From assembly GCF_000208865.1 (NCBI RefSeq), contig NC_018387.1, positions 62,001 through 126,000 on the forward strand: a DNA stretch of 64,000 nucleotides, written 5' to 3'. Numbering within the stretch: the first letter of the stretch is position 1; every line of letters begins with the position of its first letter. The translations under genes were made by a program, and so were the position numbers. This document shows positions 1 through 64,000 of the stretch, one piece after another. Source of the stretch: Neospora caninum Liverpool. Lineage: Eukaryota > Apicomplexa > Conoidasida > Eucoccidiorida > Sarcocystidae. The notes below the pieces were generated by a model. The model saw nothing but the letters and a program-made list of their open reading frames with translations, did no database searches and was not told the DNA's origin.

Positions 1-2
1 GG

Positions 3-251
3 TGGGAAGGCGCACAGGCGGATGGCATGCAGGCAGCCGGCCGAGAGGGCCCGCGGGTGAATATGGAAACGTATATCCACCGCATTGGTCGCACTGGACG
101 GTTCGGGCTGAAAGGCATTGCCATCAATCTGGTCAACAGTCACGAAGAGCATCTGCTTCAGCAAATCCGAGATTTTTACAGGTGCGACATTGAGTGTATG
201 AACGAGGACCCTGAAGACATCGAAGAAATGATCAGAAAACTGAGAATATGA
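3..251 (+). CDS. DBP5: DBP5/DDX19-like DEAD-box RNA helicase, C-terminal end (5' partial)
   Basis: This is the last exon, or part of it, of a DEAD-box ATP-dependent RNA helicase. The frame is open from base 3 and ends at a TGA at 249-251. It contains motif VI, HRIGRTGRFG, which holds the arginine finger that contacts ATP, followed by GIAINLV and a tail ending in EEMIRKLRI. The spacing from ETYIHRIGRTGRFG to the end, about 60 residues, and the tail match the DBP5/DDX19 family. That family remodels mRNPs at the cytoplasmic face of the nuclear pore during mRNA export. eIF4A also ends soon after motif VI, but its tail differs from this one. A short insertion of about 15 residues lies just before ETY, where DDX19 has a few residues of linker. 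Everything upstream, including the DEAD motif, is outside the window, so the assignment rests on this tail alone. Confidence 0.8.
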   Translation, partial: WEGAQADGMQAAGREGPRVNMETYIHRIGRTGRFGLKGIAINLVNSHEEHLLQQIRDFYRCDIECMNEDPEDIEEMIRKLRI

Positions 252-2384
252 GGGAGTGGTATACTCCATGAAGAACCGTGTGGAAAAAATGTGGTGCCCG
301 TCGAAAACACACACCGAGGCTCTTCCGCTCGAGAGTGCATCGGCGATGTTTTCCGCGCACACTGTGCCTTGTTCTTCTTTCGCGAGTGTGCACGACTTCG
401 CAGCGCCGTGGGGAGGGAAAAGTGCAGGGACGAAAAACGTGCGGTCAACTTTTCGGGGTTGACGAGGAAGACTCGGCAGCTCTTCGTTTTCGCCTTTCGT
501 TAGTCTCAGTGGCCGGAGGCGGCTCGGGCGCGGCTGCTTCCTGAGAAAGACTTGTTTTCAAAACGCGCACGGATGCGTTTTTCAATGCTCCCTTACTTTC
601 CGAAGGAGCAGTTGATACCTGGGCAAGCGACACAAACAGAGCAGCGGAAACGTAGGGAACAACTGAGTGCCGCTGGCGCATTTTGTGTGGAATCCACTTT
701 TGAAACCCCAAACGAATGTGGGTGCACAGAGAAGTGTGTGATTTGCAGCAAAAAAAGCCCGGCCTATACAGGTGTGTCTTCTTCCGAGCATGCTCGTTTC
801 TCTCACGCGTGGCCAACGGCTGATACACAGCAGACAGGATACGACACTTCAGGGTTTAGGGTCTTGCCAGGGTCGCCAATCCTAGCTTCCGTTTCTGCCG
901 ACGTGCGCCCTTATGTTCCTTCAGTGGAACTTCGCGGTCCTCCAGGGGAGTTCAGGGGTTCTGTGAAGCGCCTCGGTCAAATAGAGGCGCTGAGGGGGAA
1001 CACCACTCTCCCCGCTCCTGCTGCAAGTCTGGCGGAAGCATCGCCGCATGATTATGACGCTCAGTTGGGTTTTCTGGCCGGTGAAGGCAGCGCCGTCGTG
1101 TAGTGCGGAGTATTTTCGCGTCGACCAATTATGACGTCAGTACGACGCATTTGCTTTCATACGATGCAGAACGCTGGATGTTGACTGGACGGCAAAGACC
1201 AATCTAGCGCCGCAAATCCCTTGGAGGGTCTTGCTTCGCGCGGACGCACAACGCCACCGATCCCTGCTCAGTCTTTCACAGGGGTGGAAAGCGACGGTTT
1301 TCTTTCCCGCTTCTGAACTCAGTCGCTGCGGTCGATACATGAGCCGACTGCCTGCGTACTGCTGCCTGGTCTTCCTCTTTCTCCATGTGTGTTTGTACGG
1401 CGAAGTGACGTAGAGCTCCCGAGAGTCTCGCGTTGGGGACAGCCCGAGCAGCCTTCCTTTGCGGGCGAAAGAAGCACGAGCACTTCGAGGGGGTGACTGC
1501 CGCATTCGCGCACTGTAGCGGGTGCAGGACAAACGTTCCAGTGTCTCCTGGAGGTGTGGAGGCTCAACGGTGGCATGCGACGGTGTTAGCCAAACTCGCC
1601 TATTAATAAGTACACGTTTTCAAATCCACGTTTCGACTCCCGCATTGCGCAAGGGACTGCCAATCGCCGATAAAACAGCTTTCTTATGCTTCAGTCCCAA
1701 AGGCAAAGCGAGTGGTTTTAATGAAGCGACTGAGGAAAGCCCGCATTTCCGTTACTTCTCTCCGAAGAGCTTGCTGGGTCGCGAACCGTAAGATACTGCG
1801 GGATGCTTTTGATTGGAAACAACGGGCGTAGAAACCCGACGACAAACACTCGAGTTCTCTTTCCCTTTGCGTTCCATCCATCGCTGCCGACTGTCTCGTT
1901 CATAGTGCTTTTCGCAGCGACACTGCACCTTCTCGTGGAAAAAGACGTTCCCTTCAACTCCCCGCCCCCCGTTCCCAGCCACGACACACTATTCTTTCCT
2001 CAACAAACGTCATGCTCCAGCGAGGCGAACCAGTCAAAATTTCGTGTTGCGTCTCCTACGAGCACCACACGTTTCCCTCCTCTCGCACAGATAGAAACGT
2101 GTGATCTCTATGAGGGAACGCTTGAGCTTGACTCCCTTTTGTTTGATCTTCCCTGCTGGCACATCTGCGGTGTCACCTGGCTTTTTGTCTGCCAAACAGG
2201 GATTTCGGGGGCGCCAGTGAAACGAAAAAACGTTGTCTTGTCCCCTACATCCCCTGACGGCGGAGTCTCTCGCTTTATCAAACAAAAAACTTACAAGACA
2301 TTCGCTTTTTCCGTCCACTCTCCCCCCTCCTGCGAAGACTGGCCGTAGAACAGGCAATTCTCGCCACGAAAACGCGTCCTCTGT
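252..2384. other. Intergenic region, convergent 3' flanks
   Basis: The helicase ends at 251 and the next gene ends at 2385 on the other strand, so this should hold two 3' UTRs. The longest open frame (552-1103, +, 183 codons) has no recognisable domain, no good start context and no splice partners, and I do not call it a gene. Confidence 0.4.
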
Positions 2385-3912
2385 TTACACATCATTTTCT
2401 ACATTCGCTACATTCTGCAAACCGGGCGAGCCACTGCCGCTCAGGCTTGTGTTACCACTGGCGCCCCTTTCCGCGTCGCGCTCGCCCTTCGCCAAGCGAG
2501 GTGTATCTTTGTGTTCGTTTCTTGCCGGCGAAGAGCCGCCGGTAGCGGAACGTCCTGACTCGCTCCCCTCGCGCGGGGCACTTTCGTTCTCGCGGGACGA
2601 CAGCAGACGCGTCAAAGCAAAAAAAATCTCAGCGACCGGAGGAGCAGCCAAGTCGCCTGACACCGGAATTCGGCTGTGTAGAATTCCGACAACGACCGCC
2701 AAAACGGCCGTGACTAGGCTGATAGCTGCCACCAGAAAGCCCATCCCTCCGCAGTATCCAAAGTTGCCAAACAGCGCCTGGGCGATATTCCAAAGCTGCG
2801 CAGAGACGTGCACGCACAAAAGGACACAGACACACCGCCTTCAGGAAACTGAGGCAAGCGTAAGACAAACTGCAAAAGACCCTTTCGTGAGGTTTTTTCG
2901 GTGGTAACGATCAAAGACGCCGTCCCCGCCACGCACGGGCACGTGTCCGGGGTTTGCACTGTTTCTTGCCTACAGAATAGGAAAAGCGATGAGGTGACAG
3001 ACTTTACTCTTTGCAACACATGACGTGCATAACCGTGTACAGATCTCGTCACATTTCTTCTCTCTGGTGAAACAAAATGTTTTGCTTGGTACTGTTGTTC
3101 GCCCGTCAGAAAACACACGGAGACGGTTTCCCCTCCGTCGTCTCTTACCACACGCTGGCCAAGGGAAGCAAGGCGTCCCATCGATTTCCCTCTGGCTAAT
3201 AGGGAAACTACTGAACAGCGGAACCACCGGCCCTCATCTTATTCACTGATGGGCAAAGGCGTGTGTTCTCCACACCTCGCTCGCCTACAGCCCTCCCGCG
3301 GTCCCAACGCGTAAAAATGCGCATGCCAAAGATGACAGGTGTCTTGCACAGGAGCAGCGGTTTTCCGAAAAATAGGTCCGGCGCAGCCACGATTCCGTAT
3401 CCCAAACAGAAACAAGCATGACGTTGAGAGCCTCGCTTTCCACGGAGCAAGAGCACGCAGATTAACGGACTCTCCAGTCGCCTCCCCCTCCATTGTGACA
3501 TTCTGCTCACCGCGAATCGAAACCACGAGCGCGTTATAAACCGCACATTGAATCCTTTGAAGTGAAGAAGAATGGAAGTGCAGCCCATGCAGAAGGGCGC
3601 CCACAGGTTGCCTGCAAAACGCACAATCAACCGCCGAGAACACAGCATGGCCTGAGGCACGCATGACGACTCTTCCACGTCCAAACGAACCAAAAGCATG
3701 CAGTTAACATGCCCGTGAGTCCGCGTAATCCATCAAGACGGTGTGTGTCGCGCCCAGTCCTGGTGTGCCGGTTCGTCTCACCACGCCAGCACACCCACGC
3801 CGCCCGCACCAACTCGGCAGGATGACCTTCGACAGCAAATTTTCTTCCCAGCAGCACATATGCGAAGTCACGTCACGGTACCTAATACACAGGGCCCATC
3901 ACCCATACAAGC

Positions 3913-3943
<31 letters not shown>

Positions 3944-4615
3944 TATATGTATATATATAGTTATATATATATATATATATATGTAGTTATAGAAATGTGT
4001 ATGTACGAGGAAAATGCGCACACAGTGCGTGGGCCTGAGCGCTGAGCCTTTATGTTTGACGAAATGAAACGTTCCTCAGGTTTGTGAGGAAACGGACAGG
4101 AGCAGCTGTATGGGCCAGATAGTCAGCACCAGTGCGATGAGTGTACATTGGCAGCAGCAAAGGCCAGTGAGACCAGAGGATCATACCAGATTTTAGGCAG
4201 CGCCAGCACGTTTGTTCGGCCTGATCCCTTTGGCGTAAGCTGATCGGCGTGTGTGCATCTATGCAACGAGACATAGTCGTATATCTCAATTCTTTGGAGA
4301 CACTTTTGGCGCACACGCGTGCGCCTGACGCGACCCTAGAAATTCAACGGGAGAGCTAGCACTGGGACCCTCACCGAAAATTCGAGGATTGAAAGAGAAG
4401 AATGTTTCCCTCCATCGGGTTGCGTTGACATCGGCAAAAGGATCGTCCATGTCAACGGTGAGAGAGGGCGAACATGTGACAGCCATCAGCAGCCAAAGCA
4501 TAATGCTGAAGAAGCCGGAGACAACGCCGAAAAACCTTGCTGTAATCGCCACGGCGAGTGCCTTCTCTGGGTCCCCCCGTCGGCGTGCCGTCCGCGGCAT
4601 CCCCGTCTTGGCCAT
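2385..4615 (-). CDS. Unrecognised multi-exon membrane protein
   Basis: Two exons can be supported. The first (4615-4375) starts MAKTGMPRTARRRGDPEK and has a membrane helix at about residues 20-47 (FFGVVSGFFSIMLWLLMAV). It ends at a GTGAGG donor in phase 1. The last (2795-2385) starts after a CAG acceptor with LWNIAQALFGNFGYCGG, has a second helix (GFLVAAISLVTAVLAVVVGI), and then a hydrophilic Ser/Gly/Glu-rich tail ending VENDV. One to three middle exons must lie at about 4220-4140 and 3600-3280. Open frames with donors exist there, for example a GTGAGC at about 3515, but the choice of frame is ambiguous, so the central sequence is not given. The basic N terminus before helix 1 suggests a cytosolic N end. 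I do not recognise the family. It could be a two-helix coccidian-specific protein. Confidence 0.45.
3912..3988. repeat. (TA)n microsatellite
   Basis: Two blocks of alternating TA separated by a short GTAGTTATATGT interruption. It lies inside the gene on the minus strand, probably in an intron. Confidence 0.9.
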
Positions 4616-7265
4616 TTTTCAGATTGAGGGCGGGGGTGTAACTACAGCACAGGAAGAAGCAAACTCCCGACGGAAAAGAGGCACGACGAGTGGGCTCATC
4701 TGAGCGCAGATGAAAAGAAGATGCGCAGGTACCGGGAAAAAGACTGCAGAACGCCGGCGATGACGAGAGAGGACGAGAGATCGCGTTGTGACAGAGGGTC
4801 TGCGACCGATGACGAGCAGCACGAGTGGCTCTGCCTAGGGCATTGAAACTAACCCAAAGTAAAGTAATTGCTGTTTCGCGGCAAAACAGCCGGGAGTCGG
4901 GTGGGGAGTTGTGAAAAGACAACGGCAAGGAGCGGAGAAAGACGAAGATCGGAAAAGGGTCAGGTCGGCAAGAGCGACAAACTTTAAAAGTGCCTCAGGC
5001 AGTACACACTTGAAACCGAGAAGAGGGAAAAACATCACTCGCGTCCAAAATTTTGTGCGAGAGGGGCAGTGCCGTAAAATCGAATAGACATGGTCAGCGG
5101 AATGGAAGCAGGAAAAACCTCGCTTGTCTGAGACTAGCAAAAACCAATCGCGATGCGTTGAAAGGGTCACTTGAGAGCTTGCAGGATCATCTCCACTCAA
5201 GAAGTACTGCCGGTTGCCAGAATGGTCTCTCTCTTCACTGCTGCATGTTTCTGACGGTCAGCGGACGAACGAGTCCAGCTGAACTTGCAGCCAGGACACC
5301 ACCAGGAAGACCCCATATACATAAGATAGCGTGTACACGTCGTCTCGGCACCGTCTAAGAAGCGACCACGCAGAGTGAGGCCATATAAATTATTGGATCT
5401 ACGCGCAAGGGAAGATCGATTCGAACAAAGAAGAGACGAAGTGAAGTGGGCGCCCCTGGACTCCGCAGAGCACCACCGCTTTTTGTCGATCGAGACACTC
5501 GAGCAGGCTAGGTCGCATGGCCTCACAACTTGCGTGCACCCGCCGTGTCCAGTGGTATGCAGGATTTGAACCACAGGATCGGTAGTCGTTCCTTCAGATT
5601 CCGTCCAACTGCGCTTTTCAAAAGGCCGTGCCTCGATTTTGCACGCAGCCGTGTGGACACTCACGCTGTCAAAAGCAGATGAATGAGCATTCTGTTGGAA
5701 TGAAAGATCCAAGTCGCCATCAAAGAAATGCCGACAGGACTTTAGAGTTTCTTGCGTTGTTCAAAGGGGGAAGCGAGCTCTTTTTTTTTCTGGGGCCTTC
5801 CTCGCGGCATCCGTGTCGAGGTATCGGCGAGCAGGGAGAGGGCTGCATTGAGGGCCGCCACGAGGGCGCTTTGGCACTTCGGCCTTTTCAACGCTGCTGC
5901 CCCTTGGACACGAAATCGCATATTTCACTGGCACAGAGAACTTTGGTCTTTTGTCCCCTTCAGCGTTTGCTCGGTTTACTGAGCACGAAAGGCGCTGTGG
6001 TGTAGCGCCCGCCTCGAGGCAATCCGAATTGCGCAGTTTGCGCCACATGCATGCGCCTGTCACTCTGTCGTGCATAAGCCGAATTCTGTGCCCCGATGCT
6101 GCACTGTGCATGTCTGCCAGGAAAGGCGCGGTTCAGTCCGCACGGAAAGTGTACGAGATCCACGGAAGGTGTTCCTCTACCTTGCCTTTTCCGGCCACAC
6201 CGTTATCCTTTCCCTTGGCTATAAAAGAGGGCAAAATATTCCCCTCTGTCTATCGGGGCAGATGCCAAGTGATTCAACAGGGCTCTGTGCTGGCCGCGAG
6301 AAGGGGCGTTTTGTATACAGACTGCGTGACGCAGTCTAGCAAGCCACTTCCAGCCCTCTTCTTCGAAGGCTGTCCATCTCTGCCCTGCTGCAGCCGCCTT
6401 TTCCTCAGTGTTGCTTTGCCGTCTTTTCTGGCCTCGGAAGAACCGCTCGTTCTGCATTCCCGAGAACGGACGAGGACCCGAGGTTCGAGCAGGCTGCGCC
6501 AGGCGCTCGGAGCTAGCGCAATGCTTTTGGTCTCGCCTTCGACTTTGACAGCAGTGTAACTGTCCCTGCTGTTCCTCGCCTCTGCTCTTGAGGCAAGTAA
6601 AGAAGCAAGTCGGGTAAGAGACGGTTCTTCTGCAAGAGTTCTTGGCCTGCTTCAGTTCCTGTACAGCTCCGTTGTACACTGGGGTAGAGTGTCACCTGTA
6701 GGTACACCGGAGAGGCGGTTTTCTCGAAGGTGTCACCTGATTTTCTTAACTGTACACGACGGTGGCTCGGGAGATGAAACGGCGTCCTCAAGCGGTTCGT
6801 TTGTTCCTTGTAAATTCATTCGTTATTTCTGTCTTTTCCAGACCCGAGCATGTTGAGGAAGCACCCTTTTTCTTAGCCACCTTCTGTGGCAGGTTCTGGG
6901 GTTTCCGCATCCAATTGGGTCTCTCACGTGTTCGTCAGTTGTGTCTAGGAGGGGGTTCACCGGTCTTGTCCATCACCATTGCCGCCTCCGGTTGTCCACC
7001 TTTCCCCTCCCCGTTCCTCGGTGCACGGCACTCATCTACGGGCCAGGAATAGCCTGCAAAACGCCACTCGGTACGATTCCTTGTCTACCGGCCCGTACCT
7101 TTCTATACGGTCTGGACTTTCTCCCTCAGTCCGTCACAAGTGTTGCCTTGCGGGGGAACCGTTTCATCCATTCCAGGCGTTTCCAGTTCTCTGTCGGTAC
7201 AGAGTGACCTCGCTTTGTTTCCGTGTCGTCGGGGTTGCAGCGTCCTTCGTGCCATTCTGTTCAAG
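4616..7265. other. Divergent intergenic region
   Basis: It lies between the start of the minus-strand membrane-protein gene and the start of the dynactin p24-like gene, so it should hold two promoters and 5' leaders. Open frames here (for example 5951-6559 +, 5197-5712 -) show no domain or codon pattern that I trust. Confidence 0.4.
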
Positions 7266-9427
7266 ATGGATGAGGAGAAACAACAGCGACTGCTGGATGC
7301 GCTCGAGCGCCGCCTCATGCTCTGTGAAGAGGCTGTAGGCATGGATCCTGCAAAACAGAAAGGTAGGCAGCCTTTGCGTGTACATCACAGGCGAAGTCCC
7401 GGTGTAGACGGACGGGCGGTGCCGGTCTGTGACTTTTCCCCTCTTCGCGTCCTTCCCAACGCTGATTGCCTTTTTTCTCTGTGCTGGAGCCTCAGCCACA
7501 CCGACCGCGGTTGTCACTCTCGTTCTGTTCGCATCTGTATAGATACATATACGTATATTTATATAAATATATATGTACAACATCGAATGACTAGAGGACG
7601 GGCGTCGAATTTGTGTTGCATTGGCTTATGAATCCAGTGGGTTTGCAACCACTGGCATGGAGACATGCGTCCGCACCTCCGTGGCTGTTCGTCAGCGATG
7701 TTCTCCGTCGCGCGAGTGTGAGAGTCACTACAAACGGGATGAAAGAACTTCTCCTTTCCAACACTCCACTGCATGCGGCTTCGGTTCACTCTGTGGGAAC
7801 GTTCTTCCTTTTAGTGGTGTGTTTTGTTTCTCGCAGCTATGGCGGCGTTGGGAATGAAGAACTCTCAGGTGACAGACTTTCACTTGTCTCTGGTGATGAG
7901 CATTTGCCGTCTGCACCACCAAGCGAACCAACTGTTTCGCGGAAATCTTTTCGAAATGGAGGAACGATGTGAGTTTCTCAGGTCGCGAACGTTGCATCCT
8001 GAAAGGTGTCTTTTCGGAGGTGCTGTCACCCGCAACTGCAGCTCTAGCGCCTTCCATTACCACCATTTCCTGAAGGAGGGAAAGGACGCCTTCACAGTGA
8101 ATTCCTTGACAGTCTGTTTGGTGTCTCTCTCGTGTGCGGCCCTCAGATGAGCAAATGAAAGTCTGGCTCGAGAACGAGCAATCGGCGGCTTTAAATCTCA
8201 TGATGACTCTCGAAGCGAAGAGAGCTTACGTTCTGCAGCATGAAGAGATGCTCAAAGCAACGGCAGCGCAGCTGCGACACCTGCAGGAACTCGAGCAATT
8301 CGTGAACCCGCCTCAACTGACTGGTAGGCAGTTCGTGTTTAATGCATTCACTCCTTTCGCTGCTCCGCGTCGTTGGCAAGAACACTCTGCATTTTCTGAG
8401 GCTATCCACCGAAGCCAATAGTGTCCCAGACCAGCCACGTTTCCTCCGAACAACGCATTTTTTTCAAGGAACCGTGGAACCGGTCACAGTGCCTCTCAGG
8501 AACAGTCGACAGCTAGAAGGGTGTTTTCGTACAGTCTGTCTTCCGTTGTGCTTCAGCTAAGGCGTGTGGGAGTGACTGTTGGGGCCTGTTGTTGAGCTCG
8601 TTTCGTGGGTTGTGCGCGTCCGTTCAGCAAAAAAGGAAACCGATTGGATTTTCCGTTCGTTTTTGCGGTTTTTGTTAGAGTTGGATACCTTCAAAGAACG
8701 GCTGAAGGCTCTGGATGAAAAGGGGAATGAATTGACGGAGAGGGCAATTCGCCTTCAGGGCAAAATTATGAACATCGCACAAGCGTACAATACCACGGTA
8801 AGAGAAAAACATGAGGTAGCGATCTGCCTTTAAAAAAAAAAGTTCAGTGGTTGCTCGGAACCACGTGGAGAAGGCGGCATCGTCAACGTGTGCTGAAATA
8901 CAGAGAAATGTTTCGCTGTTTGAGTATCAGGATTATTGCGTGTTTTGACTCTTTTCCGCGCAAGTGCATACCGACGAGGAAGACCGCAAGCAGCAGGTTG
9001 CCTATTGGCGTCTGTGGTAGAGTCGAGGTCAAATAGCAAGGTCGCACGCAAATCTCACAAATTTCAATGTATATGTATATTTGTGTGAATATACGAGAGA
9101 AAGGAGAGACAGCGATATAGCCACGGCTTGATAACAGACAAGTCCCCTAGGCGTCGCGAAGTGAAGCTGTTGAACTGCCATAGAAACAGTAGCGTCAGCG
9201 TGCACTTCTCAGTGGGCAACAGTTTTTGTAGTGATGCAAATGCACCTCAGTTCGGAGTAGATGTGGCATTTCGTGCGCGCCGGCGCCGCATGGGGATGGT
9301 GGCAACTTCAGTGTGTGGCCCTTATTTCCCGTGCGTGCAGATGAATATGCTTGCCAGCGTTTTTGAAGAGTGGCACGAGCAGCTGACAGAGGAAGAAACG
9401 AATCCTTCGAGGACACCTGCGCGATAA
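7266..9427 (+). CDS. DCTN3: Dynactin subunit 3 (p24)-like coiled-coil protein
   Basis: Five exons join in phase: 7266-7362, 7837-7968, 8147-8323, 8679-8797 and 9341-9427, giving 203 residues. All introns are GT-AG. The protein is almost entirely helical. It opens MDEEKQQRLLDALERRLMLC and has a central stretch ATAAQLRHLQELEQFVNPPQ. A C-terminal block starts LDTFKERLKALDEKG, passes through IAQAYNTT and closes with FEEWHEQL. The order, the length (the animal protein has about 186 residues) and the local pattern (a leucine-rich helix, a 'VP/NPP' break, then an E-rich helix ending in a tyrosine-Asn-Thr-Thr and a Trp-containing segment) resemble DCTN3. DCTN3 sits in the dynactin shoulder and links p150 and dynamitin. 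Similarity is short and coiled-coil based, so convergent resemblance is possible. The start is the first ATG of the open exon and follows a long pyrimidine-rich leader. Confidence 0.6.
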
Positions 9428-10297
9428 AACGACTGCGACTTGGGACGACCTCTTTCCTGCTGTTTGTTTCTTTCACGTTGCCTCTGTGTGTTCTTGTGAA
9501 AAAGCGAATGTCATTTCGGTTTCGCTGGATTCTTTTACTGTCCTCCCTTTCTCCCCTTTGTCGCTAGCGGCTCGTGGAAGGCTCTAGAGTCGCCGGAGTT
9601 GGACGCTCTAGGGACCGCGACACGGTCTGCGGAGACCCTGAAAAACGAGATACGGCTCCGTTACGAGAGTGGTCAAGACGGGTCTGTGTGCTTTGCCATG
9701 AGTTTTGGTTTCAAGGGAAAGAAACACAGTGGCTCCATTTTCCGTTTATATACTCTGGGGCAGCGCTAAATCAGCAAACTTTACCGGGTAATAGCTGTTT
9801 ACCTACTCTTTGAGACGGGAGTTTGCTCAGACGCTGGTATAACGTCGAGACAGAGAGATTAGAAAGTTTTTGAACTCGCGGTCCGCGGCTGCATATACTG
9901 GTGAATGCTTGAACAGAACAGACAGCACCGCTAACCCGGGGCGGAGGGGAGGGGGGGGGGCGAGCAGACAATCCACAGCAGCGCGGAACCTACAACCACA
10001 TCCATACGACACGAATGAACTCGATCCGAGTCCTGTGCAGATCCTCGGCAGTTGCTACGTCGTAATCAAGCACAGTGTGGCTCAAAGTTTGTCCCACGTG
10101 TTGGAACAGGGCCAACAACATGCAGTGAGTCGAAGGTGAAGAGAACGGGAAAAGCTTTTCTGTAGTGGAATACAGCTTCTAGCTGTAACGCATTTGTACT
10201 GTTCACAATGAGTTCGCGCTGATTTTCACGTGCACTCTTCCCCCGTAGTATAACAGCATAATCGTTTATCCTTGGAAAGTGTGCCCACGGCTGTCAC
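9428..10297. other. Convergent intergenic region
   Basis: It should hold the 3' UTRs of the dynactin-like gene (+) and of the next gene (-). A run of G at about 9950-9960 is the only composition feature seen. No gene is supported. Confidence 0.4.
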
Positions 10298-12912
10298 CTA
10301 CGAGGGAGGACCGAAAAACACTCCTGGATTCAAAATGCCCTCAGCTACACTTGCAGCCATTTGCCAGCGGATGTGTGATAGAATCTTCTTCGCACGAGAA
10401 AACTTTCTCTTAAGAAGAGGATCGGTCAAAAATCCCAGATACACCATTTTGTTGGTCCAGTCCAACAAGGGCGTGCCGCCAGGTGCCCTAAAAGGAGGCT
10501 TTTCAACAACCGCCGCGACGCCCGGCACAACATTCCTGAAGAAATCGATGCCTCGTGCAGTGAATTTTATGGCCTCGATCTTATCTGCGAGATACGCTGT
10601 CACAAGGTTCATGGTAGCCTGGTGAATATGTAAGCATGGTGTGCTGGCTTCGTCCCATGTGATAACAAAGTTTCTGTAGGAAGCAGAGAAACAACAAACG
10701 AGTACAGGCGGAAGGCTCATATGAAATCCTGTGGTATATATGCAGGATGACGAAATTATTGACACTATGCCTCTCGTGCGACCGTGTATCAGCAGCCGTC
10801 GACTGGCATCCAGGAGATAAAAATTTTCTCTGCCGCGACGTCTCATCCCCTAGGTATCAAAAACCCCTGCGCTTCTTTTACGTCGACGAGAAAAAAAAGC
10901 GCCGTGGTGAATTGGCCAACCACAGACGAGAGAAAATTGAACGTAGTGGAAAAGTATCGACCAGACGGCCTCAGCGTTTTGTGTGACTCCTGGTTTCCCA
11001 GATATCGCTGTACTTGCTGCGGGAAACAATAGTGATTGTCCGTCATTGTCACTAGATTCAAACATGCAGCTGTGAAACCAAAGCTGGGCCAGCATAGAGG
11101 ACTCCGGTCCGCCGCGCGACGCCAGCGAATTTGTCCACCCAAATCGTGCTTGTCCGTTGCGAGACGTAGAACAAGGAACCAACGAAAGCTGTGCAAACGT
11201 GAATCATTCCAAACGAATGCAGGTGGTTCGTCGTTATTGGATGCGGGAAAGGAAACGCGTTGTTATGAGCATGGTTTGAACCCGAATCAAGTTGACTCGA
11301 ATTTCGTACTCACCCTTGTATCATGCAGTCTCCTCCGAAACTCCAGAAGTCTGCGAGTTTCAAGTTGAACGTAATTGGGGTGGTTACAATCTCGTCATAG
11401 TCGACGCGGAAGGCCGCACGTGTGTGTTCTGCACGTTCCATATTTTGCCCAAAGAAGCTGAAAACATCGTTCATGTCCGGTACAATGGTGGGTTGTTCTT
11501 CTTGTGGCAGTACCGTATTGAACGTAGGAGACGGGTTCAGAAGCAGCGTAACTTCTTTTGGGGCAGCACCGGGAAAAACCACGAAACTCTCCTCAAGGTG
11601 ACTGAACACGCCGAAACTCTCAGCAGGAGGCGGGGATTCGTACGCGAACATTGCCGTAAACCACGGAGTCGGCGATGAACTCTTGTCGCCATCAGAAAAA
11701 TCGAAGTAAGTCACCGTGGCTATGATCTGGGGCGAAGGGAATTCCTTCAGCCAGAGCGTTAACCGCTGCCACAGACGCCACCAGCTGTGTTGGGACCTGC
11801 GGAAAACCAGATTTCGAAAACCGTGCAGAGATAGTGAGCCGACAGTCTTTGAGTTATACCCCACCGATGAAGGTCGATATGCAGCGACAGGCTTGAGGAA
11901 CACACCAATTGAAAAGACTATATACACAGACGAAGAGGTACACCACCAGCCTCCAAATCACACTTGATGGGAAAGCGCCTGAGGCCCTGCTTCGAAAGCT
12001 TTAACCTTTGAGTTACGCATGGAATGCACTGTAAACCTTTCGCAGCCCAGAAAGCCTAGAATCGGAGCTGGACAAAACTGTGTATCTACCTGTAAACGCA
12101 GAAACTCAAATCATCCCTACAGGAAACACGGCTGCGCGTGCACATTCTCTGCTATGCATTGAAACACATACGCAAGTGGGTCCCACCCTAACGCTTTAGC
12201 AAAAAAGATCAATTTGCTTGAGCTTAATATCTTGCCTTGAGGTTCACCAGCCATGATAAAAGTATCTCCATTTTCTCTGAATCGAGAATATCATTGTAGC
12301 TCTACTCAACAACACAGACCCAACTTAACTCATCAGAGACTGGTGAAGTTTCGTATCAACGCTGATCTTTACAGCATCCAACAGCCCCCTGCGCCAAATG
12401 GTCCGGTGGACGCTGCACTCTGTTGCCCGATTTCCGGATGTGCGCGTACTCGCAGAAAGGCTAGTAGCGCCCGTCATTTGAGTCCCGGATTGTGCTCTTC
12501 AGAACTTGATCGCCGTATCAGGAGATTCCAGGAATAACGTTGCTGCTACTGACTTTTCTGTCGAAAGCGCCTGTTCCCAGGCCGCCTTCATCTCGTTGTG
12601 CAATTGAACACGGCCCGTAAGCCACCGGCAGAGCCCTGAGCTTGGCCCTGTGACCAGCATGGTTTGAACTCCTTTCTCATCCACAGTGGGCACGGCATCA
12701 ACAACCAGATTGTTGGGCTCGCCTACAAGGCACGCACCTCCCACTATTTTCCATGAGCCAATGGGAACTCGCATTCGGAAACGTCCGTCTACTCCAGTTC
12801 GCCGTTGTCCGACCAACGCAGCGATTGGCAGAAGTAAACACGTCACAAGCACCACGAAAAGTGTAGCAACTCGCGCTAGGCGAGTGCCTTGACATCGAAA
12901 GCGGACACGCAT
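10298..12912 (-). CDS. Unrecognised protein with N-terminal signal/anchor, three exons
   Basis: Exon 1 runs from the ATG at 12912 to about 12550. Exon 2 runs from 11765 (or 11796) to 11314, and exon 3 from 10673 to the stop at 10298. The model gives 396-405 residues. Two donor/acceptor pairs at intron 1 are both phase-consistent, and they differ by nine residues. Residues 13-36 (ARVATLFVVLVTCLLLPIAA) form one hydrophobic segment after an Arg-rich start, so the protein is probably secreted or a type II membrane protein. The rest has mixed strands and helices, with many aromatic residues: TVTYFDFSDGD, FNLKLADFWSFGG and NFVITWDEAS. The C-terminal exon is basic and helical (TNKMVYLGFLTDPLLKRKF) and ends FFGPPS. 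No family is recognised. Its layout of a short cytosolic tail, one helix and a large domain resembles coccidian secretory-pathway or organelle membrane proteins, but that is only an inference. Confidence 0.6.
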
Positions 12913-14690
12913 GTTAGAAAATGGTTGCCAATTCTGACGGCTACAGAAAACTGGGGCTCACAACGAAAGCGCGAGAGTGCCCATGCTCTGTCTGTCTCGT
13001 GTTGCTTGAAGTGTATGGGCAACGCTAGCGGGCCAACCTCCGCCGACTTTTTCACGAATGAAAGCTTCATTCGAAGAGTGCTGTCTCCACGATGCAGATG
13101 AAAAGGGCAGCGAATTGTCTGCTGGGAGTGGTGCGTCGCTAAACGTGTTACGATCTCACTGGAACGGTCCTATCCAACTACGTAGCCCATCGAACGGCAC
13201 ACCATATATCCTTGACTACATTGTGTTGCCCGCAGGTGGGCAGATTTTAAAAAGAATCGTTGCGCTCCTTAATCTATCGTTTGCCATAGCAGAACCCAAT
13301 GCCCCGAAGAGCCATGAATTCTCTCAATTGCCGCTCTGGCTCTGCATTCTTCCACCAACATCCGATGCAGCTTCGCAGGCCTGGACGCCAGAGCAGCGTT
13401 CATCTACGCGTACGGCTACGTAAACAGCCCTGTCCCAATGGCGGCACGTGGGGGGAGTGTACACTGTAGTGACCTTAGGTGAGTCATGGTTTTGCATTCC
13501 TTGTTGCACAGACGAATCTGTCGAAATGAGATATCCTTGCCACCCTGTTGCATGAGTCATCATTGGCGCACAGCGAGCTGTAGGAGAGTCCTGCCGTTTA
13601 GCCCCCAGCGGTTCCTACAACGAGGAACACCGGCTGCTGACCGACTCGACTTTCCAGCTCATATCAAGCAGTTGTCTTGCATACGAGAGAGAAATAGTTG
13701 ACGGGTGTTTCGAATGCCACAGTCGCTGACAGACGAATGCGACGCTTGAAACTAAAGGAAGGGAACCCCCGTGTTGACGTTAGTCGTCATGAAAACAAGG
13801 CTTTTACAGCCTCACGTGTTTTGTGGCTGCACCATCGGCTTTGAGTGGGTAACGCGCTATAGTTTCGCAGGCTGTCCGTGCCTCCGTTTACAGGTCACTT
13901 GCAGCGCCGTGTGAGTGGGGCATGCCAGCAAAGCCGAGATTCTGAGCTGTCGATGTTGCCAGTGTTCGGGTTCTGGTCTAAGAGGTCTTGGGTGGTTCGC
14001 GCACAGCGAGCAATGATCCTTTTGCTGATCGTCTGTTCCGCGCTCCGTTCAACCGGCCGTGGAGCCCCTCCGCTGAGACGCCACGGACGGCGCGGCTCAC
14101 CGATTTCTCGCGCGTGTCCGCAAGTGGACTGGACATTACACCTTTTTCTCTGTTCGTATGCCGTCTGGGAGTGCGTCATTTTTGTGTTTGCGATTCGACG
14201 CGCTGCAAGCTCGCAGTTTCTCACTTATCGCGCAAGCTGATTCGCCCCGGAAGCACCGTCCACAGAGTGGAGCGTGGAAAAGGATACGCTCTGTCGTGTG
14301 GTCGCGCTTCGCCGCCAAAGCGTGCCTGCGGCGACTGGCGCGTAGTCGTGGACGGTTGATGACACCGAGGAGCGACACTTTTTCGCAATTTTCTTGAGCG
14401 TCCTCTTTGAAGAATTTCTTCAGTCGCGGTTGTTCGTGGCTTCTTTTCATATACCTGCGAGGAATTGGGACGCTGTTGCATGGACTTGTCGACACCGGTC
14501 ACTCCTCCAACTCGTTAGCTAGCCCTCAGGTCTTCCAGCTACGAGTCTCTCGACGTGTCCTGCAGCCACGGGGATCGAGGATTCCGAGCTGTTTCCGTGT
14601 AGGTTTCTTCCTTTTCTTTATCGGATTCAGATCCAGATTCTGTTTTTCTACCGTCACCTTTGCTCATCCCTTGAGTTTCTTGGCGAAACC
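12913..14690. other. Divergent promoter region
   Basis: It separates the minus-strand anchored protein (start 12912) from the RRLS-repeat protein (start 14691). The 400 bases before 14691 are pyrimidine-rich, typical of a coccidian 5' leader. Short open frames overlap on both strands, and none is convincing. Confidence 0.4.
14074..14080 (+). promoter_or_regulatory. WGAGACG-type promoter element (candidate)
   Basis: TGAGACG matches the (A/T)GAGACG motif described upstream of several Toxoplasma genes. It lies about 610 bases before the ATG at 14691. A seven-base match is expected by chance at this density, so it is only a candidate. Confidence 0.2.
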
Positions 14691-16802
14691 ATGGCTCTCA
14701 ACGCCGTAGCCCCGGTGTCGCCGCTGGCCACTGAGAGCGCGCCTGTCGTCGGCGCAGCCGACGGCCAGACGGCTTCGCTTCCAGTTTCTCCAGTTGCAGC
14801 CTTATCTCACGGGTCAACACCCCCGTCGCCGTCTGCAACCGGACCTAGGGAGACTGTGCCCAAGGCCGAAGACAGCCCCGCGGGCTCGAAAGCCGGCAGT
14901 CGGCGCCCGTCCTTCTTGGGACTTCGCAAGCATCGCGCCGACCAGGGCAATGAGACGGAGAACGGTGAAGAAACGCGACACAGCCGCCGCAACAGCTTCG
15001 CAACGAAGGCCAAGGCCCTTCTTGGGAAGTCGAAGAAGACAGACGCCACGTCCGTCAACGAAGAGACTGACAGTTATGTGGGTGGGACTGCCGAGGCCAA
15101 CGAAGAGAAGATTGAAATGACCCGAAGTCCGAAAGCAGAATCGCGCACAGACAAGTGGAGACGCCGTCTTTCTCTCTCGCGCGATCGCTCTGTCGAGCTC
15201 ATCGCTGGCACCGAAGACGGGGCCTTGGGTTGCCGCGCCCCTGGATCGGAGCCCGCTTCGCCGAAAAACGACGCCTCTGAATCCCGCTTGGGCCGCCTGA
15301 AGAGAAGACTCTCTCTGTCAAAAGATGGCGACCGAAGCCGCCGCCCTTCTCATGTTGGAGAGGCCGAAATCGCTGCGAGGGAAAATGCTCCAGAGAAGGA
15401 GACTGAGACGGCTAACGGACCAGAAGCGTCGCCCGTACAGGTTTCTCGAGTTGCTAAAGAAGAAGCCGCAAGTGAACCCAAGGCAACACTTGAAGGGTCT
15501 GAGGCAAACACAGCGGAGGCTTCACCTACGAATGGAAAATCGGAATCCCGAGTGGACCGATGGAAACGCCGCCTTTCCCTCTCGCGCGACTGCTCAGTTG
15601 AGAGAAACGACAAGGGCGAAAATATCCCCAAGAGCCCAGTAGCTGAGGAAGAAAGCAATGCCAGACGATTTCTGCACCGTCTGTCGATCTCTTCCCGCGA
15701 CGAAAAGCGCAACTCGGATTCGGAACGGGAAGGCGAAGCGAAGGAAGGTCGCATGTCTCGTCTGAGGCGAAGACTGTCGATCTCCAAGAAGGACAAGAAA
15801 TCCGAAGAACAGGAGCAAGGGGAAAGATCTGAGGTAGAGAAGGAAAGTCGCGGACGACGCATTCTTAGGAGACTGTCTGTCAGCTCGCGCAAGTCTGCAC
15901 AAGAAGAGGGTGAAGGCGCCAACACCCAAGAGAGCACTTCCTCGAAACTGAGGCGCCGCCTGTCCCTTTCTTCTCGTGCCTCCCGCGCTAGCCGTGAAGG
16001 CAGCATCTGCTCCAATGATGGAGAAGACAAGAAGGAGGGCAACACTTGGCGCCGCCGGCTTTCTCTCCGATCGCGCTCTCGAGAACCCCCGCTCCCCTGC
16101 CCGGCGGGTCAGCAGACGCGCAAGTCCCTCAAGGAGAAGGTGAAGGGACTAGTCAAGCGCCGCAACTCTCGCGCAGAGGATATGGAGCGCGTTGAACAGC
16201 TTCACAACCCCGACTACAAGCCGGGCACCCACAAAATCGAATTCGAGTCCAGCGAAGAGGAATCTGAGAAGGAAGACGAAGTCTTTGACATGGAACCCAG
16301 CCAAGGTGCGGGAAACTTAACCGAGGGCTTTGCTGTCTCGTCTGAGTCATCCCCCGTTGCCTCTTCCCATCCAGAAACGGAGGCAGCGAACCATTTCCCT
16401 GTGGACGAACACGTCTCAGAGACAGTGACGCGCCTGGAAACTCCCAAAGATTTCGACGACTGGATGCATAGTGCAGCCGATGTCGATGCAGGCATCCATC
16501 TCGCGCCTGATGACACTGAGGAGACTTCCCGGACAGTGCATACGCCGCGCGCCGAGAGGAAAGAAGACGACAGCATGTTTGGGATGTTCTGCTGTGGAGT
16601 AGAGGGAAAGGAGACCGCAGACGAACGGCAAAGGTGGAAGGAGGCCCTCCGATACTCGTGCTCCAAGATGCGCCCTCAAGAAAAGATCTTCATGCAACAG
16701 CCCCTGGTTTGCCGGGAGCTTGGCTTTGATGACTTTGAGTCTGGCCACAAGCTCTGCTACGCCCCCACAGAGTATTCCCTCGAAATTGAGAAAGCATTTT
16801 AA
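14691..16802 (+). CDS. Basic protein with eight RRLS-type repeats, hypothetical
   Basis: A single exon of 703 residues. The start follows GCGAAACC, a good eukaryotic context, and there is no in-frame upstream ATG close by. The middle holds eight imperfect copies of a basic hexamer of the form R(R/K/H)RLS(L/I/V)S, at about residues 155, 203, 290, 325, 358, 392, 420 and 452. Each is followed by a Ser/Arg/Lys/Asp-rich linker. Two related sites (SRRPSFLG, SRRNSFAT) lie earlier. Every repeat contains R-R-x-S, the consensus for basophilic AGC kinases such as PKA, also used by many CDPKs. After residue 500 the protein turns acidic (SSEEESEKEDE). It ends with a short folded-looking domain that includes GMFCCGVEG and ELGFDDFESGHKL. 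There are no membrane segments. I do not recognise a named family. A cytoskeletal or membrane-skeleton protein of the inner membrane complex is one possibility, not shown by the sequence. Confidence 0.8.
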   Translation: MALNAVAPVSPLATESAPVVGAADGQTASLPVSPVAALSHGSTPPSPSATGPRETVPKAEDSPAGSKAGSRRPSFLGLRKHRADQGNETENGEETRHSRRNSFATKAKALLGKSKKTDATSVNEETDSYVGGTAEANEEKIEMTRSPKAESRTDKWRRRLSLSRDRSVELIAGTEDGALGCRAPGSEPASPKNDASESRLGRLKRRLSLSKDGDRSRRPSHVGEAEIAARENAPEKETETANGPEASPVQVSRVAKEEAASEPKATLEGSEANTAEASPTNGKSESRVDRWKRRLSLSRDCSVERNDKGENIPKSPVAEEESNARRFLHRLSISSRDEKRNSDSEREGEAKEGRMSRLRRRLSISKKDKKSEEQEQGERSEVEKESRGRRILRRLSVSSRKSAQEEGEGANTQESTSSKLRRRLSLSSRASRASREGSICSNDGEDKKEGNTWRRRLSLRSRSREPPLPCPAGQQTRKSLKEKVKGLVKRRNSRAEDMERVEQLHNPDYKPGTHKIEFESSEEESEKEDEVFDMEPSQGAGNLTEGFAVSSESSPVASSHPETEAANHFPVDEHVSETVTRLETPKDFDDWMHSAADVDAGIHLAPDDTEETSRTVHTPRAERKEDDSMFGMFCCGVEGKETADERQRWKEALRYSCSKMRPQEKIFMQQPLVCRELGFDDFESGHKLCYAPTEYSLEIEKAF
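15153..16080 (+). repeat. Coding repeats: eight RRLS basic motifs
   Basis: The repeats encode R/K-R-R-L-S-hydrophobic-S and are spaced irregularly (about 28-87 residues apart). The DNA is not a tandem array: the third positions differ, so the peptide rather than the DNA is conserved. This argues for selection on the motif. Confidence 0.75.
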
Positions 16803-19054
16803 GCAATCAGCCACGCTAAAGGGGATTTCGCGCACATTTAAACGCGATGTGCGTGGTGAAACAGTCGATAAAATCTTCAAGCAGAGACGCGCGTGTGCGA
16901 CAATGTGACAGACGCGATGGAACCGTGTACACACGGGGCCGGATTTCTCCTCCCGTTTTTCTGGTAACCTTTTAAAAGATAAATCTGAGAAGGCAGAAGA
17001 GATGAATCTGAGGCTTTCATGATATGTTTGTGCAGTTGTCGCATATGCTTTGCACTTCAGATACTGGTTCTGCCGTCTTGTGTGAAAGCAACTCTGTGTC
17101 GAAGGTGTTCTTTCTCCGTATTTTTTGCAAATATTTTATGTTACACAAAATTCATGAGCTTTCCCAGGGAAGGGTGGTTTGTGGAGCACGTATTAAGTAA
17201 TGTTCGTACACAAGTGAACCCATCAAGCCGTACGTTTCGTGATGTTTTGAGACAGGGCACGGTGATAACACGGTGCTCACACTAGAGCAGGTTTCACCGT
17301 TATTTCAAGTTGGCGAATATTTTGACAATGTCGATATACAATATGCGCCAGGATGCCGTTGAGACTTTTCAGCGCGTGATGGGCACATATGTGCGTCAAT
17401 GCCTTCGGAAACGTTCAACTTCGTTGGTTTTTTCCAACAGTTGTGCCGCTCTTCTCTGCGTAGAGTGAACAAAAGGCGAGGTGTCCTCCTGTTGGAGAAT
17501 GTGGCCTCAAGTGATTGGCACGCACTTGAAAAACTTCAGAAGGCTGCCCTTTGTTGCGCAGTTTACTTCCACCGCACTGCGGTCTTGTCACATCCCCAGG
17601 AGACTTAGATTTCTCGCATTGCATGTAGCCAGCAGGCCGAACATCCCCTGATCGACATGGGAGAGTTGCGTGCAAATAAACAAGACAGCAGCCTGACAGG
17701 CGAGAGGCGTTGAAGAACACTGAAGTTCGAACGGGATCAGTAGTCTCTACACCAAAAAAAGGGCTGCTCCAGTTCTCGAAAAGGGGTGAGTGTAAAGAAT
17801 TCCTTTTTGCTTTTTGAAGAGTGTGATGCGACTTCGAAGCACCGCAGTGTCGGCTGAGAGTTCACCTACGCACAAGAGGCCATAGTTAGCGGCAGAACGC
17901 TTGTTCAGTTTCTCTGGCCTTGTTTAGGCCGGCTCGTCTGCCGGAAGTGCAACTTACAGAACTTGGCCACTTTCGTAGAAACCGCAGCAATAGTCGTTTT
18001 TAGCGGGCCTGGAGGTCTGTTTGCAGCCACACAGTTAAAAAGATAGACGACGCAGCACACAAGATATACGAGCACTGCTTACCCTAACGTTGGCTCTGTG
18101 AGGAACTCGCGTGTGCTCAATACTTGACGTAAAGCGGTGGCTTCGGCTCACGGCCCGCCGATCGGAAGTTCACTCATCAATGCACTACTTGACGGCCGTG
18201 CTCTTTGTTTCAGTGGTTTTGTCTCCTGCGCCACATCAAACAGGGGAGTGCTGCCTGCCTGCTCCTGTCTCTAACTGCGTCCCCGTGGTTATCTTTATTC
18301 GTGGTGTCGTGTCTAATTTGAGGCGACCTCCACTGGCGTATGTTCCTTTTTTTTTCTATTCTTCGGTGCGGCAACGCCGCCTCGTCAGCACGTCGCCGGA
18401 GAGAGTCACACTGAATCAAAGACACGAGACTTCTCTTCAAATTCTGTCTGTCAAAAGATGCCCCCTGCCGCACGCTCCCCCCACACGTTTTTCGCTAGGA
18501 AACTTGAGTCGCTCTTAATCCTCGCAGTGCTTCTCGGCACAATGTCCGACCGTCCACATCTCGAATGTGACCCTCTCCACTGGAGTCTTGCTCGCCTTTC
18601 TCCTTGACCCTTTATGAAGCCAGCGGGCTTTGGTAGATGTCCCAGCGCTGTTCGTCTTCCAACCTGTTTCTGCCCATCCGTTATGCGCCCTTGCTCGATG
18701 AAAAAATCCCGTTGCTCCTTGCTCACTGTCCTCAATACCGCTCCCTCAATACAGCCCTGCCCTTGGTGCACTTTTTCGCGGCCTTAGAATCCCCCTCCCA
18801 TTCTTTTCGTTACCGTCCATCGTCGATATATCCCCCAGATTTTCGCCCGTCTCGGCACATTCTGCACAATACGCTTCGTCCCATCCACGCATCCGTCCGT
18901 ATTCCTGCTCATTCGTGTCGGCATTGGCTGCTGTTCGCCTGTGGCAACTTCCTCACGCGTTTCGATACCGCGCCTTTCCCCCAAACCGCGGTGGCGTCAA
19001 CGCCTTCCGCACTTGTTGCTTGTTTCACACAGAGCCGGTCCATGCTCCCGTTTT
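16803..19054. other. Convergent intergenic region
   Basis: It holds the 3' UTR of the RRLS-repeat gene (+) and that of the PP4R1 homologue (-). Open frames at 18111-18518 and 18637-19185 (+) are pyrimidine-rich and lie antisense to the expected 3' UTR. No gene is supported. Confidence 0.4.
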
Positions 19055-22000
19055 CTATGTTTCGTCCCTCGTTTCGTGTTCCTCTGTTCCTGCTGAATCT
19101 CTATCATTCTCTTCATCGCTTCGTTGCCCCCAAAAAGCCTCGACGGCTTCGACAGCAGACACGTCCGCGGAGGCCGCACTCTTGAGCTCCTCTGGGGAAT
19201 CGATCCCCCAATACGAACCTCTGCCTACCGCTGTCTCTTCTACCATGCCTATGACTCCAGCAGGAACAATTTGTGGACTTCTGGGCATGCCATAGATGGC
19301 ATCGAGTGTGTCTTCTGTCTTGTCTCTAAAGGTGCTTTCTTCTACGACAAAAACGCGGCCTCCGTCCTTCCCGCTCTCCTTTCTCCAGGTGGGAGACGAG
19401 GCAGGCGAAGCCGGAAGAGACGACCGAGGCAGTTTGCGACTCTCCAGTGACAACTGGGGCAGTGAACTTGACGGAATACGGAACGGTGAATCGCGCCCTG
19501 CCTCGCGTGTCTCTGCAGCGAAGGGCAAAAACGAGGGCCTTCCTGGCGAGCCTCCGCGCTGACTCGGCGGACAAAAGACCACGGACACCTCGCCCTGCGC
19601 TCGGGCTTTCTCGTCTCTCGCCGTCAACTCTTGCGCTTCATCCACTGCCGCCGTCAACTCCGCCTCAGCCGCCTCTTCGAGGCTTCCGTCCAAAGAGGCG
19701 TTGCCGCGCTGTGCCTGAGACGCCTTCCCTGCTCGTTCTCGACGCGCGCCGCAAACGCCACTCACTCCTTTCTCGTCTCGACCTCCCTGTCTATCTGTAT
19801 GGCTATCTGTTCCGTTCTTCTCGTTCGATCCCCCTGCGCCTGTCGCAGTGGGATCCATGCTAGGCCCCCCAGCGCCGGAGGCGTCTTCTGTCCCCTCCGC
19901 GCGCGTTGGGCTCCAAAACGGGCCCGGTTGACCCACGCCGTCCCCGGTGTCCTCGAGCCCCAGAGCCCACAGCTGGGTCCGAGTCTCGCCCTCAGCCCTT
20001 TGTCTTCCCTTCTTCTCTACAGGGACCGCCGAAGTCGCCAGCTCACCCCCTCGAGAGTCTCGGCCTTCCACTTGCGTGGCCATTCCCGCAGATGTCTCAG
20101 GCGTCGTGGGTTCTTCACGGGACTCCGCGTCCGCGCTGGGCGCACTCGCATTCCCTCGAGAAGACCGCAGTTCCCCGAAACCACCCGCCTTCCTGTCGCT
20201 TTCGAGAGACATGGCTTTTCCTGCGGCGCCAGCAGAGGCGTCCACGAGCGAAGCGGCCGAAGCAGTCTGGTCCAAGTCCGCCGTTTTTCTCGGAGAGAAG
20301 ACGCCACCGCGTTTTTCGGCCCCGCGATCTTCCTGTCTACGATCTTCCAACCTGTCTGCCTCATCTTCGGAAGAATCCGAGGACGAGAGCCCTGAACGAC
20401 ACGCGCCTCTCGACAGCGTGAGTCGCCCCATGCCGAGCTCGGCGCTGCTCCCACGACGTCCTACGCAACAACCAATCGGACGGCGACACATAAATTTGCG
20501 ATGGTTTCGAATTGCTGCCAAACCTTCCACCCTCTTGCAGGGATGGTCCACAGTTCTCGGATTCTCAATTTTCATCGGATACCGGAAAGCAATTCTCGTA
20601 CACAGCCCCCACCCATACGCAGACGTGTCTCCAACCGCCCACGAAGACATATATATATATATATATATATATATCTGTACACACCGCTCCGGCTAGCTAC
20701 CGAACGGTGTTGCTGTTTCTATCCCCATTTTTCCTAGCTGTGTCTTTACAATGTGGCGGTACCACGAACACTTCGCACAGAGTGACAACCCTTTTTGCAC
20801 TTCTGTGTGGAGTATCGCTTTCTCCTCTCTTTTCGGTTTTCGCTCCTCTGCTCGTTTACCAGAGAGGACGCTGCTGCGGTCGAAGTCGCGCAGTTCCAAA
20901 CCGTCCACCATCCGGAGATCCTCGTCCTCTGCAAAGGCGCAGCTGTCGAGGAGAAATCGCATCTCGCGGTCTCGCTCGGTCTTCCGGAGGCTCTTGGCGG
21001 CGCAGACGAGCTGGGAAACAGGCGAGAGCAAGGAACAGAAAGACACGGAACAAAACGAAGCCTCGCCCCCCCCTGAGACAACTGAGGCTTGATTCCAGAG
21101 AAGCTTCAAAGAAGAAGGAAGGGAAAAATCGAAGTCAATCGGCGACAAATTCGACGCGAAGAGAAACATGTCTCTTCTCTGATCCCGAGGTGGACCCACA
21201 AGCCAGAGAAAGAAGACACTCAAAACACACACCAGGCTGTGCATACACTTGCCGATCTATTCCGAGAGAAAAGAGACATTCGAAAGCGTGAATTCATACA
21301 TGCAAATCGACGTTGGAGTCATCCAGCTCACGGGCACATCGTCATTGTCCCCAAAATCCCATTTACAGATCCTCGCACATGCATCAATACACCGATCTCT
21401 ATCCACAGAAATTCATACATATCTCATATACATATACATATATACATATACATTTATATATATATATATATATATATGGAAGGGTGCTTCTTTGTTACAG
21501 ATTGAGATCTCGCCCTGTGTGTCGAGTCTTTTGTCTATGAAACTCTCGCTGATAGCTGGGCGAGTTTCCATCTACACTCCCGCGCTCGTCGCGCTTTGGT
21601 GCACTTCTAGAGAGCGCCTTTGAGTCTCGCTCGACGTCCAGAGCCGAGGCCGCCCCCGTGCTACAAGCTCACCAGACAGTTGTCCTTGAGTTTCCCGTTC
21701 GGTTTTCGAAGGTGCGGCAAAAGCAGTTTCGCCCAGGTGAGACGCACGTTGGCAACACGGTCGCTCGACAGGTACGCGAGAGCGCGCATGAAGTACAGTT
21801 CAAAGAGACTCCGCGGGCAGTGCCTGACACAGAAAAGAGCCAAAGACGGAGAAAGTCGGGCCTCACCACGTGGAGCGCCGAGTCCAAAAGGAAGACTCAA
21901 GCACGGGATTCTCGACCGAGCCCTACCCAGCCTCCGGGAGATGATATTCGAAGAAGCGATGCCTGGAAAAAACATCTTGCCGTGTCTCTGAACTAACTGT

Positions 22001-25000
22001 CGGGGGACAGAGTCTTTAAACTTCTTGTGGGGGTTTTCTGGCAACTTTCTCGCTCCGTTTGTCCCTTCCCGCTCGGCCCTCATGTGTTCCCTGCTCGCCG
22101 CGTTTTCGCCCAGAGACGGTGAGAGCAGAAGGCAAGAGGGGGAAGGGAAAAGCGAATCTCGTTCTCGAGATTCTTCCTGGCCGTTTGCGTGCGATGAGCA
22201 TTAATCACAAACCGTACACACTTTTTAATGCTGCGCGTATGTGCAAGTTGATACTCGATTATTCCTTGTAGGAGACGCGAACAACCCGGTCAGACACCCC
22301 TGGTCTTTGAAACCCATCCGCCACGATTTCGCCTCTTTGGCCTTTCCAGCCCGGGGGCGACTCCATTCCTCTCTCGCTTTCTCTTTGAGCAGACACGCCC
22401 GTTTCCAACTTGCGTTCGAAAAGACTCTTTTTCTCACCGGATGATCTGGTCAGCCATGTGGATGAACAGCTGGCGGATGGCGAACCGCGGGCTCCTAGGA
22501 AGCGTCGAGAGACACACGCAAGCAGCCAAGGCACGAAAAATGGAAAAAGGCGAACGGCATGAGATTCCGCACATTCGCATCCAGGCCTAGACGATGATAG
22601 ATGGATCCGAAGCTTCTTACTCTGCGAAGGTTTCGAGGATATCACAAATGACGCTGACTTGCTCCCCTCTGGTGAGGAGGTGTCGGAGCCCGTCAAGTTC
22701 TTCGTCTCCTGTCGCCTTCGCGACTGTCTTCTCTCCTTCCCTCGAAGTCCCCGCAACGCCGTTCGCGTGCGCCTCCCGCCCGTCGGGGCAGACTTTCCTG
22801 GACGGACACTCCGCATTTGGCAGGGGAGACCGCTGTCGCAGCCGAGAGAGCTCATGAACGAAGCGCGGCACCGGGCGAGGCGGAATCGCCGCGACGAGAT
22901 CCTTACAACAGGAAGCAAGAAGTGCAGGTGTACATCGGCACGCCGCCTTTCTCACAATCGCTGTCGAATCCTGAAGAAGACTAAAACAAAAGAAACACAC
23001 CACAGAGACACCGGAAGGCGACTGGACCCTTTCTCCCTACCTCAGGCAGATACCTATATCTATATCTATATATCTATATCCCTATACATCTATATCTCTC
23101 TCTATATCTATATATATGGGTCTGTGCATACAGATAGACTTGTCTGTATACGTAACTGTCGTGTTTCTTCTGCATGTCTCAAAGGCATTTCTTCAACGTG
23201 CAGAGAACATACCTGCATGAAAACGTTTCCTCACGCGAGGGACACAGTCGTAAGACAGAGGAACTTGAGAATGCACGAACTCAAATATATACATATACAT
23301 ATATATATATATATATGTAGAGTTGTCTTCTCTTTCGCTCTTTAAATACGTGAAAAGGCACCTCTTGCCCCGTTCTGCGCACGCGAACGACAGACGGGAG
23401 AGCAGTCGGCGAGGGAAGAGAGACACACCGGAGAGGAGACGACTCTCTTCACGAATTGACCTTTTTCTCCTCGGTCTGCTGCTGCGTTTCCCAACCTGTG
23501 TGCACTCTACATTTATTTGTGTGCATCCACGCCTGTTTGCAGCGCATGCAGCTACTCGACTGAGAAACCTCTTCTGGAGAGATCCACAGGCTTACGTGAA
23601 GGCGAGAGAAAGAAGGCCTGCACGCAGCTGAGGATCATGGAGAAGAAAGAGGGCCTCGAGTTGCTGTGCGAGGAGCAGGCGAGAGCTCCAAAACCACTCC
23701 GAGGTAAACACCACAGTCTGTAAAGTCTGCATGCAGAAAAAACAACTGCATCAGATGCGTACGTGCACTTGTATATCTAACGCAGCGGCGCACGATCCGC
23801 TGCGACTCCTCACATCCATCTACAGATACAGGGGGGGGACAAACACACAAATATGTAGAGCAATACACATTCCCTTTCTGTCTTGATATACTAGACCTAT
23901 ATATCACAACTGTAGACGCGCCTTCGCCCCTCTCGGACTCTCTCTATATTAATATATACCTGTTGTTGCATGCGTGGGTCCGTAGACGTGTCTGAATGTC
24001 TTCTGTGTTGGACCACCTCCGCCGTCGGTGTATTTACAGAGAACAGGCGTGCGAAGTGGGTTCACGACATCGGAAAGGAAACATCCCCCCTGAACTAGTG
24101 ACAACGACGATGCACAGAATGGAACGGAGGGGAAAAAAGCAGAGGAAGGGAACGAGAAGACGAGATAGAAAAATGGACCTTACGCCGATGATCGAGAGAC
24201 GACTTGGAGGGGAGAAGGCGGCTATGGTTTGCGCAATGCTTCCCAGAACAGCCATCTGCGCAGAGACCACGGGAAAAGAAAACGGAATTTCCGAGGAGAC
24301 AATCGACGGATCACCACCTCAAAACTGCCCTTCCCTCAGAAGCTCTTTCCAAACTTGTCTAGAAACTCCATGAAAACTGTCCGTTTAAAACAAGTTCCCC
24401 TCTTCCTCGCCTTCTCTGCACACATGTGCTACGGAAAACAACGCATCCGCTCTCGCCTGCTTCGCAGAGAATTGTTGGCCCATTAAAAACCCCTGTCTGA
24501 GGGCAGTCACAGATTTAGAGCAAAACGCTTGGGCCAAGGCTTCACGTTCCGGTTTTTTTTTCCGAAACAGTCTCCAATCAGCGAAGGCGCAGTACCTGTA
24601 TGTCAACATCGCCGTCAAGAAGCAGAGATTCGAGTGCAACGAGGAAATAGCGTTCCTTGTCCACATCTCCGTCTTTTGAGGGATCTCGCTCTCCGCCCAC
24701 GGACGCTTCCTCGCCTTCTCTCTCTGATACCCCCCTCAAGAGATATTCGCCCCGATCCCCCGGCCCCACACAAAAGGCACGCTCGCGCACCAGCCTCGGT
24801 CGAGAAGGAAAAGAGGAGGAGGAAGAAGAGGGAGAAGAAGGAGAAGAAGAAAGGGGAGAAGAGGAATGAGGGACAGAAGGCGCAGGAGGAGAAGCGGAGG
24901 GAGACGCGAGCGCTGCAGCGACAAGGAGATGGAAAGATGCAGCTATCGATTTGCGGACCTGAGGGAATCCAGAGAGGCAGAAGAAGAGAGGCATCAAAAC

Positions 25001-28000
25001 AGAAGAAAATGGACGCCAAACTTCTGCGTCGTTACTCCCTGTTTTTGTCTCTGTGTGCTGTCCGGAGAGAGTCGATATTCGAAGTAGAGAGTGGAACGTA
25101 TGCCTTAACCTCGCGGGAGAGCGTCAGTTATTCTTTCGATCCTTCGCGCGGCCCCATTCACAGCGGAGGAGGTACACGGCTCTTTTGCGCCAGAATTCCC
25201 TCCCCCCCTCCCCCCCCCCCCCCCGATTTTCTCCCTTTTCTCTCTCGCTTTCGTTTTGCTTTCTCTCCCCTTTTTCTCTCCGGTTTCCGCTTGAGCCTAC
25301 ATGCTTGCAGTGGTGCCTAACGAGGTTGCGGAAGGCCTCGCTGAGCAGCGGCCAGCCACGCGGCCCCGCGGCCGTCGCGACAGCCGCGAAGGCGAAGGCG
25401 CAGCACGCCGCGGAGTGGGCTACAGGCTCGCCCCACCCTGAAGACGAGAACGAAGACGCGGAACCGGCAAGCCAAGAGGGCGAGAAGGACGGAAAGGACG
25501 CGGTGAGAGTCGCAGACAGAGACGAAGACAGAGAGGACGTGAGAGAGGAAGACAGAGAGGACGTGAGAGAGGAAGACAGGGGGGAAGAGATGGACGGCGC
25601 GAGGACAAGGGAATTCTGCAGAGCAATCAAGCTCGAGCGACGGCAAGAGCTGCAGGAACAAGGGGAGGGCGCAGTCGAAGGCTGAGCGCCAAGCTGGTCG
25701 AGAGACGAAGAGGAAAGACGCGAGTACGACGCACGGCCTGCAAGAAAAACCAAGAGGAGAAGCAAATATAGAGACACTCAAGAGAGACAGAACGAAACAG
25801 CGACGAGACAGCAGCGCGGCAGTGGAGCACGAGCGAAGGACGACCGAACTCGGAAACGAGGCGAGTGAGGGGCCAGGAAGCAAGAGTGCACAGCAAGACA
25901 AGACCGCACGCATTGCTGTAAGGCCTCTGGAAGGCGAGGAACAGGGGCGCAGAAGAGACGAGTCACCGCGTTTTTTCTTCTCGGCGGAGTCCTGTGGCGA
26001 GTCGTCCCGTTTCGTTCCTCTTTGTTGATCCGCCGCGCCGTCTCACCTTCGCTCTCGCCGTGCTCGGCTGCAGTCGCGTTGGTTTGGGTCGCCCCGGAGG
26101 CAAACGCACCGAAGAAGAAAGAGGGTTTCTTCTCAGATTCTCCCCTCGAACCTCTCCGGATCAACTCTGCTGTCTCTTCTTCTCTTGCGTCGAGAAGCGT
26201 GGCATCTCCCGTTGCCAACTGCGCGAACAGTTTGATGAGAGCCGCAACCGAAGCCGCTGTGACTTCGAGATCAACCTGAGCGAGGAGCTTGTCTTCTCGC
26301 TCTCTCTCTTCCTTCTCTTCCTTCTCTTCTCTCTCTTCCTTTTCTTCGTTCTCTTCTCGCTCTGCCTTCTCTTGTCTCTCTTGTCTCTCTTCCTTCTCTT
26401 CGTTCTCTTCTCTCTCTGCCTTCTCTTCGTTCTCTTCTCTCTCTGCCTTCTCTTCGTTCTCTTCTCTCTCTGCCGTCTCTTGTCTCTCTTCCTTCTCTTC
26501 TCGCTCATGGCTCAGTTTTTTCTCATCTTCGTCCAAGCCTGGGTCTCCTCTTTCCCCTGCAGGTGACGTTCCTACACAAAACCCCTCTCTCTTACTCTCC
26601 TCCCGCTCTTTCTCTTCCTCGCCGTCGTTCTCTGCTTCGTCCCCTGTTCCTTTATCTCTGTCCACGTCTTCTCGTGCGTCTCCCAGAGAAGCGGAAGAGC
26701 CCGGAGCGTGCGCCGCGTTCCCCGCGGCCGCTCCAGGCAAAGCATCGGCACTGGAAAGGGAGAGTTCCGTGTCCTCGTATCTCTTCTGCCTTCGCTCCAG
26801 TCGCGCCTCGGCCTCCCGATGCAGCGCCTGCTCAGTGTAAGCCGGGTCCAAGCACGCGCCGATCGAGGAGAGGAATCGGCCCAGCTGTTGCTGCGCGGCG
26901 AAGCGCACTACCCTGAGAGGGGGAGCGCAGCAAGCGCACAGCGTGAGGAAGGGGGGACACAGGAACAGACACCATGAGATCAAGAGTGGAGAGAGAGAGA
27001 GGAGAGAGAGCGGGCGACGCAGGGGCAGGGTAGAGGCAGGAAGAAAGAGACTCGGAGACAGAGAGAGGGAGGAACGAAATACAGGATGGACAGACACAAG
27101 TAGCGAGAGGCAGAGATACAGAGGAAAGAAACCAAGGGGAGAAGAAGAGAGGGTGCAAACGCACGCAGACGGAGGGAAAGGGTGGCGGACGACCTACGGA
27201 GAAGGGTCTCGAAGGAGTTCTTCAACAGCAGGGAGAAGGCGCAGACGAACAGAGAGGCGAGCCGCCTGCGCAGAGCGGAAGAGAAGGGAAACCGATTTCC
27301 GATAGAACAAAGCGGAAAGAAGCAGCGAGACTCGAGCAGGCAGCGGAGAACTCGCATCTTGCGGCGTCGGGGCAGCGGAAACACGAGGGGAAGAGCGAGT
27401 GAAACCCCACGAGAATTGAGGGACAGAGGAAGAGAAGGGATGCACACCGGGGAAAAAAAGAACCAGCTGCGCACGACGGGACAGTGAGAGAAGGAAGAGA
27501 CGTCTGGACGCAGAAAAACCAGCATTTTTTTTCGCGCGGCTGTCACGAAAACAGTGGAACTAAAAAGCAGAGAAGTTGCCTGTCGTGTCGTCTGTGGTTT
27601 CTCCGCCCTTTTCTGAATCATGCTCTGTGACGTCTCGTTCTTCTCTCGTCTTCTCTCCTTCGCCATTCCCCTTTCTCTTCCTTCCCCCTCGTGTTGCTTC
27701 CTTGCCTGAGCCGACTTGTTCCTCGCTTCACAATTTTTTCCCAAAGGTCTTTTCTGTCCGTCTCCACTTTCGTCTGTTGCCTGCCTCTTTCTTCCTGTGC
27801 ACCCGCCGTTTCTCGTTCTGTTTTTACCTTGGCGATGTCATAAAGAGAACAGACAGCCGCAGCGCGGACAGACGGATCGAGTCCTCCGTCTCGACTGTCC
27901 CTTCCGACTCCTCTCAAAAGTTTTTCAAAGCACGGAAGAACGCGAGAAGAAAACACAGCGGGATCGAGCGACGAGGAAACCTGAGAGGGCGAACCACAGC

Positions 28001-31000
28001 ACGAAGCACTTGCGGTGGAAAGGAAAGCGTGACGTCGAAAAGCGTAAATTTGCATGTGAAGATGTATAAACGCATGCAACGGTGTGCATGCTCGAATACA
28101 GACACAGGTACACCACTCATTCACGCACACATGCAGGCTCTTTTCTTTTTCGTACAGAGGCGCCACCCTTAACCGTTCTCAGCAGCCGCCATCGATGGAC
28201 ACAAAGGACTTGCCAACAAAACACCTGTCGCTCCCGCTACCCGTGGACACCCTTCAAGACACACATACGCATATGTATATAGATGTATATATATAGATGC
28301 ATATATATAGATGTATATATATAGATGCATATATATAGATGTATATATATAGATGTATATATTCACACAGATGGGTATATTCATGCGTGCACCTAGGGAT
28401 ATGCATTTGAAGGGATGTCAGCATAAACGCGTATACAGAACTGTGAAGTCTCCCGAGAAATCAAGCGCCGGCCATCGCCCTGGAATAATTGCTCCTAGTT
28501 GCCAAAGGGATCAACGCGCATACGTGGCAAGTGCGCGGGCTTACAACGGCGACATGCCGCAGAGCACAGCGGCGCACAGCAGGTTCTTGGTCTTCGACTG
28601 CGAGGAAGAGGAGTTGAGGGAGAATGAAGTGAGTAGAGACGACGGGAGAAGAAATATCAAAGAGAAGGTGAAGAAATCCGACGGCGAGAATCCGCAGGCT
28701 CGGCTGCTCCAGGCAGTTCGAGAGACGCAGAGCGATCGGCAGGACACGCTCGAGTCTCTCCTTGGCTCTACACGAGAAACACAGGTGCGGCAGAGGGCGA
28801 AAAAAGCTGAGCGACGCCACAGAACCCCCGCACCCGAAAAAGATAAACATCTTCTCCATCCAGCCCGCACTGCCACTCGACCACGAAACCTACAAAAATC
28901 TTCATATATACATATGTATACGTATACACATATATACAGATATGCATATACACATATACATAGATACATATATATACAGATACCTCTGTACATATAGGTA
29001 TACAGTGTGGAAAAGACAAGCCTACAAACTTGTACGCAAAGATCTGGAGAAATGCATATCCCCTGGAGAGAGCGCGGCCGAGCTAAGATGCCGACCCTGG
29101 GAGTCTCGCAACGCAAATCTCTCAGGTCGAAAAACGCGCAAGTTCTCTGCCCCACGCATGCAAGCGCTGGAAAAGCTCGTTGAGTTTGTCAGACCTGAGA
29201 TGCGTGGCGAGGAGGAGAATGGCGTCTGCCGCGGCGGTCTTGGTTGGCCAGTCGTCCGCAGTTTGCAGCAGCTGCTCGTACAGCGGAAGCAAATCCTCAT
29301 GCACGTGGGCATACCTGACGCAGGAAAGGAAGAAACGAGAGCGCACCTCAGGTGTCTCTCCACACTTGAGAACGAGAGGAGAAAACGGAGACAGAGAGAA
29401 AAGTGAACAGGAAGAGAGTCAACAGCAGCACACGCACAGGCAGATATCAGACACAACCAAGACAGAAATAGCGACGACGAGGATATATATATATATATAT
29501 GCACGCTTGTACATGAGCGCATTCTCTGCACGTGCATGCATACGCATCGTAGGCACATCGATAAAGAAAAAACCACAAAAACACGTGCTCAGTCAGGCGC
29601 ACAACTTAATCTTTTTTCTTCCCTTCCGCCCACGACACCCTCAAGCCCCGCGAGTTGTCTGCGCGGAAAGACCAAACCGGTTGATCATCAGAACCTCTCT
29701 TTTTGTCGCCGGCTGCAGCTAACCGCATGCCTATTAGTGCAGTCGCTTCTCGGCATATCTATTCGTCCACGTAGAAAGCGAGGGCATGCGATCCTTAACA
29801 TCTGGAACTGTAGATTACGATTAGGTAGCGGAACAATGAGAGCGTCTGTCGTACATCAATTCTAGATACTGCTAATACCTCTGGAGGGAAAAGCTTGATC
29901 TATCCCATTCGTTGTGCGTGCGTGGCGAATTATATTATGATTCTTATTAATGGGAGCACAGTTCCATGGGTTCCGTCCAGTGAGAGAGCCTCCGATATCT
30001 ATCTATCTATCTATCTATATATATATATATATATATATAGGTAGATAGATAGGCATATATACCTGTATATTACACAAGTTGCATACCCATATATATATAT
30101 ATATATATATAGGTGGTCCTGAGGCTAGGAAGGCGCGTCAAGCAGTGGGGTTTGACACGCATGCATCCGGAAAATCCACGGAAAAAGGCAGATGGATGTG
30201 TGTCTCTTTTTCGTAAGTTTGTTCTTGGCGGCGCACCCTTGTTCAGGATCTGCTTGGATGAGGCAGGCGGCGATGTCTCCGCTTCGGGCGCAGAGCGCCT
30301 TTCGAACGGCTGCAACGGCTGCCGCATTTTCTGCGGCGAGTTGTGCGTTTTTCCCCTTCTTTCCACTGCCCCCGTCAGCTCCGAAGCGGAAGGCGAATGT
30401 GCTGCCTAAACTTCCCCCAGAAAACAGGAAAGAGAAGGAGCGGCCAGCAGGCGCGGACGCTTGGGACGCCGGAGCGGCGGGAGACTGCGTCTTCGGCTGG
30501 TCTGCGGGGACTGCCTCGCTCGACGCCCGGAGCTCGCCGGGGGTACGTACACCCGAGGCTCCTGGCGCTGCGCCACTGGCGAGGGTTGCCGAGCTGCCTG
30601 AGAGGTTTGAAGACGCCGAGGTGGGCACCGAGGGCGGCGAAGACGCTCGGCGCCGGGGACTCGTTGAGTCGGGGGACGGAGGAACGGCAGGAGCGGGTGG
30701 AGGCAGCGAGGCAATGTCGTACAGAAGAGCGAGAAAGACCGGTCGAGGCACAGTCGCTGCAGCCCCAGAGTCGGCGAGGAAGTCGACCAGCAGAGAGACA
30801 CTGAGCACCCGCTGGACAGGAACCTGAAAACAAGCATGCGTGCCGTAGCCGAGAAGCAGCACGGGGAGGGAATCAGAGCGAGACAGAGGAGAAAGAGAAG
30901 GGACAAAGAGGAGAGAAAGAGAAGGGACAAAGAGGAGAGACAGAGAAGGGACAAAGAGGAGAGAAAGGGAAGGAAAGATAGAAAAGCGACAGAGGAAGAG

Positions 31001-31323
31001 AGAGCAAGAGATGGAGGGAGAGAGGAGAGCGTGAGAAAGAAAGCAGCTGCCGTTGGAAGGCTGTGATGCGTGTGGGTCACAACCGCTCTGGTGTCTGATG
31101 GCGACAGCAAAGCGGCTAGGACTCCCGGGACTGTATATTCACGTGCCGTGGCGGAATCAATGCCGTGGGGATCTGTTCAGGAGTGCTCTGAGGAAGTCCT
31201 CATGCTCGTTCTTTCGTTGAACTTGCGACTCACTGAACTCTTCGCCAGCTGGCGAACGCGCTCCAAGGTCGGCGCGTCTTCCTCCTCGCCTCCATCGGGT
31301 ATTCCCTCACCAGAAGAGAACAT
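19055..31323 (-). CDS. PPP4R1: Protein phosphatase 4 regulatory subunit 1 (PP4R1)-like HEAT-repeat protein
   Basis: Sixteen exons join in phase to about 1692 residues: 31323-31234, 30823-30237, 29314-29156, 28767-28545, 27980-27828, 27265-27198, 26912-26110, 25737-25301, 24958-24596, 24255-24184, 23663-23596, 22980-22621, 22494-22438, 21823-21673, 21010-20860 and 20391-19055. The conserved blocks fall in the order of animal PP4R1: an N-terminal helix LERVRQLAKSS; the exon 6/7 junction LLRDPSPVVRFAAQQQLGRF; QVRKSIAASFHLLVAAALA; DGDVDIQMAVLGSIAQTIAA; SSDRVANVRLTWAKLLLPHL; and TERDREMRFLLDSC. These are HEAT repeats. The animal protein targets the PP4 catalytic subunit to substrates. Coccidian insertions are large: an Ala/Pro-rich block in exon 2, a Glu/Arg repeat in exon 7, Ser-rich exon 8, and a 440-residue disordered C-terminal tail. 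The animal protein is about 950 residues. The exon 7 donor is the least certain boundary. An in-frame ATG 51 bases upstream is an alternative start. Confidence 0.8.
20649..20675. repeat. (TA)n microsatellite
   Basis: A pure alternating run of about 27 bases, in the last intron of the PP4R1-like gene. Confidence 0.9.
21420..21478. repeat. (TA)n/(CATA)n microsatellite
   Basis: Imperfect CATA repeats lead into a pure TA run. It lies in the intron between exons 14 and 15 of the PP4R1-like gene. Confidence 0.9.
23050..23118. repeat. (TATATC)n-type microsatellite
   Basis: Imperfect hexamer units of TATATC/TATCTA, followed at 23285-23318 by a separate (TA)n run. Both lie in the intron between exons 11 and 12 of the PP4R1-like gene. 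Confidence 0.85.
25190..25224. repeat. C-rich homopolymer-like run
   Basis: A run of C with a few interrupting T bases, in the intron between exons 8 and 9 of the PP4R1-like gene. It is a likely site of length variation or sequencing error. Confidence 0.8.
26290..26506 (-). repeat. Coding minisatellite in PP4R1-like exon 7
   Basis: A 27-base unit, partly degenerate, encodes on the minus strand the nine-residue pattern EREENEEKA and variants (EEREEKEEK). Length changes of one unit would keep the frame. It forms a highly charged, probably single-helix or disordered linker between HEAT blocks. Confidence 0.8.
28280..28360. repeat. 14-bp AT-rich tandem repeat
   Basis: Units alternate between AGATGTATATATAT and AGATGCATATATAT, with about five copies. 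It lies in the intron between exons 4 and 5 of the PP4R1-like gene. Confidence 0.85.
28908..29003. repeat. Imperfect (ATAC/ATAT)n microsatellite
   Basis: Mixed CATATA, TATACA and AGATAC units in the intron between exons 3 and 4 of the PP4R1-like gene. Confidence 0.75.
29997..30112. repeat. (ATCT)n-(TA)n-(AGAT)n inverted microsatellite
   Basis: An ATCT run leads into about 20 bases of TA, followed by GTAGATAGATAG on the other side. The arms are reverse complements of at least 11 bases (the right arm is 30042-30052), and the TA run is self-complementary. A second (TA)n run is at 30091-30112. It lies in the intron between exons 2 and 3 of the PP4R1-like gene. Confidence 0.85.
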
Positions 31324-31539
31324 CCTCGCTACTGGGCATCCGAGAGGAGAGGCGAAAAACAAAGGGAGAACCAAGGAAAGAAGAGCAGAGGGAGGCGGCG
31401 CTGACAGAGAGGCGGTCTAGCAGGCAAGACAGAAGACCGCACGTGCCATGAAGCGACATGGTCACGCAGTACGGGCTGACAGGAATGTCACACAGGCACG
31501 AAGGAGAGGCAGAGGAATGACCCAAAAAAAAGGAACAGA

Positions 31540-31673
31540 GAAAGAAGACAAAGGAGGAGAGAAAGAAGACACAGGAGGAGAGAAAGAAGACAAAGGAGGA
31601 AAGAAAGAAGACAAAGGAGGAGAGAAAGAAGACAAAGGAGGAGAGAAAGAAGACACAGGAGGAGAGAAAGAAG
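31540..31673 (+). repeat. 21-bp polypurine minisatellite
   Basis: About 6.4 copies of a 21-base unit, GAAAGAAGACAAAGGAGGAG plus A, with few substitutions. One strand is almost all purine. Read on the plus strand it encodes the seven-residue pattern KEDKGGE inside a 144-codon open frame (31448-31882). Its position just upstream of the PP4R1-like start suggests leader or promoter DNA. Confidence 0.85.
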
Positions 31674-33366
31674 AAAAGGAAGGAGATAGAGAAGGAGAGG
31701 AAGATGAACGAGATATAGAGGAAGGCAGCAACGGGGGCAAGAACCCTCAAAGGGAAGTGGTGGATAGAAGACAGGGAGAACGAAGAGAGTCGGGCGCGGC
31801 GGCCAGTGTGGAAGAGTCGAGCGGAAGCGGAGTTGGAAACCGAAGGAGCAGAAAAAGAGGATCTTTCGCAGATCAACGGTGAGACAGGACGCCTCTGCAC
31901 AGAGAGGCGTCGGCAGTCGAACGACGAGGACGGGGAGACTCGACAGGGGCATTGAAAAGCACCAGAAAGTTCTTCAAGAAGAAGGAACTGCGGAGACGAA
32001 AGGAGGAAAGACCTCGAAAGTACGCTGGAGAAGATAATGAAGATCCAGAACGCGCGTGCCTGGTTAGACCGGGGAGACACAGCTGGGCGGCGTGAGACTG
32101 CCGCTGAAGTGAAGGGGAAGGAAGAAGCTATTCAGTAGTGCAAGCCTTCAAAAAAAGAGGAAGGCCAGTCGCTGAGAAAAGAACGACGAAAAGCAGCCGG
32201 AAATCAACGTGCAAACCTCGTTCCCGCCAAGCAGCAAGCGTACCTACACCAGCAACAGCGCTCTGCCTGCCGCCCTCCATTTTCTACGGGGGGTTCCCCG
32301 TCAAAAAGCCACCGAACTTTCAAGTGGCTGCCGCGGCTTTCTGCAGGGTTCAACCCTGTCGCGAGAAAGAAACAAACGAGGCGAACAGACCGCAGACGGG
32401 CTCTGGATCGTCTCTGTCCCGTCTTCTGGCTTCTTGTTAGAACGTTCGGGACCAGCCGACCCACCTCTGAGGTGTATGTACGTTGCAACCTCTCGCAAAG
32501 GCGGTGCGGTGACGGGCACGCGTTCGCTTTGTTTCGCACGGCGAACGATGAAACTTGGATTTTTTGTTCGGAAGCCGAGGCCGAGATTCGGTCGCTTCGA
32601 TCCTGTTTTTCTTCAGCCGTTTAACCCGTCTTTCGACGGCATTTTGGGACTACCAGGCCCGTGCACATCTGTCCACTGCGAGGCTCGGGCACACCCTGTG
32701 TCGAGTCTCCGAGCTCGCTTCTGGTCTGCATGTGTGAAGCGTTTTCGCGATCCGTTTCATCAAGGAACAGAAGAGATTTCTCCTTTTGCCCCCAAACCCG
32801 TACGGATGTGTCCGACTCAAAGAACCTAATGCTGCGGAAAAGCGTCGACCCCTCGAAAAGGAGGATGCCGAAACGCTCCGTGGTTCACGGGTTTTTTTCG
32901 TGTGCTTCACACACATGGTGTAGAGAGTGCTGTCTCCTCGTGGACGCGGTCTCTCTGGTCTCTGTGAGAGGGAGAGACGCAGCCCAGCGAAAACACGCGT
33001 GAAACGCGCTTTTCTTTCGCGGGTTTCCCCTCCGTTTCGGATACTTTCGCACGGACTGTCGTCTCTCGTCTCCCTCAAGAGAGGGCGTACATGCGCCGTG
33101 TCTCGCCAGCGCATGCCAGGGCGACAGAACGGCTCCAGTCTCAACCTCGTTTCCACCGCGAGATTGTGTATGTAAAAAATACGGAGATGTACAAATGTAT
33201 GGGAATGCAAGTCTGTTTTTCGGGTAGCCACAAATTCTGCCTCGACGGATGCCAATCGAGAGGACCCTAGCTCTGTTTCTATCTGACCCTGACCCTCTCT
33301 CTCCCGCGTTTCTCCCGTATGGAACTACAGAGATACACATGTCCGTTGCAAACTCCTACCAGGTAT

Positions 33367-33367
<1 letters not shown>

Positions 33368-33398
<31 letters not shown>
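33368..33398. repeat. (TA)n microsatellite
   Basis: A pure alternating run of about 30 bases upstream of the TELO2-like gene. Confidence 0.9.
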
Positions 33399-33401
<3 letters not shown>

Positions 33402-33877
33402 TACCTCTAGTCCTGTCTATATATCCAGATGCATGCATGCTCATGTATTTTTCTCGCACTGCATTGCCAGGGAGGGACATGCCTGCGTGGCTGTCGACGA
33501 GTCGGCCGCCGCTTTGGTTTTTCCGGTGAGACCCTTAAAGAGACAAATGACACGACGTCCTCTCCTTCTTTGTCTGACTTGCCTCTCTTTGGATCTTCTT
33601 CAGCTTGCCTTTCCCGTTTCTTCTGTCTTTCTGTTGTCTTCCTCGTGATATCTCTCTGATCTCCTCTGATGTATCTGTCTCCTCCAGTTTCCCCCCCAGA
33701 GCATCTTCCTCTCCCACCTTCCTCGCCGTGCTCGTCTTGTTTGGTCTTCACCAGTTTTGCCACTTTGTTTCTCACGGGGGAAGCGAGTTTCCAGCAGCGC
33801 CCGCGGAGCAAGGCGGTTCGGAGTTTGTTTTTCTGCGTTGCCTCATTTGCTCCAGCCGCCTTGTTCTTCTCTCCACC

Positions 33878-36800
33878 ATGACGGGATCGCCGCCCCCCTC
33901 CGCTCCGGAGGAGGTATCTGTACAGACACTCTCTTTTCCCGGGGAAAGTGGAAGGGGGGGAAGGGTCTCTGCGGACTCTGTCTCCTCGCACGCTTCTTGC
34001 TCCGCCACTGTCTATCCCTGCCTTTTCTCTCGGAGCGCAAAATCACATCTGACAGCCTGCGAATCCCTCTCGCCCCGCAGCTCAGCGCCACGCAGAGGAC
34101 CCCACGAACACTCCTCTTGGCCGCTTCTGCTCGAAGTGCGACCCGGAGCTCCTGTCTCTCTTCAGGTTGAAGCAGCGACGGCTTTTCTGGCGCAGCGCGG
34201 CGTCCTCCCACGACGAAGCCGAAGGACAGACCGGCCTCTCGCGTCTTCTAACGCGTCTTCCTCTCCAGCGCCTTCTTCTGGTCGCAGTGAGGGAGAGGAA
34301 GAGACAGTGCACGGCGCTGAGGCTGCTTGCGTCGCGAGTGACGCGGGGAGTCGAGAGGAGGGGGAAGACCGGAAACAGAGTGAGGAGACAAAACGGGGAG
34401 AGATGCCAGAGAACGCAGCGACGGGAATCCTCGAAAACCTCCTCAGTGCCGTCGCATATGGACTCCTCGATGTGCCTCGATGGAAGAGAAAAGATCAGCA
34501 ACAACTGATCCTCAGATTCTTTGTGCCACGCGTGGAGGACGAAACAGGCGAAGAACGAGAAGAGCATGAACGGGCGGAGGAAGACGATGAAGGAGAAGAG
34601 GAAGGAGAGGAAACAGATCAAGGAGGTGAAGGTGTATTCTCGGCTCTGACGATCTTCAGCGCGTTCCACAGGTTTCTGTTGGCGTGGCCGAGGCTCGCAG
34701 CTTCGCCTTGGTTTTTAGGCACCTGCCGACAGGCTCTAAAGCAGACGAGAGAAGACACACGGGACAGCCAAAGAATGGAGGAAGACAATGCTTTCTTTTA
34801 CCATCCTTCTTGGCGCAGTTGGACCATTATTCTCCAACTCCTGGAGGTCTTCGTTTACACACCCAGCACTCTTCCTGCTCTCCTCTCTTGTCTCTCGTCC
34901 TCTCCCGCCTCTCCTTCGTCCAAAAGTATGTCGACTTCTCCTGTGCGGGACAGCGCTGTGTTTCAGAATTTGCTTTCGCTCCCTTCTCTGGTGGAGGGGG
35001 CCTTGTGTGCGCTGCCGGGTGGTTCTGCCGCCGTCTCGTGTCTCCTGCCGTCTTCTGTCTCCAGTTCCGTTTTCGCCTTTAGGCTCGGCGAGGCGTTGCT
35101 GGTGACCTGGCGCCGACTCCTCCCCCAGCGAGACGTCACGCCCAGCCTCTGCTGGCGAAACTGCGAGAGGCGGCACGGAAAAGAAGAAAGAGGGACGCAC
35201 GACGGCAGGGACCAGGAGACAGCAAACGGGACGAGAACGACGCGCGCTGCGGAAGAGCCAGAGACCCAGAGAGAAGCGCTCGCAAGGGAGACGCAGAAGA
35301 CTGGAGAACAAGAAAGAAATCAAGCAAGAGAACACGACAGCCGAGACTCCCAGGAGTGGGGGAAGAGCGAAGGGAAGGCGGAGGTGGGCCGTGCGTGTGG
35401 AAACCAAGACGTGTGGGGTAAGGCCCTGAAGCCTCTCCTCGCAGCCACTCGCAGATTTGTTCTCCGCGGCCACGCCTCGTCTCTTGCTCGCGCCTTTGTC
35501 GTCGCTCTTCTCTCTCCAGACGAAGAGGAACGCGAGGAGAGAGAACGGAAGCAGACGGGAAGGCAAAAAGTGAAGGCGACAAGGCGCGAAGCCCAACACG
35601 AGGTGGAGGAAAGAAGTGAAAGAACAGAGGCATGGGGGACGCGAGACAAAAGAGGCACCAAGACAAAAGAGGAGGAACAGGAAGAAGAGGAAAAGGAAGA
35701 GAAGACAGATGTGTGCTGCGTTGCTCAGTTCATGGCAAGTGAGCTGTCTCGGGAAGATGCCGGCGGGCAAGCCGCTCACGTGTTTGTTTTTGCTTGTATT
35801 CGCGAGGTCGTTCCTCTCTTCTTTCTCTCTTCTCATTCGTTTGGACCTGATGTTTCGTATCTCCAAGAAGGCAACGAGCCAATTCTCTCGTTTCACTCGC
35901 CCGCAGCGCCTCGGTTCCTGCAGAGCCTCCTCCTTGGTTTTCTTCACGCCTCTCCTTTCTCCCCTCACGGACGCGGGGTCGCGTCGGGGTTCCTGTCTCA
36001 GTTCCTGTTCAAAACTTTAGATCCCTCTTCTTCGCATCTTCTTCCTCTCCCGACGGCTCTCTTTCTCCTCGACCTCCTCTCCGGCTCTTTCCAGCCCCTC
36101 CGCCCTCTGCCCTCGTTTTCTTCGTTTTCTGGGGACGAGGCAGCGGTGAAACCTGGAGGTGCGGATGGCGCTTCTTGCTTCTTCTGTCCCTTCTTTGCCC
36201 TATCCTTTCTCGACCTTCTTCAACACTTTCTGCATCTGTGGGCGAACCAAGACAGTTCTCTCGTCTCCCTCTCTGCCCATCAGCATCTCCTTCTGACTTG
36301 CTTCGTCTCTCGCTCTCTCTCAAACGTCACCCGCCTCGAACGCCATCTCGCTGCTCTTGCTTCTTCTCGCGCTTCTTCTGTCGCTTCTTGTCAGAGTGGG
36401 GAGTGTAGCGACACTCGCTGTGCGAAATCCGTTCTTGCGGAGGAGGAGGCGCGCAGCCTGGAGCTTCTCCGGTTCCGGCTCAGCGCGTTTTCGACCGGCA
36501 AAAGATTCGCTTCTCTGATGCGCGGCATCCACGCCCGCCTCGGGAGCTCCGAGGAGGCCTTGCGGCTGCTCGGTATGCTCATCGCGGAGAAGATGGCGAA
36601 GGAGACGCTGCGCGTGCTGGGACGGAAAGGGAAGGCGACGCCCAAAGAGCGACTCCGTCCGGGACAAGCGGACGAAGTCGCACATCGCAAAAGCGAGGCG
36701 GAAACAGAAGACACCGGAGCTCTGGCCTTCAGGGAGCTCCGAGACCCCTGCGTGGTGTCCAGACACCCCACGCTGTTCCTCTTCTTCTCGGCGTCTGAGA

Positions 36801-39142
36801 GCGGAGAGTGGAGCACGACCCGTCGCAGCGAACTGGCGAACCCATCGGAAGAAGAGGAGGTGTCGAGGAGAACGCTGCATGCGTCGTGTGAATGCGAGAA
36901 GCGCGGGGACACGGGCGACGAAAGGGCGAAGAGCGGAGACGCAGAACGCGAGCGCCTGGCGCGTCTCCCCGTCGGCGAGACGGACGAGGACGTGCGACGC
37001 CTCGAGGACATTGCAGACTGTCTTGAAGCGAAGAGGCGAAGCCGAGGGAGGTCAGGATTGTCTCAGCTCGCTTCCGCTTTCGCGTTACTGGACCGGCTGC
37101 GTGGACCTGCGCAGGGTGCGTATTCGCTCCTCTGTGGGGAAAGCGCCGTGGGGCGCACAGGAGCGGAAACGGAAGAACTGGCGAACGCAGAGACGGAGGA
37201 AAACAAAACCCAGGAAGGGTCGGGACAGGAGTCGCCTGGAAAGTCGCGCTCAGACAGCGACCGCTCCACTCCAGGATCCTCCGGTCCGTCTTCCAAACTT
37301 CCGACCTCTTCCGTTCCATCTGCATCTTCTTCGGTGCCCTCGGCCTCTCGTTTTGTGGGAGAAGCGAAGGCGTCTTTCGCGGAGCCCCGCGAAGAAAAAA
37401 AACCAGTTCACTCAATTCCAATCGTTTCTGTCGACGAGGACAGTGACTCCGACGAAGATGAAGATGACCACTATTTCCAGACTCTACCTGACCTTCCTGC
37501 CTTTGATGCCTCTTCTTCCTCTCCTTCCTCCTCCTCTTCCTCCTCTTCTTCCTTCTCTTCCTCCTCCTCCTCTTCCTCCTCTTCTTCCTTCTCTTCCTCT
37601 TCCTCCTCCTCTTCCTTCTCTTCCTCTTCCTCCTCCTCTTCCTTCTCTTCCTCTTCTTCGTCCTCTTCCTCCTCTTCTTCTTCCTTTCCGTCTTCGTCTG
37701 CTCCGCGATTTGTTCTTCCTGCGCCTCCGGCGGGTGCGCCGAATCTGCCACAGAGCGTGAGGCAGGTAGTTGAGTGGTTGGCGGGGGAGATGCACGTCAC
37801 GGACGAAGCGTCTTCGCAGTTGGTGTCCGTCGGCCCGTGTTCGCAGCCGTCGGGGCAGAACGAGTTGCCTTCGCACCGACTCTTCCGCGTGTCGGCTGCG
37901 CTGCACAGCTGTCCGCTGCTCCTGCTCCTGCAGGCGAAGGGCGACAGCTCCGCGACGGTCTTCTCGCTCACGCATGGCCGGATGCTCGGCGAAGAGGGCA
38001 TCGCGTCTCCGTCGTGGGAGTTTCGAGACGGCCGCCTGGCCCCGCGTCTCTTGCGGCTGCTCCTGTGTGTGGAAACGAGCATTGGCGCGCAGCCCGCGGA
38101 GCTCGAGAGGCTGAGACAAACGAGTCTCGCCGCACTGATCGCCTTGCAGCTGTCTCCTCTGTTGCCCGTGCTGGCCGTCACGCTGCTGGATTCCCAGACC
38201 TCCGCGCACCAGAAACTCCTCGTGCTCGACGCTCTCCAGCGCGCCGCCGCATGGCTCGCGACAGGCGCCCCTCGAAACTGGGCTCTCCTCAGTCCAGTCT
38301 GCAGCGAGGACGGCGAGCCAGATGAAGAGATCGCGGGCGGCGAAGGGAAGGGCGGCGAGGGCGAGCAGCGGGCCCTGGGGGAGACGGGCGAATCGCGAGC
38401 GAGTCGGACGCGGCGGTTCGCGCATTCGTCGACGGCTCGCAAGGCCTCGGTCAATCTCTTTATGCCCCACGCGTCGAGTGTATGTACACAGTTGCTGTCG
38501 CTCCTCGAGGTCCCCGCGTACCCTGCTTCCGACTTCGCGGCGCAACAAAGCTACGCGCAGCGCGTGGTGTGCCACAAACGGTTGTTGGGTCAGCCGACGG
38601 TCGTGGCGAGTCTCCTCCACACGGCCGGGGTGTCTGTACAGCTGGCCGGCCGCGCCAGTCTGGATGCAGAGGAGTTCGCTGCGGCCGCGTTGCGCGCCGC
38701 CGTCGGCTTCAAAGGCCACTGCGACCGCAGCGTGCGCCGCGGAGCTTTGTCGCTCCTCGCGGCCGTCACCGCGACTGCCGGCTCGCTCGACGCACTCTTC
38801 AGATCCGTCGAGTACGCGGAGCGCAATCTCGGGTGTACGTACACCCCAACAGAGTCCCTCAGGGGAGCGCTGGAGGGCAGCGCGTCCGCGGGTTCCGACG
38901 GGGGGCGAGAGGGGACAGGTTTCGAACGGAGCCAATTTTTCCCGGACGAAGATTCGTGGCTTCGAGAAGACTCGGAGGGATTTCTGTTGCGGGAAAGGCA
39001 GGTGTACGTCGTCGGCGCCGCTGCGCAGGGCGGCCTGGGCGTCGTCGAGTGGCTGAAAAAGCAAATGCTGGATGACCCCGACGAGGTCTGCAGGCGTCTC
39101 GCTTCTCTCGTTCTCAGTCTCTGGCTCGAGCTGCCTGCGTAA
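33878..39142 (+). CDS. TELO2: TELO2/Tel2-like protein (telomere length regulation, TTT complex)
   Basis: A single open exon of 1754 residues. The ATG at 33878 sits in TCCACCATGA, an excellent context; the frame is open upstream to an ATG at 33605, but that part is low-complexity Ser/Phe/Leu sequence typical of a leader. Tel2 homology is clearest in the last 450 residues: RQTSLAALIALQLSP and KLLVLDALQRAAAWL match the helix pair where animal TELO2 has its 'RQRLDMLDVL' segment. GHCDRSVRRGALSLLAAV and EWLKKQMLDDPDEVCRRLAS match the end of the Tel2 C-terminal domain, including the D-P-D-E-x-C-R motif. TELO2 works with TTI1/TTI2 and HSP90 to mature PIKK kinases such as TOR, ATM and ATR. The animal protein is about 840 residues; the extra length here is acidic, Arg/Glu-rich insertions (residues ~110-250, 430-560, 900-1200) and a serine run near residues 1210-1272. 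A hidden intron in the low-complexity parts cannot be excluded. Confidence 0.78.
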   Translation: MTGSPPPSAPEEVSVQTLSFPGESGRGGRVSADSVSSHASCSATVYPCLFSRSAKSHLTACESLSPRSSAPRRGPHEHSSWPLLLEVRPGAPVSLQVEAATAFLAQRGVLPRRSRRTDRPLASSNASSSPAPSSGRSEGEEETVHGAEAACVASDAGSREEGEDRKQSEETKRGEMPENAATGILENLLSAVAYGLLDVPRWKRKDQQQLILRFFVPRVEDETGEEREEHERAEEDDEGEEEGEETDQGGEGVFSALTIFSAFHRFLLAWPRLAASPWFLGTCRQALKQTREDTRDSQRMEEDNAFFYHPSWRSWTIILQLLEVFVYTPSTLPALLSCLSSSPASPSSKSMSTSPVRDSAVFQNLLSLPSLVEGALCALPGGSAAVSCLLPSSVSSSVFAFRLGEALLVTWRRLLPQRDVTPSLCWRNCERRHGKEERGTHDGRDQETANGTRTTRAAEEPETQREALARETQKTGEQERNQAREHDSRDSQEWGKSEGKAEVGRACGNQDVWGKALKPLLAATRRFVLRGHASSLARAFVVALLSPDEEEREERERKQTGRQKVKATRREAQHEVEERSERTEAWGTRDKRGTKTKEEEQEEEEKEEKTDVCCVAQFMASELSREDAGGQAAHVFVFACIREVVPLFFLSSHSFGPDVSYLQEGNEPILSFHSPAAPRFLQSLLLGFLHASPFSPHGRGVASGFLSQFLFKTLDPSSSHLLPLPTALFLLDLLSGSFQPLRPLPSFSSFSGDEAAVKPGGADGASCFFCPFFALSFLDLLQHFLHLWANQDSSLVSLSAHQHLLLTCFVSRSLSNVTRLERHLAALASSRASSVASCQSGECSDTRCAKSVLAEEEARSLELLRFRLSAFSTGKRFASLMRGIHARLGSSEEALRLLGMLIAEKMAKETLRVLGRKGKATPKERLRPGQADEVAHRKSEAETEDTGALAFRELRDPCVVSRHPTLFLFFSASESGEWSTTRRSELANPSEEEEVSRRTLHASCECEKRGDTGDERAKSGDAERERLARLPVGETDEDVRRLEDIADCLEAKRRSRGRSGLSQLASAFALLDRLRGPAQGAYSLLCGESAVGRTGAETEELANAETEENKTQEGSGQESPGKSRSDSDRSTPGSSGPSSKLPTSSVPSASSSVPSASRFVGEAKASFAEPREEKKPVHSIPIVSVDEDSDSDEDEDDHYFQTLPDLPAFDASSSSPSSSSSSSSSFSSSSSSSSSSSFSSSSSSSSFSSSSSSSSFSSSSSSSSSSSSSFPSSSAPRFVLPAPPAGAPNLPQSVRQVVEWLAGEMHVTDEASSQLVSVGPCSQPSGQNELPSHRLFRVSAALHSCPLLLLLQAKGDSSATVFSLTHGRMLGEEGIASPSWEFRDGRLAPRLLRLLLCVETSIGAQPAELERLRQTSLAALIALQLSPLLPVLAVTLLDSQTSAHQKLLVLDALQRAAAWLATGAPRNWALLSPVCSEDGEPDEEIAGGEGKGGEGEQRALGETGESRASRTRRFAHSSTARKASVNLFMPHASSVCTQLLSLLEVPAYPASDFAAQQSYAQRVVCHKRLLGQPTVVASLLHTAGVSVQLAGRASLDAEEFAAAALRAAVGFKGHCDRSVRRGALSLLAAVTATAGSLDALFRSVEYAERNLGCTYTPTESLRGALEGSASAGSDGGREGTGFERSQFFPDEDSWLREDSEGFLLRERQVYVVGAAAQGGLGVVEWLKKQMLDDPDEVCRRLASLVLSLWLELPA
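37506..37692 (+). repeat. Polyserine-coding TCC/TCT repeat in TELO2-like gene
   Basis: About 60 codons, mostly TCC or TCT, with occasional Phe (TTC), encode a Ser-rich linker just before the conserved C-terminal domain. The opposite strand reads as polyglutamate/lysine and is not a gene. Confidence 0.9.
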
Positions 39143-40614
39143 CGGAGACGCGAAAGGGCGCCTTCTGTCCAGCTGCGAAAGAAACGGACAAGAGCGCCCG
39201 GGGGGATCTCAATCTCCCGATGGCCAGCACGAAAGAGACAACTTCTCGCTCGCGTAGAGGCACAATCTGCGAGAGCCGGAGAACACCCGACGAAACCGGG
39301 TTCGCTGCGCAACGCTCTCGCGCCGTTTCTGGCGTGCCTCGCGGCTCCGATATTTCGACAAGGAAAAAGCGCGAGAAACCCTCGCTCTCTGTGGTGTCTC
39401 GTCATCCCAAAGGGGTTGTACCAAGGTCAGAAAAGTTCGTATGTTGCGTGGTTTTCGCGCCTGCCTCCCTCAGGAGATGGCGACCGTAAAAAGACAGGCG
39501 GCCGCGGGCGTGAGGCGAATCCTCTTTTTGCCGTCTGTGCTTCCTCCTAGCAAAGCTTACATCTCTACAGACGCGACCGCGTGAGGGGTGCCGGACTAGC
39601 GTTGTCAGCACCGTCGGACTGACAGCGATCATCTCCGAGGATTTATAAACTTTTTCTGGGGAGATGCACACAGAGGCAGAGGACTTCTGCCCGCGCCCGC
39701 CTGTCCCCAAGTCCACGGGCGCCTCCACACCGGCCGAAGCATCCAAGCCGCCTGGAGTCTCACGGGCGATTTGAGAGGCGACGCAGAGGGTGCATGCCCA
39801 CGTGGCTTTCTCACGAGATGTGGAACTTGTCGATTTTTAAAGTGGCAGTTCAGAGAGAACGGGGGGAAAATGTTGAACGTTGAGTGTTGGATTGCCGTTC
39901 CTGCCACAGTTTTTTGCATCCACAAGAACCTACTGAGACTGAGAGGCACAAGCTGTCTGTTCTTCACGAGACACGAACGCATGCAGAACAGAGGCGTAAC
40001 AAGCAAATAGAGTTTCAAAGAGAGAATAGAGAGACGGGTGAACGAGGCGCGCGGCGCTGAGGGAAACTCCGGAACTCTCGGCTGTCACTCCACCTCCGTC
40101 ACAGCTGGAAGGCGGAGTGTCACATCCCAACGCAAAAACAGGATAGGGTCCGAGGCAACAACTGCACGTGTCAAACTGAGAACCGACTCTAGAAAACTGT
40201 ACAGAAAACACTCTAAACATTGCAGGAAGATGCATTGGACAGAGATACCAGCACATATCTCGAGATTTGCAGCTTTATGCATGCGCATGCATGAATGAAC
40301 AGACGTGTGTTTATGCACCCTCGCATGCAAATATATCCCTGAGGTACACAGATAGGTCGTGAGAGCCAGAAAGAACCTGGTACGCAGAACGGAGTTAAAT
40401 CGAATCAAAAACTCGGGCTCCGCTGGCAGTGCCACCCCTAGGCCGCATGCATATATATTACATATTTTATATATATTATATATAAATATATTATATATAT
40501 ACATAGGGTCGTCTGGGCGTCGCACTGCTGTCGAGCGTTCAGAGTGGCGCCGTCAGAAAGACTGCTCTCGTAGAGACACTGAGAGGCCTTTCGGCGGCCT
40601 TGCTTCTTCGCTTG
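39143..40614. other. Convergent intergenic region
   Basis: It should hold the 3' UTRs of the TELO2-like gene (+) and the CTL-like gene (-). An AT-rich microsatellite lies at 40449-40503. No gene is supported. Confidence 0.5.
40449..40503. repeat. AT-rich microsatellite
   Basis: An imperfect (TATA)n run just downstream of the CTL-like stop codon. Confidence 0.85.
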
Positions 40615-43600
40615 CTACATCATTTCTTGTTGCGCGTCCAGCAGCAGCTCTCGGAGGCAGGCTGGCGCATGCACTTTGGTGATGGGGTTCTCGTCGACGA
40701 CTGCGCATACAAAAGAAACACAATTGCGACTCAAAAATATACCGCTCGGCCGGCCCCGCACACGCTTCAAACGGTGTAAAAGGCGAGGAAATACATCTCA
40801 TGGTGTTTCTTTCACCGTTTTACCACCTGACCGTCTGTACCTACGTAACACTATAACACCTGCATGCCCAGATCGAGCCACTCCCCCACACTAAGATATG
40901 AATATAGATCTATATTTATATTGTGTAGAGTTGTAAGGGCGAATGTGTGGGGAGACGACGAGATATGTTCAAAGGTAGCTCTCAATGTAGGGGGGAAACA
41001 TTGGAAACACGATGTACTTAAATGCACATCTTCTGCGTCTTCTTTCTGTTTTTCGACACCTCAAAAAGGCGGCCCAGTTCGCCCCCAGCCGGGCACCTCT
41101 TTCTCGACCGGCAGCGCCGCTCATGCGCGGTTCCTCTCGCGTTCTGCATCGGTGCATGCGTCTCGACTCTCACCCGGAGGCTGGACGGACTCCACCAGGA
41201 AGCAGTACATGAAGGTGTCGGCGACTGTGTCCCAGACGGCCATGTACTGCGAGGAAATCACGGCCGCGATGAAAGCGACAAAGAGGGAAACACCCAGAGG
41301 AGCTGCGACAAAGTTCGGAGAGGTCAGAGAGGCGTATTTCTCCGTGCCCGTCAACGTCTGCGAAGCGCATGCAGAGAAGCGCAAATTTCTCCGAAGACAG
41401 GGGTTAGGATGTAGAGGAAAACAGACGGAACGCAGTCGGCTCCGCGAGGCGCGAGGGCTTCGACCTGTGGGGGTCAGGTCAATGAGTTAGATGTGAAGAA
41501 AGGGTGGAGAGTTGCATCTTTCCAGTCCACAAAAAGATCGGGCACCCAAGACAGAAATGCCGCGGGGAAAAGGAAATCGACAAGGCAAAGCCTTCGTGAA
41601 CCCCCGCGTAAACGGCACGCGAAGAAGAGATGAGGGAGTGAAGGCGAGACGAAAAGGGAAGAAGACTGTTTGTTGTGTCTCCGTTTCGCTATCGCGCGGC
41701 TCACCTGATAGCACATGAAGCTGACGGTGAGGGAGACAGCAGACGTGCCGATGATGGAGCAAATGTTTGCAACCTAAAAGGCGCGACAGCAAAAAAGGAA
41801 CCAGGGCCTTCTTTGAAAGCAGATCTACAGCAAACGAAACACTTTGCTGCTTCCCAAATCGAGAAAGCGGAACACAAAAGAGACACAGCATTCAACGAAG
41901 AAAGACCCGAGAGAGAGAAGAAAACGAGAGAGGAAGAGGAGAGGTGACGGACAAAAGGAGAATGAGAAAAGCAAGAGAGGAAAAAGCGAGGGGGAGTGAA
42001 CTGGAGCGGAACGTCGCCTCCATTCCTAGAGACCACGAGAAACTGTAGACTGCTTAAAGACAAGAAAGACAGATGTCTCCTGTTCAAAATTCGTGTTGTA
42101 CATCACATTTATCCGCGTGTTCCACATACCAGACACGCCTACACGTAGATGCAGAGAAGGCCCCGTTACGGTCGTTAAGGCAAGGTGTGCAAAGTGTAAC
42201 GTTTTTACACAAGCCTGAATAGACATATAAATATATATATATATATATATAGAGGTATATTTATATCTGTAGCCACATCTGTATCTTTCTCTATAGATAA
42301 ATGCATTCACATAGATGTACACGTAGATATACGCATACACAGTTTTAGATATATATATTTATATTAGGCACGGAGGATCCTATTTCGCGGATAGAAGAGT
42401 CGAGATGTCCAGGGTTTGAGGCGAGATTCAGGACGAGAAAAGCATGCCAAAAATCACTCAAGTGCAGAAAAGACGAGGACACTGTCCAAGAGAACAAAAA
42501 GAGCGAGGGAAAAGCAAAGGGTCCAACGTTTCAGACAGGGCCGAGACACACGCGAACTCACTCCGTGTAAATAGGCGGCCGGCGATCGCGAGTTCAAGAT
42601 GCGCGAGCAAGACTTGTCCATCGCCGGGAAAAAAGACCTGGAAGAAATCGACATCTGTGGCAGAAGCGAGACAGAGGCAACCACCCAGGGCACCACGGTA
42701 AGAGACAACGGGTGTCTGTACAGCTTGAAAAGAGCGAAAAAGACGAAAGCTCCATGCGAAAAGGCCAACGGCGCCGCCGAAAGCAGCAAAGGCGAAAGAG
42801 ATGAAGAAAAAAGAGGAGAAAGAGACGAGAGGAAGAGAGAAGAGAGGCAGAGAGCACGCGCGGCATTTTGCTTGCGAGTCAACGCTAAAACCGCGAGGGG
42901 GAACATGCGCTCAGAAGAACAGCGACGAGATCAAGGCCTCAGGAAGACCCTAGAGAAAAAAACACCTAGCAGACGCGCAAGACACAAGACGGCTTGGAAA
43001 GGCGCCTCACCTCGATGAAGCCTGAAGAGGTGAATCGGTCAACCACGAAGGTGATTGGCTGCATGACGTTCCCTGTGGCGAAGCAGCAGCGCACAGGCTC
43101 AGCTGTCTTTTTCCCGACCGATCAGATATTCGTCGTTGCCGTTTTCGTCTGTTGCTTGTTTTCGCACTGCCCCCGCGCGAAGCCTCGGACGTGTGTGTGT
43201 GTTGCTTTGCGGGACGCCCAAATCCCCCCCTTTTTGAGCAGTTTTCTTGCGAATCCTGCGCGAAATCCGCGACCCAGAGTTTCGACGGCCGATCCTTCTT
43301 CAGTCTTGCGCGGCTTTCGTTTCCACGCCGCCCGTTTTCTCGCTTTCTCGCCTCGGTCGTGCGACTTACGGAAGCAGTCTGTGAGGCTCTGGACGATCGG
43401 GGAGTGGCGATGGAGGGACAAGCTTTTCGAGGACGCCCACCCGAAGAAGATTCTGAGCGGCCGCGTCGCACCGAGGACGAGAGCGCCGACGGCGAAGCTG
43501 CCGAGGTGGTGGCGAGCGCCGAGACCGACGGCGACGAGGGGAGGGTACCACCCGACGTCTCGCTCCTCCGCGCCTTCCGGCGGAGAGAAATACCAGACGG

Positions 43601-46181
43601 TTGCGGAGTAGGCGATGACGAACTGGCAGAAGGCGAGGACGATCTCAACAACCCAGAAGAGAGCGAACCACCAGGCGATTCCAAAGAGAATAAAGCGCGC
43701 GTCCCAAACCATCGAACGATGGAGCGGCAAAACGTCTACGTCGCCATTCGGATCAATCCCCGACGTCACCTAAAGAGGAAGGGAAGTGGACACACAGAGG
43801 GAAAGAGAGACGGAATGGTTTGAGAGAGAAGCGAGAGGAGCACAGCGAGAAGAAAAACGAAAGAGGGAACAAGAGAAGGGCAGAAAAAGAGAAAGCGAGA
43901 GCGAAAGATAGCGAGAGGGAGAGAAACAAAGAGCGAGCAGTGTGCGCGAGATCCACGAAGCAAGACGGGAGAAGAAGCGGAGAGGCGAAAGAGACAGCGT
44001 GTATGTCGACGGGGACAGAGCTTGATAAACCTTTCAGAAGAAAGAAGCGAGAAAAAGGAAAAAAGCGCCGAAAAAGCGAGGTCTAAGACGGTCTTATTAC
44101 CTGTGTCTTGTCGACCGTGCCCGCAGACACGATGTAGAGGTAACCCTCGAGCCAGAACCACATCCACAAGCTAGCGACTGCACAGACGCACGGCACAAGC
44201 GGGAGACCACGAAGGCGTGAAAACCAGAGAGGAGAAGACGCAGTCCCACGGCGACACTGAACGAAAACAGAAGAAGCAGCCGGGAAGAGGCAGCAAAGAA
44301 CGGGAAGAGACAACGAAAGGGGAGCAGAAGGAAACACGAAAAAGAAAAGATGGGTCACAAAGAGACAGAGAGAGGAGACAGAGGACTGTTGCTTACTTGT
44401 GCCAAAGATAATGGGAGCCAGAAAGATTTGCAGCATGTCGAAGACAGCCTCGCCAGCGCATTCAAGAAGACGCACGGCGTTTCCAACTGCTCGCCTGGCC
44501 GCAAAGAGAAGCAGCCCCATCAGGCCTCCAGCGGCGATCAACAGGATGCCGACCTAGGAAAAACCCGCAAACCACGGCAAAGTTCATCCACTACGAAGAG
44601 GCGGATATCTAAAACAACACGCAAACACGCATACCTATATATATATATATATATATATATATACGTATATGCATATGCGTATACGCGTCTGTATCGACAT
44701 AGCTATTTGCACATGTATATATTTACCCACTTAAAGAGAGTTACATCTACATGTATAGAGCTAGTATATATATGTATATATGTATTTCTAGGTAGAGGTA
44801 TATTGGCATATATATATATATATATATGATTGTGTGTGTAAAAGTATGTGTAGATATATATATATATATACAAGAGCCTGTATTTGCACCTATGCAACCA
44901 AGACCAGCTATATATGTATATATATATATATATATGTGCGTGTAGATTCTGTCTCGCTCCATTTTTTGAGTGCAACTTTGTTGCGTACAAGGAGTGCCCA
45001 AGAGTAGTCGAGGGCGTAGAAGTTTCCCTTGTCGGGGTCGAGGACGCCGGAGAGGCCATTGGAGACGAGCGAGGCGCCGGCGACGACAGCGAGGCAGATG
45101 GCCCAGACGGCGGTGACGCCGAGGACGACGCCGGGGGAGAGTCGGAGGAGGAAGGCGAAGACGGCGGCAAAGAGAGCAGCGAGGAGCGTGTAGCCAAAGA
45201 CGCATCCCCAGGCGGCTCTGAAGGATCCGAGAGCGACTTGGATCTGGCGGAAGTGGGAGTTTAAGATGGTGCCGATTTGCTGCCGGAGAGTGGTGTCGAG
45301 GGGGACGCAGTAGGCGCCCGCCATGAGGGTGGCGGCGTAGGCAGGGGACTGGAGAGCGAACTGGACGGTGATGGACGACGCCCTGCCGGGGTCGGTGTCG
45401 GTTTCCCGAATGGGTACTGGGATCGTCTTCCCGGCCTCCACGTCCTGCTCGGTCGGGCACTCCGCGACGCATCTGGCGTCGTCGAGCATCAGCGAGGCGT
45501 ACCGTTCTCGCGGGTCCAGCGGCACGTACAGGAAGGGCAAATCCCGGACGCTGGCGTCGACTCCGCAAGTCTTGCCTTGGTAGTTCAGCCCACGAGTGAG
45601 GCGCGACGGACTGCCTTCTGCGAAGGCGAGAAGGAGGAAGCAGAAGGTGACGAGGGCGCAGCCGCCAAACACCAAGAGCCAGTGCACGTCGGTGCTCTTG
45701 CGCTGAGGCTCGCAATCTGTCTCCGAGAAACCCGCGACAGAGGCAGTCGAAAAGGCCTGGGCACTCGGCGTGCCATCGGTCAAAATGTCTGGGAAGCAAA
45801 GGAGAAGATGACAAGGTAAGAAGAAGGTAAGATCAAGGTAAGATCAAGGTAAGATGAAGGCAACAAGAGGGAGTGGGAGGGATGGAGAGACAAGAAAGGG
45901 CGGAAGGGGAGAAGCCGAGGTGTTTGGTGGAAACCCGATAGAGAGAGAAGACAGGGAATGTGTGTAGGAGAGGGGTGAGTATGGAGAAATCTTTGGGGCG
46001 AAAGGAAGGATCTCGGGAGACACGGTCGAACAGATACTGAGGGAGGCTTACGCTCGCGGCTAGCATACGCAGCCGTGGGGGCGCCGGGAAAACCAGGCGC
46101 CAAGTAGACGGCGTTTCCGGACACGGTCGTTCTGCCTGTCATGGTGTACCCCCGTGCTGCATTCTCCGACCGCGAGTGCAT
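40615..46181 (-). CDS. Choline transporter-like protein (SLC44/CTL family)
   Basis: Ten exons join in phase to about 685 residues: 46181-46052, 45788-44989, 44553-44397, 44177-44101, 43769-43370, 43072-43011, 42654-42562, 41773-41705, 41357-41174 and 40700-40615. Residues 1-75 are hydrophilic. Helix 1 (VHWLLVFGGCALVTFCFLLL) is followed by the family signature LNYQGKTCGV, then LPFLYVPL and ARCVAECP, which form the Cys-rich outer loop. Further matches are RRAVGNAVRLLECAGEAVFD, the FGIAWWFALFWVVEIVLAFC/QFVIAY pair, and HHLGSFAVGALVLGATRPLR, equivalent to 'HTGSLAFGALIL' in animal CTLs. Near the end, YMAVWDTVADTFMYCFLVE matches the conserved 'VDTLFLCFLED'. About ten helices are expected. The family moves choline or ethanolamine-like cations at plasma or organelle membranes; substrate here is inferred. 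Helices 2-3 span residues ~235-290. The start codon is the first ATG of exon 1. Confidence 0.85.
42228..42252. repeat. (TA)n microsatellite
   Basis: A pure run of about 25 bases in the intron between exons 7 and 8 of the CTL-like gene. Confidence 0.9.
44636..44935. repeat. Cluster of (TA)n runs
   Basis: At least four alternating TA runs (about 44637-44663, 44812-44828, 44855-44870 and 44918-44936), separated by TATG/TATC-rich sequence. All lie in the intron between exons 2 and 3 of the CTL-like gene. Confidence 0.85.
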
Positions 46182-46410
46182 CGTGCCTGAAAGAGAGAGC
46201 GAGAGGAAGAGAGGAGAGAGAAAAAGAGAGGAGAGAGGAAGAGAGAACGAGAGGAGCGAGGAAGAGAGAAAGAGAGAGTGGATAAGCAGAAAAACGCGAA
46301 AGGGGAAAACGAGGGAAGGAAGGGAAGAGGAGCGCGAGGGAGATGGGTGGGGAGGGAGAACAGGCGACGGGATTTGAGAACGGACAGAGGACACGAGGAA
46401 AGAAGAGAAA

Positions 46411-46453
<43 letters not shown>

Positions 46454-49004
46454 GAGACAAGCAGAAGATGAGATGTTTCCGAGGAACTCAGCTGGTTGAA
46501 AGGCCTGCATTCAGAATTGATAAAATGCTGCCGTTTTCACGAGAGCCGCGAGGCGGCGAGGAACAGCAACGCGAGACGACGGCACGTAGGCAGAGAAGAA
46601 AGGAAGAAAGAGCTAAGCAAAATGCGAAGAGAGACTGGAAAGAGGAAGGATAGGTCCCCGGGCACCGCCTGGGCGAGACAGTGCGCGTGGAGACCGCAAT
46701 CCAGCGCCAGGAGATGCGCAAGCAAGCGAAACGAGTCAAGACACCCTGAGGCAGAGAAGAAAGCTCAGAAACGCCTACGGCTTTCTCCTTCTCGAGAAGC
46801 GACTTTCCACGCGCAGGTGTTGAGTCAGAAGAAACGGGAGGCGGAGAGAACGGAAGAAGTGCTACAAGACAGTCTGTTTGGATATGGCCCTTACACTCCA
46901 TGCACGGGCATGTATGTGTAGACAAGTCAATCGCAAACATGCATGTGGACGCGGCAAGAGTCCACATGCAACATCATTGGAATCTGGGGATCCTGGAGGC
47001 AGCTCTGCCTCATGGAGGCGCGAGACCACGGAGAAAAATAGCAAGCTTGGAACACGTTTTTTCGATCCTGCATCGATGGGCGTCTTTCTGTGTAGAAGAG
47101 TCTGCTCTGTGTAGTTGCCGGGCGCAGAGAAAAGAGGGAATTTAGCGACAGGATCAGTCCAGCAGAATTCACAGAGCAAGTCGCCGACACCGCGTCCCCT
47201 CCCGAGAGACAGAGCCGAGACGGTGAAGACAAAGAGGAGGGAAAGAGGCGGAAAGGCGAGGGGAAGGGTAGAGAAGCTGAAAAAGGACGCGAGAAAAAAC
47301 ACCGAGAAAAAAAGGCGCGCCAGCCCCTCGTCGCCCGGGGTCTCTCGCTCAGGCAGCTGTGAGAGTTCTCCTCGCAAAGTACTGCAGTTCGTTGAGGCAT
47401 GCGTTTTTCTAGGCCCCGCAGTTTCGTTTTCGTCTTCAAGCAGAAACGGTACCTTGGTGTGTTGCTCGCGGGTGTCTTGCCGCCGCGTTTGTCGGACCTT
47501 GGCCAACGGTCCTCGCTGGCTTTTTCGCGCACTGCAAGGCGGGTGTCGAAAGGAAACGTCTTTTTGCTCTGTTTCCGAAGATTCGCAAGGGAAGTTTGGT
47601 TCTTCAGGGCGAACGGCTTTCTGATCGCTGAGCGCGTGTGGAACTTCCTGGCCGCAAAGAGCGATGATCCAAAACGCTCGAGGCTCTGAGCGCAGATGTG
47701 TCTTCTCGCTCGGACATCCGCGGCCTGGCGGGTTTGCGCGCAGCGAGGAATTCACACGGAGAGCGCCCACCCTAGGTGTAGGGAACGTGGCGGAAATTGT
47801 GAGAACGAAGCAGTTGAATGTCAGGGAAACGCCGCGCTCTCTGCGTTGAGCTTTCTTCCCAGAGGTGCCGCACAGCGTAAAATCACCCGGAAACGTCGTG
47901 GCGAGAAAACGCGCGTAACGCAGCGAAGGGGGGTTAGAGAGACGCTTGGCTTCGCAGAGTTGTCCAAAGCCCGCGCGCGGGAGAAAGGGAAACTGGATTC
48001 GTCGAAAGAGGAATCTCGGAACGAATGCATGTTTGAGAGGAGCGCAGGCCGGATGTCGCCAAGTTTGCGAAATCCGCCTAGCTCGAGAGGAACGCCTTCA
48101 GACAGAGGACCCGCCCGAGGCGCGTATACGGCCCCGCGGAAACGGTCGAGGGGTACAAACGGGGAATTGACTCGCGCGTATGTGTGTCTTGGCGTCCACA
48201 TGCAACCCTCAACAGAAGACACACGAAGTCTCGGCGGGCGGAGCGAATCTGTCTTGTGTCTACTTTCGCGGTGCGGAGGACGAAGACGGGGGGGAGCGAG
48301 AGTTGCGCCCGCCTTTACTCGTGTGAAAAGGAAAACACTCTTTTTCCCGGCCGCTGGCGAGCACAGAACTCGATGTCCTCGGCGAAAAAGGTTTGGGGAG
48401 TGGACCCAGACGAGTTTGCCGTTTCCGGCTCAACAAAGGGAACGGGCACTCGACAAGAAAAATCCACGAGTTCCGAGAAAACGCGGGATCCGGCGGGGCT
48501 AAACGTCCCTTTTCTTTGAAACACACTTCCCTTCTCGCCGTTAGTGGGATCTCCAAGTACCAGAAGTCCTCGATATCCCATTAATAGGTCTTGTAATATA
48601 AGTCACCAGGCATGCACGACCAAGCAGATCAGAACTGGAGCTGGCGAAGAACTCTCGCCCTTTTTCCCATCGGACGTCCCAGTTTCTGGGAGGAGGAAAC
48701 GGCTCGGGGGGCAGGCAGCGGAGTGGAACGAAAAGATCCTCAAAAGATCTGCGTACCAGTTTTCTTTTGAGTCAGCCCGTGTGTGTCGAAACAAAGGCGT
48801 CTTCATCATATATTCTGTTGGAGACACAAGGTTCCAAAACGTGTAGTCGGGTGCCACGCGGCACAGCCAGGTTTACGCTTGGCCGCCGCCGTGAGGATCG
48901 AGTAGTGATGTTTATAGAGAGGGCGCTGGGGATTTTTCCATTCTAGAAAAGAAGGCGTTTCTTCCAGGCGGCGAACGCAGGGGAAGAATACGGTTCAGCG
49001 GGAC
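46182..49004. other. Upstream region of CTL-like gene and intergenic DNA
   Basis: The leader of the CTL-like gene (-) is purine-rich on the plus strand and contains an (AC)n run at 46413-46450. Long open frames (46862-47770 -, 47696-48502 +) overlap each other on opposite strands, lack domains and have irregular composition. I see no supported gene. Confidence 0.4.
46413..46450. repeat. (AC)19 microsatellite
   Basis: A pure AC run of about 38 bases, 232 bases upstream of the CTL-like start codon. Confidence 0.95.
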
Positions 49005-49574
49005 ATGGACAGCAACGACACAGAGGAAGTGCACGCCGGTAGGACCGCAGCAATCCCACATGTTCTTTTTCTTTGTTGGCTTTCGTTCGATCCCACTCTC
49101 GTTCCACCGTCGGTTTGCACTACGTTCTCAGTTAAGGTTCCCTTTTTGAAGCGGAGGGCAAGTTGCTGGGGCCGCCAGCGCACAAACAGCTTCTTAATCG
49201 TTTTCACGGTCCATGTACGGCTCTCTCAACAGCACTTGCCGCTCACCCGGACGGACTCGCAGTGACCCGACGTAGAAGAGAGCCCAGAGAGATCTAGAGC
49301 CCCACGGCCGCAGTAAGTTGAACCTGACACAAAACACTGTGTTCCAGGGGCCTTGGCACCCAAGTTCGAGCCTGGGGAGCGAGAGCGAAAAGAGAAACGA
49401 AGGACGACGGTTTTGGTTCCCTCAGTGAACACCCAAGTTAAAATACAGGCCGCGTGCGTGGTGTGGAAAACCGGGACGTGTGACGTCCGCGTTTGCCGTG
49501 CAAAGAACCGTAACCAAAGTCGTTTTCGCGGATTTAACAGAGAAATGAATCGTTCGAATTCTGGTAGCTTTTGA
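49005..49574 (+). CDS. Possible small basic protein, two exons
   Basis: Exon 1 (49005-49038) encodes MDSNDTEEVHA and ends at a GTAGGA donor in phase 1. A TTCCAG acceptor at 49347 opens exon 2 (49348-49574), which reads GALAPKFEPGERERKEKRR and runs to a TGA. The joined product has 86 residues and is strongly basic. It has no recognised domain. The match of phases and the reasonable donor and acceptor are the only support. The gene ends only 77 bases before the left edge of the duplicated segment at 49651, so the true 3' part could have been lost or rearranged. It may be chance. Confidence 0.3.
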
Positions 49575-50140
49575 CTTGCGTTCCCCGTCTCCTACTCTCC
49601 GTGAAGGTGTCGGAGTTGTTTTCGCACAGAACAGACGAAGCCGAATCCCACGATACACTGCAGCTGTCGAGGACTGCACAGCGGCGCCATCTCGAAATGT
49701 AGATCACGACTGCGGGGGGCCGCCAACTGGTTGTTCCCAAAATCCGGCAGCGAATTCTCCAGCGACACACACGTGCCAGGGCGTTTCGTGTCTGTCGTGC
49801 ACAGTTGCCAGGTGAACTCGTAGAGGGAAATGTGGCAAGGTAGTCTGAGAGGCAGCGACACCCGAATGCAACTCTTTCTCGGCTCGCTCGCGCACCTTCT
49901 ACAGGGGAGATATCCATCGCAACTAGCTATAGTAGGTCCACTGCTTCTGAGCGTCTCTCACGCATCCATTCCCTTTCTGCGATTAGATGCTGGGAAAAAA
50001 AACAGTCCAGAGTGCACCCCTGGGCAGTCGCTAAGGATCCGTACTCCATGTGTACTCGCGAGGATTGGGTGTGCCGTCTACATAGCGCCGCTGTAAACGG
50101 AGAGAATGGAGACGCGTGAAGCGAACCGGGAAAGCGCGGA

Positions 50141-50224
50141 TACGGAGCCGGTGCGGAGGAAAACGCGGATACGGAGCCGGTGCGGAGGAAAACGCGGATA
50201 CGGAGCCGGTGCGGAGGAAAACGC
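50141..50224 (+). repeat. 29-bp minisatellite, three units (copy 1)
   Basis: The unit begins CGCGGATACGGAGCCGGTG and is 29 bases long. Three copies are present here, and two are present at the equivalent place in the right-hand segment (56870-56924). This accounts exactly for the 29-base shift between the two segments (6727 to 6698). Confidence 0.9.
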
Positions 50225-51197
50225 GTGTAGGGCGTCGAGGCACATTCTTTGAATGGGCTATGTGAGGCTTTTCCAAGCTTCCCTCGGGGTATCCTTTCTG
50301 ATGCGGCGATGCCTCGAGTCGAACTGCGGCATGTGTTTTTCGGCGACGGTTAAGATTTTGCACACACAGTCGTTTCTAATGGCTAGACAAAAGTCGCACA
50401 CGCATAGCTCTTCACCATAGCTGACAACGCACACAAGGCTGGGGGCTCAAAAACCAAGCCTGCCGGGTGTCGGGCTTCATTTCATTTCCGTCCTGAAGCC
50501 TCTGCTTTCTGCGTTCGACGTGCCTGTGAGGAATGAAGCTTGCGAGGGACACGGGCACGCACACACCCTCTCTGCGACTCAACTCCGCGTTCGATCCCGC
50601 GTTCTTCGGGTTAGAGCTCGGAGCGGCTAGGTTCTGGGCCCGTGGGCGTCTCAGGAAAACCACCTGTTTGAGTCGACGCATGAGAGCCCTCCGGCGCCCG
50701 TATTTCCACGAACTCAAACTGCGTTTAGAAATATCTTTTCTTCCTCCGTTTGGCGGAGCTCGCGGGGCTCGCCAGCCGGAAATCTATTGTGCGCATGCAC
50801 GCTTAACACAGCCAAGCCCCGGGACCGTCCGTAGCCGACATTCTGTTTCTTTCTCAGCTTCACACTTGCGGCTTTTTCAACTTTCACTCATCTTGTCTTT
50901 CTCTTCAGCCAGCGGATCCCGTCCTTTGCTTGCTCTCGCTCGGGAACCACGGGTGTTCCCGTTTCTCCCCTCTGTTGAAAAGCTGCAACTTCTCGAGTCG
51001 CTCTCGTGTCTCTCTGTCTCTGTTTTCTCTCCCCCGTCTCCCACCGCATGCTCGCTCCAGCTCACTTAGTGTTCTCTAGACACGATATTCACCTTGTGGA
51101 TCCAGAGTCCGTGATGCATGCGTTTTTCAACCTCCACGTTGAGGTTCTCTTCTCGCGAGAAACACGCGCCACGCAGTGACTTCCCAGGGTGGACGAG

Positions 51198-52373
51198 ATG
51201 GCTGCGCGGGTGTCTTCTTGTTGCTCACCTTCCTCGAGCGTCGTTTCTCCTCTTCGGCGCAGCTTAGAAGAAGCTGCCGCGGTGGCGAAGACACGAGGGA
51301 TCCACTGCGGTGGCCCTGTCCCCCCGCGGTCGCACGCCCGGCCTCCGACGTTTCTTCCACACGCCCAACGAGGGCCTGAACTGCCTGCGAACCAACGGCG
51401 CCTGCCTCTTGCTGAGGCGCAGTGGTGGACTCAGCGAATGTCTGATTTCTTGCGCGGAGAAGCGCCTCACTTCAGCTCAACGAAGGCAACAAGTTCCACC
51501 AGACACGTTAATGCAAGGTCGCCTCGTCTTTCCGCAGCCGAAGGGGCATGCAAACAATCCCCCGCAGCTGTTCTCGTGTCCAGACACGTATCCACTCCGA
51601 TCGAGCTACCCTTCGTGCACTCAAACAGGCGGTTTCTCTCGCCTTCTCCCTCCGCCTCGTCCTCGTTTCCGTACTCATCTTCGAGTCCAGGTTCTGCCGC
51701 TGCCTCTACCTCTGTCTCACGCTCTGCTTCCCTTGTCACCGCCTCTTTACGGCCCTCTGTGTTCTCGTCTGCGTCGCTCTCTTTCTTGCATCCTTCGATA
51801 TCGCCTTTCGCCAAATCTCGCGCTTGTCTGCCCCTCTCGGCTCGTCACACTTCGCTGGGCGCGAACCTCGCTCACAAAGCCGCCCTCGTGCCGCAAGGGG
51901 GGTGTCTAGACAGCCAAAGTGTGGGAAGGCGGTCGTATTCGGGAGAACCCCGCATCCGAAACAAAAACAGCCGCCATACGTCAGAGTGGATTAAAAGGCA
52001 AATCACCGACAGATATGTCCTTCGGGCGCAAGAGGTAGGCAAAAACCTCTTTTCTTTTGACGGTTTATCGGCCCTCCATTCGGGATGCAGGATGTGTCAC
52101 AGTGGTTCCCCTGTCCCTCTGGAGCCACCAGTATCTTCACCTCGCCAGTAGGACCGTTGCGGGATCGAATCGCAAAAACTGGTGAATTGCCGTGTTGCCT
52201 CTTTCTTTCCCTTCCTCACTTAAACGGCATCGGGACTGCCTCCGTGTCTCCGCTTTCGCGCGCACAGTTTTCACTTTTTTTCTTTCTCATGACATCCTCG
52301 AGGCGTCACCGACGCCTCAAGTTGAATTGCGGCATGCTGCATGCGAGCCATGTTCCATTACATATACATATAT

Positions 52374-52416
<43 letters not shown>

Positions 52417-54141
52417 TATATGTTCTTGACCCGGTTCTTGTGGGTCTGCCGTGTCTTTTTATCTCTGTACATTTTTGCTCCTACGTACTCACATCTGAAG
52501 AGTAGTTATTTGCGTGGAATAAAATGCGGTGCGGTGCCTATCCGATAAGACTGTCAGTGGAGCTTCTGATTGGAAAGCGTCCTGCAACCATGCACGCGTT
52601 TGTTTGCCACCTTTACGCTCTCAAGAGAACGACTTCAGATTGCAGTATCTGCTCATCTGATCTATCACTCCTCTCAATCAACAAGCATATACGTACGCAT
52701 GCATATATATATATATATACATGTAGATATGTGTGTATACGTGTGTATGCATGTGTTCATGTTTGTGCGTGTATGCATGTGTGCATGTCGGTAGGTGTCT
52801 GTGTGCAGTTGGAAGTTTATTTGTGTGAGTTCGGATGGCGGGTTTTTTGTAGCGGAACCTTCGCAGTCGCGCGGCGTTCAAACTGGAGCAGCTGGATGAT
52901 GAGTTTTTGTTTTTTCGGAAGAACCAAGTCGTCGTCGATCTCGGAGCGTACCCTGGAGGCTGGAGTCAGGTTGCTCTGGACCGCATTCGCGCTGGCGGGG
53001 GAGAAGGAAGAGTCGTTGCGGTTGACCCTGTCGCCATGGATCCCGTAAGAGGTTCACCACAAAGATCGCCTCCTCAGCAGGAGCTCGTGGGTTTCCTGTC
53101 CCTCACTTTCTCATTTCGTCTTTCTGTGCCTCGTTCGCCTTTTCTACCTTTCTCTTCCCTCCCCTGCCCTCACGTCTCTGTCTCCTTCTCTTGCGATGCG
53201 TTCGTGGTGCTCCTCCGCTCTGTCGCGTTCTCTCCTGTGTCCTCGCGCTCTCTCCTGTGTCCTCGCGCCCTCGCTCTCTTCTTTCCGGGTTGTCGTGGCT
53301 CGTCCCTTTGTGTTGTTTCTCATCTGTTCCTTGTTCTGAAATGATTTTCCTGGAACGCGTCCACGGCCCATGAAGGGGGACGAACACCCGGAGAGAACTG
53401 CCAGGTGGATCACCTTGATTCTTCCGGAAATGCATCTCTTGCTCCCCGCCCCCCTGCGTGCCTCGTTTCCTTTCCATTTCCTTTCTTTCCTTTCACTTCC
53501 TTTCTTTCCTTTCATTTCCTTTCTTTCTTTTCTTCCCTTTCTTTTCTTTCTTTTTGTTCCTCCCGTAGCTCCCGCACCACACGTTCATCCAGGGCAGCGT
53601 CGGCCAAGCAGGAACGCTGCAGGCGCTCCTCGAGGGGTTGGGCGAGTCGAAGGCAGACGTCGTCCTCAGCGACATGGCGCCTGCATGCATCGGGGTGAAG
53701 CAGGATGATCACCTGAACTGCGCCGAGCTTTGTCTGCACGCGTCCGACCTCATGGAGCAGGTGAGCTGCGAGACGAAATCAAGAGGTGGGCAGAATAGTG
53801 AAACACACTTGGTAGCAGACGATGCACGAGTCGGGGGAGAAACTGAAATAGGGGACCTTGCTTCATGGACATGGAGAGCACGTGCCGCGGCCCCATCCAG
53901 AGCACTGCGGATCTTCTCGGGAGCGTGGTCCGGCGATGTCTCCGACTTTCCTGGCGTTTTCTCGGTCGAACGTACCCGACAGAAGCGCGTTGCTTTCGAG
54001 ATCCCCAAAGGCATGCAGACAGGCTGTCCGCCTGTTGTACCCCGTCAGGTGTTGAAGCTGGGAGGAACGTTCGTGACGAAAATGTTTATGGGCAGCGAGA
54101 CGAACAACTTCAAAATCTATCTGCGTACGCGGTCAAAAGGA
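51198..54141 (+). CDS. FtsJ/RrmJ-family rRNA 2'-O-methyltransferase, copy 1 (truncated by gap)
   Basis: Exons 51198-52034, 52853-53044, 53569-53760 and 54049 onward to the gap are all in phase. The first exon encodes about 279 residues that are Ser/Arg/Pro-rich and poor in acid at the start ([20 protein letters not shown]), which suits a mitochondrial or apicoplast presequence. It ends with [18 protein letters not shown]. The methyltransferase fold follows: [15 protein letters not shown] (catalytic Lys), [16 protein letters not shown] (SAM-binding motif I), VLSDMAPA (catalytic Asp) and GGTFVTKMF (second catalytic Lys). The E. coli relative methylates U2552 of 23S rRNA; the mitochondrial relative is MRM2. 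The final exon with the catalytic Glu would lie beyond the gap. At 54064-54069 the codons read GGA GGA, so this copy lacks the stop found in copies 2 and 3. The last bases before the gap contain a one-base deletion relative to copy 3. Confidence 0.8.
52373..52422. repeat. (TA)n microsatellite (copy 1)
   Basis: It lies in intron 1 of FtsJ copy 1. The matching run in copy 3 (59066-59105) is shorter, and together with a second run near 52705 explains the 16-base offset change between copies. Confidence 0.9.
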
Positions 54142-54241
54142 NNNNNNNNNNNNNNNNNNNNNNNNNNNNNNNNNNNNNNNNNNNNNNNNNNNNNNNNNNN
54201 NNNNNNNNNNNNNNNNNNNNNNNNNNNNNNNNNNNNNNNNN
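54142..54241. other. Assembly gap of 100 N
   Basis: Exactly 100 N, the usual placeholder for a gap of unknown size. It interrupts exon 4 of FtsJ copy 1. Confidence 1.
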
Positions 54242-55376
54242 TTTTTCGGAGGACCCAGTGGTTGTGGATCTCGAGGGTAACCTGGAGGCTGGAGTCAGGT
54301 GCTTTGGACGCATTTCCCCTGCGGGGGAGAAGAAAGTCTTCGTTGACCTGTCGCCATGATCCGTAGAGGTCACACAAAAGATCGCTCCTCAGCAGGAGCT
54401 CGTGGATTCCTGTCCCTCACTTTCTCATTTCGTCTTTCTGTGCTCGTTTCGCCTTCTACCTTCTCTTCCCTCCCCTGCCCTCAGGTCTCTGTCTCCTTCT
54501 CTGCGATGCGTTCGTGGTGCTCCTCCGCTCTGTCGCGTCTTCTCCTGTGTCCTCGCGCTCTCTCCTGTGTCCTCGCGCCCTCGCTCTCTTCTTTCCGGGT
54601 TGTCGTGGCTCGTCCCTTTGTGTTGTTTCTCATCTGTTCCTTGTTCTGAAATGATTTTCCTGGAACGCGTCCACGGCCCATGAAGGGGGACGAACACCCG
54701 GAGAGAACTGCCAGGTGGATCACCTTGATTCTTCCGGAAATGCATCTCTTGCTCCCCGCCCCCCTGCGTGCCTCGTTTCCTTTCCATTTCCTTTCTTTCC
54801 TTTCACTTCCTTTCTTTCCTTTCATTTCCTTTCTTTCTTTTCTTCCCTTTCTTTTCTTTCTTTTTGTTCCTCCCGTAGCTCCCGCACCACACGTTCATCC
54901 AGGGCAGCGTCGGCCAAGCAGGAACGCTGCAGGCGCTCCTCGAGGGGTTGGGCGAGTCGAAGGCAGACGTCGTCCTCAGCGACATGGCGCCTGCATGCAT
55001 CGGGGTGAAGCAGGATGATCACCTGAACTGCGCCGAGCTTTGTCTGCACGCGTCCGACCTCATGGAGCAGGTGAGCTGCGAGACGAAATCAAGAGGTGGG
55101 CAGAATAGTGAAACACACTTGGTAGCAGACGATGCACGAGTCGGGGGAGAAACTGAAATAGGGGACCTTGCTTCATGGACATGGAGAGCACGTGCCGCGG
55201 CCCCATCCAGAGCACTGCGGGTCTTCTCGGGAGCGTGGTCCGGCGATGTCTCCGACTTTCCTGGCGTTTTCTCGGTCGAACGTACCCGACAGAAGCGCGT
55301 TGCTTTCGAGATCCCCAAAGGCATGCAGACAGGCTGTCCGCCTGTTGTACCCCGTCAGGTGTTGAAGCTGGGATGA
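54242..55376 (+). pseudogene. FtsJ-family methyltransferase fragment, copy 2
   Basis: Only part of exon 2 (to about 54360), exon 3 (54879-55070) and part of exon 4 (55359 onward) are present. The exon 2 part is frame-broken: single-base losses destroy motif I and its GT donor context. Exon 3 is intact and encodes the VLSDMAPA block. Exon 4 meets an in-frame TGA at 55374-55376, the same base change as in copy 3, and stops at the second gap. The concentration of indels beside the gap suggests poor end-of-contig base calls rather than biological decay, so 'pseudogene' describes the assembled sequence only. Confidence 0.6.
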
Positions 55377-55431
55377 ACGTTCGTGACGAAAATGTTTATG
55401 GGCAGCGAGACGAACAACTTCAAAATCTATC
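54242..55431 (+). repeat. Duplicated segment, copy 2 (fragment between gaps)
   Basis: It corresponds to about 52909-54117 of copy 1 and 59591-60803 of copy 3. The left 300 bases carry many single-base deletions and substitutions; after about 54550 it becomes virtually identical to copy 3, including the bases where copy 3 differs from copy 1. Confidence 0.9.
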
Positions 55432-55531
55432 NNNNNNNNNNNNNNNNNNNNNNNNNNNNNNNNNNNNNNNNNNNNNNNNNNNNNNNNNNNNNNNNNNNNN
55501 NNNNNNNNNNNNNNNNNNNNNNNNNNNNNNN
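55432..55531. other. Assembly gap of 100 N
   Basis: A second run of exactly 100 N, 1190 bases after the first gap. It truncates FtsJ copy 2 in exon 4. Confidence 1.
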
Positions 55532-56377
55532 CGAGGTCCGTGCACTTCGTGTCGCGCAATGTTTAAACCCCGGGGACGCGTGCAAAAATCATGTCGGGGA
55601 GGAAGGATGCTTTCGCCTGGAGCATTTTTGCCGAATTTCGCGTCTCGTGTGCCCGTGGGGACATGCCGGACTATCAGAAACCGGATAGATTTTTGTGTAT
55701 GAAGAGGCTCGAGTGTAACGGTAGTACTATCAAGCCTCTTTTTTCAAATAGATTTCAAGGGAATCATTGACATTCAACCTCGCTGCTACAGGAGAGAGTC
55801 GCTTCGCTTGCAAGGCAGCTCGCAATGCGTGAGTGTAACACGAGCAGCGTTCGAAAGGACACTCACGGTGAGTCCCTTCGTCTAAAGTATGGGAGACCAC
55901 ATTTTCCCGATAGTGTTTTCGTGCATTTGCGATATCTGTCTTCGCGCGAAAACAGTGACAAAGCGAGAGAGAAATCACGGGATACGCCTCGCGGCTCTCT
56001 CTCCCCGAACCTTTGACAAACACATGCGATATATGACAGAAACGTGTTGGCACGACCAGCTAGGGAAACACGTTCACCGGGCTTCCTGCGGCTGCCTCCA
56101 CGCATTTCTCCCACAGAAAAAGCATTGCACAGAAGAGCGAACGTTGCAACCTGTCCCAGGGAGTGTAAGTGCACCTCAGCCTGGCCCATTTGGCCAAGTC
56201 TACTTGTCGAAACTAGCCGCACAACCTACGACCTTTTGCCATCGCGCGCACAAATAAACTATACATGGAAGGGCACGCGCGCGGTAAAGAGAATGCTCCA
56301 AAAGCACGCAGACGCCCACTTCCCCCAGAGTCTCGCGGGGCATACTCCGGTTCTTCCTGGCGCTTTACCGGGACTGC
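55532..56377. other. Unique spacer before FtsJ copy 3
   Basis: 846 bases with no counterpart that I can see beside copy 1. No gene is supported in it. Its junction with the duplicated segment is at 56378. Confidence 0.6.
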
Positions 56378-59300
56378 CGATACACTGCAGCTGTCGAGGA
56401 CTGCACAGCGGCGCCATCTCGAAATGTAGATCACGACTGCGGGGGGCCGCCAACTGGTTGTTCCCAAAATCCGGCAGCGAATTCTCCAGCGACACACACG
56501 TGCCAGGGCGTTTCGTGTCTGTCGTGCACAGTTGCCAGGTGAACTCGTAGAGGGAAATGTGGCAAGGTAGTCTGAGAGGCAGCGACACCCGAATGCAACT
56601 CTTTCTCGGCTCGCTCGCGCACCTTCTACAGGGGAGATATCCATCGCAACTAGCTATAGTAGGTCCACTGCTTCTGAGCGTCTCTCACGCATCCATTCCC
56701 TTTCTGCGATTAGATGCTGGGAAAAAAAACAGTCCAGAGTGCACCCCTGGGCAGTCGCTAAGGATCCGTACTCCATGTGTACTCGCGAGGATTGGGTGTG
56801 CCGTCTACATAGCGCCGCTGCAAACGGAGAGAATGGAGACGCGTGAAGCGAACCGGGAAAGCGCGGATACGGAGCCGGTGCGGAGGAAAACGCGGATACG
56901 GAGCCGGTGCGGAGGAAAACGCGTGTAGGGCGTCGAGGCACATTCTTTGAATGGGCTATGTGAGGCTTTTCCAAGCTTCCCTCGGGGTATCCTTTCTGAT
57001 GCGGCGATGCCTCGAGTCGAACTGCGGCATGTGTTTTTCGGCGACGGTTAAGATTTTGCACACACAGTCGTTTCTTATGGCTAGACAAAAGTCGCACACG
57101 CATAGCTCTTCACCATAGCTGACAACGCACACAAGGCTGGGGGCTCAAAAACCAAGCCTGCCGGGTGTCGGGCTTCATTTCATTTCCGTCCTGAAGCCTC
57201 TGCTTTCTGCGTTCGACGTGCCTGTGAGGAATGAAGCTTGCGAGGGACACGGGCACGCACACACCCTCTCTGCGACTCAACTCCGCGTTCGATCCCGCGT
57301 TCTTCGGGTTAGAGCTCGGAGCGGCTAGGTTCTGGGCCCGTGGGCGTCTCAGGAAAACCACCTGTTTGAGTCGACGCATGAGAGCCCTCCGGCGCCCGTA
57401 TTTCCACGAACTCAAACTGCGTTTAGAAATATCTTTTCTTCCTCCGTTTGGCGGAGCTCGCGGGGCTCGCCAGCCGGAAATCTATTGTGCGCATGCACGC
57501 TTAACACAGCCAAGCCCCGGGACCGTCCGTAGCCGACATTCTGTTTCTTTCTCAGCTTCACACTTGCGGCTTTTTCAACTTTCACTCATCTTGTCTTTCT
57601 CTTCAGCCAGCGGATCCCGTCCTTTGCTTGCTCTCGCTCGGGAACCACGGGTGTTCCCGTTTCTCCCCTCTGTTGAAAAGCTGCAACTTCTCGAGTCGCT
57701 CTCGTGTCTCTCTGTCTCTGTTTTCTCTCCCCCGTCTCCCACCGCATGCTCGCTCCAGCTCACTTAGTGTTCTCTAGACACGATATTCACCTTGTGGATC
57801 CAGAGTCCGTGATGCATGCGTTTTTCAACCTCCACGTTGAGGTTCTCTTCTCGCGAGAAACACGCGCCACGCAGTGACTTCCCAGGGTGGACGAGATGGC
57901 TGCGCGGGTGTCTTCTTGTTGCTCACCTTCCTCGAGCGTCGTTTCTCCTCTTCGGCGCAGCTTAGAAGAAGCTGCCGCGGTGGCGAAGACACGAGGGATC
58001 CACTGCGGTGGCCCTGTCCCCCCGCGGTCGCACGCCCGGCCTCCGACGTTTCTTCCACACGCCCAACGAGGGCCTGAACTGCCTGCGAACCAACGGCGCC
58101 TGCCTCTTGCTGAGGCGCATTGGTGGACTCAGCGAATGTCTGATTTCTTGCGCGGAGAAGCGCCTCACTTCAGCTCAACGAAGGCAACAAGTTCCACCAG
58201 ACACGTTAATGCAAGGTCGCCTCGTCTTTCCGCAGCCGAAGGGGCATGCAAACAATCCCCCGCAGCTGTCCTCGTGTCCAGACACGTATCCACTCCGATC
58301 GAGCTACCCTTCGTGCACTCAAACAGGCGGTTTCTCTCGCCTTCTCCCTCCGCCTCGTCCTCGTTTCCGTACTCATCTTCGAGTCCAGGTTCTGCCGCTG
58401 CCTCTACCTCTGTCTCACGCTCTGCTTCCCTTGTCACCGCCTCTTTACGGCCCTCTGTGTTCTCGTCTGCGTCGCTCTCTTTCTTGCATCCTTCGATATC
58501 GCCTTTCGCCAAATCTCGCGCTTGTCTGCCCCTCTCGGCTCGTCACACTTCGCTGGGCGCGAACCTCGCTCACAAAGCCGCCCTCGTGCCGCAAGGGGGG
58601 TGTCTAGACAGCCAAAGTGTGGGAAGGCGGTCGTATTCGGGAGAACCCCGCATCCGAAACAAAAACAGCCGCCATACGTCAGAGTGGATTAAAAGGCAAA
58701 TCACCGACAGATATGTCCTTCGGGCGCAAGAGGTAGGCAAAAACCTCTTTTCTTTTGACGGTTTATCGGCCCTCCATTCGGGATGCAGGATGTGTCACAG
58801 TGGTTCCCCTGTCCCTCTGGAGCCACCAGTATCTTCATCTCGCCAGTAGGACCGTTGCGGGATCGAATCGCAAAAACTGGTGAATTGCCGTGTTGCCTCT
58901 TTCTTTCCCTTCCTCACTTAAACGGCATCGGGACTGCCTCCGTGTCTCCGCTTTCGTGCGCACAGTTTTCACTTTTTTTCTTCCTCATGACATCCTCGAG
59001 GCGTCACCGACGCCTCAAGTTGAATTGCGGCATGCTGCATGCGAGCCATGTTCCATTACATATACATATATACAAATATATATATATATATATACATATA
59101 TATATGTTCTTGACCCGGTTCTTGTGGGTCTGCCGTGTCTTTTTATCTCTGTACATTTTTGCTCCTACGTACTCACATCTGAAGAGTAGTTATTTGCGTG
59201 GAATAAAATGCGGTGCGGTGCCTATCCGATAAGACTGTCAGTGGAGCTTCTGATTGGAAAGCGTCCTGCAACCATGCACGCGTTTGTTTGCCACCTTTAC

Positions 59301-60823
59301 GCTCTCAAGAGAACGACTTCAGACTGCAGTATCTGCTCATCTGATCTATCACTCCTCTCAATCAACAAGCATATACGTACGCATGCACATATATATATAT
59401 ACATGTAGATATGTGTGTATACGTGTGTATGCATGTGTTCATGTTTGTGCGTGTATGCATGTGTGCATGTCGGTAGGTGTCTGTGTGCAGTTGGAAGTTT
59501 ATTTGTGTGAGTTCGGATGGCGGGTTTTTTGTAGCGGAACCTTCGCAGTCGCGCGGCGTTCAAACTGGAGCAGCTGGATGATGAGTTTTTGTTTTTTCGG
59601 AAGAACCAAGTCGTCGTCGATCTCGGAGCGTACCCTGGAGGCTGGAGTCAGGTTGCTCTGGACCGCATTCGCGCTGGCGGGGGAGAAGGAAGAGTCGTTG
59701 CGGTTGACCCTGTCGCCATGGATCCCGTAAGAGGTTCACCACAAAGATCGCCTCCTCAGCAGGAGCTCGTGGGTTTCCTGTCCCTCACTTTCTCATTTCG
59801 TCTTTCTGTGCCTCGTTCGCCTTTTCTACCTTTCTCTTCCCTCCCCTGCCCTCACGTCTCTGTCTCCTTCTCTTGCGATGCGTTCGTGGTGCTCCTCCGC
59901 TCTGTCGCGTTCTCTCCTGTGTCCTCGCGCTCTCTCCTGTGTCCTCGCGCCCTCGCTCTCTTCTTTCCGGGTTGTCGTGGCTCGTCCCTTTGTGTTGTTT
60001 CTCATCTGTTCCTTGTTCTGAAATGATTTTCCTGGAACGCGTCCACGGCCCATGAAGGGGGACGAACACCCGGAGAGAACTGCCAGGTGGATCACCTTGA
60101 TTCTTCCGGAAATGCATCTCTTGCTCCCCGCCCCCCTGCGTGCCTCGTTTCCTTTCCATTTCCTTTCTTTCCTTTCACTTCCTTTCTTTCCTTTCATTTC
60201 CTTTCTTTCTTTTCTTCCCTTTCTTTTCTTTCTTTTTGTTCCTCCCGTAGCTCCCGCACCACACGTTCATCCAGGGCAGCGTCGGCCAAGCAGGAACGCT
60301 GCAGGCGCTCCTCGAGGGGTTGGGCGAGTCGAAGGCAGACGTCGTCCTCAGCGACATGGCGCCTGCATGCATCGGGGTGAAGCAGGATGATCACCTGAAC
60401 TGCGCCGAGCTTTGTCTGCACGCGTCCGACCTCATGGAGCAGGTGAGCTGCGAGACGAAATCAAGAGGTGGGCAGAATAGTGAAACACACTTGGTAGCAG
60501 ACGATGCACGAGTCGGGGGAGAAACTGAAATAGGGGACCTTGCTTCATGGACATGGAGAGCACGTGCCGCGGCCCCATCCAGAGCACTGCGGGTCTTCTC
60601 GGGAGCGTGGTCCGGCGATGTCTCCGACTTTCCTGGCGTTTTCTCGGTCGAACGTACCCGACAGAAGCGCGTTGCTTTCGAGATCCCCAAAGGCATGCAG
60701 ACAGGCTGTCCGCCTGTTGTACCCCGTCAGGTGTTGAAGCTGGGATGAACGTTCGTGACGAAAATGTTTATGGGCAGCGAGACGAACAACTTCAAAATCT
60801 ATCTGCGTACGCGGTTCAAAAGA
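56378..60823 (+). repeat. Duplicated segment, copy 3 (carries FtsJ gene)
   Basis: It is nearly identical to 49651-54141. Substitutions I can place include 51422 G against 58120 T (CAG to CAT, Gln to His) and 51572 T against 58270 C (silent). Others are 53909 A against G here and the G-to-T change that creates TGA at 60746. It continues without a gap into the last FtsJ exons. Confidence 0.95.
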
Positions 60824-61636
60824 GTCTCCTCTGCAAAGCCCAGGTACGCGCGGCAGAGCTCCCCAACTGTGCGGTAGAAACCGCTCGCGAAAACCGGAAA
60901 AGAGAGGGGAAGAGGGCCCAGAACGCGTGCGCGAACCGGTTCGTCCGCGGCGCCCTGACGCCTGGAAACTCCGCCCTTAGCCGGGAGAAGAGGAGAACAA
61001 AAAGGAAACGTGATTCGACGTTCTGCGCAGGCCGACGGTGCCGCTGCTCCCGATTGCCAGTCGGGAGCAGCGACGGCGGACAGAGCCATCGTTCTAGGAG
61101 ACTTGCGAGGGATCTGTCCTACGGAAGAGTGCTGGACAAAAGCGACAGAAGCATGGGAAGACCTGGAGCACCGCTGGGGATCCACGCAAAAAGGCAGGTT
61201 TTGCGTTGACGAGAGCGATACGATGTGCGGGTTTGTCCGGATCGGAGATGCACAGCGAGACAGCACGTGCGGTCTTCGTAGAAAAGCGATTTGAGGCTTC
61301 TCCGGTGAACCAGCAGCTACTGGCGACGCAAGCTTCCTGTCGCCGCAAGCTTCCTGTCGCCGCAGTTCCGGAGCTCTTCCCCTGAAAGGTGTGCGGAGGC
61401 AAGGGGAGGAATCGCTAAAAACAGCGGAGGAAGAAAGCAAAGACTGAAATGGACCTTTCCTCTCCCTGTTTTCTGCATGTGTCTTTTTACCGACCATTTT
61501 GTAATTTGCTCGCAGAGCGTGTCGCCCAGAATCGCGAGAAATGTATTTCGTCTGCCAACACTTTTTGGGTCGAGAACGTCTCGCCGAGGAAGTCCAGCTC
61601 AAAGGCTGCTTCACCGGTAAAGAAGGCTATCTGTGA
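57896..61636 (+). CDS. FtsJ/RrmJ-family rRNA 2'-O-methyltransferase, copy 3, with in-frame TGA
   Basis: Five exons in phase: 57896-58732, 59535-59726, 60251-60442, 60731-60843 and 61516-61636, which would encode 484 residues if read through. The start is the ATG of GACGAGATGG. Exons 1-3 match copy 1. The last exon supplies [15 protein letters not shown], which aligns with the 'SREVYIVA' end of RrmJ and holds the fourth catalytic residue (Glu); the product ends [11 protein letters not shown]. With FKL, SDMAP and VTKMF this completes the family K-D-K-E tetrad. However, exon 4 reads GTG TTG AAG CTG GGA TGA: the second Gly codon is a stop at 60746-60748. The product would end before the second Lys and the Glu and should be inactive. 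A sequencing error is possible, but copy 2 shows the same base. Confidence 0.75.
59066..59105. repeat. (TA)n microsatellite (copy 3)
   Basis: The shorter counterpart of the run at 52373-52422, in intron 1 of FtsJ copy 3. Confidence 0.9.
61042..61072. repeat. Perfect 12-bp inverted repeat
   Basis: CGCTGCTCCCGA at 61042-61053 and its reverse complement at 61061-61072 flank a seven-base loop. It lies in the intron between exons 4 and 5 of FtsJ copy 3. The stem is GC-rich and would form a stable RNA hairpin. Confidence 0.85.
61331..61366 (+). repeat. 17-bp direct repeat
   Basis: GCAAGCTTCCTGTCGCC occurs twice in tandem in the intron between exons 4 and 5 of FtsJ copy 3. Confidence 0.8.
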
Positions 61637-64000
61637 CGTATCACCGGAGACAGAGAACCCCGTCGCGGCGAAACGACATCTGGCCGATATCAGAAGCGTG
61701 AGAAGCGTTCTCATGAAGAGGCAAGGCCGGTTCACTGTGACCTCTTCTCGCTCTAAATCGTCTTCCTCGTCTTCGTGCATGGGACAGAAAGACGCGAGAG
61801 TGAACTGGCGGCATCCGCGGGGCGAAGCTGGTGGAACCGGGAAGCGCAGGTTCACTCCTGTTTCACTTCCGTCGCCGCGAAAAAGCGCTTGGGGGTTCAT
61901 TTGTACGGTCTCGTTTTTTGTGAGAAAAACGTACAGAAAAGTAGGCCACAGCTGTGTTTCGGGCTACAATGCCCGGGACGAGAGGAATGCCTCTCTGCAG
62001 GTCGGTCTCGCTTCGGCCACACAGTACGCGATGAATCAACAGATAGACCTGCAGCGTCTGTAGTGCAGCGTCTCACTGTTTCGCTAGCAAGAGCCAGTCT
62101 CTCGGGCTGCAGTTCGGAAGGAGCCGAGGATCCATGGCGGTCGGCTCCCTGTATCCGACTGTGAGAGGAAATAAAACTGCGAGTTTGGAACGCGGCGGTG
62201 CGCTACGGCCCGCGCGTCCGGTGTATCTTTCTGCAATCCTAGGGGGGACTACTGGGTTGGGCGGCACCATGGATTCGGCAGAAAAAGAAAATTCCGAGCC
62301 GGGCGGTGGTGCCCTCTCCGTGGCAGAACAGTGGCAAGGTGACCCGCGGTGCATCAATACAAGAGAGAACAATCTGTAGATGCCTTTCTTGCAACACGTT
62401 CCTTCGCTACCGCTCTCTCGTTGGGCGAAGTCTAGGCGAGAAAAAAACTCTGTGTGCTCCCTCTGTGGTTCCTGGCTAGAGAGCACAGGCTCTGTTGCAT
62501 CGTGAGAACGACGGCTTACCGGCTGATTGCTTGAGGCCCCCCCCAAGTTTCATCCGCCGACCTGGAGCAATGGAAGGCTCTCAGATGACTGAAAGGAAAC
62601 TCTGCGCATTCGTCCACATTTTTGCCGCCACAAGACGCACCCCACTAACCGGTCCTCGGCCACGTCTTGCTGGAAAGACTCTTTCACAGAAGTGTGGGGA
62701 CAGACTACAAGTCACCCCGTGGCATGGTTTCCAACTCTCGCAAGTCTCGGTCGTAACCGCGCCAACGCCCTTGCTGAACGGAGCAACCGCAGTGCACGAC
62801 ACTGCATGTCCATCGCATTTTTTTTTTACATCGAACCAGCTTGCTAGCTGCGTCCGACTCTGAGATGCAGCGACGGGAAGCTTTTCCGGTGGACGCGTCT
62901 CTGATTGTATGTGCCTAGTACAGCGCCGGGGGGGCTTTGGATGGCCTCGAGACTCTTTAAGTAGTATGGGGTGTTCGAGAGAGCGGCATGGACGAGTACT
63001 TCCCCTGTCGCTTCCCGCAACCTCTCTTGCAGGTCAGCATTCGCAGATATCGTCGCCGCTACTGTGTTTCGCTAGCAACCGGATGGGAATGTGGAACTGA
63101 GTGGCAAGTGTTTTTAGCTGCTATTGTTGTGAAAGCAGACTGAGAAATTCCTGGCGTACTGCAGTTAGATCTGCACTACGTTGTTAGACCGACGTTTCGC
63201 TTCGTAGCTCTCAAGGAAGCGGGTGCAGTGTAGTGTGGGGGCCGCGTGCCGCCACGCACGGGAATACGTTTGCATAGCTTGGATTCACCCGTTCAGAATA
63301 TTTCTTGCTCAGTCTGAATTACTGGATCCTACGCGTGTCGGACCTCCTCTTTGTGATCTTTTGCCTTTCGCTACAGCGAACGTCCGCGCTCCTTGGGGGG
63401 TCCGTTGCTTCTATCGGCATCATAGGTAGCTGCTTCGCGCGTGTCCGTCTGTCACTCATCTCGCGTTGCACGATTCGAGAGTCCGGCGTGCGTCTGCATC
63501 TCAGTTAGGTGAGGATCGGGAACGCACTACCTGCGGCGTGCAGAGCATATTTTCAAGAAGGCCAGTCGCCTCTCTCTCTGCCGTTCCAAGCTAGTTTCGT
63601 CGCGCAGTTCCTGGTGGTCCGATTCTCGGTCAGTGAGCGGCGCTCCTAGACTATCCGCCATTGCTTTTCGAGCAAACTCCTCTTGCATAGAGAGCTCAGG
63701 GCGCTGAACTGATGAAATCGCGATTCTCCATCAGAAGACCGCGCCCTGTGTCTGTTGAAACTGCGGAACGGCAGACTCGAGAGGTGAAGGCGTGCCTGGC
63801 TCCTAGGTGGAATTCATGGACGAACGCTCCAACCGAGTGCTGCTGTGTCCATTGGAAGCTGTCCGTGGTGGCCTGAGTTGCGAGATCACTCCCGCAGCCG
63901 CAGGTGTGCCCAGAGGGTTCGATTGCCCGACGCAGAGCTTCGGTTTGTGCCGAGAGATGTTCTCGCTGCGCCTGTCTTTTTGCGGGGCTTTGTGCCGCTT
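61637..64000. other. Right-hand flank, no supported gene
   Basis: After the FtsJ stop I see only short open frames. One candidate first exon starts at 62271 (MDSAEKENSEPGGGALSVAE) and ends at a GTGACC donor at about 62339. I could not find a phase-matched partner exon, so it is not called. A (T)9 run is at about 62820. The final kilobase may be a 5' leader of a gene beyond the window. Confidence 0.35.

What the first reader, a model, noticed from the sequence alone, without database searches (positions are those of the whole stretch)
49651..61636. FtsJ methyltransferase locus present three times around two N gaps
A segment of about 4.5 kb appears as a long left copy, a 1.2 kb fragment and a long right copy, interrupted by two 100-N gaps. 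Left and right copies differ at a few bases, by one 29-bp repeat unit and by microsatellite length, so they are not the same reads used twice. This fits a recent tandem duplication in a haploid genome, or two haplotypes wrongly placed in series.
Basis: seen in the sequence. Interest (0 to 1): 0.8.

Follow-up and report, generated by a model that had tools for sequence, protein, structure and literature searches.

The report
Half-assembled tandem duplication in Neospora
A stretch of about 10.7 kb in the cattle parasite Neospora caninum is probably present twice in a row, but the reference assembly shows only pieces of the first copy; this may hide a second copy of a host-interaction gene (MAF1) and has probably produced a faulty public model of an RNA-methylating enzyme.

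Summary
The window lies in the Neospora caninum Liverpool reference. This is the signature of a direct tandem duplication, unit 10,709 bp: flank|X, X-end|X-start and X|flank all meet at one 14-bp word. Copy 1 is only partly assembled; about 5.4 kb of its middle is absent. The 1.2-kb fragment is no good evidence for a third copy: all its differences from copy 2 fall in its first 300 bp, and the other 890 bp are identical. The unit carries an RlmE/MRM2-like FtsJ methyltransferase and a homologue of Toxoplasma MAF1. Copy 2 of FtsJ has an in-frame stop shortly before the presumed catalytic lysine; the public N. caninum protein equals copy 2 with a 17-residue skip over that stop, while copy 1 has no stop there. 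A second MAF1 gene in the unassembled middle is inferred, not seen. Tandem duplication supported; 'three times' and 'haplotypes in series' not. No reads could be examined; read depth or long reads must confirm.

The parts
49651..54141 (+). Copy 1 (left), assembled first part: start of the 10.7-kb unit through most of FtsJ exon 4; cut by the first gap
49651..49664 (+). 14-bp word CGATACACTGCAGC at the left flank|unit boundary
54142..54241 (.). 100-N gap
54242..55431 (+). 1,190-bp fragment; last 890 bp identical to copy 2, first 300 bp error-rich; most likely a redundant small contig
55432..55531 (.). 100-N gap; the stretch from the first gap to here stands where about 5,418 bp of copy 1 would be expected
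55532..56377 (+). Copy 1, last 846 bp of the unit; identical to G000:C3:128241-129086 (window scale 66241-67086)
56378..56391 (+). 14-bp word at the unit-end|unit-start junction between copy 1 and copy 2 (gap-free contig)
56378..64000 (+). Copy 2 (right); gap-free, continues to window scale 67086 (C3:129086), then the 14-bp word and the right flank
51198..54141 (+). FtsJ (RlmE/MRM2-like) gene, copy 1: exons 51198-52034, 52853-53044, 53569-53760, 54049-(gap); frame open through the segment with the presumed catalytic lysine
57896..61636 (+). FtsJ gene, copy 2: exons 57896-58732, 59535-59726, 60251-60442, 60731-60843, 61516-61636; in-frame TGA at 60746-60748 in exon 4
60782..60843 (+). Exon as used by the public protein model (P0004): acceptor 51 bp further downstream, leaving out 17 codons and the stop among them
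63807..64000 (+). 5' end of the open frame that holds the MAF1 homologue (NCLIV_004730); the annotated gene lies just beyond the window end

Best explanation
Neospora caninum Liverpool carries a direct tandem duplication of a 10,709-bp unit, formed between two identical 14-bp words. The unit holds an RlmE/MRM2-like FtsJ methyltransferase gene and a MAF1 homologue. Shown in the assembly: both outer boundaries, the internal junction, and divergence of the two copies over 4.4 kb. Inferred: the assembler merged the middle of copy 1 (about 5.4 kb, with the 3' end of FtsJ and MAF1) into copy 2, and a small redundant contig of copy 2 was placed in the gap. After the duplication copy 2 of FtsJ gained a stop codon ahead of the catalytic lysine; copy 1 presumably supplies the function, though its last exon is not assembled.
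For: Unit-end|unit-start junction in a gap-free contig, 846 of 846 bases identical to the other unit end, with the same 14-bp word at all three boundaries; the word occurs in the window only at its two boundaries there, against 0.01 expected. The 1,000 bases outside each boundary occur once each in the genome. Left and right copies differ at 10 substitutions outside microsatellites (7 transitions, 3 transversions) plus a 29-bp unit, unlike the same reads used twice. Copy 1 has the 17-residue segment that 9 of 9 other relatives aligned also have without a gap. The middle, probed over 60860-66240 (5,381 of 5,418 bp), occurs once in the 14 contigs, as does the MAF1 homologue.
Against: No read depth or spanning reads could be examined. 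The two unit ends are identical over 846 bp where 1.9 differences would be expected at the rate seen elsewhere (probability 0.15). The missing middle of copy 1 has not been seen anywhere. As I recall it, the literature calls the N. caninum MAF1 locus unduplicated.
Confidence: 0.75

Rival explanations
1. Three or more tandem copies: the 1.2-kb fragment is the only visible trace of a further copy of the copy-2 type, and the rest collapsed into copy 2.
For: The fragment has the copy-2 base at both informative sites. Toxoplasma has about 4-10 copies of its MAF1 locus by coverage (PMC4004538, passages).
Against: The fragment is identical to copy 2 for 890 bp and its differences sit only at one end, like poor read quality. 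Supercontigs were placed by PROmer alignment to T. gondii (PMC3310773, passages), so its position may carry little information; whether the gaps here lie within or between supercontigs is unknown.
Confidence: 0.12
2. Single-copy locus: the left end of contig C is a false or chimeric join of an end-of-unit read onto the start of the unit, and the two versions come from variation within the sequenced culture.
For: The overhang is about one Sanger read; zero differences over it. One of three other gaps in a 200-kb control shows a 113-column overlap at 86.7% that was not joined, so contig ends in this assembly can be poor.
Against: The join would have to fall exactly on a 14-bp word that also marks the true left boundary; contig C would need to lack reads that reach the left flank; 10 substitutions plus a repeat-unit change over 4.4 kb are many for a haploid clone. 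It is not a dovetail overlap: contig C starts with sequence absent from the end of contig A.
Confidence: 0.08
3. Two haplotypes of one locus wrongly placed in series.
For: Copies are 98.7% alike with substitutions and repeat-length changes.
Against: Tachyzoites are haploid (established knowledge, not tested); two haplotypes in series do not give a unit-end|unit-start junction.
Confidence: 0.03
4. A single chromosomal copy plus an extrachromosomal circle of the unit, which would give the same three junctions.
For: The set of junctions is the same as for a tandem duplication.
Against: A circle that differs at 10 sites from the chromosome would need long independent persistence; contig C runs without a gap from the junction through the unit into the right flank.
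Confidence: 0.02

Closest known systems
MAF1 locus of Toxoplasma gondii (chromosome II, tandem MAF1a/MAF1b array)
   Same: Homologous gene: two open stretches searched apart match TgMAF1 structures (E 3e-73 and 8e-26); tandem duplication of the locus
   Different: Two units supported here, against about 4-10 copies in T. gondii by coverage (PMC4004538, passages); the Neospora unit also carries the FtsJ gene, and whether the Toxoplasma unit does was not tested; that C3 corresponds to chromosome II was not established here
RlmE/RrmJ (FtsJ) and mitochondrial MRM2 2'-O-methyltransferases
   Same: PF01728 in exons 2 and 3 of copy 1; the T. gondii orthologue aligns with structures of FTSJ (1eiz) and mitochondrial rRNA methyltransferase 2 (7o9k)
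   Different: Below the curated cut-offs of the bacterial RrmJ/RlmE models; copy 2 is interrupted before the presumed catalytic lysine and the public N. caninum model leaves out 17 residues there
Tandemly expanded secretory loci of tissue-cyst coccidia
   Same: Tandem amplification that includes a secreted-effector gene (PMC4729833, passages)
   Different: Mostly hidden by the assembly; a survey of apicomplexan duplicates warns that tandem duplications may be missed through assembly errors (PMC4053351, passages; its gene tables were not seen)

Membership tests
Direct tandem segmental duplication | Adjacent copies in the same orientation | tested here: met
Direct tandem segmental duplication | Novel unit-end|unit-start junction in continuous sequence | tested here: met
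   55532-56391 equals 66241-67100, 860 of 860 with the shared 14-mer; no N between 55532 and 79000 on the window scale
Direct tandem segmental duplication | Single-copy flank on each outer side | tested here: met
   identity ends at 49651 and 67100; 1,000 bases outside each boundary occur once each in G000
Direct tandem segmental duplication | Both units complete in the assembly | tested here: not met
   about 5,418 bp of copy 1 are absent
Direct tandem segmental duplication | Doubled read depth or reads that span the junction | not testable with these tools
   no reads held
Missed contig overlap (assembly artefact) | End of the left contig equals start of the right contig | tested here: not met
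   contig C starts with 846 bp absent from contig A; a likely missed overlap at the gap C3:384223-384322 looks different
RlmE/MRM2-like FtsJ methyltransferase, copy 1 | FtsJ domain and the segment with the presumed catalytic lysine | tested here: met
   which lysine is catalytic is recalled from E. coli RrmJ
RlmE/MRM2-like FtsJ methyltransferase, copy 1 | Complete open frame to the C-terminus | tested here: inconclusive
   end of exon 4 and the last exon lie in the unassembled part
RlmE/MRM2-like FtsJ methyltransferase, copy 2 | Uninterrupted catalytic domain | tested here: not met
   in-frame TGA at 60746-60748
MAF1 | Sequence homology over the MAF1 C-terminal domain | tested here: met
   6bxw, 6bxr, 6bxs; two open stretches searched apart
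MAF1 | Host mitochondrial association | not testable with these tools
   Neospora vacuoles are reported not to show it (PMC10732070, passage)

The most novel reading that the evidence does not exclude
N. caninum, taken (as I recall) as the unduplicated outgroup for MAF1 evolution, has its own tandem duplication of the MAF1 locus with the neighbouring FtsJ gene as passenger, one FtsJ copy already decaying; the locus is then prone to duplicate repeatedly and independently in coccidia.
Probability: 0.55. Interest if true: 0.6.

Novelty: new member of a known kind. Interest (0 to 1): 0.45.

Why it matters
If confirmed, the reference undercounts a host-interaction locus in a species used for comparison with Toxoplasma, and the public N. 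caninum RlmE/MRM2-like protein is a mis-modelled product of an interrupted copy. It is also a base-resolved, young duplication in which one copy of a passenger housekeeping gene is interrupted while the other has no stop as far as it is assembled.

Tried and rejected
Haplotypes in series: rejected because of the junction. Missed contig overlap: rejected because contig C does not start with the end of contig A. Fragment as an independent third copy: not supported (error profile), not excluded. Copy differences as sequencing error: rejected for the long copies (7 of 10 substitutions outside microsatellites are transitions, spread over 4.4 kb, plus a whole 29-bp unit); thought likely for the first 300 bp of the fragment and for the one base close to the end of contig A. 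Dating the duplication was not attempted for want of a rate.

Literature: the ten paper searches were seen as listings; passages were seen of PMC10469931, PMC4053351, PMC3310773 (abstract in 18), PMC5444011, PMC10732070, PMC4729833, PMC4004538 and PMC10790690. None of what I saw describes this duplication or its breakpoint in N. caninum. No supplementary tables could be read. Three papers asked for by DOI are not held: the 2021 long-read reassembly, the 2014 expanded-locus paper and the 2016 MAF1 paper; what I say of their content is recalled (the titles of the first and third were seen in reference lists). Against my recall that N. [quoted passage not shown] PMC10469931 says the earlier NcLiv reference is incorrectly assembled (passage). 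The duplication may therefore already be visible in the newer assembly, which I could not check.

Full report
What was checked. The window is C3:62001-126000 of a 57,546,354-bp, 14-contig genome. A protein encoded just past the window end is listed as NCLIV_004730 of Neospora caninum Liverpool on a contig of 2,170,133 bp, the length of C3, so the source is that reference. The paper on it says (passages, PMC3310773) that it is a Sanger assembly of about 8-fold depth made with PHRAP, with supercontigs placed along T. gondii chromosomes by PROmer.

The repeats. Left copy 49651-54139 and right copy 56378-60822 match at 98.7%; the 1,190-bp piece 54242-55431 lies between two 100-N gaps. The copies differ by 11 substitutions, one of them at a microsatellite edge, a 29-bp unit, two AT-repeat lengths and one base close to the left contig's end. 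Of the 10 substitutions outside microsatellites, 7 are transitions and 3 transversions; 3 lie in exons of the FtsJ gene (Gln/His, one synonymous, Gly/stop) and 7 do not.

The small piece. Per 100 bp its differences from the right copy are 20, 11, 9 and then zero in the nine remaining bins; against the left copy they are the same plus one at each of two sites where it carries the right copy's base. That is the profile of poor sequence at one end of a small contig of the right copy. It does not show a third copy, and does not exclude one.

The junction. The gap-free contig after the second gap begins with 846 bp identical to C3:128241-129086, beyond the window; with the next 14 bases the match is 860 of 860. 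One search gave 12 matches: the query's own place, this one, 43 bp at the start of the left copy, and nine short ones of 42-48 bp at 87-93% elsewhere in the genome. On the window scale the unit therefore runs from 56378 to 67086, 10,709 bp. At the left boundary (49651), at the internal junction (56378) and at the right boundary (67087) stands the same word, CGATACACTGCAGC, followed by unit start, unit start and right flank. In the window the word is found only at 49651 and 56378, against 0.01 expected. The 1,000 bases outside each boundary occur once each in the genome. This is the breakpoint pattern of a direct tandem duplication between short identical words. Copy 1 is represented by its first 4.5 kb and last 0.85 kb; about 5,418 bp between them are missing. 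Of that stretch 5,381 bp (60860-66240) were searched in two pieces, and each was found once, in copy 2. The search tool warns that it skips simple repeats and scores only its best candidates.

Control. In 200 kb of the same contig (C3:200001-400000) there are three gaps, all 100 N. Two show no match across the gap and one shows a 113-column overlap of the abutting ends at 86.7%, probably a join missed because of poor ends. No direct repeat of 300 bp or more was found there. The locus here is unlike that overlap, because the right contig does not start with the left contig's end.

Genes in the unit. The first is an FtsJ-family methyltransferase. Exons 2 and 3 of copy 1 hit PF01728; exons 1 and 4 hit nothing in Pfam. 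The T. gondii orthologue (P0005) aligns to solved structures named putative ribosomal RNA methyltransferase (2plw), rRNA methyltransferase 2, mitochondrial (7o9k) and FTSJ (1eiz), and to the RrmJ/RlmE models below their curated cut-offs. In copy 2 exon 4 reads VLKLG and then TGA at 60746-60748; copy 1 has a glycine codon there and stays open to the end of its contig. The stop comes five residues before the lysine of FVTK, which aligns with the FVVK lysine of FTSJ and which I recall as part of the catalytic tetrad of E. coli RrmJ; the last exon, with SREMY, follows. The public protein (P0004) equals, residue for residue, copy 2 spliced with an acceptor 51 bp downstream (60782), which leaves out 17 codons, the stop among them. 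The corresponding segment is present without a gap in 9 of 9 other proteins aligned, though not identical in all; 7 of them bear names of coccidia (Toxoplasma, Besnoitia, Cystoisospora, Cyclospora, three Eimeria) and 2 bear none. I aligned 10 of the 120 hits listed (of 1,757 found), P0004 included. The public model is thus most simply an annotation artefact of an interrupted copy; real splicing at 60782 would give a protein without that lysine.

The second gene starts just past the window. Two open stretches, searched apart, match solved structures of mitochondrial association factor 1: the first with E 3e-73 (6bxw, chain residues 5-182), the second with E 8e-26 (6bxs, 187-271; 185-269 in 6bxw). 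The first has 48-49% identity to two Toxoplasma proteins, one of them named mitochondrial association factor 1. It has no Pfam family above its cut-off. In T. gondii the MAF1 locus is on chromosome II and tandemly repeated, with about 6-10 copies in one strain and 4-5 in two others by coverage (PMC4004538, passages). By recall, a 2016 Genetics paper reported the locus as duplicated in T. gondii and Hammondia but not in N. caninum; it is not held. A 2017 paper speaks of paralogs in all three (PMC5444011, passage), which goes partly against that recall. If the duplication here is complete, N. caninum Liverpool has two MAF1 genes, one of them in the unassembled middle of copy 1. That gene has not been seen; an internal deletion in copy 1 would remove it.

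How it most likely arose. A duplication between two 14-bp words about 10.7 kb apart (microhomology-mediated repair or replication slippage; inferred) gave two units. They have since diverged by about 0.2% over the part that can be compared. The assembler then probably merged the near-identical middles. The identity of the two unit ends over 846 bp is a little more than expected (1.9 differences expected, probability of none 0.15) and could reflect chance, gene conversion or, on the rival view, the same reads. The small contig may have been placed by its similarity to the T. gondii FtsJ gene (inferred); whether the two gaps lie within or between supercontigs is unknown.

What would change my mind. 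A false join of one read is the main rival to a real duplication: the overhang is about one read long and 14 is, as I recall, PHRAP's default word length. Against it stand the divergence of two versions in a haploid clone and the coincidence of the word with the true left boundary. The small contig shares the stop allele with copy 2, but as it may derive from the same copy this is not independent support. Reads decide it.

Noticed in passing
C3:126140-127351 (window scale 64140-65351), beyond the window: The public model of the MAF1 homologue (P0001) starts downstream of an in-frame Met that precedes a hydrophobic stretch, and its last part comes from the same open frame beyond the stretch that matches MAF1; a further open stretch at 65426-65716 matches the C-terminal part of MAF1 structures but is not in the model.
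   Followed up: partly
60731-60843: The public N. caninum RlmE/FtsJ protein avoids an in-frame stop by a shifted splice acceptor and lacks a 17-residue segment that 9 of 9 aligned relatives have.
   Followed up: yes
C3:384223-384322 (locus L038): A 100-N gap whose abutting ends overlap over 113 columns at 86.7%: probably a missed join of poor contig ends.
   Followed up: no
50129-50225: 29-bp direct repeat upstream of the FtsJ gene, three units in copy 1 and two in copy 2.
   Followed up: no
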